Source: a virus. From it: a stretch of DNA of 38,646 nucleotides. The DNA lies in IMG/VR virus record IMGVR_UViG_3300042922_000673, positions 1 to 38,646 of that record. One strand, 5' to 3'. This document shows positions 1-38,646 of this stretch, piece after piece (within the stretch, counting starts at the first letter, position 1; every line of letters starts with the position of its first letter). The position numbers and the translations under genes are program-made. The notes under the pieces are model-generated. The model was given only the letters and a program-made list of their open reading frames with translations. It was not told the DNA's origin and ran no database searches.

Positions 1-8
1 ACGCACGC

Positions 9-44
9 TTGACATGGCGGTAATTACCGACGTACGGTCTACCC
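9..44 (+). promoter_or_regulatory. Early rightward promoter with palindromic operator, leaderless
   Basis: TTGACA at 9-14 and TACGGT at 33-38 are separated by 18 bp, with six bases from the -10 box to the ATG at 45, so the transcript probably starts at or beside the start codon (leaderless). A perfect 12-bp palindrome, CGGTAATTACCG (18-29), fills the spacer, where a bound repressor would block RNA polymerase. A half-site AATTACCG recurs at 53-60 inside the gene. The same architecture recurs leftward at 36540-36505. Promoter and operator are seen in the sequence; the protein that binds is inferred. Confidence 0.7.
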
Positions 45-386
45 ATGTCAGAAATTACCGCCCTCAACTACAAGCAGCAGCTCGCTGCGGCAGTCAGAGC
101 CGAGTGGGGTCGCCTCGGACTGAGCCGGACGGAGTTCCAGAAGGTTATCGGTCGCAGCCGACCTACTGCCGCGAGCAGATGGGAAGGCGAGTCCGACTAC
201 ATCGCATCCGAGCTTGAGAAGATCGCTTCTCGCTTGGGCATCACCCCCTACAACCTCAACGAGTCCGCCGCCCTGGGCGTGCGGTTCGCTGAGAGCAACA
301 CCACGGACGACGAGGTGGCGCGGATTACCCCGCCCGTCGACGTGTACGCCCAGCCCGCCCGCTCCAAGGCGCGGAGGGCATCATGA
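45..386 (+). CDS. Cro/repressor-like helix-turn-helix protein
   Basis: This 113-residue protein has an HTH-like segment (about residues 22-50, including LGLSRTEFQKVIGRSRPTAA) followed by EGESDY and a second helical stretch ending GITPYNLNES. That layout matches small XRE/Cro-type phage regulators. The ATG at 45 is chosen because it sits six bases after the -10 box, with no Shine-Dalgarno sequence. As the first gene of the early operon behind a palindromic operator it is probably the Cro-like or immunity regulator, but I cannot tell Cro from CI by sequence alone. The tail (residues 80-113) is polar and probably disordered. It overlaps the next gene by ATGA. Confidence 0.7.
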   Translation: MSEITALNYKQQLAAAVRAEWGRLGLSRTEFQKVIGRSRPTAASRWEGESDYIASELEKIASRLGITPYNLNESAALGVRFAESNTTDDEVARITPPVDVYAQPARSKARRAS

Positions 387-607
387 ACGGCCTCGGACTG
401 CTCCTCTGGATCGTCGGCCTGCTCGTCGTGTGGGGCTGTGTGATGATCGCGGACGCCTACTGCAACGCCCCTCGTATCGCCGAGACGGATCCGGCCGGCA
501 TCTCCCGGTTCGATGCGCTGGATGGTGTGGGACAGATGTTGTCGGATTCTGTGGCGCATGAGGCGCGGATGACGGCGCGTGCTGAACGACTCGGCGGCGC
601 ATCATGA
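383..607 (+). CDS. Small single-pass membrane protein
   Basis: This is a 74-residue protein with one strong hydrophobic segment at residues 3-24 (GLGLLLWIVGLLVVWGCVMI), followed by a polar, probably cytoplasmic tail. It starts inside the stop of the HTH gene (ATGA) with GGAGG at 373-377, so it is translationally coupled to it. I do not recognise the family. A small membrane protein coupled to an immunity regulator could act in superinfection exclusion, but that is only inference from position. Confidence 0.6.
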   Translation: MNGLGLLLWIVGLLVVWGCVMIADAYCNAPRIAETDPAGISRFDALDGVGQMLSDSVAHEARMTARAERLGGAS

Positions 608-882
608 ACGCCGACTACTACATCGCGAAGGCCACCAAGAGCAGGCGTGAGGCGAAGGTCGTTCGGATTGTGTCGAACGTCTTCTTCGCGCTGGCTGTGT
701 TCTTCACGCTCGCAGCCCTGGTGATGATCTTCACCGGAGCACAGGTCACGAGCGTTCTCGTCACGGCTTCTTCCGTCCTCATCATCACTACGAACGCCTT
801 CAACATTCGAGGGTCTGCCCGTTCTCAGGAGCAGACCGCGCGGATGTGGGATCGCTTGGCCGCGGATTACCCGTCCCCCTGA
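604..882 (+). CDS. Small membrane protein with two predicted TM helices
   Basis: This is a 92-residue protein with two hydrophobic stretches: about residues 23-43 (IVSNVFFALAVFFTLAALVM) and 46-66 (TGAQVTSVLVTASSVLIITT). Basic residues precede the first (KSRREAKVVR). It overlaps the previous stop by ATGA and ends the three-gene early unit just before a hairpin. The family is unknown. Together with the preceding membrane protein it looks like an envelope-directed pair, possibly for exclusion of other phages; no functional motif supports a firmer call. Confidence 0.6.
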   Translation: MNADYYIAKATKSRREAKVVRIVSNVFFALAVFFTLAALVMIFTGAQVTSVLVTASSVLIITTNAFNIRGSARSQEQTARMWDRLAADYPSP

Positions 883-905
883 GACCACATCGTCTCGGCC
901 TTTTC
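881..905 (+). terminator. Weak hairpin terminator after first early operon
   Basis: GAGAC (881-885) pairs with GTCTC (892-896) over a six-base loop and is followed by GGCCTTTT. The stem is only 5 bp, so termination may be partial and may gate expression of the genes from 1264 onward. Confidence 0.35.
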
Positions 906-1263
906 CGGTGTCACATCCGGACTAGGCGCTAATCGTCGCGCAATCAGCGGCGATGAACAAGAACACCACATAGCTGTTTGACGGATTCCGATCCCCGCTC
1001 AGGGGCCGGTCAGTAGTCGGGCAGCGACATATAGAACCACCAGTGACGGGGTCTCGGTTTGAGCGCGGGCCTGTGGGGTGGGAGATCAATCAAACGCAGG
1101 CTGCGCTAGTGACCCCCGTTACGCGGGGATAGGGGTGCAGGACCGGGCCACGCGGGCAATCAGTGGCGGCGCATGCATGAGCCGGGAGTTGTTGCCCCCG
1201 CCAGACCGTCGGGCTGGATGCGCACACCGACACATCTAGGGAACGAACATCGGGAGGCAAGCG
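906..1263 (+). other. Non-coding, hairpin-rich leader region
   Basis: No convincing ORF is present in about 360 bases. Several short inverted repeats occur: CCCC(993-996)/GGGG(1002-1005), CCCCG(1114-1118)/CGGGG(1124-1128) and GCCAC(1147-1151)/GTGGC(1163-1167). The 1109-1137 segment resembles a solitary type I-E CRISPR repeat (separate entry). The region ends in a strong ribosome-binding site, GGGAGG (1252-1257), for the next gene. It may be a structured leader or carry a small RNA. I see no tRNA. Confidence 0.4.
1109..1137 (+). repeat. Solitary type I-E-like CRISPR repeat element
   Basis: This segment begins GTG, two bases, CCCCG, then TTACG as loop and CGGGGATA. The type I-E repeat pattern familiar from E. 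coli and actinobacteria has GTG, two bases, CCCCG, a six-base GC-rich centre and CGGGGAT(A/G). The stem, flanks and ATA handle match; the centre is one base shorter and the last bases (GGGGTG) differ from the usual ACCG/CCC. No second copy lies at spacer distance, so this is not an array. It may be an RNA-based anti-CRISPR decoy or a chance hairpin. Confidence 0.25.
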
Positions 1264-1422
1264 ATGAGTGAAGAGTCACGCGAGGACCGGATCCTCGCCT
1301 CAATCATCGAGATCGAGTCGCGTCCGCACTTGGACGCATACGCAAAAGCCGCGTTGGACGGCCTCTACCTTCTCCTCGAGCGCGCGGAAGCCCAGACGGC
1401 ACTGAAGCAGGCCGCGTCATGA
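1264..1422 (+). CDS. Small hypothetical early protein (52 aa)
   Basis: The 52-residue product is acidic and probably helical (MSEESREDRILASIIEIESR at the N-terminus, LDGLYLLLERAEAQTALKQA near the C-terminus). The start is set by GGGAGG at 1252-1257, six bases from the ATG. It overlaps the following gene by four bases (ATGA at 1419). I do not recognise a family. It opens a string of seven coupled small genes leading to the YqaJ exonuclease, so it probably belongs to the early replication operon. Confidence 0.6.
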   Translation: MSEESREDRILASIIEIESRPHLDAYAKAALDGLYLLLERAEAQTALKQAAS

Positions 1423-1556
1423 GATCGGGTACGCCGTGGGTTGTGCGTGACGTGCGTGACCGTGTCATTGAAGCGTTCCCGGACAGGTGGGCTGCGGAGG
1501 ACTACATGGATGGTCGACCCGGGCTCTGGCTCGACTGGCAAGGAGAAACCGAATGA
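1419..1556 (+). CDS. Small hypothetical protein (45 aa)
   Basis: The 45-residue product is rich in charged and aromatic residues (for example DRWAAEDYMDGRPGLWLDWQ). It overlaps the upstream stop by ATGA and the downstream start by ATGA (1553), typical of tightly packed actinophage early genes. No family, membrane segment or metal-binding motif is visible. The call rests on coupling and codon character. Confidence 0.5.
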   Translation: MRSGTPWVVRDVRDRVIEAFPDRWAAEDYMDGRPGLWLDWQGETE

Positions 1557-1738
1557 ACGAGTTGACGCGTGCTGAAGAGTTCCTAGCCGTCCTCGCCGTC
1601 ACCAACCGGCACGAACCCCTACCCATGGGGAAACTCGCGTTCCGTGACCGATTCGACCAGTGGTGCCGGCGCGCATGCGAAGTGCTCATGCCCATCGGAT
1701 TGGGCCTACTCGTCGCGGCGTTCATGGTGCACCCGTGA
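1553..1738 (+). CDS. Small C-terminally anchored membrane protein
   Basis: This 61-residue protein starts at the ATGA overlap (1553), with GGAGAA at 1541-1546 as ribosome-binding site. The in-frame ATG at 1487 is rejected because it would overlap the previous gene by 70 bases. The C-terminus is hydrophobic (VLMPIGLGLLVAAFMVHP), suggesting a tail anchor, while the N-terminal 40 residues are charged. The family is unknown. It shares its stop with the next start (GTGA). Confidence 0.55.
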   Translation: MNELTRAEEFLAVLAVTNRHEPLPMGKLAFRDRFDQWCRRACEVLMPIGLGLLVAAFMVHP

Positions 1739-1848
1739 CAGCCGTGTTTATGGCTGTCGCAACCAACCCGTTCATCATCATCGCCACCCTCACCCTGCTC
1801 GTCCCATACGCACTACACGTCAGCGAAACCCCAAGGAGACGCAAATGA
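1735..1848 (+). CDS. Tiny membrane protein (37 aa)
   Basis: GTG at 1735 overlaps the previous TGA (GTGA), giving a 37-residue protein that is almost entirely one hydrophobic helix (NPFIIIATLTLLVPYALHV) with a basic tail (RRRK). An internal ATG at 1750 is an alternative start. Function is unknown; its size and membrane segment fit a phage accessory membrane peptide. Confidence 0.45.
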   Translation: MTAVFMAVATNPFIIIATLTLLVPYALHVSETPRRRK

Positions 1849-1925
1849 GCGACGACGAAGCATGGGTGGTGCTGGACATCCTCGCCGACCGAGCGATCGA
1901 CGCAATGCTGGGCGTCCTGCGATGA
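1845..1925 (+). CDS. Tiny hypothetical peptide (26 aa)
   Basis: The ATG at 1845 overlaps the preceding stop (ATGA) and the ORF ends in the ATGA that starts the next gene. AAGGAG at 1833-1838 is a good ribosome-binding site at suitable spacing. The product (MSDDEAWVVLDILADRAIDA at the N-terminus) is acidic and helical. It may be a real micropeptide or simply a coupling ORF for the gene at 1922. Confidence 0.4.
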   Translation: MSDDEAWVVLDILADRAIDAMLGVLR

Positions 1926-2281
1926 ACGCCACGCCGGACATGGCGCAGATCCGGGAACACCACGCACTCACCGCCGCCACCCTCGAAGACACCGCATACG
2001 CCAAAACAGGTCACACGTTCGGCGTCTCATGGCGGCAAGGATTCAGAACCGGATTCTGGCAAGCCGTCGAGTACGTACTCGAGACACAGCAGCACATCGA
2101 CGACCTGAGCGCCGGCGAACTACTCGCCGAACTACGCAAAGGCCCCGCATCCCTCTACTGGCCCGTCAAAGCCGGAGACCCAAACTTCCACGCCGACTGC
2201 CCCAGATGCCACATCCGCGTCCTCATCGACCGTGAAGGCATCTGCTACGAATGCGGCCACGAATTCCAGGAGCAGCAATGA
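1922..2281 (+). CDS. Zinc-ribbon early protein
   Basis: The 119-residue protein ends in a treble-clef-like zinc ribbon: CPRCHI, then 11-12 residues, then CYECGHEF (four cysteines, about residues 93-112). The N-terminal part is helical, with aromatic residues (SWRQGFRTGFWQAVEYV). The ATG at 1922 overlaps the previous gene by four bases. Such domains bind DNA or protein. Its place directly before the YqaJ exonuclease suggests a role in early DNA metabolism, but no specific function is known. Confidence 0.65.
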   Translation: MNATPDMAQIREHHALTAATLEDTAYAKTGHTFGVSWRQGFRTGFWQAVEYVLETQQHIDDLSAGELLAELRKGPASLYWPVKAGDPNFHADCPRCHIRVLIDREGICYECGHEFQEQQ

Positions 2282-2961
2282 CCCTCACCGTCTATGCCGA
2301 GCTTGAGCAAGGCAGCCCCGAATGGTTGCAGGCCAGATGCGGACTCCCCACCGCCTCAGTCATCGGCAGACTCATCACGCCCAGCACGCTCAAGGTCGCG
2401 AACAACGACACCTCGCGTGACGCCATCCGCACCCTCGCCGCCGAAAGGATCTCTGGGCACGTTGAGTACGTCCACCCCACGATGGACATGCAGCGCGGCA
2501 CGTTGGACGAACCACTGGCTCGCGACCTCTACGCCCGTACCTATGCCCCCGTCGAAGAGATCGGATTTGCCGTCCGAGAGATCAACGGACACAAGCTCGG
2601 CGCGTCACCTGACGGTCTCGTCGGCGAAGACGGCGGCATCGAAATCAAAAGCCGCAAGCCCTCGCACCAGCTCAAAGCCTTCCTCACACAGGCCGTGCCA
2701 GTCGAGAACATGGCCCAAATTCAAGCCCTCATGCTCGTCCTCGGCCGCAAGTGGTGGGACTACTGCTCATACGCCGGCGGGTGGCCGCTGTTCGTCAAAC
2801 GCGTCTACCCGGACCCGCGATGGCAAGACGCAATCCGGGCCGCCCTCGAATCGTTCGAGAAGGAAGTTGCCCTTCAGATCAGCATCTTCGAGCAGGCGTC
2901 TGCAGGTGCTCCGATCGCGCCCCGGGTCGACCATTTCGCAGATGCGGAGATCCGGATATGA
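2278..2961 (+). CDS. YqaJ-like viral recombinase / exonuclease
   Basis: This 227-residue protein belongs to the lambda-exonuclease/YqaJ family of PD-(D/E)XK nucleases, which resect double-stranded ends for phage recombination. Visible motifs are GSPEWLQARCG near residue 12, LDEPLARD near 77-84, GASPDGL with the catalytic Asp near residue 112, and EIKSR with Glu and Lys near 122 and 124. The start at 2278 is the ATGA overlap with the zinc-ribbon gene. Length is normal for the family. Its annealing partner is not obvious; the conserved gene at 3545 may serve, but it is not a recognisable RecT or Erf. Confidence 0.88.
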   Translation: MTLTVYAELEQGSPEWLQARCGLPTASVIGRLITPSTLKVANNDTSRDAIRTLAAERISGHVEYVHPTMDMQRGTLDEPLARDLYARTYAPVEEIGFAVREINGHKLGASPDGLVGEDGGIEIKSRKPSHQLKAFLTQAVPVENMAQIQALMLVLGRKWWDYCSYAGGWPLFVKRVYPDPRWQDAIRAALESFEKEVALQISIFEQASAGAPIAPRVDHFADAEIRI

Positions 2962-3545
2962 GCGAGAGGTGCGCATACGCAGATTGTGTCCGCGCCCTGT
3001 ACGCCAAAGGCTACTGCAACGCCCACTACAGGCGGGCCCTAAAGGGTGCCGACATGGACGCTCCTTTCCTCCTGACGGGGCAGGATGAGGCGCGCTTCTG
3101 GAACCGGGTCGAACGGACGGAGGGTTGCTGGCTCTGGCGCGGCACGGTCATGAAGATCGGCTACGGGGCTATCCGATTCGGAGGCCGAAATCGGACCGCT
3201 CACCGGGTTTCGTACGAGTTGAATGTTGGCCCGATCCCCGAGGGCAAGCAGATCGATCACGCGTGCCGGAACCGTCTATGCGTGAACCCGGATCACTTGC
3301 GCCCGCTGACGGACGGCGAGAACAAGCAAAACCTTTCGGCAAACCGCTCGAGCAACACGTCCGGCGTCCGCGGCGTCTCTTGGTACGAGCCGCGAGGCAA
3401 GTGGATGGCGAAAGCAACAGTGCGGGGAAAGCAGCACTACCTCGGGTACTTCACCTCCCTCGAGGAGGCCGACAAGGCGGTCAGTGCGTTCCGACGCATC
3501 CACATGCCGTACTCGCTCATGGACAAGGAAAGAGAGGACGCCTGA
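2958..3545 (+). CDS. HNH homing endonuclease with AP2 DNA-binding domain
   Basis: The 195-residue protein combines a short cysteine/histidine N-terminus (CAYADC, YCNAHYR), an HNH core (IDHACRNRLCVNPDHLRPL, catalytic Asp/His near residues 100-101) and a C-terminal AP2/ERF-like domain (about 135-185; SGVRGVSWYEPRGKWMAKA then YFTSLEEADKAV). This is the standard layout of free-standing phage homing endonucleases. It sits between the YqaJ gene and the conserved gene at 3545, overlapping both by ATGA/TGATG, so it looks like an insertion between two functionally linked genes. It probably spreads itself rather than serving the phage. Confidence 0.87.
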   Translation: MSERCAYADCVRALYAKGYCNAHYRRALKGADMDAPFLLTGQDEARFWNRVERTEGCWLWRGTVMKIGYGAIRFGGRNRTAHRVSYELNVGPIPEGKQIDHACRNRLCVNPDHLRPLTDGENKQNLSANRSSNTSGVRGVSWYEPRGKWMAKATVRGKQHYLGYFTSLEEADKAVSAFRRIHMPYSLMDKEREDA

Positions 3546-4102
3546 TGGACATTTCATCGACGATCCAGGCGAACAGCCAGCAGATTAATGCGGACGATGT
3601 GATGGTTCCGCGGACAGTGACGATCACTAATGTGGAGGCGGGAACTACGGAACAGCCGGTTTTTCTGCATGTGGCAGAGTTCCCTGGCCGCACTTTCCGT
3701 CCGGGGAAATCGATGAGGAGGGTGCTCGTCGCTGCGTGGAGCGCTGAGGCTTCTACCTACATCGGCCGCCGACTCACGCTGTACAACGACACCACGATCC
3801 GGTTCGGAAAGGACGTGACGGGCGGGGTTCGCATTAGCCACATGTCGGATCTCGACAAGCCGCTGACTGTCAGCCTCACGATAACTCGAGGCAAGCGGGC
3901 GCCGTTCGTTGTGCAGCCGCTTCCGGATGCACCGCCGGCTGATGACCGTGCCGCGAAGGCCATCACCGCACTCACGAACGCACCTAGCGTCCCGGATCTC
4001 GACAAACTGTGGGGCCGCGTGGTGAGTGGCGGTCTCGACAGCATCCCGACGGTGAAGGGCGCGTTCGATGCGCGTGCGAAGGAACTGGCGGCATCACAGT
4101 GA
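3545..4102 (+). CDS. Conserved actinophage protein next to YqaJ (185 aa)
   Basis: I recognise the general pattern from actinophage recombination modules: an early ADDVMVPRTVTITNVEAGT, then PGRTFRPGKSMRRVLVAAWS, then RRLTLYNDTTIRFGKDVTGG and ISHMSDLDKP. The function is not established to my knowledge. The beta-rich N-terminal two-thirds could be an OB-like or annealing fold. The C-terminal third is Ala/Pro-rich with a helical domain (VPDLDKLWGRVV). Lying between YqaJ and an Hjc-like nuclease, it is a candidate single-strand binding or annealing partner; that is inference. Confidence 0.6.
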   Translation: MDISSTIQANSQQINADDVMVPRTVTITNVEAGTTEQPVFLHVAEFPGRTFRPGKSMRRVLVAAWSAEASTYIGRRLTLYNDTTIRFGKDVTGGVRISHMSDLDKPLTVSLTITRGKRAPFVVQPLPDAPPADDRAAKAITALTNAPSVPDLDKLWGRVVSGGLDSIPTVKGAFDARAKELAASQ

Positions 4103-4461
4103 CCCGTTCAAGACAGTCCGCGAAACAGGCGGGCACACGATTCGAACGCAGCATCGCCGACTACCTCGCAATCCAGCTCGAGGACGACCGCATCGATCGA
4201 CGCGTGAAGACCGGCACGAAAGACCGCGGCGACATCGGAGGTGTTCGGTTCTTCGGTCGCCGGGTGGTCATCGAGTGCAAGGACGTGTCACGGCTTGACC
4301 TGTCCGGCTGGGTTCGTGAGGCACAGGTCGAAGCAGGCAACGACGACGCACTACTCGGTGCGGTCGTGCACAAGCGTCGAGGCACGGCCAACCCGGGCGA
4401 CCAGTACGTAACCATGACCGTCGACGACCTCATCGCACTACTCATCGGCGGCATCGAGTAG
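4099..4461 (+). CDS. PD-(D/E)XK nuclease, Holliday-junction-resolvase-like
   Basis: The 120-residue protein starts at GTG 4099, overlapping the previous TGA. It shows the Hjc/PDDEXK signature: TRFERSIADYL at the N-terminus, GDIGGV with Asp near residue 45, and VIECKD with Glu near 59 and Lys near 61. The length matches Hjc-type resolvases. In the YqaJ module it probably resolves branched recombination or replication intermediates before packaging. It is followed at once by a strong terminator. Confidence 0.75.
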   Translation: MTRSRQSAKQAGTRFERSIADYLAIQLEDDRIDRRVKTGTKDRGDIGGVRFFGRRVVIECKDVSRLDLSGWVREAQVEAGNDDALLGAVVHKRRGTANPGDQYVTMTVDDLIALLIGGIE

Positions 4462-4479
4462 CCGCACCGCAAGCAAGCA

Positions 4480-4513
4480 GGGCCCGTCGTATTCGCAGTA
4501 CGACGGGCCCTTT
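4480..4513 (+). terminator. Strong intrinsic terminator after recombination genes
   Basis: A perfect 12-bp stem, GGGCCCGTCGTA (4480-4491) with TACGACGGGCCC (4499-4510), has a seven-base loop and is followed by TTTACT. It separates the recombination unit from the replication unit starting at 4541. Confidence 0.85.
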
Positions 4514-4540
4514 ACTCATCCCGTCTAGGAGGACGAACGA

Positions 4541-4858
4541 ATGAGCATCACAAGCATGGCAGCTGGTCCGAGAGCACGCGCAACCGATCCCACCACCTCA
4601 CACACCGCAGCAGACACCACCGAGAACCGTGTCGCCGCATCCCAATACGCCGTCGCACGCATCCTCGAAGACGCCGGCAAACCACTCACCGACACCCAGA
4701 TCGCGATCAAAGCACGCTGGGACTACGGCTACCGGTTCAGTGACTCACGCCTCCGCACAGCACGACACGAACTCGTCGAGTCCGGGCACGTGAAGGACGT
4801 CGGCACCACCAAACCCGATGGCCACCGGTCACACATGATCCTGTGGGCACTCGCATGA
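4541..4858 (+). CDS. Hypothetical protein, possible winged-helix fold
   Basis: The 105-residue protein starts at ATG 4541 behind AGGAGG (4527-4532). The N-terminal 30 residues are Ala/Thr-rich. The rest (AVARILEDAGKPLTDTQIAI, then RLRTARHELVESGHVKDVG) has the helix-helix-wing rhythm of small winged-helix proteins that sense a second helix pair before a beta wing. It begins the replication unit. I do not know the family; a role in replication or its regulation is inference. Confidence 0.6.
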   Translation: MSITSMAAGPRARATDPTTSHTAADTTENRVAASQYAVARILEDAGKPLTDTQIAIKARWDYGYRFSDSRLRTARHELVESGHVKDVGTTKPDGHRSHMILWALA

Positions 4859-5031
4859 CCGGACTGCTCCCACTGCCCGCACCCGAAACCCAGGCGAAGG
4901 AAGAGCGACCCCACGCGTGCGGTCGGTGCCGCAACCCCTGGGGCGTCGTCAACAACGAATGCCCGGGGTTCATCCGCGACCGAAACGCACGCTGGATCGC
5001 CGAAATCGACGCATTCGAGTTCCACGCGTGA
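4855..5031 (+). CDS. Small CxxC protein (58 aa)
   Basis: This starts at the ATGA overlap (4855). The 58-residue product has ACGRCRNPWGVVNNECPGF, a Cys-x2-Cys plus a third Cys, and a C-terminal amphipathic stretch (WIAEIDAFEFHA). It may be a partial zinc knuckle. It lies immediately before the replisome organiser and is probably co-transcribed with it. Function is unknown. Confidence 0.55.
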   Translation: MTGLLPLPAPETQAKEERPHACGRCRNPWGVVNNECPGFIRDRNARWIAEIDAFEFHA

Positions 5032-5043
5032 GGGGGACAACAC

Positions 5044-6003
5044 ATGACCTGGTTCAAGATCGATGACGGGTTCTGGTCCCACCCGAAAGTCCTCGAGCTA
5101 TCCGACGAAGCCGTCGCCCTCTGGGTAAGAGCCGGCTCGTACTGCGCTGGACACCTGACCGACGGCGTCGTCAAGCGCGGGACACTTCGGCTGTTAGGCG
5201 CAACGCGCGACGCGGCCACCGAGCTGGTCTTGGCGGGCCTTTGGGACATCGACGGGGAGACCTGGACGTTCCATGACTGGGATGTCTACCAGCCGACCCG
5301 CCAGCAAGTAGAGGCCACGCGCGCGTCCGACCAGCGGCGTCAGGAGCTTTCCCGCAACCCGCAACTGCGCGATGCGATCCGTAGCCGCGATGGAGGCGCC
5401 TGCCGGTACTGCGGCATCCACGTGAACTGGGCGGACCGCAAGGGAACGGGTGGTGGGACGTACGACCACATCAACCCCTACGGACCGAACACGCTCGAGA
5501 ACCTCGTTGTCGCATGCCGCGCGTGCAACTCGAAGAAGGGGCAGCGCACACCCGAACAAGCGGGGATGAGAATCCGGCCCGTATCTGGATCCGATCTAGT
5601 GACAAATCAAGCCCCGTCCCGTCCCGTCCCGACCCGACCACTAACTGACTACGTCAGTCAGTCCGGAGAAGACAGACAGGCGGAACAGCGGTCGGCAGCA
5701 ATCATTCAGGGTCTCGGAATCGACCCCAAAAAGCTGCGCACGCATATCGAAGCGAAAGCCGGGACACCGGCATCAGCAACCGAAGCCATGCGCATCGCAA
5801 CCGAGATCCTCGCCCGTGGCGGAGACGTCACACACCCACAGCGGTACGTCCTCAGTTCCATCACCAAGAACCCCGACGAGATCCGCACCTCACTCCGAGC
5901 AACAAGACCCGCATCCAGACCCGAGCGGGAACCCGAATGCGACATCCACACCGGGTACCCGCTCCCATGCCACCGATGCGCACAAGAACAGGCAACCCCA
6001 TGA
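5044..6003 (+). CDS. Replisome-organiser-like protein with internal HNH domain
   Basis: The 319-residue protein is modular. Residues 1-90 (WFKIDDGFWSHPKVLELSDE onward) match the winged-helix N-terminus of phage replisome organisers. Residues about 110-180 form an HNH nuclease (RDGGACRYCG, TYDHINPYGPNTLENLV, ACRACNSKKG) with intact Asp/His and both CxxC pairs. A low-complexity linker (PSRPVPTRP) follows, then a helical C-terminal domain (GLGIDPKKLRTHIEAKAGTP) and a final Cys/His motif (CDIHTGYPLPCHRC). The ribosome-binding site is GGGGG near 5033-5037. It probably nucleates phage replication; the nuclease insertion is unusual for an initiator. Repeats in the linker DNA may be part of the origin. 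Confidence 0.75.
   Translation: MTWFKIDDGFWSHPKVLELSDEAVALWVRAGSYCAGHLTDGVVKRGTLRLLGATRDAATELVLAGLWDIDGETWTFHDWDVYQPTRQQVEATRASDQRRQELSRNPQLRDAIRSRDGGACRYCGIHVNWADRKGTGGGTYDHINPYGPNTLENLVVACRACNSKKGQRTPEQAGMRIRPVSGSDLVTNQAPSRPVPTRPLTDYVSQSGEDRQAEQRSAAIIQGLGIDPKKLRTHIEAKAGTPASATEAMRIATEILARGGDVTHPQRYVLSSITKNPDEIRTSLRATRPASRPEREPECDIHTGYPLPCHRCAQEQATP
5613..5658 (+). repeat. Iteron-like pentamers plus palindrome; possible origin
   Basis: Inside the organiser gene, CCCGT occurs three times (5613-5627), then CCCGA twice (5628-5637). A palindrome, ACTGAC-TAC-GTCAGT (5644-5658), follows directly, with an extra CAGT. Phage origins often lie inside the initiator gene, as in lambda O, so this is a candidate origin. 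It may instead be a simple-sequence linker with no DNA role. Confidence 0.3.
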
Positions 6004-6296
6004 ACACCAAACCCATCGAACTCATGATGCGGTTCCCCCCAAACGTCTGGGGGCGACTCGCAACGATCGCAGACGACCGCGGCACCAACATCGCCGACAT
6101 CATCACCACCGCCGTCATCAACGAACTCCGACCACGCGACCGACGCTCCTGGGTACTGCAGCTCGTACGACAGGGGTACAGCGACCGTGCGATTGCGGAA
6201 ACGACCGGGGAACTCAAGTCGTATGTCGGTGACGTTCGACGCGCCGCCAAACTCCCCGCCAACCGTGACCGGTCCGCTGAAAGGAGAACCGCATGA
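6000..6296 (+). CDS. Small DNA-binding protein (RHH/HTH-like)
   Basis: This 98-residue protein starts at the ATGA overlap with the organiser gene (6000). Residues 1-42 (ELMMRFPPNVWGRLATIADD, RGTNIADIITTAVINEL) resemble a ribbon-helix-helix. Residues 50-85 (WVLQLVRQGYSDRAIAETTG) read as a helix-turn-helix. Basic residues dominate the tail. It may regulate the replication operon or assist the organiser. The double DNA-binding layout is inferred from pattern only. Confidence 0.6.
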   Translation: MNTKPIELMMRFPPNVWGRLATIADDRGTNIADIITTAVINELRPRDRRSWVLQLVRQGYSDRAIAETTGELKSYVGDVRRAAKLPANRDRSAERRTA

Positions 6297-6541
6297 TCAC
6301 GCTCTACACCAAACCCGCCTGCGTCCAATGCACAGCAACACACCGGGCACTCGACGCGGCCGGAATCCCATACGTCACCGTCGACCTCGCAACCACCAGC
6401 CACGCACTCGAACACGTCATCGCACTCGGACATCAACAAGCACCCGTCGTCGTCAACGACACCACCGGCGAACACTGGTCCGGCTTTCGTCCCGACCTCA
6501 TCGACGCCCTCGCAAACAGATTCAAGGAGAACCAGGCATGA
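6293..6541 (+). CDS. nrdH: NrdH-like glutaredoxin
   Basis: This 82-residue thioredoxin-fold redox protein has YTKPACVQCTATHRALDAAG, with redox pair CVQC near residues 10-13. The TAPVV-like cis-proline motif appears as QAPVVVND, and WSGFRPD near residue 62 is the typical NrdH C-terminal signature. NrdH reduces class Ib ribonucleotide reductase. No reductase subunit lies in the window, so it would work with the host enzyme to raise dNTP supply. It overlaps genes on both sides by ATGA, placing it firmly in the replication operon. Confidence 0.9.
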   Translation: MITLYTKPACVQCTATHRALDAAGIPYVTVDLATTSHALEHVIALGHQQAPVVVNDTTGEHWSGFRPDLIDALANRFKENQA

Positions 6542-6981
6542 GCAAAGCAACCATGACCATCGAAGGATTCGTCGCCAAGGACCCCGAAATCCGCGACGTC
6601 AACGGCCAGCAAGTCGCAACCGTCACCGTCCCCCACCAGGCACGCCGCAAGAACCGCGACACCGGCCAGTTCGAAGACGTAGGCGACGTGTTGTGGGTGC
6701 AGGCCGCGTTCTGGGGCAACGACGCGATCGCCATCACCCAAGCAGCACGCAAGGGGGAACTGGTCACGATCACCGGTCAGCCCGAAATCAACGTCTACAC
6801 CAAGAACGACAACACCACCGGCGCACAGCTGCGACTCAAATTCGCCACCCTCGGCGTCATCCCACGAGCCGCCAAAGCCGCATCAAACACGTGGGACGCC
6901 GCCAACACCACAACCACGCCGGCCGCCGATGACTGGGGCACAGGAGGCGCCGCATATGTCGACGACCAGACCCCCTTCTGA
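6538..6981 (+). CDS. ssb: Single-stranded DNA-binding protein
   Basis: The 147-residue SSB has an OB-fold N-terminal domain (MTIEGFVAKDPEIRDVNGQQ, LWVQAAFWGNDAIAI, ELVTITGQPEINVY) and a Thr/Ala/Asp-rich flexible tail ending DDQTPF. That acidic tip recruits replication partners in bacterial SSBs. Length is at the short end of the family. It starts at the ATGA overlap with nrdH (6538) and coats single-stranded DNA during phage replication and recombination. Confidence 0.93.
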   Translation: MSKATMTIEGFVAKDPEIRDVNGQQVATVTVPHQARRKNRDTGQFEDVGDVLWVQAAFWGNDAIAITQAARKGELVTITGQPEINVYTKNDNTTGAQLRLKFATLGVIPRAAKAASNTWDAANTTTTPAADDWGTGGAAYVDDQTPF

Positions 6982-7019
6982 GCCGCAGCACATCATCCAA
7001 CAGGATGGGAGGACGGCCA

Positions 7020-7733
7020 GTGCCTAGGTTCCTGGACCTGTTCTGCTGCCAGGGCGGCGCATCTACCGGGTACACGCGGGCCGGGTTCACCGTCTACGGC
7101 GTCGACATCGACCCGCAGCCGTACTACCCGTTCCCGTTCCACCAGGGCGATGCCCTCGACGTCATGCGTCGCCTCATCGCCGGTGAAGCCATTCCGTTCA
7201 CACACCCGGACGGGCGCGTGGAGCTCCTGTGGCTGCATGACTTCACCGCCGCGGGCGCCAGCCCACCCTGCCAGGGGTACACGGCACTGAAAGCCGTCCA
7301 CGGCAACGAGTGGCCGCTGCTCATCGAACCGACCCGTGACCTCCTCGACCAGATGGGCCTTCCGTACGTCATCGAGAACGTGCAGGGCTCACCCCTCCGC
7401 CGCGACATGACACTCTGCGGGCTCATGTTCGGCCTCAAGGTGTTCCGGCACCGGTACTTCGAACTCGGCGGCTGGGAGGCTGCAGCACCCGTGCACCCCT
7501 CGCACAAGGGGCACCGGGTCTCGGGGTGGCGGCACGGGGTCCGCTACGACGGCGACATGGTCGCGGTCTACGGCGAGGGCGGCGGGAAGGGATCCGTCGC
7601 CGACTGGCAGGCAGCGATGGGCATCGACTGGACCGACGACCGCCACGGGATCGCAGAGGCCATCCCGCCGGCGTACACGCAGCACATCGGGCAGCTGTTG
7701 CTCGAGCAAATCCGAGAGGAGCAGGCGGCATGA
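7020..7733 (+). CDS. C5-cytosine DNA methyltransferase
   Basis: This 237-residue enzyme transfers methyl groups to cytosine C5. It shows motif I (FLDLFCCQGGASTGYTRAGF, residues about 4-23), motif IV (SPPCQGY with catalytic Cys84), motif VI (VIENV near 118-122) and a C-terminal motif X-like PPAYTQHIGQLL. GTG 7020 is preferred over ATG 7005 because GGGAGG (7007-7012) lies seven bases upstream of the GTG. It is short for the family, so the target-recognition region is small. No restriction enzyme lies nearby, so it is an orphan, probably protecting phage DNA from host restriction. Confidence 0.9.
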   Translation: MPRFLDLFCCQGGASTGYTRAGFTVYGVDIDPQPYYPFPFHQGDALDVMRRLIAGEAIPFTHPDGRVELLWLHDFTAAGASPPCQGYTALKAVHGNEWPLLIEPTRDLLDQMGLPYVIENVQGSPLRRDMTLCGLMFGLKVFRHRYFELGGWEAAAPVHPSHKGHRVSGWRHGVRYDGDMVAVYGEGGGKGSVADWQAAMGIDWTDDRHGIAEAIPPAYTQHIGQLLLEQIREEQAA

Positions 7734-7969
7734 TTCTCAAACTCGTCTCGTCGGGGCGGAGCCTGTTCGGCTCCGGGACCTCGATCGATCAGTACGTCGA
7801 CGAAGCCGGCAACGAGTGGACCTCCATCGGTGGCCGCGAACCGGTCATCACACGCACGGCAGAGCAGGTCGCAAGGCGGGAGCGGCTCCGCCGACTCGGG
7901 GAAGCGCTGCGTCGCCGTAACGACCGGAATAGCCCGAATCAGGAGGTTGATGACGATGCCCACCGTTGA
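7730..7969 (+). CDS. Hypothetical protein (79 aa)
   Basis: The 79-residue product is coupled to the methyltransferase by ATGA (7730). The first half is beta-like (LKLVSSGRSLFGSGTSIDQY) and the second half is strongly basic and helical (QVARRERLRRLGEALRRRND). A nucleic-acid-binding or partner role next to the methyltransferase is possible. No family is recognised. Confidence 0.55.
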   Translation: MILKLVSSGRSLFGSGTSIDQYVDEAGNEWTSIGGREPVITRTAEQVARRERLRRLGEALRRRNDRNSPNQEVDDDAHR

Positions 7970-8228
7970 GATTCCGACCGCATGGCTGCTGGTCTGCCCG
8001 ACCAAGCAGCACGTAGATGGCTGGTACTCGGGAGTCCGCGCGGACGGCAGTATCGCGGCAGCTACGGCCGAGCAGGCGTGGAAGAAGCTCGCGCAGAACG
8101 CGAAGGAGCGCCGCGAGCTCGAGCGAGACGGCTGGACCATCCGCGCAAAGGGCGACGAAGAGAAGATCCGGGCGGAACTGTGCACCTGCGCACCCGCCGA
8201 GTCCAGTGCACAGGGAGGCACAACATGA
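7956..8228 (+). CDS. Hypothetical protein (90 aa)
   Basis: ATG 7956 is chosen because AGGAGG (7941-7946) lies nine bases upstream; ATG 7950 is only three bases away. The 90-residue protein has a compact beta start (VEIPTAWLLVCPTKQHVDGW), a charged helix (WKKLAQNAKERRELERDGWT) and a C-terminal pair CTCAP. It overlaps both neighbours. Function is unknown. Confidence 0.55.
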   Translation: MPTVEIPTAWLLVCPTKQHVDGWYSGVRADGSIAAATAEQAWKKLAQNAKERRELERDGWTIRAKGDEEKIRAELCTCAPAESSAQGGTT

Positions 8229-8626
8229 CCGAATCTCGAGAGTTTCACATCAGCAGCGTCATCTCCGCAGCGACCGGTATCCACGTCGCGCTGGACGGGG
8301 TCGGAGCGTTCTACGAGCTCCTCGGGTTCATGACGGGCTCGACGCCGATGACTCACCAGCTGCCTCGTCTGTCGCGAGAGTGCGAGCCGTCGCTGCGGGC
8401 CCAGCACCCGGATCTGACATCCGAACCGATCCCCGAGATCGCATCCTTCGACGACGTGAACGCGTGGATGGCAACCCTGTACCCGAAGTACGGCGAGAAG
8501 GTCTCCGTCGCCGCGCTCGACCGGCAGGATCACACCGACATTGACCCAATCTCGGAACTCAAGATGATGCGACCCGACATGCCCATCATCGCCATCAGTA
8601 CCGATACCGATGGGGGTGCGGCATGA
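8225..8626 (+). CDS. DUF7736-like phage protein
   Basis: The 133-residue protein carries a pattern I recognise from many phage genomes: FHISSVISAATGIHVALDG, FYELLGFMTG, THQLPRLSRECEPSLRAQHP. That segment (residues about 7-65) matches the widespread phage family of unknown function often labelled DUF7736. A C-terminal region with FDDVNAWMATLYPKYGEKVS follows. It starts at an ATGA overlap. The family is usually found among early genes, but its role is not known. Confidence 0.6.
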   Translation: MTESREFHISSVISAATGIHVALDGVGAFYELLGFMTGSTPMTHQLPRLSRECEPSLRAQHPDLTSEPIPEIASFDDVNAWMATLYPKYGEKVSVAALDRQDHTDIDPISELKMMRPDMPIIAISTDTDGGAA

Positions 8627-8838
8627 GCGGTCAGACGTACTTCGAGCGCGACAACGAGAAGATAGCCCGTTCGCTCTCTCGCCACGAGTGCGCCGAGCCC
8701 GGCCCGTGGGGGACCGTGTGCACCGAGTCGATCGGTCATCGCTACTCCCACTACGACGCCCAGGACGATTCGTCGTGGCAGAACGACTGGCGCGAAAACG
8801 GAACCGATGACGACGACGAGGAAGAGGCCGAACGATGA
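8623..8838 (+). CDS. Acidic small protein (71 aa)
   Basis: The 71-residue product is coupled at both ends by ATGA. A short Cys/His segment (HECAEPGPWGTVCTESIGHR) precedes a highly acidic tail (DDDDEEEAE). The tail resembles those of DNA mimics or protein-interaction modules, but no family can be named. Confidence 0.5.
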   Translation: MSGQTYFERDNEKIARSLSRHECAEPGPWGTVCTESIGHRYSHYDAQDDSSWQNDWRENGTDDDDEEEAER

Positions 8839-8933
8839 CTGACTGCACCGTGTGCGGCTTCACCCATAACCCGCTGAAGGACTGCCCGAATCGTCCCCTT
8901 CCTCCAATCCACACGAATGGTGTGGGGCGGTGA
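8835..8933 (+). CDS. Tiny zinc-finger-like peptide (32 aa)
   Basis: The ATG at 8835 overlaps the previous stop (ATGA) and the ORF ends in the GTGA that starts the next gene. The 32-residue product has TDCTVCGFTHNPLKDCPNRP: Cys-x2-Cys, a His and a further Cys, enough ligands for one zinc knuckle. Too small for firm family assignment. Confidence 0.45.
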   Translation: MTDCTVCGFTHNPLKDCPNRPLPPIHTNGVGR

Positions 8934-9070
8934 GCCCCGACGCAGTCGAGAAGTACACGGCAACGCTGCGTGACATGGCCGGACTCGCTGGCTTCATGCA
9001 CGGCGAAGGGCGAGACGCATTCGACGAGTTCGACGAGTGGTACGCCGCCGTCACGAAGGGAGAACGATGA
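8930..9070 (+). CDS. Small hypothetical protein (46 aa)
   Basis: GTG 8930 overlaps the preceding TGA and the ORF ends in the ATGA of the next gene. The 46-residue product is helical and acidic, with FDEFDEWYAAVTKGER at the end. No family is recognised; coupling on both sides supports it being translated. Confidence 0.45.
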   Translation: MSPDAVEKYTATLRDMAGLAGFMHGEGRDAFDEFDEWYAAVTKGER

Positions 9071-9294
9071 GCGATCTGACACAGCGAGGGCCGGACTCGG
9101 CACTCTACGAGAGGGCGGCGAAGGCCATTGTGAAGACCCGCAAGGAGCAGCCCTACAGTGCGCCGTACCAGTGGGCTGCTGCCGTCATCGAGATGCTCCG
9201 ATCGGAAGGGTGGATGGACCCGAACGAGACCCTGACTGACGCCGACATCCAGAAGCTCCTCACCGAGCCGACCGGGGAGGAGAACCGTGGCTGA
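9067..9294 (+). CDS. Hypothetical protein (75 aa)
   Basis: This 75-residue helical protein contains YERAAKAIVKTRKEQPYSAP and QWAAAVIEMLRSEGWMDPNE, reminiscent of a small phage domain found repeatedly in actinophage early genes, with no known function. The start at 9067 is the ATGA overlap. Confidence 0.5.
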   Translation: MSDLTQRGPDSALYERAAKAIVKTRKEQPYSAPYQWAAAVIEMLRSEGWMDPNETLTDADIQKLLTEPTGEENRG

Positions 9295-9673
9295 GCTGAT
9301 CATCGACCCGGAGTCCGGCACGCTGCGCTCGTACGGTGATGTCCCGATCATCGAGTCCCTCGTGGCCCCACGCAGCGGTTTCCTCTACGTGCAGAGCGGC
9401 GCATTCATCGACTCGTCGTCGCCGGCACTCGTCATGAACCCGCTCGACGCGCGGGCGCTCGAGGTCGCTTTGGAGACCGGCAAGCGGATGACGGATATCT
9501 CGGTGATGTTCGAGGCATTGCATCGACACATGGAGCGCCTGATCGAGAACGGAGCACGAGTGGCCCTGCGACGGTTGGACCGGAACGTCCGCGGCTACGA
9601 GCAACGCGCCGATCGCCGTCACCATTCGACCGGACCGGACTATGCCCCACCGACTGATATTTCCGGAACATGA
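9287..9673 (+). CDS. Hypothetical protein (128 aa)
   Basis: GTG 9287 follows GGGGAGG (9273-9279) and overlaps the previous gene by eight bases. The 128-residue protein has a beta-rich start (LIIDPESGTLRSYGDVPIIE), a helical centre (ARALEVALETGKRMTDISVM) and a basic tail (RRLDRNVRGYEQRADRRHH). No family is recognised. Confidence 0.5.
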   Translation: MAELIIDPESGTLRSYGDVPIIESLVAPRSGFLYVQSGAFIDSSSPALVMNPLDARALEVALETGKRMTDISVMFEALHRHMERLIENGARVALRRLDRNVRGYEQRADRRHHSTGPDYAPPTDISGT

Positions 9674-9691
9674 GCGAAAGGCTTATCCGCA

Positions 9692-10243
9692 ATGACCGAT
9701 CACGCTGATGTCGGATACCTGACATGGTCCGAGTTCGACCGGTTCCGCGCCGCCATCCACCGATCAATGATTATCGTCCCCTGGTTGCATGCGGCCGGGT
9801 ACATCAAGGGCGAGGTGAACGAGATCCGTTCGCCGTCGTCCGATCATCCGCTGGGGTTGCCGCCGACATGGTTGGCCGCTGAGGAGATTTCGAGGCTGTC
9901 GGGGGAGTTGCGGTACTGGGCTGACCTTGAGGATGTCGCGAACGACGACTACGGGGCAGGGGTGGCGAAGCAGTTCACCCGCGAAGTCGAAACAGCGTCC
10001 GCACGTTGGCCGATCGAGGACAAAGCGCGCCCTGTTCGTCACCTCCGCTGCCAATCCTGCTCCGGCGAAACGATCCGCTACGACCCGCCCCGATTCCAGG
10101 ACGACGCCGTGAAGATCGCATGCACCGAATGCGCGCGCACCTACACCGACGACGAATTCAGCACCCTCGTTGAGCTCGTCGCCGCGGAAATGAGACGCGC
10201 GGAGGTGAAGGTTGGGAGCACTAGACGACTGGGTGCAGCTTGA
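9692..10243 (+). CDS. Zinc-ribbon hypothetical protein (183 aa)
   Basis: The 183-residue protein has a helical N-terminal half (TWSEFDRFRAAIHRSMIIV, PPTWLAAEEISRLSGELRYW) and a four-cysteine ribbon (CQSCSGETIRYDPPRF then ACTECART, residues about 116-147). A C-terminal helix follows (STLVELVAAEMRRAE). It overlaps the next gene by 32 bases, with the next ribosome-binding site inside its coding region. Function is unknown; nucleic-acid binding is plausible. Confidence 0.55.
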   Translation: MTDHADVGYLTWSEFDRFRAAIHRSMIIVPWLHAAGYIKGEVNEIRSPSSDHPLGLPPTWLAAEEISRLSGELRYWADLEDVANDDYGAGVAKQFTREVETASARWPIEDKARPVRHLRCQSCSGETIRYDPPRFQDDAVKIACTECARTYTDDEFSTLVELVAAEMRRAEVKVGSTRRLGAA

Positions 10244-10406
10244 GGAAGCCATGCAAGTCACCGGCAAATCGAAACCGACCATCTACCGCTGGGTAGCTGA
10301 CGGCAAAGTCCGATTCCTCAAACCCGGCAACGCAGGATGGTTCAACCTTGCAGATCTCCGCAAAGCAAGATCCGACACACGAAGGGGAAGACCGCGCACA
10401 AACTAA
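10212..10406 (+). CDS. Excisionase-like helix-turn-helix protein
   Basis: The TTG start at 10212 follows GGAGGTGAAGG (10201-10211). The 64-residue protein is a MerR/AlpA-type winged HTH: LEEAMQVTGKSKPTIYRWVA, then DGKVRFLKPGNAGWFNLADL and a basic tail (RRGRPRTN). This pattern is typical of phage excisionases and small DNA-binding regulators. It lies far from the integrase in the window, so either excision or early transcription control is possible. Confidence 0.7.
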   Translation: MGALDDWVQLEEAMQVTGKSKPTIYRWVADGKVRFLKPGNAGWFNLADLRKARSDTRRGRPRTN

Positions 10407-10465
10407 TTCAAGACTGTGATACAGTGAGCCACGAGGCTCGAGAACTGTAACCAGAGCCAAACTCC

Positions 10466-10501
10466 AAGCCGCCAAGGTTAAACATGACCGGGCGGCTTTA
10501 C
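10466..10501 (+). terminator. Bidirectional-looking terminator
   Basis: AAGCCGCC (10466-10473) pairs with GGCGGCTT (10491-10498), with a further GGT/ACC pairing inside the loop. TTTAC follows on the plus strand and, on the minus strand, the same stem lies just after the stop of the possible leftward ORF. It ends the operon closed by the excisionase-like gene. Confidence 0.65.
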
Positions 10502-10690
10502 TCATTCCTCCCGGGTGGCTCGCTTGGCAAAGCGGCGAATGCTCGGTTGAGGGAATGGCCGCCCACGTGACACGGGCCGGCCGACCATCTCGACGCGGGT
10601 GCGCGCGACGAGAACCCACAAATACGCCAATGCGCTTCTAGCGTCCCAGGCGTCAAAAGGTGGAGCCGACCTACCGGTCGCGGCCACCAC
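10502..10690 (-). CDS. Possible leftward small gene (62 aa), doubtful
   Basis: A minus-strand frame starts at GTG 10690, with GGAG about a dozen bases upstream, and stops immediately before the 10466-10498 hairpin, which could terminate it. Third codon positions are GC-rich but not strikingly so. The product (for example WDARSALAYLWVLVARTRVE) has no recognised family. It is listed because it fills an otherwise empty region and shares the terminator; it may be a chance frame. Confidence 0.2.
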   Translation of the reverse strand: MVAATGRSAPPFDAWDARSALAYLWVLVARTRVEMVGRPVSRGRPFPQPSIRRFAKRATREE

Positions 10691-10746
10691 TCACACAACT
10701 CCACTCCACACTGCCGTCGTCCCCTTTCACTGACAGGACACGAACC

Positions 10747-10962
10747 GTGGCACTCGCCAACGAACTCCAAGAGCTCAGAGCGGCCAAACCCCGCACCTTC
10801 GACCAGTGGTTAGAAATCGCTGAACCCGAAGAACGCGACATGGTCCTCGAAGCAATCAACGACCGGACACTGCAACCAAACCCGTTGTCCACAGTCCTGC
10901 GCAAGAACGGGATCCCCATCACGAGGGAACGCATCATCGAGATGCGTGAGGGCGACGCATGA
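10747..10962 (+). CDS. Hypothetical protein (71 aa), HTH-like
   Basis: GTG 10747 is chosen over the upstream ATG 10660, which lies in sequence without coding character. The 71-residue protein ends with a helix pair (NPLSTVLRKNGIPITRERII) and is overlapped by the exonuclease start. The layout FDQWLEIAEPEERDMVLEAI resembles small actinophage proteins that carry a RepA-like or HTH segment. Function is not known. Confidence 0.55.
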   Translation: MALANELQELRAAKPRTFDQWLEIAEPEERDMVLEAINDRTLQPNPLSTVLRKNGIPITRERIIEMREGDA

Positions 10963-11750
10963 CACTCACCGCCGACCTCGCCGGGCTGCGACTGCACGCC
11001 GACGTGCGCCGCATCCGAGTCCTCACCCTCGACATCGAAACGCGCCCAACCGAAGCCCGCGTGTGGGGACTGTTCAACCAGAACGTCGGCCTCAACCAGA
11101 TCATCCGACCCGGCGGGCTCTTGTCCTTCGGCGCCAAGTTCCTCGGCGAACCCGCCCAGCACTACAGCGAATGGGCTGACGGTGAAGACGGAATGGTCCG
11201 CGCTGCGCACCGCCTCCTCAGTGAGACCGACGTCCTCATCACCTACAACGGTGACAACTTCGACGTGAAGCACCTCAACTGGGAGTTCGCGCGACTCGGT
11301 CTACCTCGCCCGAAGCCGTACAAGTCCATCGACCTCCTCAAGGTCGTGCGACGCGAGTTCAGGCCCATATCGAAGAAACTCGACTTTGTTGCCCAGGGTC
11401 TCGGGCTCGGCGCGAAGGTCAGCACCGGCGGGATGACGCTCTGGACTGAAGCGATCGCGGGTGACGCGAAGGCGCAGAAGCTCATGGAGCGGTACTGCGT
11501 TCAGGACGTGAAGCTCACCGAGAAGCTGTACCTTCGTCTCCTCCCGTGGCTTCCGTCCGGCGTGAACCTGCCGCTCATCGCCAACAACGACACAGGCTGC
11601 CCCACGTGCGGCAACCCGAAGCTCAAGTCAGAGGGCGACTCGGCATACACGGCACTCACCGAATACGCGCTCTACTCCTGCACGAAATGCCGCGCATGGG
11701 TACGCAGCAACGTCGTCAAGAACCGGACAACCCGAAGGGTCGTCCGATGA
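10959..11750 (+). CDS. DnaQ-like 3'-5' exonuclease with zinc ribbon
   Basis: The 263-residue protein is an RNase H-fold 3'-5' exonuclease. Motif Exo I is LTLDIETRP (Asp25, Glu27), Exo II is TYNGDNFDVKHLNWE near residues 93-107, and Exo III is YCVQDVKLTEKLYLRL with Asp near 184. A C-terminal four-cysteine ribbon (CPTCGN, then YSCTKCRAW) is added. It is typical of stand-alone phage proofreading or nucleotide-recycling nucleases. It overlaps the 71-aa gene by ATGA. No DNA polymerase lies in the window, so it would assist the host polymerase or degrade DNA ends. Confidence 0.8.
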   Translation: MTLTADLAGLRLHADVRRIRVLTLDIETRPTEARVWGLFNQNVGLNQIIRPGGLLSFGAKFLGEPAQHYSEWADGEDGMVRAAHRLLSETDVLITYNGDNFDVKHLNWEFARLGLPRPKPYKSIDLLKVVRREFRPISKKLDFVAQGLGLGAKVSTGGMTLWTEAIAGDAKAQKLMERYCVQDVKLTEKLYLRLLPWLPSGVNLPLIANNDTGCPTCGNPKLKSEGDSAYTALTEYALYSCTKCRAWVRSNVVKNRTTRRVVR

Positions 11751-11959
11751 CGGCTCTGGAATTCCTCGCCTGCTTAGTTGCAGGTGCTTTCATCGGCGTA
11801 GGTGCGCTAGGCCTCGCGTACGGCATATTCGCCATCGCAGCTACTACGTGCGAAGCGATCAGGCCTTCACGCGCCGTAAAGGTGAACCTGGTCGCATCCG
11901 TTCAGCAGTACGCGAACCGTCTCAACGAAGCCGGAGCCGCTGCGACGAGCACTCCTTGA
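11747..11959 (+). CDS. Small membrane protein (70 aa)
   Basis: The 70-residue protein is coupled to the exonuclease by ATGA (11747). Residues 3-33 are hydrophobic (LEFLACLVAGAFIGVGALGL then AYGIFAIAATTC), enough for one or two helices, followed by a soluble tail. Family is unknown. Confidence 0.5.
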   Translation: MTALEFLACLVAGAFIGVGALGLAYGIFAIAATTCEAIRPSRAVKVNLVASVQQYANRLNEAGAAATSTP

Positions 11960-12057
11960 ACCTGTATCCGCCAACCCGCGAAACACATCTCACTGGGCGA
12001 ACGAGCCTGACCTTAGATACGCGCGGCCGAGTATGGCGGACACAAACCCCTGATTGA
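11956..12057 (+). CDS. Possible tiny coupled ORF (33 aa)
   Basis: TTG 11956 overlaps the preceding TGA and opens a 33-codon frame (NLYPPTRETHLTGRTSLTLD onward) that fills the gap before the 12087 gene. No ribosome-binding site is visible, so translation would depend on coupling. Weakly supported. Confidence 0.25.
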   Translation: MNLYPPTRETHLTGRTSLTLDTRGRVWRTQTPD

Positions 12058-12086
12058 TCTCCCACCCCCAAGAACGGGGACACGCC

Positions 12087-12263
12087 ATGGACGACGAGAC
12101 ATGCGACAGGTGCGGCCCATCCGTACGCGCGTACGTCCTCGTCCCAGTCGGAACCCAGTACCTCACGTACTGCGGAAGCTGCGCGGCAAGGTTCTGGCCG
12201 CAACTCGTCGAAGTAGCCGGCGGAGTCAAGAACATCGCCGACGTGAGACACCTCATCCCCTAA
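12087..12263 (+). CDS. DUF7455-like CxxC protein
   Basis: This starts at ATG 12087 with GGGGA six bases upstream; the in-frame TTG at 12054 lacks a ribosome-binding site. The 58-residue product has CDRCGPSVRAYVLVPVGTQY and YCGSCAARFWPQL, two Cys-x2-Cys pairs in the layout of the small actinobacterial zinc family often called DUF7455. Biological role is unknown. Confidence 0.6.
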   Translation: MDDETCDRCGPSVRAYVLVPVGTQYLTYCGSCAARFWPQLVEVAGGVKNIADVRHLIP

Positions 12264-12278
12264 ACGGTTGGAACGGTG

Positions 12279-12407
12279 ATGAATGCGCGAACCGATCACG
12301 GTGTGCCCGTGCTACTCGGTGACGTGAAACGACGCGTCGACTGGGTCGAACCATACCCAGAAGGCGAACACCTACTCGTATGCCAGGAAGCAGGCGACGA
12401 CGATTGA
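12279..12407 (+). CDS. Small hypothetical protein (42 aa)
   Basis: ATG 12279 begins a 42-residue frame (VPVLLGDVKRRVDWVEPYPE) and ends in the TTGA that starts the next gene. It is preceded by a weak GGAACGG. No family is recognised. It is supported by packing between two overlapping neighbours. Confidence 0.4.
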   Translation: MNARTDHGVPVLLGDVKRRVDWVEPYPEGEHLLVCQEAGDDD

Positions 12408-12649
12408 GCGCAGACACCAAACGCGCCCTCGACGAAGCCCTCTCCGCACACGTCGCCGATGAATGCGACGGGTCGATCGTCACCGGATACGTCCTCCACG
12501 CATCCCACCTCAACACCGACCTCGACTCCCGAGACGCAACCGGCTACTACGCCGAATTCGCCGAAGGAATGCCCTACCACGTCGGCCTCGGACTATCAGA
12601 CATGCTCCGAACCCACTACGACGACATCTGGAACGAGGACGACGAATGA
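12404..12649 (+). CDS. Hypothetical protein (81 aa)
   Basis: TTG 12404 gives a four-base overlap with the previous stop; ATG 12380 is an alternative, adding eight basic residues. The 81-residue product is acidic (VADECDGSIVTGYVLHASHL, LRTHYDDIWNEDDE). No family is recognised. Confidence 0.5.
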   Translation: MSADTKRALDEALSAHVADECDGSIVTGYVLHASHLNTDLDSRDATGYYAEFAEGMPYHVGLGLSDMLRTHYDDIWNEDDE

Positions 12650-12753
12650 TCACGCACCTAGCCGCCATCGCAGCAGGTGCCGCCATTGTCATCGTCATCC
12701 AAAGCACATGGCGACGCGTGTCCGTCTGGGCACTATCCCGAGGCGACTACTAA
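12646..12753 (+). CDS. Tiny membrane peptide (35 aa)
   Basis: This is coupled to its neighbours by ATGA (12646) and TAATG (12751-12755). One hydrophobic helix (LAAIAAGAAIVIVIQ) is followed by a basic/aromatic tail. Function is unknown. Confidence 0.45.
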   Translation: MITHLAAIAAGAAIVIVIQSTWRRVSVWALSRGDY

Positions 12754-12893
12754 TGGGCGCGTCTGAGAAGTACGCCGCCACGTTCCACCCCGAACCCTGG
12801 CACCACTGCGAATCCTGCGGCTGCGAATGGCGATCCGTCATCTCCGCCGCACTCTGCTGCGACGCCATCAGCAACGACCTGCACCGCGACTGA
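12753..12893 (+). CDS. Small zinc-binding-like protein (46 aa)
   Basis: The 46-residue protein has HHCESCGCEWRSVISAALCC, providing several Cys/His ligands for a single zinc site, flanked by aromatic residues. ATG 12753 overlaps the preceding TAA by one base. Such knuckle proteins are common among actinophage small genes and their role is unknown. Confidence 0.5.
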   Translation: MGASEKYAATFHPEPWHHCESCGCEWRSVISAALCCDAISNDLHRD

Positions 12894-12914
12894 CCCTTCC
12901 CCCGGAGGTGCCAC

Positions 12915-13220
12915 TTGGCTGACTACACAATCGAGATCGACGACGAGGGCGAACACAAAGTAGAGCTAACCGCCGGCACCATCACCACCGTGCAGGTCGC
13001 ACTCGCCTACCCCTACTACCTCCGGCCCGTTCAGGTCACCGCAATCGAGGCAACGAAGCCCGTCTACGCCCGCCGCGGCACAAGCATCGTCCCGGCCGAC
13101 CCGAAGTCGATCGTGGTTCCTATCGCGACATGGTCCGAAGTGCCGGTCCCGCCGATGCCGACCGTGACGATCGCACTCATCTCGGAAGCGGACGCCGTCG
13201 TTTCGGTGGCCCGCGCATGA
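12915..13220 (+). CDS. Beta-rich hypothetical protein (101 aa)
   Basis: TTG 12915 follows CGGAGGTG (12903-12910). The 101-residue product is entirely beta-like with repeated Val/Thr/Ile alternation (HKVELTAGTITTVQVALAYP, VPPMPTVTIALISEADAVVS), resembling a small virion decoration or fibre head domain. It overlaps the coiled-coil gene by ATGA, so the two are probably made together. Confidence 0.55.
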   Translation: MADYTIEIDDEGEHKVELTAGTITTVQVALAYPYYLRPVQVTAIEATKPVYARRGTSIVPADPKSIVVPIATWSEVPVPPMPTVTIALISEADAVVSVARA

Positions 13221-14032
13221 GCCGCCGCGGTTATATCGGCACTCAGACCGGATCTGAAGCTGCCGCGAAAGCACAGGCAACCGCGGACAACGCACGGCAG
13301 ATGGTCCTCAACCGCGACCCGCGCTTCACGGACCTCGCAGCGATCGTCACTCAACTGACCGGCGACCTACGAACACTGAACGGCAACCTGGCCGACACGG
13401 TGAACGCTCTTGCGGCGAACACCTCAGCGGATCAGGCCACGCGCACCCAGCTGAACAGCATCGGTGCGCAGGTCACATCCGTTGGCACCGAGCTCGCACG
13501 CCTAGACACCGAGCTTGAGATCGCAACTGCTGGACTCGCCGCCTCTGACGCCGAACTCGCCGCACGCATCACGACCGTCGAAGAAGACATCGACGGGGAA
13601 GCGATTGCGCGCGCCAACGCTGACGCCGAAGAAGCACGGGCCCGAGCCGATGCGGACGCCACGAACCAGGCAAAGCAGGCAGCAGCGATCGCTGCAGAGA
13701 CTTCAGCACGACAAGCTGCGGACGCTGCCCTCGCCTCACGCTCCGCGGCGCTCGAAAACTACATGCCAGCAGTCACCTCCGGTCGCGCATCAAAGGCCAG
13801 CCTGATCATGGCAGCCGGCGCAACTACCGACATCCTCGTGACGTTCGACGCGTCCGCACCGGACACCAACTACGTGCCGGTTCCGGTCATCGATGCGCCC
13901 AACCTTTCCCTGTTCACCATCGTCGGCTTCCCCACGAAGACCAAGGAAGCAGTAACGGTACGCGTGCGCAGTAGCGCAGTCATCGGTGTCGGAATCACGC
14001 TCAACGTCACCGTCATCGCGCTCAAGCTGTAA
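13217..14032 (+). CDS. Coiled-coil protein with C-terminal beta domain, fibre-like
   Basis: The 271-residue protein has a long Ala-rich helical region (residues about 15-190), with heptad-like stretches such as ADTVNALAANTSADQATRTQ and ARANADAEEARARADADATN. A C-terminal beta domain of about 80 residues (SLIMAAGATTDILVTFDASA onward, ending VGITLNVTVIAL) follows. Stalk-plus-knob architecture is typical of phage fibre or capsid-spike proteins. Its place before the terminase, away from the tail genes, is odd for a tail fibre. It may be a head fibre or a displaced receptor-binding protein. Confidence 0.55.
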   Translation: MSRRGYIGTQTGSEAAAKAQATADNARQMVLNRDPRFTDLAAIVTQLTGDLRTLNGNLADTVNALAANTSADQATRTQLNSIGAQVTSVGTELARLDTELEIATAGLAASDAELAARITTVEEDIDGEAIARANADAEEARARADADATNQAKQAAAIAAETSARQAADAALASRSAALENYMPAVTSGRASKASLIMAAGATTDILVTFDASAPDTNYVPVPVIDAPNLSLFTIVGFPTKTKEAVTVRVRSSAVIGVGITLNVTVIALKL

Positions 14033-14049
14033 CGGTTAGGATGCTCGCC

Positions 14050-14487
14050 ATGCGTCGAGCCACAGCACCAGCCATCATCGCGTCCGCGCTATTCCTTGCT
14101 GGATGCGCCGCAACGAGCGCGCCCACCGCCGCTCCCACAGAGACGCCGGAACCCGGAAGCACCTGCCTCGAAGTGAGCGCAGGCGCAATCGCAGGGTTGC
14201 AGTGGGGGCTCGACCAGAAGCAAGACAACATCACCATCGACTCGGCCGCAGCAGTAGCCGACCCCGATGGTGACTCATGGCTCGTCGCCGCAGTCATGGT
14301 CGGACCCGGCCTCGAGGACGGACAAGAAGCCGTCTGGTGGACACAGCAAGACCCCACCACTGATGGCGAGTTCGCATACCTGTCCGTCGACGCATACGCC
14401 GCAGAGTTCTCCGGATACCTGCAACCAGACGGCGCATCATCCGACCACGAGAACGCGATGGAAGCGCTCGGCTGCGTCACCGGCTAA
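14050..14487 (+). CDS. Predicted lipoprotein
   Basis: The 145-residue product starts at ATG 14050 (alternative ATG 14041). It has a lipoprotein signal: basic start MRR, hydrophobic core, lipobox LAGC with the modified Cys near residue 20. An Ala/Thr/Pro linker (TSAPTAAPTETPEPGS) leads to an acidic globular domain containing two more Cys (TCLEV and ALGCVTG) that may form a disulfide. It would be anchored outside the membrane of the lysogen. Prophage lipoproteins often block superinfection; that role is inference from location and type. Confidence 0.75.
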   Translation: MRRATAPAIIASALFLAGCAATSAPTAAPTETPEPGSTCLEVSAGAIAGLQWGLDQKQDNITIDSAAAVADPDGDSWLVAAVMVGPGLEDGQEAVWWTQQDPTTDGEFAYLSVDAYAAEFSGYLQPDGASSDHENAMEALGCVTG

Positions 14488-14509
14488 ACCGCACGGGGGT
14501 GAGCATCAC

Positions 14510-14899
14510 ATGCCCACCCACACACACAACGCCAACGGGCACAGGCGCCGCGAACTACGCCGCCGCGTCCTCGCCGAAGAACACTACTGCGCGCTCTGCG
14601 ACGAACCCGTAGACAAGACACTGCGATACACCCCCGGGCAGCACGCCAAGAACTGCACCCCCGGACCCAACAAACCCCCATGCCCCGGATGCATCCCTCA
14701 CCCCCTATCCCCAGTGGTAGACGAAGACATCCCACGCATCCGAGGCGGATCCCCATACGACCGAGCCAACTGCCACCTCATGCACCGGAACCACAACCGG
14801 TGGAAGGGGACCATGACGCTCGCTGAAGCCCGAGCGAAGTGGCACGGGCAACCACAACAGGCAGAACAACGCACGATCGTTGCATCAAACGGTTGGTGA
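14510..14899 (+). CDS. HNH endonuclease next to terminase
   Basis: The 129-residue protein carries a treble-clef HNH fold: CALCDEPVDKTLRY, then CPGC, then VVDEDIPRIRGGSPYDRANC and HLMHRNHNRWKG. The central motif has Asp-Glu where many HNH enzymes have Asp-His, a variant I know from terminase-linked phage HNH proteins. Such proteins stimulate terminase cleavage at cos in HK97-like phages. Its position just upstream of the small terminase supports a packaging role, and hence cos-type packaging. Confidence 0.8.
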   Translation: MPTHTHNANGHRRRELRRRVLAEEHYCALCDEPVDKTLRYTPGQHAKNCTPGPNKPPCPGCIPHPLSPVVDEDIPRIRGGSPYDRANCHLMHRNHNRWKGTMTLAEARAKWHGQPQQAEQRTIVASNGW

Positions 14900-15046
14900 C
14901 ACCGGCACACACATTCGAGCACATCAACATCGCTCGAGCTCACGCCGACACCCTGGCCACCCACCCCCGCCCCTCGATCTCCCGGCACGCCCGAGGCAAT
15001 GGGCCAATCTCCCCCCGGCTTTTTCCACACCGAAGGCGGTGAGCTT

Positions 15047-15346
15047 GTGACTAGTTCGAAGAGGCCGTTGCGGGCGGTGGGTGCGGATGAGAAGCCGGCG
15101 AAGAAGATTACGTCGGTCCTCGAGGCTGCGGATCAGGGTTCGCGGGTTGATGAGTTGATTCAGATGCGCCGGATCATTGCGCGGGCGTTGGATAACGAGA
15201 ACACATCCCCGCGGGATCTTGCGGCGCTGTCGCGCCGTCAGATTGAGATCTCGAAGGAGATCGAGGCGTTGCAGCGCCAGATCGCCGAGGAGGCGTCAGA
15301 TGCCGCCAACGTCGCCGATGAAGCGTTCGACGCGGAAGCTATCTGA
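15047..15346 (+). CDS. terS: Terminase small subunit-like protein
   Basis: GTG 15047 follows AAGGCGGTGAG (15033-15043). The 99-residue product has a basic, disordered N-terminus (SSKRPLRAVGADEKPAKK) and a two-helix core (QMRRIIARALDNE, RDLAALSRRQIEISKEIEAL). This matches small terminases of actinophages, which recognise the packaging site. It overlaps the large subunit by 47 bases. Codon choice changes here: downstream genes use many G- and T-ending codons, unlike the C-ending genes upstream. Confidence 0.75.
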   Translation: MTSSKRPLRAVGADEKPAKKITSVLEAADQGSRVDELIQMRRIIARALDNENTSPRDLAALSRRQIEISKEIEALQRQIAEEASDAANVADEAFDAEAI

Positions 15347-16802
15347 GGTTGCTCGCCATGTGATTGTTCCGTCGGGGATTGTGTCGACGGGGTGGCCGGC
15401 GGTTGAGGCTCGGTGTGCTGAGTTCGGTGACTCGTTTGATGAGTGGCAGCGCGGTGCGGGGAAGCTCATTCTCGGCAAGCGTGCGAACGGCGAGTACGCA
15501 GCGACTGTCGGTGGCGTGACGTTGAGCATTCCGCGTCAGGTGGCGAAGACGTTCTTGGTGCTTCGGATCGTTGTTGCCCTGTGCACACTTTTTCCGGGTC
15601 TGACGGTGCTGTGGTCTGCGCATCGGACGCGTACTGCTTCGAAGACTTTCGGGACGCTGCGGGGCATGGTTGGGCGCAAGGCGGTCGCCCCGTATGTGAA
15701 GAGTGTTCGCGCGGTGAATGGCGAGCAAGAGGTGCACTTCACGAACGGTTCGGTCATCATGTTCGGCGCTCGTGAGCAGGGCTTCGGTCGGGGTTTCGAT
15801 GAGGTCGACGTCGAGGTCTTTGACGAGGCGCAGATCCTGACGGAGAAGGCGCTCGAGGACATGGTGGCGGCGACGAACCAGTCGCGTCATCCGGCCGGCG
15901 CTCTGCTTTTCTTCATGGGCACGCCGCCGCGTCCTGTGGATCCTGGTGAGGCGTTCAAGGCGCGTCGTCGGGATGCTCTTGAGGTTGAGGCTGCGTTTGC
16001 GCGGGGCGATAAGCCTGAGGCCGACGCCGTGTACATCGAATGTTCGGCGGATCCCGATGCTGACCCGGATGATCGGGAGCAGTGGGCTATTGCTAACCCG
16101 TCCTATCCGCACCGGACGCCGTTGCGTTCGATGCTGCGCCTTAGGAAGAACCTGCCGTCTGCAGAGTCGTGGCGACGCGAGGCTCTCGGCATTTGGGATT
16201 CGGACCAGCAGGGCTCGCGGGCGCTTTCCGAGAGTGTTTGGACTGATGCTGGGCGGCAATCAAAGCCAGAAGGCGTGAATTCTTACGCGGTTGCGTTCTC
16301 GTTCAAGGGGGACCGGGTCGCGGTGGCTGGTTCGGTGCTGCATCCGGAGGGCGTGCACGTGGAGCTCATCGACGCGGTGTCAGAGGACGTCGAGGCCGGT
16401 CTGGGTGATCTATCCGATTGGCTTGCTGAGCGTTGGAAGTCCGCGGCGGTGTTCGTGCTCGCGGGTTCGGCTGGCGCAGGGGTTCTGTCGAAGCTGCTCA
16501 CGGATCGTGGAGTTCCGTCTTCGATGATCGTGGTCGCTAACACCCCGCAGTATCTGCAGGCGTGCGCGATGTCTCTTGAGGCTTTCCGTGCTGGGACCGC
16601 GACGCATCTTGCGTCTGAGGGGCAGGCCGTCTTGGATGCTTCGGTCGCTGTGACGGATACCGATAAGCGTGGCGGGTTCGTTTCGACTGTTCCAAATGGC
16701 GATGAGACGCCATTTGAGGCTGTGAGTTTGGCCCTGTGGGGGTCCCGGACGACTAAGCGGAAGCCTCGTGGCGACCGAGAACGTAAGGCGGTGTTTCTGT
16801 GA
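15300..16802 (+). CDS. terL: Terminase large subunit
   Basis: The 500-residue protein powers DNA packaging. The N-terminal ATPase shows SIPRQVAKTFLVLR (Walker A region near residues 79-86), an arginine-rich RTRTASKTF segment and Walker B VEVFDEAQIL near 176-185. The coupling motif region LFFMGTPPRP follows, and the C-terminal nuclease half includes VAFSFKGDRVAVAGSV. ATG 15300 is set by GAGGAGG (15287-15293). Oddly, the Walker A glycine before Lys is Ala (codon GCG). Length is normal. Confidence 0.9.
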   Translation: MPPTSPMKRSTRKLSEVARHVIVPSGIVSTGWPAVEARCAEFGDSFDEWQRGAGKLILGKRANGEYAATVGGVTLSIPRQVAKTFLVLRIVVALCTLFPGLTVLWSAHRTRTASKTFGTLRGMVGRKAVAPYVKSVRAVNGEQEVHFTNGSVIMFGAREQGFGRGFDEVDVEVFDEAQILTEKALEDMVAATNQSRHPAGALLFFMGTPPRPVDPGEAFKARRRDALEVEAAFARGDKPEADAVYIECSADPDADPDDREQWAIANPSYPHRTPLRSMLRLRKNLPSAESWRREALGIWDSDQQGSRALSESVWTDAGRQSKPEGVNSYAVAFSFKGDRVAVAGSVLHPEGVHVELIDAVSEDVEAGLGDLSDWLAERWKSAAVFVLAGSAGAGVLSKLLTDRGVPSSMIVVANTPQYLQACAMSLEAFRAGTATHLASEGQAVLDASVAVTDTDKRGGFVSTVPNGDETPFEAVSLALWGSRTTKRKPRGDRERKAVFL

Positions 16803-18235
16803 CGGTTATCGACGCCACCGCTCCGAATGTGCCCATTGAGGGGCCTGATGCGGATCTTTTCAAGTCCTTGTACGCGACGTGGGCTCAGAAGCGGCGGCGG
16901 AATCTGCTGCGGACGGTCTACTACGAGGGCAAGAACGCGCTGAAGGACTTCGGTATCGCGGTTCCGCCGCAGATGCAGCGCGCGTACACGCCCCTCCAGT
17001 GGATCGCGAAGGGCGTGCACGCTGTCACGGGGCGTTCGGAGTTCGAGGGGTTCGTTTCGCCCGATGGCGCTGCTGATCCGTTCGGTATGTCTGGTCTCCT
17101 GGCCGAGAATCACTTCTTTGAGGAGTTCCCGCAGGCGCGTACGTCTTCTGCGGTGAACTCTTGCGCGTTCCTGACCGTCACTGAGGGCGATGTCCAGTCG
17201 GGGGAGCCCGAGGTTCTGATTCTGGCGCGTGCGGCGGAGGATTCCGGGGCAACTTGGGATCGTCGCCGTCGGGCGATCAGTGGTTTCCTGTCCGTCATCG
17301 ATCTTGACGACATGTCTGTGCCGTCGGAGATGGTGATGTACACGCCCGAGCGGGTGTACATGATTTCGCGGCGGGGTAAGTGGCAGGTTTCGTGGATTCG
17401 GAACCGGCTGGATGAGGTTTCGGTGGCTCGGCTGCCTTACCGTCCGCTTCTCAAGCGCCCGTTCGGTCAGTCGCGGATCACGCGCACCGCTATGGGACTC
17501 ACGGATGCTGCGGTGAGGACGCTTCTTCGGGCTGAGGTGTCCGCGGAGTTCTATTCGGCCGAGAAGTACTGGCTGTTCGGTGCTGACGTGACGAAGTACA
17601 TCGGTGACGACAAGTGGACTGCGCTCATGGGGCGCATGAACGCGATCGACACCGAGGGCGAAGAGAAGATCGACATTCATCGGTTCTCGGGTGCGTCGCC
17701 TCAGCCTCACGCGGACCAGATGCGCCTGATTCAGGCGATGTTCGCCGACGATCAGAACTTGGATGTGAAGTTCTCGGATTCGTCGAACCCGTCGAGCGCG
17801 GACGCGATCTACGCGGCCAAAGAGGATCTGATCGTCGATGTTCGTGACGCGAACCGCGTGTGGGGACGTGGCGCTGTGAAAGCGTTTCAGCTTGCGGTGC
17901 GGCTGCGAGATGGTGGTGGTTCGTCGGACGAGTTGCGGGCTATGTCTTCTCAGTTCACCGACCCGGCGATCGTTTCGCCTTCGGCGCGTGCGGACGCGTT
18001 CTCCAAGCTGGCGTCGAGTATTGAGGGCTTCGGCTCGTCGACCGTCGGAATGAAGTATGCCGGCCTGCCTCTCGAGGACATCGTGCAGTTCCAGGCTGAA
18101 CGCGATCGCGCTCAACGCGGCTCTCGTTTGACGGCTTTGGTTGAAGCAGCGCGGGGGGTTCGGGATGGCGACAGCGCAGCAGGTGGCGGAGTTCCGGGAG
18201 GCGAACAAATCCCTGGCGACGCTGGCGCAGCGTGA
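16799..18235 (+). CDS. Portal protein
   Basis: The 478-residue portal starts at GTG 16799, overlapping the terL stop. Features typical of siphoviral portals are the N-terminal YYEGKNALKDFGIAVPPQMQ, the wing domain with TPERVYMISRRGKWQVSWIR, and the stem and clip region around SAEKYWLFGADVTKYIGDDK. A C-terminal helix with FQLAVRLRDGGG precedes a Gly-rich tail. It forms the dodecameric ring at one vertex. Order terL-portal-MuF is standard. Confidence 0.93.
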   Translation: MTVIDATAPNVPIEGPDADLFKSLYATWAQKRRRNLLRTVYYEGKNALKDFGIAVPPQMQRAYTPLQWIAKGVHAVTGRSEFEGFVSPDGAADPFGMSGLLAENHFFEEFPQARTSSAVNSCAFLTVTEGDVQSGEPEVLILARAAEDSGATWDRRRRAISGFLSVIDLDDMSVPSEMVMYTPERVYMISRRGKWQVSWIRNRLDEVSVARLPYRPLLKRPFGQSRITRTAMGLTDAAVRTLLRAEVSAEFYSAEKYWLFGADVTKYIGDDKWTALMGRMNAIDTEGEEKIDIHRFSGASPQPHADQMRLIQAMFADDQNLDVKFSDSSNPSSADAIYAAKEDLIVDVRDANRVWGRGAVKAFQLAVRLRDGGGSSDELRAMSSQFTDPAIVSPSARADAFSKLASSIEGFGSSTVGMKYAGLPLEDIVQFQAERDRAQRGSRLTALVEAARGVRDGDSAAGGGVPGGEQIPGDAGAA

Positions 18236-18848
18236 CCTTGAGGACTTCTGGCGTTCGCTGAACGTTGCGGGTAGCCCCGAAGCGGTGCGCGACGCGCTGC
18301 TTGAGTTCTTCCCAGAGCTCGTTGCCGCCTACGGTGACGCCGCTGCAGTGCTTGGTGCCGACTGGTACGACGCATTGCGCGACGTTCCACCGTCCGCCGC
18401 GGCGTTCCGCGCCGCACTGGCGGATCCGGCGAGCACAGAGCAGGCGCAGGGGGCGGTCCGGTTTCTCGTGGGCCCGCTCTTTGCTGACGAGCCGGATCCT
18501 GCGTCTGTTCTTGTCGCTTTGACGGGTTCGGCGCAACGCCTGATCTTGCAGGCAGGTCGGGACACCGTTGCGACTTCCGCCACGCGCGACCCAGTCCGGA
18601 CCGGTTGGGCGCGTCAGCCCTCGGGCAGGGACACGTGTCAGTTCTGCGTTCTGCTTGCATCACGAGGCGCTGTATACGGGTCTCAAGCTGCGGCTGGCGG
18701 GCCAGGTAACCGCTATCACGACCATTGCGACTGCGTGCAAGTCATCATCCGCAGCAGAAGCGATTACCCCGAGGACTACGACCTCGAGCTGTACAAGCGC
18801 CTCTACGCAGAGGGCGCTGGCATCGGACGCGACCTACCCGTCCGGTAA
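18165..18848 (+). CDS. MuF-like minor head protein
   Basis: ATG 18165 is preceded by a GGGGGG tract (18151 region) and overlaps the portal gene by 71 bases; the TTG at 18141 lacks a better site. The 227-residue protein is helical with a C-terminal Cys/His motif (DTCQFCVLLASRGAVYGS, then NRYHDHCDCVQVII) characteristic of phage Mu F / SPP1 gp7-type proteins. These sit at the portal inside the head. Actinophage annotators sometimes call this capsid maturation protease; I see no protease motif. Confidence 0.85.
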   Translation: MATAQQVAEFREANKSLATLAQRDLEDFWRSLNVAGSPEAVRDALLEFFPELVAAYGDAAAVLGADWYDALRDVPPSAAAFRAALADPASTEQAQGAVRFLVGPLFADEPDPASVLVALTGSAQRLILQAGRDTVATSATRDPVRTGWARQPSGRDTCQFCVLLASRGAVYGSQAAAGGPGNRYHDHCDCVQVIIRSRSDYPEDYDLELYKRLYAEGAGIGRDLPVR

Positions 18849-18925
18849 CAGCACACCTTTCTTCCCGCCACCGCGACGGTGTCGGGCTATTCGCGGTGCG
18901 ACGCCGCATGTCTACGGAGGAACGA

Positions 18926-19399
18926 ATGGCTGAGGAAACCCCTGAGGTTCAGCCCGAAGATGGCGCGACGCCGGAATCGGATGAGCAGCTTGGAGAGAAC
19001 GGTCTCAAGGCGCTGAAGGCAGAGCGGGAGGCGGCGGCAGCGGAGAAGAAGCGCGCCGACGAGCTCGCCCAGCGGATTCAGGAAATTGAGGACCGCGACA
19101 AGTCGGAGGAACAGAAGCGTCAGGAGGAGCGCGACCGCCTTACCAAGGAGGTCGCGGATCTGAAGGCTGCGAAGTCCCGCGCGGAGGTCGCTGCGGCGAC
19201 GTCTGTCCCTCCCGAAATCCTCGCCGGCCCGGAGTCGTCTGACCCGGGCCATCTGAAGGCATACGCCGACGCACTCGTTGCGTGGCGCGGTGAGCAGCCC
19301 AATCAGCGGCTGCACATCCCCAACGAAGGCAACTCGCCGGCCAAGCAGCCCAGCAGCGAAGCAGAGTTCGCGAAGGAACTGTTTGCGCGCGGTGACTAA
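18926..19399 (+). CDS. Scaffolding protein
   Basis: ATG 18926 lies five bases after GGAGG (18916-18920); the in-frame ATG at 18908 is less likely. The 157-residue product is strongly charged and almost wholly coiled-coil (ALKAEREAAAAEKKRADELA, EEQKRQEERDRLTKEVADLK), with a short C-terminal region ending EFAKELFARGD that would contact the capsid protein. Size, composition and position directly before the capsid gene fit a scaffold. Confidence 0.88.
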   Translation: MAEETPEVQPEDGATPESDEQLGENGLKALKAEREAAAAEKKRADELAQRIQEIEDRDKSEEQKRQEERDRLTKEVADLKAAKSRAEVAAATSVPPEILAGPESSDPGHLKAYADALVAWRGEQPNQRLHIPNEGNSPAKQPSSEAEFAKELFARGD

Positions 19400-19416
19400 C
19401 TAGCAGAGGAAAGATC

Positions 19417-20334
19417 ATGGCAGTTCTTGCTACCTCGGGAATCACTCTCCCGAAGAACATCGCCGACGGCATGTTCAAGAAGGCGCAGCAGGGTTCCGCT
19501 ATCGCGGCCCTGTCGGGCGCTGAGCCGCAGCAGTTCGGTGAGGTCACCTACATGACCCTGACCGGCCGGCCGAAGGCTGAGCTCGTCGCTGAGGGCGCGG
19601 ATAAGGCGGACACCAACGCCACGTTCGGCACGAAGATCGCGACGCCGCACAAGTTCCAGGTGACGATGCGGTTCAACGAAGAGGTCCAGTGGGCGGACGA
19701 GGCTTACCAGCTCGGCGTCCTGCAGGCCCTCGCGGACGAGGGTGGCCTGGCGCTTGCTCGGGCGCTCGACCTGGGCGGGTTCCACGGCATTAACCCGCGT
19801 ACCGGTGCGGTTGCGGCGTCGATCGTTGCCGGCGACCGCATCGCAACGACCACCAACTCGGTGGAGATCACGACTGCGACGCTCACCACGCCTGACATCG
19901 TGATCGAGCAGGCCGCTGGTCTGGTCATCGCTGACGGCTACGTGCCGAACGGTATCGCGTTCGACCCGACCTACTCGTGGACTGTTGCGACCTCGCGCTA
20001 CGCGGATGGCCGCAAGAAGTTCCCCGAGCTCGGTTTCGGCCAGAACGTGTCCTCGTTTGAGGGTCTGCCGGCGTTCTCGTCCTCGACGGTTTCCGGTGCT
20101 CCGGAGATCGCTTCGGCGTCGGGCGTGAAGGCGATCGTCGGGCAGTGGGATGCGTTCCGCTGGGGTGTCCAGAAGAACATCCCCGTCGAGCTGATCCGTT
20201 ACGGCGACCCGGACGGTCTGGGCGACCTGAAGCGGAAGAACCAGATCGCTCTCCGCGCCGAAGTGGTTTATGGCTGGGCGGTTATGGACCTTGACGCCTT
20301 CGCCACGGTGAAGGATGCCGTCGCCAACGTCTGA
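19417..20334 (+). CDS. Major capsid protein, HK97 fold
   Basis: This 305-residue protein has the HK97-type capsid pattern: N-terminal LPKNIADGMFKKAQQGSAIA, E-loop-like GEVTYMTLTGRPKAELVAEG, the ADKADTNATFGTKIATPHKF strand, and a C-terminal P-domain strand with LRAEVVYGWAVMDLDAFATV. The ribosome-binding site is AGAGGAAAG. The codon usage is strongly biased to C/G endings and differs from the flanking genes, as expected for the most abundant virion protein. Confidence 0.93.
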   Translation: MAVLATSGITLPKNIADGMFKKAQQGSAIAALSGAEPQQFGEVTYMTLTGRPKAELVAEGADKADTNATFGTKIATPHKFQVTMRFNEEVQWADEAYQLGVLQALADEGGLALARALDLGGFHGINPRTGAVAASIVAGDRIATTTNSVEITTATLTTPDIVIEQAAGLVIADGYVPNGIAFDPTYSWTVATSRYADGRKKFPELGFGQNVSSFEGLPAFSSSTVSGAPEIASASGVKAIVGQWDAFRWGVQKNIPVELIRYGDPDGLGDLKRKNQIALRAEVVYGWAVMDLDAFATVKDAVANV

Positions 20335-20345
20335 TCGGAGTACTG

Positions 20346-20498
20346 ATGAGCAAGTTCATTCAGGACAAGACGCAGGTCGTGGTGTCAGTGGCTGACGAGA
20401 AGGACGAGCGGTTCGCGGTCGGGTGGAAGCCCTACTCGGACGCTTCTCCTGTCAGCGCGGCGCCTGCCCGGAAGCCGCGGGTGCTGACCGAGAAGTAA
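20346..20498 (+). CDS. Small protein after capsid gene (50 aa)
   Basis: ATG 20346 lies 11 bases after the capsid stop, with GGAG overlapping it. The 50-residue product (SKFIQDKTQVVVSVADEKDE, RFAVGWKPY) ends in a basic segment. It is a common position for a small head protein or connector piece in actinophages. It is followed at once by a large hairpin. Confidence 0.6.
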   Translation: MSKFIQDKTQVVVSVADEKDERFAVGWKPYSDASPVSAAPARKPRVLTEK

Positions 20499-20503
20499 GC
20501 GAG

Positions 20504-20535
20504 TGGTGGGGGCTGCGTGTACGCAGCCCCCACCA
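20504..20535 (+). terminator. Perfect long hairpin after capsid genes
   Basis: TGGTGGGGGCTGCGT (20504-20518) is perfectly complementary to 20521-20535, a 32-base inverted repeat with a tiny loop. No T tract follows, so it may be an actinobacterial-type terminator, an attenuator or an mRNA stabiliser that sets high capsid expression relative to the connector genes. Confidence 0.75.
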
Positions 20536-20563
20536 TCTACCGATCTGGCGTTAGGAGCCGCTC

Positions 20564-21007
20564 ATGTCCTGGACTCAACCTGCTGACGTCATTGCCTCGT
20601 GGATCGGCGGTGGCGCGCCTGCTGACGAGGTGAAGATCCAGACCTGGATTGACCGCGCAGAACGCGAGATCCGATTCCGTGTAGGTGATCTGCAGTCGCG
20701 TATTGCTGCTGAGGCCCTACTGGTCCCCCCGTCCGTCGAATTGCTCGAGACGGCGAAAGACGTGACCGTTGCTATGGTCACGCGGGTTTTCCGGAACCCT
20801 GAGGGCATCCGGCAGACCAACGAGACGACCGGTCCTTTCACGGCCTCCCGAACGTACGGCGGTGACGTCCCGGGCGGGCTCGGGATCACGGACGACGAGC
20901 TCGCAAAGCTTCAGGGCGCTCGAGGCGGGGCCTTCACGATCGACCTGATCCCGCGGTCGTCGCCGTTCCACCCTGACGCAACGGTCTTTCCTTGGGAGGA
21001 CGCGTGA
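20564..21007 (+). CDS. Head-to-tail adaptor
   Basis: The 147-residue protein follows AGGAG at 20552. The N-terminal helices (ADEVKIQTWIDRAEREIRFR), then VELLETAKDVTVAMVTRVFR, then NPEGIRQTNETTGPFTASRT, and a C-terminal FTIDLIPRSSPF match the Gp15/Gp19-like head-completion family that binds below the portal. Position after capsid fits. Confidence 0.8.
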   Translation: MSWTQPADVIASWIGGGAPADEVKIQTWIDRAEREIRFRVGDLQSRIAAEALLVPPSVELLETAKDVTVAMVTRVFRNPEGIRQTNETTGPFTASRTYGGDVPGGLGITDDELAKLQGARGGAFTIDLIPRSSPFHPDATVFPWEDA

Positions 21008-21345
21008 TCGGGGAAACCATCACTGTCACTCGTCCGGGCGTGCCAACTGGGGCATATGACGAGCAGGGGAACGCGGTTCTGTCCGCACCTTCGACGTTCG
21101 AGATTGAGGATGTTGCGCCGGCTCCTGGCACGGCGGCTGAGCAGGCGGAGCCGTATGGTCCGCGGTCAACGAATGCGTTCACGTTGTATCGGCGTGGGGA
21201 TCTTGATCTTCGCGTTAACGACTCGGTGACGCTGCGGGGGAGCTCGGGGTGGCAGGTCGTTGGTGACGCGGCGCCTGTGGATTGGGTGAACCCGTATACG
21301 ACGGCCGCGGTTGGTTCTGTGGCTGAGGTGCGGAGGGCGTCCTGA
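21004..21345 (+). CDS. Head-to-tail stopper-like protein
   Basis: GTG 21004 overlaps the adaptor stop. The 113-residue protein is beta-rich (ETITVTRPGVPTGAYDEQGN, FTLYRRGDLDLRVNDSVTLR, WQVVGDAAPVDWVNPYTTAA) and has the size and position of head-closure/stopper proteins. Assignment is partly by order. Confidence 0.65.
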   Translation: MIGETITVTRPGVPTGAYDEQGNAVLSAPSTFEIEDVAPAPGTAAEQAEPYGPRSTNAFTLYRRGDLDLRVNDSVTLRGSSGWQVVGDAAPVDWVNPYTTAAVGSVAEVRRAS

Positions 21346-21638
21346 TGGCTCGTGTTCAGTTGAAGCCTGCTCGTTCTGCGCGACGGGTGATCCGTGAGAT
21401 TGCGTTGTCGGAAGAGATCGCGTCTTCGCTGCGGCCTATTGCTGAGGCTGTTCTGTCCGCCGCGCAGGGTGATCCTAACCCGCGGTATGTGTCTCGGTTG
21501 AGCATCCGTCAGCACCGTTCGAGGGGCCCTTTGGGACGTGTCTCGTGGCGGGTTGGCTGCGATATCCCCGAGCTGGGTTTGCGGGTTGAGGCTGAGCGCG
21601 GGACGTTGGCTCGAGCATTGGGGGCCGCTGGTGCTTGA
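21345..21638 (+). CDS. Neck / tail-completion protein, HK97 gp10-like
   Basis: The 97-residue basic protein starts at TGATG (21345). Its helical N-terminus (RSARRVIREIALSEEIASSL) and beta C-terminus (LGRVSWRVGCDIPELGLRVE) match the short HK97-gp10-like neck family in layout. Order between the stopper and terminator supports this. Confidence 0.6.
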   Translation: MARVQLKPARSARRVIREIALSEEIASSLRPIAEAVLSAAQGDPNPRYVSRLSIRQHRSRGPLGRVSWRVGCDIPELGLRVEAERGTLARALGAAGA

Positions 21639-22020
21639 TGTTCTATTCCCCGTTTCGGACGGTGCGATTGCAGCGCGGATCCGAGCACAGTTGGCGTCGT
21701 GGGATGGCTTAGTCGTTCAGCGTCAACGTCCTGAAGTGATGCCTCGCCGACTAGTAACGATCCGCAATGATTCCGGACCTGCTGAGGACGTGCGTTCGCT
21801 GCGCCGTTACGGGATCAACGTCTGGGCGGATGACTCGCTCGAGGCCGAGAAGATCGCGCTGGACGCGATGAAGGCGTGCCGTGCCCGTATGGGGCCGGTG
21901 GTGCACGCAGATGAGTTCACGGGCCCGTATGAGGTTTCCGATGATCCGGCGTACACGGTGGCCGGCAAGACACTTACCCATTTCTACTTTGCGTTTCGGG
22001 CGACCGTCCGAGGCAACTGA
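21631..22020 (+). CDS. Tail terminator protein
   Basis: GTG 21631, six bases after GGGGG (21620-21624), gives a 129-residue product overlapping the previous gene by eight bases. The alpha-beta pattern AIAARIRAQLASWDGLVVQR, VRSLRRYGINVWADDSLEAE and a final FYFAFRATVRGN strand fits the lambda gpU-type tail terminator fold. It precedes the major tail protein as expected. Confidence 0.7.
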   Translation: MLDVLFPVSDGAIAARIRAQLASWDGLVVQRQRPEVMPRRLVTIRNDSGPAEDVRSLRRYGINVWADDSLEAEKIALDAMKACRARMGPVVHADEFTGPYEVSDDPAYTVAGKTLTHFYFAFRATVRGN

Positions 22021-22068
22021 CCCACATCGCCGCGGCCTCCCACGTGGCTCTCGATCGAGGAGATTCAC

Positions 22069-22617
22069 ATGGCTGGAAAGAACACCGAAGAGGTGTACCT
22101 GGGCGTTGATGGGATCGTGGCGACTGGCGCGTTTGGCGTTGCTGCTGCTCCCACTGATGCGACGACTGCGCTGGGCGCGACGTGGACTGATCTTGGCTAC
22201 GTGTCGGATCAGGGTGTTGACGAGACCCTGAATCAGTCGACGACTCCGCTGCGCGCGTGGCAGAAGAACAAGGTGGTGCGCACGGTCGTCGAGGACGGCG
22301 ACGTGCAGTATCACTTTGTGCTGCTGCAGACGTCGGCGGAGACTGTCGCTTTCTACTACGGCGGCACTGTGGCGGCCGACGGGTCGATTGTGATCGATCA
22401 GTCGGTTGAGCGTCCGACGCTCGCGTTCGTGCTGGACGTCATCGATGGCGACAACGTGATCCGCGCGTATGGTCCGGAGGCCCAGGTGACTGAGGTCGGC
22501 AACCAGGTGTACCGCAATGGTGAGCCGGTTGGCTACGAGGTCACGGTCACGTGCAACTACAACGAGGCCCTGGGCGGTTCCGTGAAGAAGTGGTACTCGG
22601 CTCTCGACGAGTCCTGA
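22069..22617 (+). CDS. Major tail protein
   Basis: This 182-residue tail tube subunit is preceded by GAGGAGA. It has a beta-sandwich pattern: EEVYLGVDGIVATGAFGVAA, TWTDLGYVSDQGVDETLNQS, VRTVVEDGDVQYHFVLLQTS, and C-terminal GYEVTVTCNYNEALGGSVKK. Tubes of this kind form a siphoviral tail around the tape measure protein. A hairpin follows the gene. Confidence 0.88.
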   Translation: MAGKNTEEVYLGVDGIVATGAFGVAAAPTDATTALGATWTDLGYVSDQGVDETLNQSTTPLRAWQKNKVVRTVVEDGDVQYHFVLLQTSAETVAFYYGGTVAADGSIVIDQSVERPTLAFVLDVIDGDNVIRAYGPEAQVTEVGNQVYRNGEPVGYEVTVTCNYNEALGGSVKKWYSALDES

Positions 22618-22625
22618 TGACTGGG

Positions 22626-22656
22626 TGCGGCGGGTTCTGGGAGGACTCCCGCCGCA
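22626..22656 (+). terminator. Hairpin after major tail gene (attenuator)
   Basis: TGCGGCGGG (22626-22634) pairs with CCCGCCGCA (22648-22656) across a 13-base loop; a pyrimidine-rich stretch follows. It probably reduces transcription into the chaperone and tape measure genes, which are needed in smaller amounts. Confidence 0.6.
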
Positions 22657-22701
22657 TCCTTCCCGTTTCCTTGTCCTCCCTTTGATGTTTGGAGTCCTCC
22701 C

Positions 22702-22953
22702 ATGGCTGAACCGATCACTTTCACTGTTGAAGATGTCGAGTACGAGCTGCCGCAGTTCACGCTCACTTCGGGTGAGATGCGGAAGATCCGCAACCTCAAC
22801 AACCTGGACGCCCTGTACACGCTGCTTGAGCGTCGGGCGGACCAGAAGACGATCGACGCCTCGGACAAGCTGCCGTTCCACGAGGCCGCGAAGCTGTTCA
22901 ACGACTGGATGCAGGGCCTCCGCCTGGGGGAATCTTCTGGCTCCTCGAGCTGA
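22702..22953 (+). CDS. Tail assembly chaperone, short form
   Basis: The 83-residue upstream chaperone (ITFTVEDVEYELPQFTLTSG, ALYTLLERRADQKTIDASDK) ends shortly after a G-run. Like lambda gpG it is read in frame to its stop or shifts to make a gpG-T-like fusion. Position between major tail and tape measure is diagnostic. Confidence 0.85.
   Translation: MAEPITFTVEDVEYELPQFTLTSGEMRKIRNLNNLDALYTLLERRADQKTIDASDKLPFHEAAKLFNDWMQGLRLGESSGSSS
22926..22932 (+). promoter_or_regulatory. Programmed -1 frameshift site
   Basis: The zero frame reads CTG GGG GAA. A five-G run (22926-22930) lets the tRNA on GGG slip back one base, after which reading continues GGA ATC TTC TGG in the frame that stays open to 23297. 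The site sits seven codons before the short-form stop. Such slips produce a minor long chaperone in most siphophages. Confidence 0.75.
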
Positions 22954-23297
22954 TCGAGGAGCACCCGGACGCGATTGCGCGTGACTTCCGGGAGAAGTTC
23001 GGAGTGTCCGCGTTCGAGGTGGGCCGCGGCGTCCGTTGGGACGAAGCGGTCCACCTCGCTCGTGCTCTCTTCAAGGACTCGTCGTCGTGGGTGTTCGCCG
23101 CGGTGTCGGGGTGGGATCGGCCGCTGCACCCGCTCGAACCGGTTCTTTCAGATATGTACGACGTGACTAACCAGAAGTTCGTGAAGCAGCGCGTGAAGCC
23201 GTATCCGCGTCACTGGTTGGGGCGTAACCGTCTCGGCGGTAAGTCGAAAGGTGTTCGGTCCTCTGCTGATGTGCGGAGGATCTTTCGCCGCGAGTAG
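22929..23297 (+). CDS. Tail assembly chaperone, frameshift extension
   Basis: This segment has no start of its own that fits; it is made by -1 frameshift from the 22702 gene, giving a fusion of about 198 residues. The extension begins GIFWLLELIEEHPDAIARDF and contains FGVSAFEVGRGVRWDEAVHL and SDMYDVTNQ, with a basic tail (HWLGRNRLGGKSKGVRSSAD). GTG 23004 could give an internal product but is not needed. Confidence 0.8.
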   Translation, partial: GIFWLLELIEEHPDAIARDFREKFGVSAFEVGRGVRWDEAVHLARALFKDSSSWVFAAVSGWDRPLHPLEPVLSDMYDVTNQKFVKQRVKPYPRHWLGRNRLGGKSKGVRSSADVRRIFRRE

Positions 23298-23309
23298 CAG
23301 GGGGCACCC

Positions 23310-25094
23310 ATGGCCGATGCTTGGCAGTCAGCTTGGGTTGAGGTCCTGCCCGACTTCTCGAATTTCCGTCGCGAGGCCTCTCCGAGCATCGTTTCGATCC
23401 TTGGCGATGCGGGCGATGAGGGTGGACGGTCGGGCTCGAAGAACTTCGGGAACTCGTTCATCGGTGGTGTGGGGAAGCTTGCTGCACCAATCGCTGGTGC
23501 GTTCGCGGCGCTCGGTATCGGCAACCTGATCGGCGACGCGGTTCGCACGGGCATCGACTACGTGTCCGAGGGTGTGAACCTCGCATCGGATCTCGCGGAG
23601 TCGGTGAACGCAGTCGAGGTGTCCTACGGGAGCGCCTCAAACGCGATCCTCGCCCTCGGCGAGAACAGCGCCGACAGCATGGCGTTGACCCGAGCGGAAC
23701 TGAACTCCGCCGCTGTGCAGTTCTCATCGTTCTCGAAGACGATCGCGGGCGACGGCGGCGACGTCGCAAACACGTTCTCGTCGATCGCTCAGCGCGGTGT
23801 CGACTTCGCGTCCGTCATGAACCTTGACGTCTCGCAGGCGCTCGGGCTCTTCCAATCCTCCCTCGCGGGCGAATCCGAGCCCCTGCGTCAATACGGCATC
23901 GACGTCTCCGCCGCCGCCACAGAGCAGTACGCGCTCGCTAACGGCATCGCCACGTCCGCGTCGTCGATGACAGAAGCCGAGAAGATCCAGGCCCGGTACG
24001 GGCTGCTGATGCAGCTGACGGACCAGTACGCGGGCGACTTCGCGAACACGATCGACGGGGCCGCAAACTCTCAGAAGCGGCTCTCGAAGTCGTTGACCGA
24101 AGTGCAGACCAGTGCCGGCGAGATCTTTCTCCCCCTCGTCACGCAGCTCGCGAACGTCGCCAATGACGAGCTCGTGCCGGCCCTGGCTGCGGTCGTGGAG
24201 AAGTCTGGGCCGGAGCTCGCGGCGAGTCTGGCCGAGTCGGTCCCGTCACTGGTCTCGTTCCTCGAGACCTTGATCCCGATGCTTCCGCAGCTACTGAAGC
24301 TCGGTACGGACGCACTGCCACTGTTCATCAGCGGCATGACGCTCCTGCTGCCGGCGATCGAGTTCGTCACGAAGGTGCAGAACGACTGGGTACGGGGCCT
24401 CAGCTTCCTGTTCTCCCTGATCCAAGGAGACTCGTCCCTCGACGACCTGCACCAGACGGTTCAGGGTCTGCAGGGCCCGTTCGGTCTGTTCCGAGACGTC
24501 GTAGCGAACGCGGGCAACACGTTCGCCGGCTTCGGTCAGACAGTAGCGATTGCGGCTAGCAGTCTGGGGACGAACGTCGCGAACGGGGTGAACACTGCTG
24601 TCGGGTTCATCCAGTCCCTGCCGGGTCGCGCTGTTGCCGCACTCGGTAACGTCGGGAACCTCCTCTACAACTCGGGGCGTTCCCTCATCGGCGGGTGGAT
24701 CGACGGCATCCGAGACATGATGCGACCTGCGGGCGACGCGGTCGCCGGGGTCATCGGGTGGGTGCGTGGGTTCTTCCCGAACTCGCCCGCTGAGCGGGGA
24801 CCCCTGTCTGGCAGCGGGTGGAACGATCTGGCTAAGTCTGGTGCCGCGGTTATGACGCAGTTCTCGTCTGGTTTCGCGCGGCCCGATCTTACCGGGGCCC
24901 TTACGCCGGCCCTGGGTACGGTGCCTGCGATGGTGCGCAACGAGAGCGCAACGCTCGCATCCATCGGTGCTAGTGGCCCGTCAGAGCTAGTGGTGGTGGA
25001 TTCCGACGGGGCGCTAATTGGGCGCATGCAGGTCGAGGGTGCCGGGTCGGTTCGACAGTTCGCTAGCACTTTCCGTGGAGGTCGGCGCTCATGA
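23310..25094 (+). CDS. Tape measure protein
   Basis: The 594-residue protein is helical, Ala/Ser-rich and carries hydrophobic segments near its middle (LVSFLETLIPMLPQLLKLGT, LPLFISGMTLLLPAIEF), as usual for proteins that set tail length and are ejected into the host envelope. It is short for the class, implying a short tail of roughly 90 nm by the common 0.15 nm per residue rule. The C-terminus includes WIDGIRDMMRPAGDAVAGVI, a typical phage tail segment. Confidence 0.93.
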   Translation: MADAWQSAWVEVLPDFSNFRREASPSIVSILGDAGDEGGRSGSKNFGNSFIGGVGKLAAPIAGAFAALGIGNLIGDAVRTGIDYVSEGVNLASDLAESVNAVEVSYGSASNAILALGENSADSMALTRAELNSAAVQFSSFSKTIAGDGGDVANTFSSIAQRGVDFASVMNLDVSQALGLFQSSLAGESEPLRQYGIDVSAAATEQYALANGIATSASSMTEAEKIQARYGLLMQLTDQYAGDFANTIDGAANSQKRLSKSLTEVQTSAGEIFLPLVTQLANVANDELVPALAAVVEKSGPELAASLAESVPSLVSFLETLIPMLPQLLKLGTDALPLFISGMTLLLPAIEFVTKVQNDWVRGLSFLFSLIQGDSSLDDLHQTVQGLQGPFGLFRDVVANAGNTFAGFGQTVAIAASSLGTNVANGVNTAVGFIQSLPGRAVAALGNVGNLLYNSGRSLIGGWIDGIRDMMRPAGDAVAGVIGWVRGFFPNSPAERGPLSGSGWNDLAKSGAAVMTQFSSGFARPDLTGALTPALGTVPAMVRNESATLASIGASGPSELVVVDSDGALIGRMQVEGAGSVRQFASTFRGGRRS

Positions 25095-25954
25095 CGGTTA
25101 CCGCCAGTCTCGTGCCCGGGGGCATCCCGCAACTGGTGCAGATCGTGGTCGATGAGATCCCGGACGGCGCACCGTGGGAGATATTCGGCGTCATTGGCGA
25201 ATACACCCCGGGCTTGGCTCCGGGGTTGGACGTGTTGCCGGGGGAGGGCACGGTACCCTCCGACTCCGTATTCACAGATGGCTCCTACACGTGGCGCGTG
25301 CCTGGTGGGTTTGGGGTTGGTGATGGCGGACAGGTCGTGCTCGTTGATAACCGGGCTCCCGGCAACGTGCCGGTTATTTACCGGGTTGTGGTCGGTTCTG
25401 CCGTGGAGGCTTCCGAACCGGTTCTTGTGGTGTTCGAGAAGGACCTTGTGCTGCAGACTCTGGATGGGCAGCAGTCAATTCAAGCTGATCTCCTCGATGG
25501 CTCGCTATCCATTGACCTAGCGACGAGTGTGGCGAAGTTCCGCGTTCCAGGACGCGCCCGCCCGGTCACCCGGTACGACGTAATCGGAGATGTTGCCGGT
25601 TCCTTCGAGGTGCTGCTGCCGATCTCTGAAACGACACCGTTCCGGTCTCTTCTGGCAGACGGGGCTCCCGTCGTGTGTCGGTTCGGTACCGAGGTCGCAG
25701 ATTTGGAGCGCGTGTCAGTGGTTCAGTTGCTTCGGATCCAGTCTCCTGACGCGTACCCAGTACAGGGTGTTCGTCTGTGGTCGTTGCAGTACGAGATCGT
25801 GGATGACCCGTTCGCGGATGTTCGTTTGGGTGCGTTCACGTGGGTTGACGGGTTTGACGCGGCGTTTGAGGGTCGTCCTTGGAGTGATTTGGATGAGGCG
25901 TTCACGGGCCTTGAGTGGGATGCGTTTGATACTGCGGACTGGGGTTCTGTCTGA
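25091..25954 (+). CDS. Minor tail protein (distal tail-like)
   Basis: The 287-residue protein overlaps the tape measure stop (ATGA). It is beta-rich: a first domain with SLVPGGIPQLVQIVVDEIPD, a second with RPVTRYDVIGDVAGSFEVLL, and an acidic aromatic tail (FEGRPWSDLDEAFTGLEWDA). Position after the tape measure and composition fit a Dit-like baseplate protein. Codon style shifts from C-ending to G/T-ending within the last third. Confidence 0.75.
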   Translation: MTVTASLVPGGIPQLVQIVVDEIPDGAPWEIFGVIGEYTPGLAPGLDVLPGEGTVPSDSVFTDGSYTWRVPGGFGVGDGGQVVLVDNRAPGNVPVIYRVVVGSAVEASEPVLVVFEKDLVLQTLDGQQSIQADLLDGSLSIDLATSVAKFRVPGRARPVTRYDVIGDVAGSFEVLLPISETTPFRSLLADGAPVVCRFGTEVADLERVSVVQLLRIQSPDAYPVQGVRLWSLQYEIVDDPFADVRLGAFTWVDGFDAAFEGRPWSDLDEAFTGLEWDAFDTADWGSV

Positions 25955-27000
25955 TGCGTTCTGGTCCGGATGATCGTGCGTTGTCGACGGCTGTTTCGTG
26001 GCGTCCTCGTGTGCAGTCGTGGCTTGCGGGGCGGTTGCTTGAGGCTGAGTTGCCGGTGTTGTCTGGCCGGTTGACATGGGATGCGTCGAGCAATGTGCCG
26101 GACAAGTTGTCGATGACGGTGGCTCGGTTTGATGGGCGTCGGGACTATTTGCCGACGCAGGCTGATTCGCCGTTGGCGCGGTATGGGCAGCAGTTGGATG
26201 TCACGATCCGTGTCGGTGACGTGGATGTGCGTATGGGTCGGTATCAGATCGACGACTGGGATTATGACGAGTCGACGGTGTCGGTGACGGCTTACGGGTT
26301 GTTGCAGATTGCTGCGGATTCGCGGTTGCTGGCTCCGACGTCACCTCGTGATGATGGGACGTTGCGGTCGGAGTTCGTTCGGTTGTTGCCGCCTCAGATG
26401 GCGGTGCAGTTTGATCCTGCTTTGGTGGATCGGCCGGTGGACGCGGCGATGTCGTGGGATGAGTCGCGCATTGAGGCGTTGTGGGAGATCGCTGATGCGT
26501 GGCCGGCGGTTATTCGTCCGGATGCGTGGGGGCAGGTGTTGTTGAAGGCGCCGGTTGAGGTGTCTCCGGAGCCGGTTCTGAGCGTCACGGATGGTGTGGG
26601 TGGCACGGTTGTGTCGGTTCCGCGTTCGGATGCTCGTGAGGGCGCGTACAACATCGTGGTGGCGAGGTCGTCTGCGGATGGTGTTGAGGCGTCTGCGGTG
26701 GCGATGGTGACGTCTGGCCCGATGAACGTGAACACGTATAACCCGGTTCCGAAGTTTTATGCGTCGCCGTTGTTGCGGACGGTGGAGCAGTGTCAGGCGA
26801 CCGCGAATGCGATGTTGTCGACGTCTGCGCGGCGTTCTTCGGTTCTGAAGGTGACGATGGCTCCTGATCCGCGTCCGGAGTTGGACGACACGATCGGTGT
26901 GACTCGCGACGGTGTGTTGGATCTTGGCGTGATCGTTGCCGTGGACATGCCTCTGACGGTGGGCGATGGGGACATGCGTGTCGATGTGGGGATCCTGTAG
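25954..27000 (+). CDS. Minor tail protein (DUF5047-like)
   Basis: The 348-residue protein has the pattern LPVLSGRLTWDASSNVPDKL, DVRMGRYQIDDWDYDESTVS, AMSWDESRIEALWEIADAWP and ANAMLSTSARRSSVLKVTMA, as seen in actinophage tail-hub proteins (DUF5047-type). It would form part of the baseplate. The codons are strikingly rich in TTG, GTG, GAT and GCG compared with genes further left. Confidence 0.75.
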   Translation: MRSGPDDRALSTAVSWRPRVQSWLAGRLLEAELPVLSGRLTWDASSNVPDKLSMTVARFDGRRDYLPTQADSPLARYGQQLDVTIRVGDVDVRMGRYQIDDWDYDESTVSVTAYGLLQIAADSRLLAPTSPRDDGTLRSEFVRLLPPQMAVQFDPALVDRPVDAAMSWDESRIEALWEIADAWPAVIRPDAWGQVLLKAPVEVSPEPVLSVTDGVGGTVVSVPRSDAREGAYNIVVARSSADGVEASAVAMVTSGPMNVNTYNPVPKFYASPLLRTVEQCQATANAMLSTSARRSSVLKVTMAPDPRPELDDTIGVTRDGVLDLGVIVAVDMPLTVGDGDMRVDVGIL

Positions 27001-27009
27001 GAGGTGACT

Positions 27010-28017
27010 GTGGAAGCTTCACAGATTGACCTCTCGCGTATTGCGGCTTTGATTCCTGAGGGCGTGACGCGCGGGTCTGACTTGTCGGTTCTCACCGTGG
27101 GCACCGTGACAGGGTTGGATATTCCGGCGTCACGTGTGCAGGTGACGGTGTCGGGGTCTGAGCCGATCTGGCTGCCAGCCGCGCCGTTCATTTATGAGCC
27201 GGGCGCGAAGGTTCGTTTGCGCCGGTCGGCTTTGAATGGTGGCCGGCTCGAGTTCTGTGAGGGGCCCATTGCTCCTGCGGCGGCGGTGGTCACGGGCAAG
27301 GTCACGGAGATCACTGACGAGACGTTGACTGTCGATGTTCTTGGTGCTGAGTGGGAGCTCGGGTACACGTCGTCGACGTACGACTTGGATGAGACGGTGG
27401 CTGTGCTTCGGCATCCGACCGGGTTCGGCGTCCCTCAGTGGGTGCTGGGTATCGCGGGCAAGGAGCAGGTCGCTACGAACCCTGGTGGTGGCGCCGGTAA
27501 CCCGGGTCAGGCGCAGGCGCGTCAGGCAACGATCAGCCCGCAGGATTCCGGGTCGTACAAGGTGTCTGGTGGGCGTTGGGATTCGTGGAACACGAACCGT
27601 TACGGCGGTGTGAGGGCTTTGTGGCAGGGGAACCAGTACGGGTCCGGGCCGATGATCGGGTGGGCTGGGTACGGGGACCAGGTTGCGAACTTGTACGCGT
27701 CGCAGATCACAAGCATTTGGGTGGACGTGCAGCGTTCCGATTCTTCGGTAGCGAACCCGAAGGCGGTCGTGCTGCAGGGGTCCCCTGATGGGGCGCGTCC
27801 AGGTGGCGCACCTGGCGGGACGGGCGACGTAGCGGCCGGTCCGGGCCTTGCGCCTCAGGAAGGTGCACGGATCCTCTTGCCAGCGTCCACGTATGAGGCG
27901 TGGCGAACTGGCGGGATCAAGGGCCTCCGGACGGCTGGCAGCGACTACCTCGCCCTTTACGGAGCCGACCGGGGCGGGGCGATGACTCTGACGGTCCAGT
28001 ACACGGTGGTCGCCTAA
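27010..28017 (+). CDS. Minor tail protein (335 aa)
   Basis: GTG 27010 is the start because AGGAGG (26999-27004) lies five bases upstream; the in-frame GTG at 27004 overlaps that site. The N-terminal domain (RIAALIPEGVTRGSDLSVLT, WELGYTSSTYDLDETVAVLR) is beta-rich. A Gly-rich hinge (GGGAGNPGQAQAR) follows, then a C-terminal domain (SGSYKVSGGRWDSWNTNRYG onward) with the look of a carbohydrate- or fibre-binding module. Confidence 0.75.
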   Translation: MEASQIDLSRIAALIPEGVTRGSDLSVLTVGTVTGLDIPASRVQVTVSGSEPIWLPAAPFIYEPGAKVRLRRSALNGGRLEFCEGPIAPAAAVVTGKVTEITDETLTVDVLGAEWELGYTSSTYDLDETVAVLRHPTGFGVPQWVLGIAGKEQVATNPGGGAGNPGQAQARQATISPQDSGSYKVSGGRWDSWNTNRYGGVRALWQGNQYGSGPMIGWAGYGDQVANLYASQITSIWVDVQRSDSSVANPKAVVLQGSPDGARPGGAPGGTGDVAAGPGLAPQEGARILLPASTYEAWRTGGIKGLRTAGSDYLALYGADRGGAMTLTVQYTVVA

Positions 28018-28136
28018 TGGGGGCGCTGTGGTCCCGCTGCGGGGCGTGCGGCGCTGTCGTCGCGGACGAGGAACTTCACGAACAGTGGCATGTGGGCCAC
28101 GGGGAGCAGGTTGACGATGGCGGAGAACGCCCGTAA
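28017..28136 (+). CDS. Small Cys/His protein within tail genes (39 aa)
   Basis: ATG 28017 overlaps the preceding TAA by one base. The 39-residue product has SRCGACGAVVADEELHEQWH and GH, giving two Cys and three His as possible zinc ligands. Similar tiny genes occur between minor tail genes in actinophages; function is unknown. Confidence 0.55.
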   Translation: MGALWSRCGACGAVVADEELHEQWHVGHGEQVDDGGERP

Positions 28137-28857
28137 GCACACGATTCCGGGACCGGGGGACACCTCGATCAGTCGGGCGACGATCTTCGAGACGTTCCCT
28201 AACACCATCAACGACATCGTCCCTGTGGCGAATACGACGGAGCGGGCGCAGGTTGTTGCCGCGCTGGTTGCGGAGGGGGTCGGCCCGACGACGGCGAAAC
28301 CGTTGTTCGTGAGCCGCGCTGATGCGCCGGGGCTCTATCGTCTCGAGGTCACTTTCGACGGGACCGTATTTATGCCTGTGGCGGGCGGCCTGCGGTTCTC
28401 GGATGTTGCGGCGGCGAACTCGTTTGGAACGGCATATCCGGGTCTTTTGAACTCGGGGGACCGTGCACGGGTCGGGTCGGCATGGTACGTCTGGTCCGGT
28501 TCGGCATGGGTGGTCGCGACGCAGACTGTCGCCCACCAGTTGGCGGGTGTGACGCTCGCTGGGGTGAGCATCGCGAACGCGGTCGTCCTCCCTGGCGGGG
28601 CGCAGAAGAAGACCGGGCAGCACACCTTCTTCACTACGACGAGCTTCGGTAACGAGTACGCCCCGGCGGTCACGTTCGACACGGCTTTTCCGAACGGTCT
28701 GCTGTCGCTGCAGTTCACGCAGATTCAGGCCGATGGCGCTGTGGCGTATTCGACGATCGCTTACGACAGCGCTTCCGCGACGGGTTTCCGGGCCATGTAT
28801 CCCGGTGGTTCAGCACCCACGAAGCGCTCCTTTACATGGGTCGCTGAGGGTTACTGA
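28117..28857 (+). CDS. Minor tail / fibre protein (246 aa)
   Basis: ATG 28117 follows GGGGAG (28101-28106). The N-terminal region (FETFPNTINDIVPVANTTER) is typical of actinophage fibre attachment. The rest is beta-rich with Gly/Thr/Ser (FDGTVFMPVAGGLRFSDVAA, WYVWSGSAWVVATQ) and a C-terminal jelly-roll-like domain (HTFFTTTSFGNEYAPAVTFD). Probably involved in host recognition. Confidence 0.7.
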   Translation: MAENARKHTIPGPGDTSISRATIFETFPNTINDIVPVANTTERAQVVAALVAEGVGPTTAKPLFVSRADAPGLYRLEVTFDGTVFMPVAGGLRFSDVAAANSFGTAYPGLLNSGDRARVGSAWYVWSGSAWVVATQTVAHQLAGVTLAGVSIANAVVLPGGAQKKTGQHTFFTTTSFGNEYAPAVTFDTAFPNGLLSLQFTQIQADGAVAYSTIAYDSASATGFRAMYPGGSAPTKRSFTWVAEGY

Positions 28858-29666
28858 TGGGCGGCGGTGGCTACGGCAACGGCCAGATCCCACTCGAACG
28901 CCTCGAGCTCATCGCGAACGGAACTAACGCGGACGGTTACTGGGAGCACAGGCTCGCACCCGGTACCGCGGCTCGGTGGCGTGCTCTCGTTGCTGATGTG
29001 CTGGCGAACGAGGGCATCAGGCTTTACATCAGCCCTGGTTGGAACGGTTACCGGCCTCTGTCGTTTCAGGTTCTGGCGAAGCGGAAGTACGGGCGTAACG
29101 CTGCGGCTCCCGGGTTCTCGTCGCATGGTGGGTATTTCGAGGGCCGTGAGTCGATGGCGGTTGATGTCGGCAACTGGGGGCAGTTGGGTGCGGCGAAGTT
29201 CTTCGCGTACGCCCGGAAGCACGGGTTCGTTGCGGACTACTTCAACGGGAAGAACGGTCGGCCGCTTGAGCAGTGGCACCTCATTGATTTCGACCCGTGG
29301 ACGGTGCCTGCTTCGGCGGCCGCGACCAGTGTCACGAGAGTCATAAACGTCCCAAAGGAGGACAACGACATGCGCGCAATCAGTAAACGGGGTGTTGCAC
29401 ACTCGGGCATCATCATCCAGCCCGGTGTCCCACCGTTCAGCTTGACCGACGACGTCTATGAGGCCGTGTGGCGAGCCTTCGGGCTTGAGGACGTCGAGCT
29501 CGAAGGGTGGCAGTACGAGACGGTGATTCGGGAGCAGTGGACCGCGTTCAACGTGATCCAGCGGTTCTCTTCCAAAGAGGCGACTCTCGCGCAGTCCGAG
29601 GTCAACAAGGTCGCCGACGCCACCCGCGACAAGATCAAGAGCCAGTACCCCGAAGCGAAGAGTTGA
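28857..29666 (+). CDS. Endolysin, M15 (VanY/L-Ala-D-Glu) peptidase
   Basis: The 269-residue protein has an M15 peptidase domain (residues about 20-150): ANEGIRLYISPGWNGYRPL, then FSSHGGYFEGRESMAVDVGN giving zinc His and Asp, and LEQWHLIDF giving the Glu and His of the ExWH motif. The C-terminal part (residues about 175-269) is a separate helical domain that may bind the wall. It cleaves peptidoglycan stem peptides at lysis. No signal peptide is visible, so export depends on the holin. Confidence 0.88.
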   Translation: MGGGGYGNGQIPLERLELIANGTNADGYWEHRLAPGTAARWRALVADVLANEGIRLYISPGWNGYRPLSFQVLAKRKYGRNAAAPGFSSHGGYFEGRESMAVDVGNWGQLGAAKFFAYARKHGFVADYFNGKNGRPLEQWHLIDFDPWTVPASAAATSVTRVINVPKEDNDMRAISKRGVAHSGIIIQPGVPPFSLTDDVYEAVWRAFGLEDVELEGWQYETVIREQWTAFNVIQRFSSKEATLAQSEVNKVADATRDKIKSQYPEAKS

Positions 29667-29711
29667 TGGGTTCCGCTCGGCCGGGAGCGGGCAGTGGGGC
29701 GGAGGTGCACG

Positions 29712-30017
29712 ATGGATCCATTCGCTGACTTCTTCGCGAACCTGCGACTCATCGACGTCGGCGCGTCGGGACTTGTCACGGTGATCGTCATCATGATCCT
29801 CACCGGGCGGCTGGTCCCGAAGTCTGTGGCTGACGCGTGGAAGAACGCGTACTTCAAGTCGCAGGCTGCGCACGAGGTCAAGGACCGTGTGATTGCTCAG
29901 TTCGCTGATGCGGGCACGGTCACGGCTCGGGCGATGGACGCCCTCCCTACTCCGGGGGGAGGTGAGCCTGATGTGGCAGAAACTACGGAAACTCGTCGGC
30001 GCAGAACGCAAAGATGA
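29712..30017 (+). CDS. Membrane protein of the lysis cassette
   Basis: ATG 29712 follows GGAGG (29701-29705) at six bases. The 101-residue protein has one hydrophobic helix (SGLVTVIVIMILTGRLVP, residues about 20-37) with a charged tail (YFKSQAAHEVKDRVIAQFAD) and a basic end (TRRRRTQR). It resembles class III-like holins or holin-associated membrane proteins of actinophages. Confidence 0.65.
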   Translation: MDPFADFFANLRLIDVGASGLVTVIVIMILTGRLVPKSVADAWKNAYFKSQAAHEVKDRVIAQFADAGTVTARAMDALPTPGGGEPDVAETTETRRRRTQR

Positions 30018-30168
30018 GGCGCGTGAGGCTATCGCTAGCGCGGACCGTACTTTGCAGCAGGCGGAACGCCAGGCTGTGCAGGCCTCAAAGCTAACCGGTC
30101 GAATCATCGACCACGGCACTCGTAATCATTTTGGCGAGCGGATCGAAGCCGCAATTAGGGGGGCTTGA
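29971..30168 (+). CDS. DUF7620-like small protein (65 aa)
   Basis: ATG 29971, eight bases after GGGGAGG (29956-29962), lies inside the previous gene. The 65-residue product (MWQKLRKLVGAERKDEAREA, then NHFGERIEAAIRGA) resembles the small charged proteins next to actinophage holins, tentatively DUF7620. It has no membrane segment; perhaps it regulates lysis timing. Confidence 0.6.
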   Translation: MWQKLRKLVGAERKDEAREAIASADRTLQQAERQAVQASKLTGRIIDHGTRNHFGERIEAAIRGA

Positions 30169-30512
30169 TGCTCGTTGACGACTGGACCCTGGTGGTGCTT
30201 TTCACCTGGGTCATCCCGCTTTCTCTGGCGGTGTTCTATCACTTGACGTCACCGGTACCGGGACGCGGTTGGTTGCGGCGGGTGGTCCGGTTCCGTGACC
30301 TGGCACCTATCTCGCGGATCCTGGCGGCGCAGAAGGTGACGCTGATCCTGGTGGTGTCCTTCATCGCGATCGTTCGGTACACGGGCGGGTTCCCTGGGCG
30401 CGAGTGGGTCGCGTTCGGTCTGTACCTGCTTCTCGTCATCGTCGCGTGGACGATGTTCTGGTATCAGCGGCGGATCCAGTTGCCGCCCGAGCGCGACATT
30501 CGCGCCAAGTAA
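30168..30512 (+). CDS. Three-helix membrane protein near holin
   Basis: The 114-residue protein starts at ATG 30168 (TTG 30165 is too close to AGGGGGG). It has three hydrophobic segments (LVVLFTWVIPLSLAVFYHL, VTLILVVSFIAIV, WVAFGLYLLLVIVAWTMFW) and a basic loop. This matches the conserved membrane protein found between endolysin and holin in actinophages. A second holin or lysis regulator is plausible. Confidence 0.65.
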   Translation: MLVDDWTLVVLFTWVIPLSLAVFYHLTSPVPGRGWLRRVVRFRDLAPISRILAAQKVTLILVVSFIAIVRYTGGFPGREWVAFGLYLLLVIVAWTMFWYQRRIQLPPERDIRAK

Positions 30513-30529
30513 CCACCTAATCGCTTCTG

Positions 30530-30552
30530 CCGGCCTCTCGGGGCCGGCTTCG
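30530..30552 (+). terminator. Hairpin between lysis genes
   Basis: GCCGGCC (30530-30536) pairs with GGCCGGC (30543-30549) with a six-base loop, followed by a modest T-rich run (TTCGTCGTTCC). Weak intrinsic terminator or attenuator ahead of the holin. Confidence 0.5.
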
Positions 30553-30570
30553 TCGTTCCTGGGAGGAACC

Positions 30571-30807
30571 ATGTCCAAGTACGCATCCAAGCAGTTCTGG
30601 ATCGACACTCTCGATCGTGTTGTGGCGACAACCGCTCAGGCTGCGGTCGCGACTCTGACGGCGAACGTCACCGGCATCCTCGACATCGACTTTGTGCAGA
30701 TAGCGTCGGTGTCTGGTCTGGCTGGTCTGGTGTCGCTGCTGACGTCTGTCGCTTTCCGCGGCAACGACACCCCGCGTGTTGATGGCGCACACAATGTGGA
30801 GGGCTGA
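30571..30807 (+). CDS. Holin, r1t-like
   Basis: The 78-residue protein follows GGGAGG. It shows the r1t-holin pattern: FWIDTLDRVVATTAQAAVAT, then a Leu/Val/Ile-rich centre (NVTGILDIDFVQIASVSGLA) and GLVSLLTSVAFRGNDTPR, giving two membrane helices around residues 14-38 and 43-65. It forms the lesion that lets the endolysin out. It overlaps the next gene by TGATG. Confidence 0.85.
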   Translation: MSKYASKQFWIDTLDRVVATTAQAAVATLTANVTGILDIDFVQIASVSGLAGLVSLLTSVAFRGNDTPRVDGAHNVEG

Positions 30808-33782
30808 TGGGCGAGTACGTCAAGCAGACATGGGCAAACGGGGATCCGACTAAGCCGGTTTCGGCCGCGCGACTTGGTCACCTCGAGACACAGTTCGACC
30901 GTGCACTCGAGACCGTAGCCGAGCAGATCGGTGACGCAACAAGCGACATCGGAGCCGAACTAAACAGCGCCATTGCTGGGTTCGGGGAGCAGTCGTTCGT
31001 GGCTGTGGCTCAGCAGTTCGCGCCCGTTCCGGTGGTCACGGCGCGTCCGTGTACGGTGACGGTGTCCACGCGGTCGTCCGCTGCGACGGTCATTCCGAGC
31101 GGGCGGGCGGCGGCCGCTGGGTTCCTCGCCGCCTACGCGCCGAACGACCTGTCGCGCTTCAGCTACCTCGGCAGCGAGCCGACCGTGAACGCCGGGGCTA
31201 CGTTCCCCGACAACATGGCGGCATCGTTCGATTACGTCGATGGCGTCGTCAACGGGCTCGCGCCGTTCAAAGCGAAGATGCAGCACTCCGGTCGGTACCT
31301 CGAGCTGGTGTTCAAGCACTACGCCAACGCCCGCTACTGGATCTTCGTCGACGGAGTGCCGCTGAACATTCAGCCGTTCGGCGCGACCGGTAGCGGCTTC
31401 GCGTCGATCCTGCTGGACTTCGGTTCGACTACCGGCACGCGGCTCGTCGAGGTCCGTGCGGCGGGCACGAAGTTCTACGGGGCGAACGTCGAAGCCGTCA
31501 CCGGCAAGATCCTTGCGACGCCACGCGTCGGACCCCGGGTCGTGCTCGTCGGCGACTCCTACCTGGCCGGCGCGAACGGTGTCAGCGGGCTGTCGACTGG
31601 CGGCGGTCTGCTGAGCGATCTGCTCCAGGTGCCCGACATGTGGAACCTCTCTCAGGGCGGCACCGGGTACCTCAACCCGGGCGCCACGTCGAAGGCACGC
31701 GATCGGATCGCACAGGTGACGCGCCTCGCGCCTCAGGTGGTGATCGTCGCCCTCGGTCACAACGACGAGAACTCGACCACCTACCCGCGCCCCGCGCTCA
31801 CCACGGAGGTGCAGACGTACCTCGCTGCCCTCCGTGCGGCACTGCCGACGACGCAGATCATCGTCACCGGTCCACTGACGCAGGGGTCGGCAACGGCGGC
31901 ATACGTCGGGGTGCAGCAGGCGATCTTCGGGGGAGCAGCGGCCAGCGCCGACGAGCTCGTCGACACGATCACCGCCAACCCGTTCACCGGGACGGGTCGC
32001 CTCGGCACCCCGGCCCACGACGGCAACTCCGACCTGTACATCTCGGAAGACACCGTTCACCCGACGCAGGACGGACACGCTTATTTGGCGTGGTGGCTGT
32101 CGCTCCGACTGCGCCCGCTGCTTCTGACGGCGCGTTTCACGGATATCACACCGCCGCCGCCGAACAGTGGTTCGCCGTTTACCGACGTGTTCAACCGGGC
32201 GGACTCCACGACCACCCTCGGGCACGCGTGGGCGGCACTCTCGGGCGTGTGGGGCGTCTCGGGTGGCAAGGCGTACGTCGTGTCAGGCGGCGCGTTCAAC
32301 TTCGCCGTCCACGACGCGGAGTCACCCGATGTCGTGATCGATGTGACGGTCGCGGGATCGTCTGCGAGCGGTGCCGGTATCTCGGTGCGCACGTCGAGTA
32401 ACACGAACGGGGTCTACGTCGCGTTCGCAGATGGTGGCGGCGTCAAGGTGTACCGGAACGTGGCCGGATCGGTCACCCAGATTGGGTCGTTCACCGTTGC
32501 TGTGGTGACCGGAGACGTCATGCGGGTGCGAGCGGTCGGTGACACGATTGAGGTGTACCGCAACGGAACGCTAATCATCAGCGTGACCGAGTCCGCGTTC
32601 AACACCGTGACCACGCACGGCCTGTGGGCTTTGGGCGCGGCATCCGCCGCGACAAAGTCTTGGGCGTCACTCTCCATCGTCGCTGTCGAGACATCTGCGA
32701 CTGGCGCTGTCCCGTATACAGGACTGCTCGTGGGCAACTCTCGACAGTTCCAGAAGTTCCGTCTCGCGATGGGTCGAACCCGCGCCGGCATCGCCGACAC
32801 GAAGGTGCTGTCGGTCGGCGATTCGACCACCGCGGGTATCGGTTCGTCCGGGACGCAGTCCGGGACGCCCACCTCCTTCCCGTATCAGCTCGCGTCGATT
32901 CTCGGCGGGTATGTTCCCGCCGCGAAGGGGCTGGGTATCCCGCCGTCGATCCTGTCGGGCAACCCGGACTCACGATGGACCGCAGGCGCAGGATGGTCGG
33001 TCACGACGCTCGGCTGGGGCGAGGGCGCGGACTACACCGCCGCCGCTGGCGCATCCGGAACCCTCGTGTATGCCGACCCGGGCGTGCTCGCCGATCGTTT
33101 CGACGTGTACTTCGCGACGAACTCGGGGCTTGGCACATTCACAGTGCAGGCGACCGGAGGGTCGTCGGTCGATCAGGCCACGGCTGCTGCGGGCGGTGTA
33201 GGGAAGGTGACCGTCTCGGCCGGTAGTGCCGCGACGAGCAATGCCGTCACTATCAGCGGGCCGACTGGTGGCGCGGTTCACATTCTCGGCATCGAGCCAT
33301 GGTTGTCCACCGCGCGACGGGTGCGCGTCGGCAATGCCGGCGTCGGTTCCAGCACCACATCCAAATGGGTCGCCAGTGCCACCACCTTCGGAGGACCGGG
33401 CTGTATCCGTGCCTACCAGCCGGACCTGACCATCATCAGCCTCGGCATCAACGACGCCACGACGGCGGTCGCGCCGGCGACGTATCTCGCGAACATCCAG
33501 ACGCTCATCACGGCGGCTCAGGTGTCGGGAGATGTGATCGTGATCCCGCCGTTCCCGTCTGCTGCCGGAGCGCTGGCGAATCAGTTGGCGTACGAGCCGG
33601 TGTACGAGCAGGCGCTTCGCACGCTCCGCGTTCCGTTCTTCGACCTCTACGCGAGGTTCTGGAAGCCGGGCGCGGAAGCGATTGGTCTGCCCAGCGGAAT
33701 GATGAACGACCAGGTGCATCCGAATGCCTTCGGGTACGCGGACTGGGCGTCTGCTTTCGCGGCCGAGATGGTGCGGATCTAG
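30807..33782 (+). CDS. Tail fibre / esterase with two SGNH hydrolase domains
   Basis: The 991-residue protein has an N-terminal virion-attachment segment (YVKQTWANGDPTKPVSAARL). A first SGNH domain follows: GDS near 248, GHNDENS near 315, DTVHPTQDGH near 414-423. A beta-sandwich or lectin-like domain (about 455-635; FTDVFNRADSTTTLGHAW) comes next, then a second SGNH domain: GDSTTAG near 671, GINDATT near 879, DQVHPNAFG near 968. SGNH enzymes remove acyl groups from polysaccharides. It is probably the adsorption fibre that deacetylates surface glycans. Two catalytic domains in one chain are unusual. It ends in CTAG shared with the convergent SGNH gene. Confidence 0.85.
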   Translation: MGEYVKQTWANGDPTKPVSAARLGHLETQFDRALETVAEQIGDATSDIGAELNSAIAGFGEQSFVAVAQQFAPVPVVTARPCTVTVSTRSSAATVIPSGRAAAAGFLAAYAPNDLSRFSYLGSEPTVNAGATFPDNMAASFDYVDGVVNGLAPFKAKMQHSGRYLELVFKHYANARYWIFVDGVPLNIQPFGATGSGFASILLDFGSTTGTRLVEVRAAGTKFYGANVEAVTGKILATPRVGPRVVLVGDSYLAGANGVSGLSTGGGLLSDLLQVPDMWNLSQGGTGYLNPGATSKARDRIAQVTRLAPQVVIVALGHNDENSTTYPRPALTTEVQTYLAALRAALPTTQIIVTGPLTQGSATAAYVGVQQAIFGGAAASADELVDTITANPFTGTGRLGTPAHDGNSDLYISEDTVHPTQDGHAYLAWWLSLRLRPLLLTARFTDITPPPPNSGSPFTDVFNRADSTTTLGHAWAALSGVWGVSGGKAYVVSGGAFNFAVHDAESPDVVIDVTVAGSSASGAGISVRTSSNTNGVYVAFADGGGVKVYRNVAGSVTQIGSFTVAVVTGDVMRVRAVGDTIEVYRNGTLIISVTESAFNTVTTHGLWALGAASAATKSWASLSIVAVETSATGAVPYTGLLVGNSRQFQKFRLAMGRTRAGIADTKVLSVGDSTTAGIGSSGTQSGTPTSFPYQLASILGGYVPAAKGLGIPPSILSGNPDSRWTAGAGWSVTTLGWGEGADYTAAAGASGTLVYADPGVLADRFDVYFATNSGLGTFTVQATGGSSVDQATAAAGGVGKVTVSAGSAATSNAVTISGPTGGAVHILGIEPWLSTARRVRVGNAGVGSSTTSKWVASATTFGGPGCIRAYQPDLTIISLGINDATTAVAPATYLANIQTLITAAQVSGDVIVIPPFPSAAGALANQLAYEPVYEQALRTLRVPFFDLYARFWKPGAEAIGLPSGMMNDQVHPNAFGYADWASAFAAEMVRI

Positions 33783-34564
33783 CCTGCGACGCGCTCAGCG
33801 ACCAGTGGGCTGATAAATCCGGCGAGGACGGCGTGACCGGCATCGTTCGGGTGCACGCCGTCCTCGCCGATCAGGTCCGCACGATCTGCGAGGACGCCCG
33901 CATCCAGGGCGCTCACGAAGTCAAACCCGTGAGCGCCCGCCGCGGCGGCCAGCCCATCGTCGGAGGCGAGCAGGTTGTCAGGCGGGTCGGAAGTGATCCA
34001 CGCCGGGCCGACGACGAGCACGCGCGCAGACGGCGCCTGCACCTGGACGGCATCGAACATGGCGTTGGCGGCGATTTCCACTTCGGAGGATGTCGCGACA
34101 TCGTTGCGGCTGCCGAATATTACGATGAGGGTCGCGTCAGTCGGAATCTCAGGCACTACAGCGGGCAGCGCCTCGCCGGTTGGTCCAACGGTTAGGTAGC
34201 CGGAGCCGCCCCGCGCGAGGACCGCGCCTCGCAATCCGAGCTCCTGGTCAATCAGCCCGGGCCACCGCGCGTCGGGTCCAGAGTCCTCCTCTGACCCACC
34301 CGTGTACGAGTCACCGATGAATACGACTCGGGGTGCAGCGTCAGCCGGGTCGTCCTGGAACGAGTACGAGGCTGCCGGAGAGTAGGACGGGGCGGGTGCC
34401 GCGGCATCGGAGGCGGGTCGCAGAGCGAAGGCCGTTACGACTGTTCCGGCCAGGACGACCCCGAACACAACGGCGAGTAGGGCTGCTACCGAGATCCCGC
34501 CGACGCTCTGCTTCCACCATGTGTCGCGGCTGCGGCGACGTCGTTTCCCCATGCGGGTGATCAT
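33779..34564 (-). CDS. Membrane-anchored SGNH hydrolase
   Basis: The 261-residue leftward protein starts at ATG 34564 (or 34552). It has a basic start (RMGKRRRRSRDTWWK), a transmembrane helix (ISVAALLAVVFGVVLAGTVV, residues about 24-43), an Ala/Pro/Ser linker, and an extracellular SGNH domain: FIGDSYTGGSE near 84, FGSRNDVATS near 150 and DGVHPNDAGHAVLAG near 235. It is expressed opposite to the virion genes, so perhaps in the lysogen. It could strip acyl groups from surface glycans and block adsorption of phages using the same receptor. That role is inference. Confidence 0.8.
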   Translation of the reverse strand: MITRMGKRRRRSRDTWWKQSVGGISVAALLAVVFGVVLAGTVVTAFALRPASDAAAPAPSYSPAASYSFQDDPADAAPRVVFIGDSYTGGSEEDSGPDARWPGLIDQELGLRGAVLARGGSGYLTVGPTGEALPAVVPEIPTDATLIVIFGSRNDVATSSEVEIAANAMFDAVQVQAPSARVLVVGPAWITSDPPDNLLASDDGLAAAAGAHGFDFVSALDAGVLADRADLIGEDGVHPNDAGHAVLAGFISPLVAERVAG

Positions 34565-34626
34565 ATCTGCCTGCGCGCGAGCCCTCCCGAATGGGAGAAT
34601 AGAAACAACATGAAGGGCGACGAACG

Positions 34627-34836
34627 ATGACGATTGAGTCGGTCCATCCGAACGGCCGCGACTGCGGCCGCACGATTCTTGCCGCAACTTCTGTCATGGC
34701 GGGCACTATCCCGGTGTCGAGGGGTGACGACGGTCCGCTCCAAGCGTTAGCCATCGCGTCCGTCGCGCTCTCTGCCGCCTCGGCGGTCGCGTCCCTGGTT
34801 GTGATCGGCCTGTCGATCATTTCCCTCGCCTACTGA
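34627..34836 (+). CDS. Small tail-anchored membrane protein
   Basis: The 69-residue protein starts at ATG 34627 after AAGGGCGACGAACG. The N-terminal 40 residues are polar; the C-terminal part (LAIASVALSAASAVASLVVI then GLSIISLAY) is a single membrane helix. It diverges from the SGNH gene and ends before a hairpin. A possible accessory membrane protein; the family is unknown. Confidence 0.5.
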   Translation: MTIESVHPNGRDCGRTILAATSVMAGTIPVSRGDDGPLQALAIASVALSAASAVASLVVIGLSIISLAY

Positions 34837-34862
34837 TACTCACCAAAGCAGGAATTTAGTTC

Positions 34863-34904
34863 AGCCCCCGCGGCCGTCTCTTAGGAGTCGGTCGCGGGGG
34901 GGCT
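34863..34904. terminator. Bidirectional terminator at convergent genes
   Basis: AGCCCCCGCG (34863-34872) pairs with CGCGGGGGGGCT (34893-34904) with one bulged G, with further GCC/GGT pairing in the loop. It stops the plus-strand 34627 transcript and, overlapping its stop codon, the leftward accessory operon. Confidence 0.75.
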
Positions 34905-35223
34905 ATTTGCGTTTGCGGACGGCGTTGCGCCACACCGACACTTGCCGCGTCCCCGTGTCCGTTTCGAACTTGATGAGGCAGACGCGGTCGTTGTACCCGT
35001 GAACGAACGCCGGCACTCGGGTGGCTGCACGGTCGGGCCATTGCACCCACGCCCACACCGCCACATACTCCCCGGGCGGTAACCATGTGAGCTCGACGGG
35101 TCCGTACGCGGTGTGCGGCAATGTGACCGGCGGCACACTATCGAGGACGCGTTGCAGTTTCTCGTCAGTGACTTTCGTGGATCCCAAGACCGGATTCTCT
35201 CTTTCTCCGGCCGAGACGAACAC
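34903..35223 (-). CDS. Hypothetical leftward protein (106 aa)
   Basis: The GTG at 35223 gives 106 residues, but a TTG at 35187 following GGAGAAAGAGAG is an alternative start (94 residues). The beta-rich product has VPPVTLPHTAYGPVELTWLP, EYVAVWAWVQWPDRAATRVP and CLIKFETDTGTRQVSVWRNA. No family is recognised. It is the last gene of the leftward accessory operon and its stop lies inside the terminator. Confidence 0.6.
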   Translation of the reverse strand: MFVSAGERENPVLGSTKVTDEKLQRVLDSVPPVTLPHTAYGPVELTWLPPGEYVAVWAWVQWPDRAATRVPAFVHGYNDRVCLIKFETDTGTRQVSVWRNAVRKRK

Positions 35224-35247
35224 GATGCTACGACAGAGCCACCGACA

Positions 35248-35517
35248 TCACACCTGCCGGATGTTGAGCAACTGCCACCCATCCGGCACCTTCGACCGCA
35301 ACGTCTCGATATCGTCCGCTTCGATCTCCGTCGTTTCGTCACGACGCGCGAACCGCCCCACCGTCAAGAACTCCGTCGTACCCGGCTGCCGACCCATATG
35401 CGCTTCCGTCAACTCCCACCCAGCCGGCGCCTCAAGCTGCTCGTGGATAGCGGCGATACCCTCACCACGCACCTCACGCGTCTTAACCTCAACCGGGCGA
35501 ACCAAACCGATAAACAT
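35248..35517 (-). CDS. Hypothetical leftward protein (89 aa)
   Basis: ATG 35517 is favoured because TACGAT (35530-35525 on the minus strand) lies seven bases upstream, fitting a leaderless start; TTG 35547, right after the previous stop, is an alternative. The product (MFIGLVRPVEVKTREVRGEG, IAAIHEQLEAPAGWELTEAH) is alpha/beta and ends VPDGWQLLNIRQV. No family is recognised, though the length and repeated GWEL/GWQL motif suggest an internal duplication. Confidence 0.55.
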   Translation of the reverse strand: MFIGLVRPVEVKTREVRGEGIAAIHEQLEAPAGWELTEAHMGRQPGTTEFLTVGRFARRDETTEIEADDIETLRSKVPDGWQLLNIRQV

Positions 35518-35547
35518 GGTGTCGATCGTACGACCGGGCGGCGACAA

Positions 35548-35739
35548 TCAGCCGTCGTGCTTCCAACGCTGAATGGTCTGAGTAGACATGCCAGTGAACT
35601 CAGCCAGGGAACGGACGCTCGCGGTCGATGCGGCGACGGCAGACTTCAACGCAGCGTACGCATCCTCATGGGCAAGCATTGCCGCACGAATCGCCACCTC
35701 ATCCTCAGTGCTCAGTGTGCGTTTCGGGTTCGGGGACAT
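35548..35739 (-). CDS. Small HTH protein (63 aa)
   Basis: ATG 35739 begins a 63-residue product ending in a clear helix-turn-helix: VRSLAEFTGMSTQTIQRWKH. The N-terminal part is helical (EVAIRAAMLAHEDAYAALKS). It probably regulates its own operon or neighbours. Its TGA is followed immediately by the alternative TTG of the next gene. Confidence 0.65.
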   Translation of the reverse strand: MSPNPKRTLSTEDEVAIRAAMLAHEDAYAALKSAVAASTASVRSLAEFTGMSTQTIQRWKHDG

Positions 35740-35756
35740 GCGAGTAGCCGCAGTCG

Positions 35757-36008
35757 TCAGGGCGCCATTTCCAATCCGACCTGATCATCATCTCGCTCCC
35801 ACCCCAGGCGCCCGTGGTCGTCCACGGAATCATGCCAGGAAGAGAGATCTGAGATGGCGTCGGACAGGGCGATGAGGTGGCTGGCCCGGTTGACCATGTC
35901 CGCAGTGGACGTGAAGCAACGAAAGCGGTAATGCACCTCCTCGATCGCGTCCTGGATGTCGTCGAACTTCTTGGCCCGCTCGGAGAGTGCGGTGTCGGTG
36001 GTTGTCAT
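35757..36008 (-). CDS. Hypothetical leftward protein (83 aa), leaderless
   Basis: ATG 36008 lies six bases after a -10 box (TAAACT) and has no Shine-Dalgarno sequence, so it is chosen over GTG 36014. The helical 83-residue product (RAKKFDDIQDAIEEVHYRFR, ADMVNRASHLIALSDAISDL) has no recognised family. It opens the leftward accessory operon, which diverges from the DUF3263 gene. Confidence 0.6.
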   Translation of the reverse strand: MTTTDTALSERAKKFDDIQDAIEEVHYRFRCFTSTADMVNRASHLIALSDAISDLSSWHDSVDDHGRLGWERDDDQVGLEMAP

Positions 36009-36043
36009 GCACACAGTTTACCGAACCGTGCCACCAATCACAA
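36009..36043 (-). promoter_or_regulatory. Leftward promoter of accessory operon
   Basis: On the minus strand, TTGTGA (36043-36038) and TAAACT (36020-36015) are 17 bp apart, with six bases to the ATG at 36008. This layout suits a leaderless transcript that could be made in the lysogen. Confidence 0.6.
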
Positions 36044-36084
36044 CACTTTCCAACGATGTCGGTGGCCGCGTGCACACTCCTCTT

Positions 36085-36315
36085 ATGGACATGACGCGGC
36101 TCCTCGACTTCGAACAGGAATGGGGCACGCACACAGGATGGAAAGAAGAAGCCATCCGCCGGCAACTCGGACTCACCCCCGCCCGGTACTACCAACTCCT
36201 CGAACACGCCATCGACACCACCGAAGCACTCCACACACACCCCATGCTCATCCACCGGCTCACAAGGATCCGCGACACACGACGGACACAACGCGCGCAA
36301 CGACGCAGCGCCTAA
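36085..36315 (+). CDS. DUF3263 protein
   Basis: The 76-residue protein matches the actinobacterial DUF3263 family: LLDFEQEWGTHTGWKEEAIR, then RQLGLTPARYYQLLEHAID, ALHTHPMLIHRLTRIRDTRR. It is probably a small DNA-binding protein. The start at ATG 36085 has no clear ribosome-binding site and may be leaderless. It is divergent to the accessory operon and ends at a strong terminator. Confidence 0.75.
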   Translation: MDMTRLLDFEQEWGTHTGWKEEAIRRQLGLTPARYYQLLEHAIDTTEALHTHPMLIHRLTRIRDTRRTQRAQRRSA

Positions 36316-36323
36316 CAACCCGA

Positions 36324-36366
36324 AACGCCCCCACCGCGCATAGTCAGCGGTGGGGGCGTTATTCGT
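36324..36366. terminator. Strong bidirectional terminator
   Basis: A 14-bp perfect stem, AACGCCCCCACCGC (36324-36337) with GCGGTGGGGGCGTT (36347-36360), has a nine-base loop. A T-rich tail (ATTCGTTTTT) follows on the plus strand, ending DUF3263. On the minus strand the same stem would end the small transcript starting near 36504. Confidence 0.88.
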
Positions 36367-36418
36367 TTTTGGGGGACAGCATCGTCCAAGGTTGGTGCGT
36401 GTACTGCGGGCTCGCCAT
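36359..36418 (-). CDS. Possible micropeptide (19 aa)
   Basis: The frame ATG 36418 to TAA gives MASPQYTHQPWTMLSPKNE, the third tiny ORF in the transcript driven by the 36540 promoter. No ribosome-binding site is clear. Its stop lies at the edge of the terminator stem. It may be fortuitous. Confidence 0.2.
   Translation of the reverse strand: MASPQYTHQPWTMLSPKNE
36374..36387. repeat. Hairpin repeat copy 2 (GGACAGCATCGTCC)
   Basis: This 14-base inverted repeat differs at one position from the copy at 36433-36446. Both lie in the putative leftward transcript and form GGAC/GTCC hairpins. Confidence 0.6.
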
Positions 36419-36424
36419 TTTGGT

Positions 36425-36457
36425 CTACGCCCGGACACCATCGTCCGGGCTGGTCAT
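36425..36457 (-). CDS. Possible micropeptide (10 aa)
   Basis: ATG 36457 overlaps the stop of the 16-codon ORF (ATGA) and encodes MTSPDDGVRA. The codons coincide with hairpin copy 1. Coupling makes it possible but it may be chance. Confidence 0.15.
   Translation of the reverse strand: MTSPDDGVRA
36429..36450. repeat. Hairpin repeat copy 1 (8-bp stem)
   Basis: GCCCGGAC (36429-36436) pairs with GTCCGGGC (36443-36450) with a six-base loop. The core GGACACCATCGTCC is nearly identical to copy 2. There is no T tract, so it is not an obvious terminator. Confidence 0.65.
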
Positions 36458-36504
36458 CTTCTGGCTGCCACCTCGCCCCACCGGCCTGGGTTCGTTGTCT
36501 GCAT
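36454..36504 (-). CDS. Leaderless micropeptide ORF (16 aa)
   Basis: ATG 36504 lies exactly 36 bases from the first base of the -35 box, the same as the early HTH gene. It encodes MQTTNPGRWGEVAARR and stops. Leaderless translation would give a 16-residue peptide. Alternatively the ATG is incidental and the transcript is a regulatory RNA. Confidence 0.35.
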   Translation of the reverse strand: MQTTNPGRWGEVAARR

Positions 36505-36540
36505 GTCCCTAGTATGCGTCTGTAATTAACGACATGTCAA
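36505..36540 (-). promoter_or_regulatory. Leftward promoter duplicating the early promoter
   Basis: Minus strand: TTGACA (36540-36535), 18-bp spacer containing CGTTAATTACAG, CATACT (36516-36511), six bases, ATG at 36504. It shares TTGACATG, TAATTAC and GACG with the 9-44 promoter at identical spacing. The operator palindrome is imperfect here (two changes), implying weaker binding of the same regulator. Confidence 0.65.
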
Positions 36541-36558
36541 GTGGACTTGCGCTGACTG

Positions 36559-37746
36559 TTACTCAGTGACCTGTTTCAGACGCCGAACACCAGACAAAGT
36601 GCTGCCAATCGCGTCAGCCATCTGCATGTGCGCATCCGGCTGAAGATGCCCGTACGTGCCCACGGTGGTCGTGATGTTCTCGTGTCCGAGCCTCGCCTGC
36701 ACGAACGGCAACGGCACACCTGCAGCGATCAACCAGGACGCGTGCGAGTGGCGTAGGTCGTGTGGGTTCGGGTTCTTCCGCAGCACCTCCACGCCCGCTT
36801 CCTCGCACAGCTTCTCGTCATGCGCTCGAGCCATCAACGGCAACCACACGTTCGACCGGAAGCTCGAATGCATCATCGCCTTACCCGTGCGACTCGGGAA
36901 CACGAGCTCGTCCGCGGGCCCCGGTTCACCCAATGCCGCGATCACATCCGGCGTCAGACTGACCGTGCGGTTCGACTTCTTCGACTTCGGCTGCTTGAGC
37001 ACCTTCTGACCCCGCGGTGCACGCTTCCATGCCTTATCTATACGCACGGTCGGCGGCGTCCCGGTCAGGTTCAACTTTCCCCACGTCAGCGCGGTCGCTT
37101 CACCCCACCTGCAGCCGGTGCCGGCGAGGAACATCAGGAACCCCACGTACCGGTCGGGTGTGAAGTACAGGATCGTCGAGAACTCTTCCGGCGTCAGGAA
37201 CACGCCCTCACGCTTCTCGCCACGCGTGATCCGCGTCTTCCATGCAGGGTTGTCATCCCGCAGCTTGTGCTCCACGGCGGCCCGCAACGCCGCGGACAGG
37301 ATCGAGTGGTAGTTCTGCACCGTCTTCTGCGACACCGGCTGCTTACGCCCCTGCGACAGTTGCTTCTCCTGCCACGACACCCACCGGCCGACGTCAGCCT
37401 TAGTGATCGCATCAACCGGCATATCGCCCAGGATCTGCAAGAACGATCGCTCGGCGGCGCGCTTGTAGTCCTCCCTGGTGCCTTCCTCGATGCCAGTCAG
37501 CATTCCAGATGCGGCGTCCAGGTAGAGCTCTGTCCAGTCCTTGAGAGACGGTGTCGTGTGGATGCGTTGGCGGGCCTCGAGAACCTTGACCGCGGCATCC
37601 CATCCGATCTTCTCGACACGACTGGCGAAGTCCTTCGCGCCCTCGATGTGCAGGAATGTCTTCTGCTGCGGCTTCCCGTCTACCCGCGCCTGCACCCGGT
37701 AGCGGACCTCGCCATCGGCATTGGTGCGCGCGCCGATGCTAGCCAC
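36559..37746 (-). CDS. int: Tyrosine integrase
   Basis: GTG 37746 is chosen because AGGAG lies six bases upstream; GTG 37770 would add eight residues and overlap the upstream gene more. The 395-residue protein has an N-terminal arm-binding domain, a SAM-like core-binding domain (REDYKRAAERSFLQILGDMP) and a catalytic domain: Arg in GTGCRWGEA near 212, HDLRHSHASW near 328-337, LGHENITTT near 354 and the nucleophile Tyr in TYGHLQ near 363. It integrates the phage at a tRNA-like attB; the matching core is at 38045-38069. All catalytic residues are present. Confidence 0.93.
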   Translation of the reverse strand: MASIGARTNADGEVRYRVQARVDGKPQQKTFLHIEGAKDFASRVEKIGWDAAVKVLEARQRIHTTPSLKDWTELYLDAASGMLTGIEEGTREDYKRAAERSFLQILGDMPVDAITKADVGRWVSWQEKQLSQGRKQPVSQKTVQNYHSILSAALRAAVEHKLRDDNPAWKTRITRGEKREGVFLTPEEFSTILYFTPDRYVGFLMFLAGTGCRWGEATALTWGKLNLTGTPPTVRIDKAWKRAPRGQKVLKQPKSKKSNRTVSLTPDVIAALGEPGPADELVFPSRTGKAMMHSSFRSNVWLPLMARAHDEKLCEEAGVEVLRKNPNPHDLRHSHASWLIAAGVPLPFVQARLGHENITTTVGTYGHLQPDAHMQMADAIGSTLSGVRRLKQVTE

Positions 37747-37954
37747 GACAAGCTCCTGGGTAGGCGTCACACCGCACCGCCGCGCAGTCTCGGCAGTAGC
37801 CCGAGGCCAACCCGATCGTCATGTCCGTCGCAATATCCGGATCGCTGTCGAGCACGACCGCGGCACCGCAATGACACTCCAGCGGGTGGGCGCAGCCCTC
37901 AGCCCCGCGGTCGCACGTCAAGCACCAAAGGTCGTTCCGGGTGGGCGCTGTCAT
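37739..37954 (-). CDS. Zinc-ribbon protein upstream of integrase
   Basis: ATG 37954 lies five bases after GGGAG (minus strand). The 71-residue product contains LWCLTCDRGAEGCAHPLECH and CG, then YCRDCAAVRCDAYPGAC, with eight or more cysteines for one or two zinc sites. It overlaps the integrase start by eight bases, so the two are co-translated. It may assist or control integration, though no such function is known for the family. Confidence 0.6.
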   Translation of the reverse strand: MTAPTRNDLWCLTCDRGAEGCAHPLECHCGAAVVLDSDPDIATDMTIGLASGYCRDCAAVRCDAYPGACRG

Positions 37955-37983
37955 GGTCACTCCCTATTTCTAGGCGTGACCAC

Positions 37984-38007
37984 CGACATGTAGGCCGAGA
38001 TGTAGGC
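37984..38007. repeat. Tandem 12-bp repeats, candidate integrase arm sites
   Basis: CGACATGTAGGC (37984-37995) and CGAGATGTAGGC (37996-38007) differ at one base and lie about 40 bp from the att core. Tandem short repeats beside the core are typical of arm-type binding sites. Confidence 0.45.
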
Positions 38008-38044
38008 ACAGGGTCCGAAGTGCCCTGTTTTGCCTTGCAATCAT

Positions 38045-38069
38045 TGGAGGGGCTGACGGGAATCGAACC
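38045..38069 (-). other. attP core: 3' end of a tRNA or tmRNA gene
   Basis: Read on the minus strand this is GGTTCGATTCCCGT followed by CAGCCCC-T-CCA: T-loop, T-stem, acceptor strand, discriminator and CCA. The T-stem partner just upstream has one mismatch and no D- or anticodon arm follows, so this is only the 3' end. Phage genes lie on both sides (int left, immA right), as expected for an unintegrated attP. A complementary GGGGCTG 5' end fits some tRNAs or tmRNA, which I cannot distinguish. Confidence 0.7.
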
Positions 38070-38145
38070 AGTAATACCCGCACCCACCAATGGGCCATTC
38101 TGCCGCAGAATCACGCGGTTTTCACCAATTATCGCACGGACGTGT

Positions 38146-38157
38146 CTGTAAATACAG
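38146..38157. promoter_or_regulatory. Palindrome CTGTA-AA-TACAG, possible operator
   Basis: A perfect 5-bp inverted repeat with a two-base centre lies between attP and immA. Its flanks (GTGTCTGTAAATACAG) recall the TCTGTAATTAAC at 36519-36530, so the immunity regulator may bind here too. Confidence 0.3.
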
Positions 38158-38209
38158 TTCCCCGGAAAATCAATGGAGTTTGCCGTCTGGATAAGGCGTG
38201 CCTACGGGG

Positions 38210-38632
38210 TCAGGCCCGGTGAAGCCACTGCCCAGCACCCATTCGAGCGCGTGTGTACGTGGCCTCCCCGATGCGCTGCAAGCAGTACCGCCGGTAGTCG
38301 ACGATTACCCACGGCGCGACGCTCATCTCTTCCGCGATCCACTCGGCGTCGTGGTGGATGCGCTCAAGCTCGGCATACCACTCGGGCTCAACCAGCAGGG
38401 CGGCTGCGTACGCGTCCGCCTGGCGCTCGTTAGCGGGCGTGCTGCAGTCGTGCCCGTAGTGGTGGTGCCCGAGCTCGTGCGCGATCGCAGAGCGCCGCTC
38501 AGCAGCCGTCAGAGACAGGTCGAAGTAGATGCGCCGCAGTTCGGGAACGTAGCAACCGATCATGTCGCCCGACAGGTGCGCCCCATGGACGGTGAGGCCG
38601 GCGGCCGCGGCTCGAGCGAGCAGTTCCCTCAC
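38210..38632 (-). CDS. ImmA/IrrE-type metalloprotease
   Basis: GTG 38632 follows GGGGAGG (minus strand, 38643-38637). The 140-residue protein carries HELGH (residues 52-56, zinc ligands and catalytic Glu) and a downstream NERQADAYAAALL supplying the third ligand Glu, the COG2856 signature. In ICEBs1, ImmA cleaves the phage-type repressor ImmR to end lysogeny. The repressor partner is not on this strand in the window; it may lie beyond the right edge, or the HTH gene at 45 may serve. The start is close to the window edge. Confidence 0.85.
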   Translation of the reverse strand: MRELLARAAAAGLTVHGAHLSGDMIGCYVPELRRIYFDLSLTAAERRSAIAHELGHHHYGHDCSTPANERQADAYAAALLVEPEWYAELERIHHDAEWIAEEMSVAPWVIVDYRRYCLQRIGEATYTRARMGAGQWLHRA

Positions 38633-38646
38633 GCGCCCTCCCCGGC

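Follow-up and report, generated by a model that had tools for sequence, protein, structure and literature searches.

A conserved micro-locus of Microbacterium phages, predicted to encode a small RNA under immunity-repressor control

Sequence comparison among related phages confirms that the micro-locus lying between the integrase and DUF3263 genes of the window (the whole 38,646-nucleotide stretch of viral DNA analysed here) is real, conserved and previously undescribed. We propose, with a probability of about 0.65, that it specifies a small RNA made early in lytic growth under the immunity repressor, carrying a translated leaderless frame and acting in trans; its conservation and its control are both well supported, and the action of the RNA we infer. 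On this view, temperate Microbacterium phages would carry the micro-locus as a small-RNA gene in its own right. The original prediction of a discrete small transcription unit linked to a repressor is supported by the hairpins, promoter architecture and micro-ORF frame conserved in relatives.

The predicted leftward promoter (TTGACA-N18-CATACT, 36540–36511), the leaderless 16-codon ORF (36504–36454), the two GGAC-N6-GTCC hairpins and the strong terminator are all present in the window. The −35 hexamer TTGACA (36535–36540, minus strand) and the −10 hexamer CATACT (36511–36516, minus strand) are separated by an 18-nt spacer and match the consensus at 10/12 positions; no other promoter-like site of such quality occurs in 4.6 kb, and this layout before a leaderless ATG recurs in the other copies. 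The ATG at 36504, 7 nt past the −10, opens the micro-ORF (MQTTNPGRWGEVAARR*, 36454–36504, minus strand), which ends in AGA AGA TGA; its two rare AGA arginine codons (AGAAGA, 36457–36462, minus strand) are found in 25/25 copies. On the same strand lie hairpin P0 (CCA-GGCCGG-TGG, 36478–36489) with its invariant loop GGCCGG, hairpin P3 (GCCCGGAC-GATGGT-GTCCGGGC, 36429–36450) and hairpin P4 (GGAC-GATGCT-GTCC, 36374–36387), which shares the loop class of P3 (RRYGNN closed by C-G); the GGAC-N6-GTCC repeats themselves are at 36374–36387 and 36433–36446. A terminator-like hairpin (AACGCCCCCACCGC-N9-GCGGTGGGGGCGTT, 36324–36360; stem of 14 bp, loop of 9 nt) separates the locus from the convergent gene for a DUF3263 helix–turn–helix (HTH) protein (36085–36315, plus strand; PF11662, E=8.7e-25), and a tyrosine integrase gene (36559–37770, minus strand) lies upstream on the micro-locus strand. 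The predicted 185-nt transcript has a folding z of −4.2 (0/200 shuffles), to which the strong terminator included in it contributes part. The other two tiny ORFs of the original prediction, of 10 and 19 codons, do exist in the window; they are not conserved, the 19-codon frame being shifted in the 98%-identical L006, and we treat them as chance rather than as genes. The feature carrying most information was absent from that prediction, namely a palindromic operator (TGTCGTTAATTACAGACG, 36517–36534) inside the promoter spacer, whose only other matches in the window are at 15–32 and 46–63.

Twenty-four further copies, one per phage, were found in Microbacterium phages and prophages, giving 25 micro-loci with 23 distinct core sequences; Footloose is the sole named phage among them. 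The first relatives were viral contigs sharing DUF3263 and, via blastn, Microbacterium phage Footloose, and their alignment showed the micro-locus to be conserved. A motif scan gave two more copies, a covariance model built from six copies (R1) found the micro-locus in 7/367 Microbacterium genomes (one already known, six new), and an integrase search together with a second pattern added twelve. True copies are well separated from other matches: with a second model (R2) the 24 further copies all reach 60.8 bits or more and other matches in the scanned phage loci at most 13.5 bits, and with R1 in GTDB genomes true copies score 50–84 bits and all others at most 27 bits. The R1 search of 400 Microbacteriaceae returned 118 ‘hits’, all except one at chance level (≤27 bits), and an order-wide search of 396 genomes found no copy except in the Microbacterium genome used as its centre. 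A loose DNA pattern (CATCGTCC..TCATCTTCT) was rejected as a finder, matching mostly genes for acidic proteins; a scan of genome contigs with a tighter pattern yielded one true copy among 120. No Rfam 15 family matches window positions 36000–36700 at E values up to 5, none matches the locus in the other copies, and a literature match was not found either.

Every copy has a leaderless ATG just past the promoter, GGCCGG as an unvarying loop, AGAAGA, and a hairpin whose loop reads RAYGNN. The ATG lies 6–7 nt past the −10 hexamer in 25/25 copies (in L350 it is one of two adjacent ATGs). Such spacing is predictive of a leaderless mRNA in Actinobacteria (PMC4633059, on mycobacteria). Loss of promoter and hairpins in relatives that keep the flanking genes, which the original prediction had named as the outcome that would count against it, was not seen; both are kept.

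Covariation of the hairpins in related phages, proposed as a check of the original prediction, is found in P3 and P0. Together they contain 27 compensated (doubly changed) cells vs 10 expected from shuffles (0/500 shuffles), a significance that is inflated by the relatedness of the copies; their covariation score is 0.376 vs 0.167 in shuffles, and the signal is gone once the pairing is slid. Exchanges in P3 are G-C/C-G, A-U/U-A and G-C/A-U around a RAYGNN loop closed by C-G, and in P0 one pair around the GGCCGG loop shows an A-U to G-C exchange in 10/23 distinct sequences. Moreover, L353 and L360, whose RNAs are otherwise nearly identical, differ by a compensated U-A/A-U swap in P3, to which a protein-level reading is inapplicable since it sits past the stop codon. 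The sequence comparison thus shows P0 and P3 to be RNA structures under selection. A P4-class hairpin between P3 and the terminator (stems GGAC, GAGAC, GACAC) occurs in 12/25 copies, the window included. A further pairing, P1 (GCCG/CGGC), is missing in the window type and stays unproven because it is invariant wherever present. The transcript differs between copies, several of type B having neither a nearby terminator nor P4 and extending into another tiny ORF. An antisense RNA to phage mRNA acting through AGAAGATG was rejected, there being no complementary CATCTTCT site outside the locus in the window, L006 and the half of Footloose that was examined.

The frame from the ATG to AGA-AGA is kept in 24/25 copies, the exception being L010. 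The ATG–GGCCGG distance shifts in phase (18, 19, 14, ...) and the GGCCGG–AGAAGA distance shifts with it, such that 6/7 length combinations are in frame (p=0.007 for phase compensation). The amino acids are not conserved (pS 0.07 vs pN 0.07–0.09); nor is the stop itself, the codon after AGA-AGA being TGA, TGC, TGT, TCC, GGA or CAT. AGA is used about 2.7 times per 1000 codons and makes up 3% of Arg codons. We read this pattern as pointing to selection for translation up to two slow codons before P3, and not for a peptide. The original prediction had offered a regulatory RNA or a micropeptide; because pairs covary and amino acids are not conserved, the RNA is favoured; the frame would be kept for some other reason, with the micropeptide a by-product at most. 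Since UGA alternates with the Cys codons TGC and TGT past AGA-AGA, selenocysteine was considered at this position and ruled out, tRNA-Sec having scored above the cut-off in 0/7 host genomes.

What the operator contributes is a link to the immunity region. It is an 18-bp palindrome with six strand matches in the whole window vs 0.21 expected (0/100 shuffles gave as many). The site at 15–32, a predicted immunity operator, forms the spacer of a second leaderless promoter (TTGACA-operator-TACGGT-CTACCC-ATG), that of a Cro/C1-like HTH gene (45–386, plus strand), which has a leaderless start and is the first gene of the rightward early operon (gp36, the homologue in Footloose, matches PF13443). As the operator is common to both spacers, the two promoters are relatives. 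A gene with an IrrE/M78 domain (38210–38632, minus strand; PF06114) is a candidate partner of the immunity repressor. When the micro-locus promoter is compared with the rest of its own phage, the highest-ranking match, self excluded, falls on the leaderless start within the HTH immunity region in the window, L345, L138 and L318; for L138 and L318 the search covered 20–50 kb of the own phage, and their operators are unrelated (ATATGGG..CCCATAT and GATCC..GGATC). In an ATG-anchored permutation over seven phages, the observed level was reached by 4/5040 arrangements. In L005, L350, L362, L369, L314, L320 and L358 a match at operator level lies at the immunity HTH gene or no more than about 150 bp from it. 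In L005, which has 98% of the RNA in common with the window, other sequence (GGCCGTTCGGCC, CTGGYCAYATGACC) has taken the place of the promoter and first codons, and it matches the divergent HTH genes of L005 itself. In L362, L369 and L350 the match is at the HTH promoter itself, and L350 carries an identical core change (AATT to AAAT) there and at the micro-locus; in L314, L320 and L358 it is about 100 bp upstream of the HTH gene.

An immunity HTH gene was identified for 19 loci. Among these, clear operator matches number 11 (the window, L345, L005, L138, L318, L350, L362, L369, L314, L320 and L358) and fall into at least five unrelated classes; these classes were picked by eye, and their counts are less independent than the unguided best-match search. 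Two matches (L010, L319) are weak, at a chance score though on the HTH start; four loci (Footloose, L346, L351, L315) have an operator-like site about 1 kb from the HTH gene; and in two (L316, L348) the micro-locus operator does not match the immunity promoter found there, the HTH gene of L315 and L316 being perhaps that of another prophage. The operator at the micro-locus is thereby indicated to follow the phage’s own immunity type through several swaps. A second predicted immunity operator (46–63) lies over the first codons of the Cro-like gene of the window, where (45–63) it overlaps codons 1–6, suggesting autoregulation; L350, L362 and L369 are arranged likewise.

We therefore set out the following working model, in which the control steps are drawn from promoter kinship. 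The promoter, related by sequence to the phage’s own immunity-region early promoter, with the operator between −35 and −10 and the ATG at the expected transcript start, would be silenced in the lysogen by the immunity repressor and/or Cro, and would fire upon derepression or first infection; since it copies the immunity switch, the RNA is probably made only on leaving dormancy or starting infection. A leaderless transcript of about 180 nt is predicted to run leftward through P0, AGAAGA, P3 and P4 and to end at the hairpin shared with DUF3263. P0 and P3 are selected as RNA structures, and the frame from the 5' ATG to the two rare AGA codons before P3 is kept, unlike the peptide sequence. Ribosomes may begin at the 5' AUG and pause on the AGA-AGA codons, in which case the folding or stability of the RNA is probably under translational control. 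The weakest step of the model is the last: the RNA would act in trans, early in lytic growth, on an RNA or protein of host or phage. Most copies have no conserved downstream gene that it could control. A role in the lysis–lysogeny choice is plausible, given that the promoter is a relative of that of the immunity region. A more specific version, in which the ribosome pause at AGA-AGA sets the RNA fold, so that an immediate-early RNA reads the host’s rare-tRNA supply or translation state and feeds the lysis–lysogeny decision, is one we hold to be speculative and rather unlikely.

That the product is instead a micropeptide of 16–41 Arg-rich residues, made from an early-lytic leaderless mRNA whose hairpins merely tune translation, would account for the frame being kept despite compensated length changes, and for Footloose-type copies that read through to 30–41 residues with the common core SGRRVV..ARR..GVNGDPANG. 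This is unlikely, considering that pN about equals pS, that the invariant GGCCGG is read in three frames, that most window-type and nrdF-type copies stop at ARR or one codon later, and that P3 amino acids swap with base pairs (GDDGVP vs GVNGDP), so that RNA pairing is what is kept. We also argue against a leader or attenuator, in which the ribosome position on AGA-AGA would decide transcription into genes further left. Leaderless uORF attenuators precede biosynthetic operons in mycobacteria (PMC4633059; Canestrari et al. 2020, cited in PMC9031893), and, as far as these accounts describe them, they share with the micro-locus a 5' leaderless short ORF and a run of codons for one amino acid; here the ATG is 6–7 nt past the −10 and AGA AGA is in frame in 24/25 copies, the tandem codons are rare, a hairpin stands directly behind them and a terminator follows, and a second small ORF precedes the terminator in L314, L320, L353, L354, L358, L360 and L362. 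Unlike the attenuators so described, most micro-locus copies lack a downstream gene: no conserved gene under control was found, the window, Footloose and most others having no same-strand gene before the terminator and convergent DUF3263, and the follow-on ORFs have no homology to a conserved gene. Such a mechanism thus has little probability.

Regulation of a neighbour only, whether through antisense RNA or transcriptional interference against DUF3263 or through action on the integrase mRNA as lambda sib does, draws on a convergent DUF3263 in 22/25 copies and, in many, a same-strand integrase upstream; in the nrdF group the flank opposite DUF3263 is instead the 3' end of host nrdF. However, L316, L318 and L350 keep the micro-locus without DUF3263, no adjoining same-strand integrase was found in L010, L314, L320, L354, L358 and L360, and a terminator stands between the convergent units, making this explanation improbable. 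Since DUF3263 also occurs without the micro-locus in other phages, each being found without the other, and the locus also without an adjacent integrase, the micro-locus belongs to neither neighbour. The switch for integrase expression entertained in the original prediction finds no support in these six copies, in L005, in which the integrase is oriented opposite to the micro-locus, or in the window promoter, which lies downstream of int and is directed away; integrase-linked retroregulation is likewise rejected on the copies without an adjacent integrase. Least probable, and very much so, is a DNA element, a distal operator looping with or titrating the immunity repressor and giving an incidental transcript: it agrees with an operator that tracks immunity specificity across at least five classes, and leaves covarying RNA hairpins, the kept frame and the terminator unexplained.

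A small RNA acting in trans remains the preferred reading, and several known systems resemble it in part. Lambda OOP and P22 sar are short phage RNAs with dedicated promoters near immunity or early genes, antisense to cII and ant, respectively. The micro-locus RNA is likewise short with its own promoter; unlike them, it ends at a terminator short of the convergent gene, and the window has no second site complementary to AGAAGATG. The nearest case with a known role is DicF/DicB: the dicBF operon is controlled by the immunity-like repressor DicA, and DicF is processed from the operon and acts on ftsZ mRNA. In the cited account of the Qin prophage, dicBF encodes the DicF sRNA and the DicB small protein together (PMC10448788), which recalls the micro-locus; the host, E. 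coli, is different and the sequence unrelated. The closest known case is the Pleft non-coding RNA of the cluster A mycobacteriophages L5, D29 and StarStuff, which is made from a repressor-controlled early lytic promoter at the genome end, is abundant and host-toxic, has no conserved long ORF or known function, and is processed from about 500 nt to 100–400 nt (PMC5712189). The predicted micro-locus RNA is likewise small and terminated and lacks a conserved long ORF, and operator identity points to an early promoter under the repressor; in contrast to the micro-locus, Pleft RNAs are not described as having a leaderless AGA-AGA frame or covarying hairpins, and since R2 gave no match in the D29 right end (47000–49127), the Pleft RNA is not a homologue. 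The micro-locus is a member of neither the Pleft nor the DicF/DicB family. Repressor-controlled early small RNAs of mycobacteriophages are without known function or clear sequence constraint; the micro-locus represents an independent family whose structure covaries, whose leaderless frame is constrained and whose operator follows immunity type through several swaps. As Footloose carries it and its host is culturable, the role of such RNAs is directly testable, and as a practical marker the operator helps to read the immunity type of a Microbacterium prophage.

Several minor observations were made at or near these loci. In the group of L138, L010, L314, L320 and L360 the phages contain or adjoin the 3' end of the ribonucleotide reductase gene nrdF, evidently their attachment site. 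In the window, GGTTCGATTCCCGTCAGCCCC (38046–38075, minus strand), between the integrase and M78 genes, is the 3' half of a tRNA gene and a probable attP core; ARAGORN detected no whole tRNA in the window. In the prophage L318 the micro-ORF (6194–6283, minus strand) stays open for 110 codons, through P3, with no Pfam match, and past the element in L320 (around 5280–5460) lies a Cys/His-rich ORF of 47 residues (MRDLDSICEACEARLGDNDHC..), also with no Pfam match. The second very short ORF 3' of P3 in L314, L320, L353, L354, L358, L360 and L362 (MGHHxRR.., MGYHQRR.., MEQQRR..) again has AGA AGA near its start, and in Footloose-type copies AGAAGA recurs immediately before the terminator. Finally, the window (positions 1 and 38646) and the L006/L345 contig (42.5 kb; L326, L328) share their start base and their end point, which fall in the immunity region; the assembly may break there because strains differ in their immunity modules.
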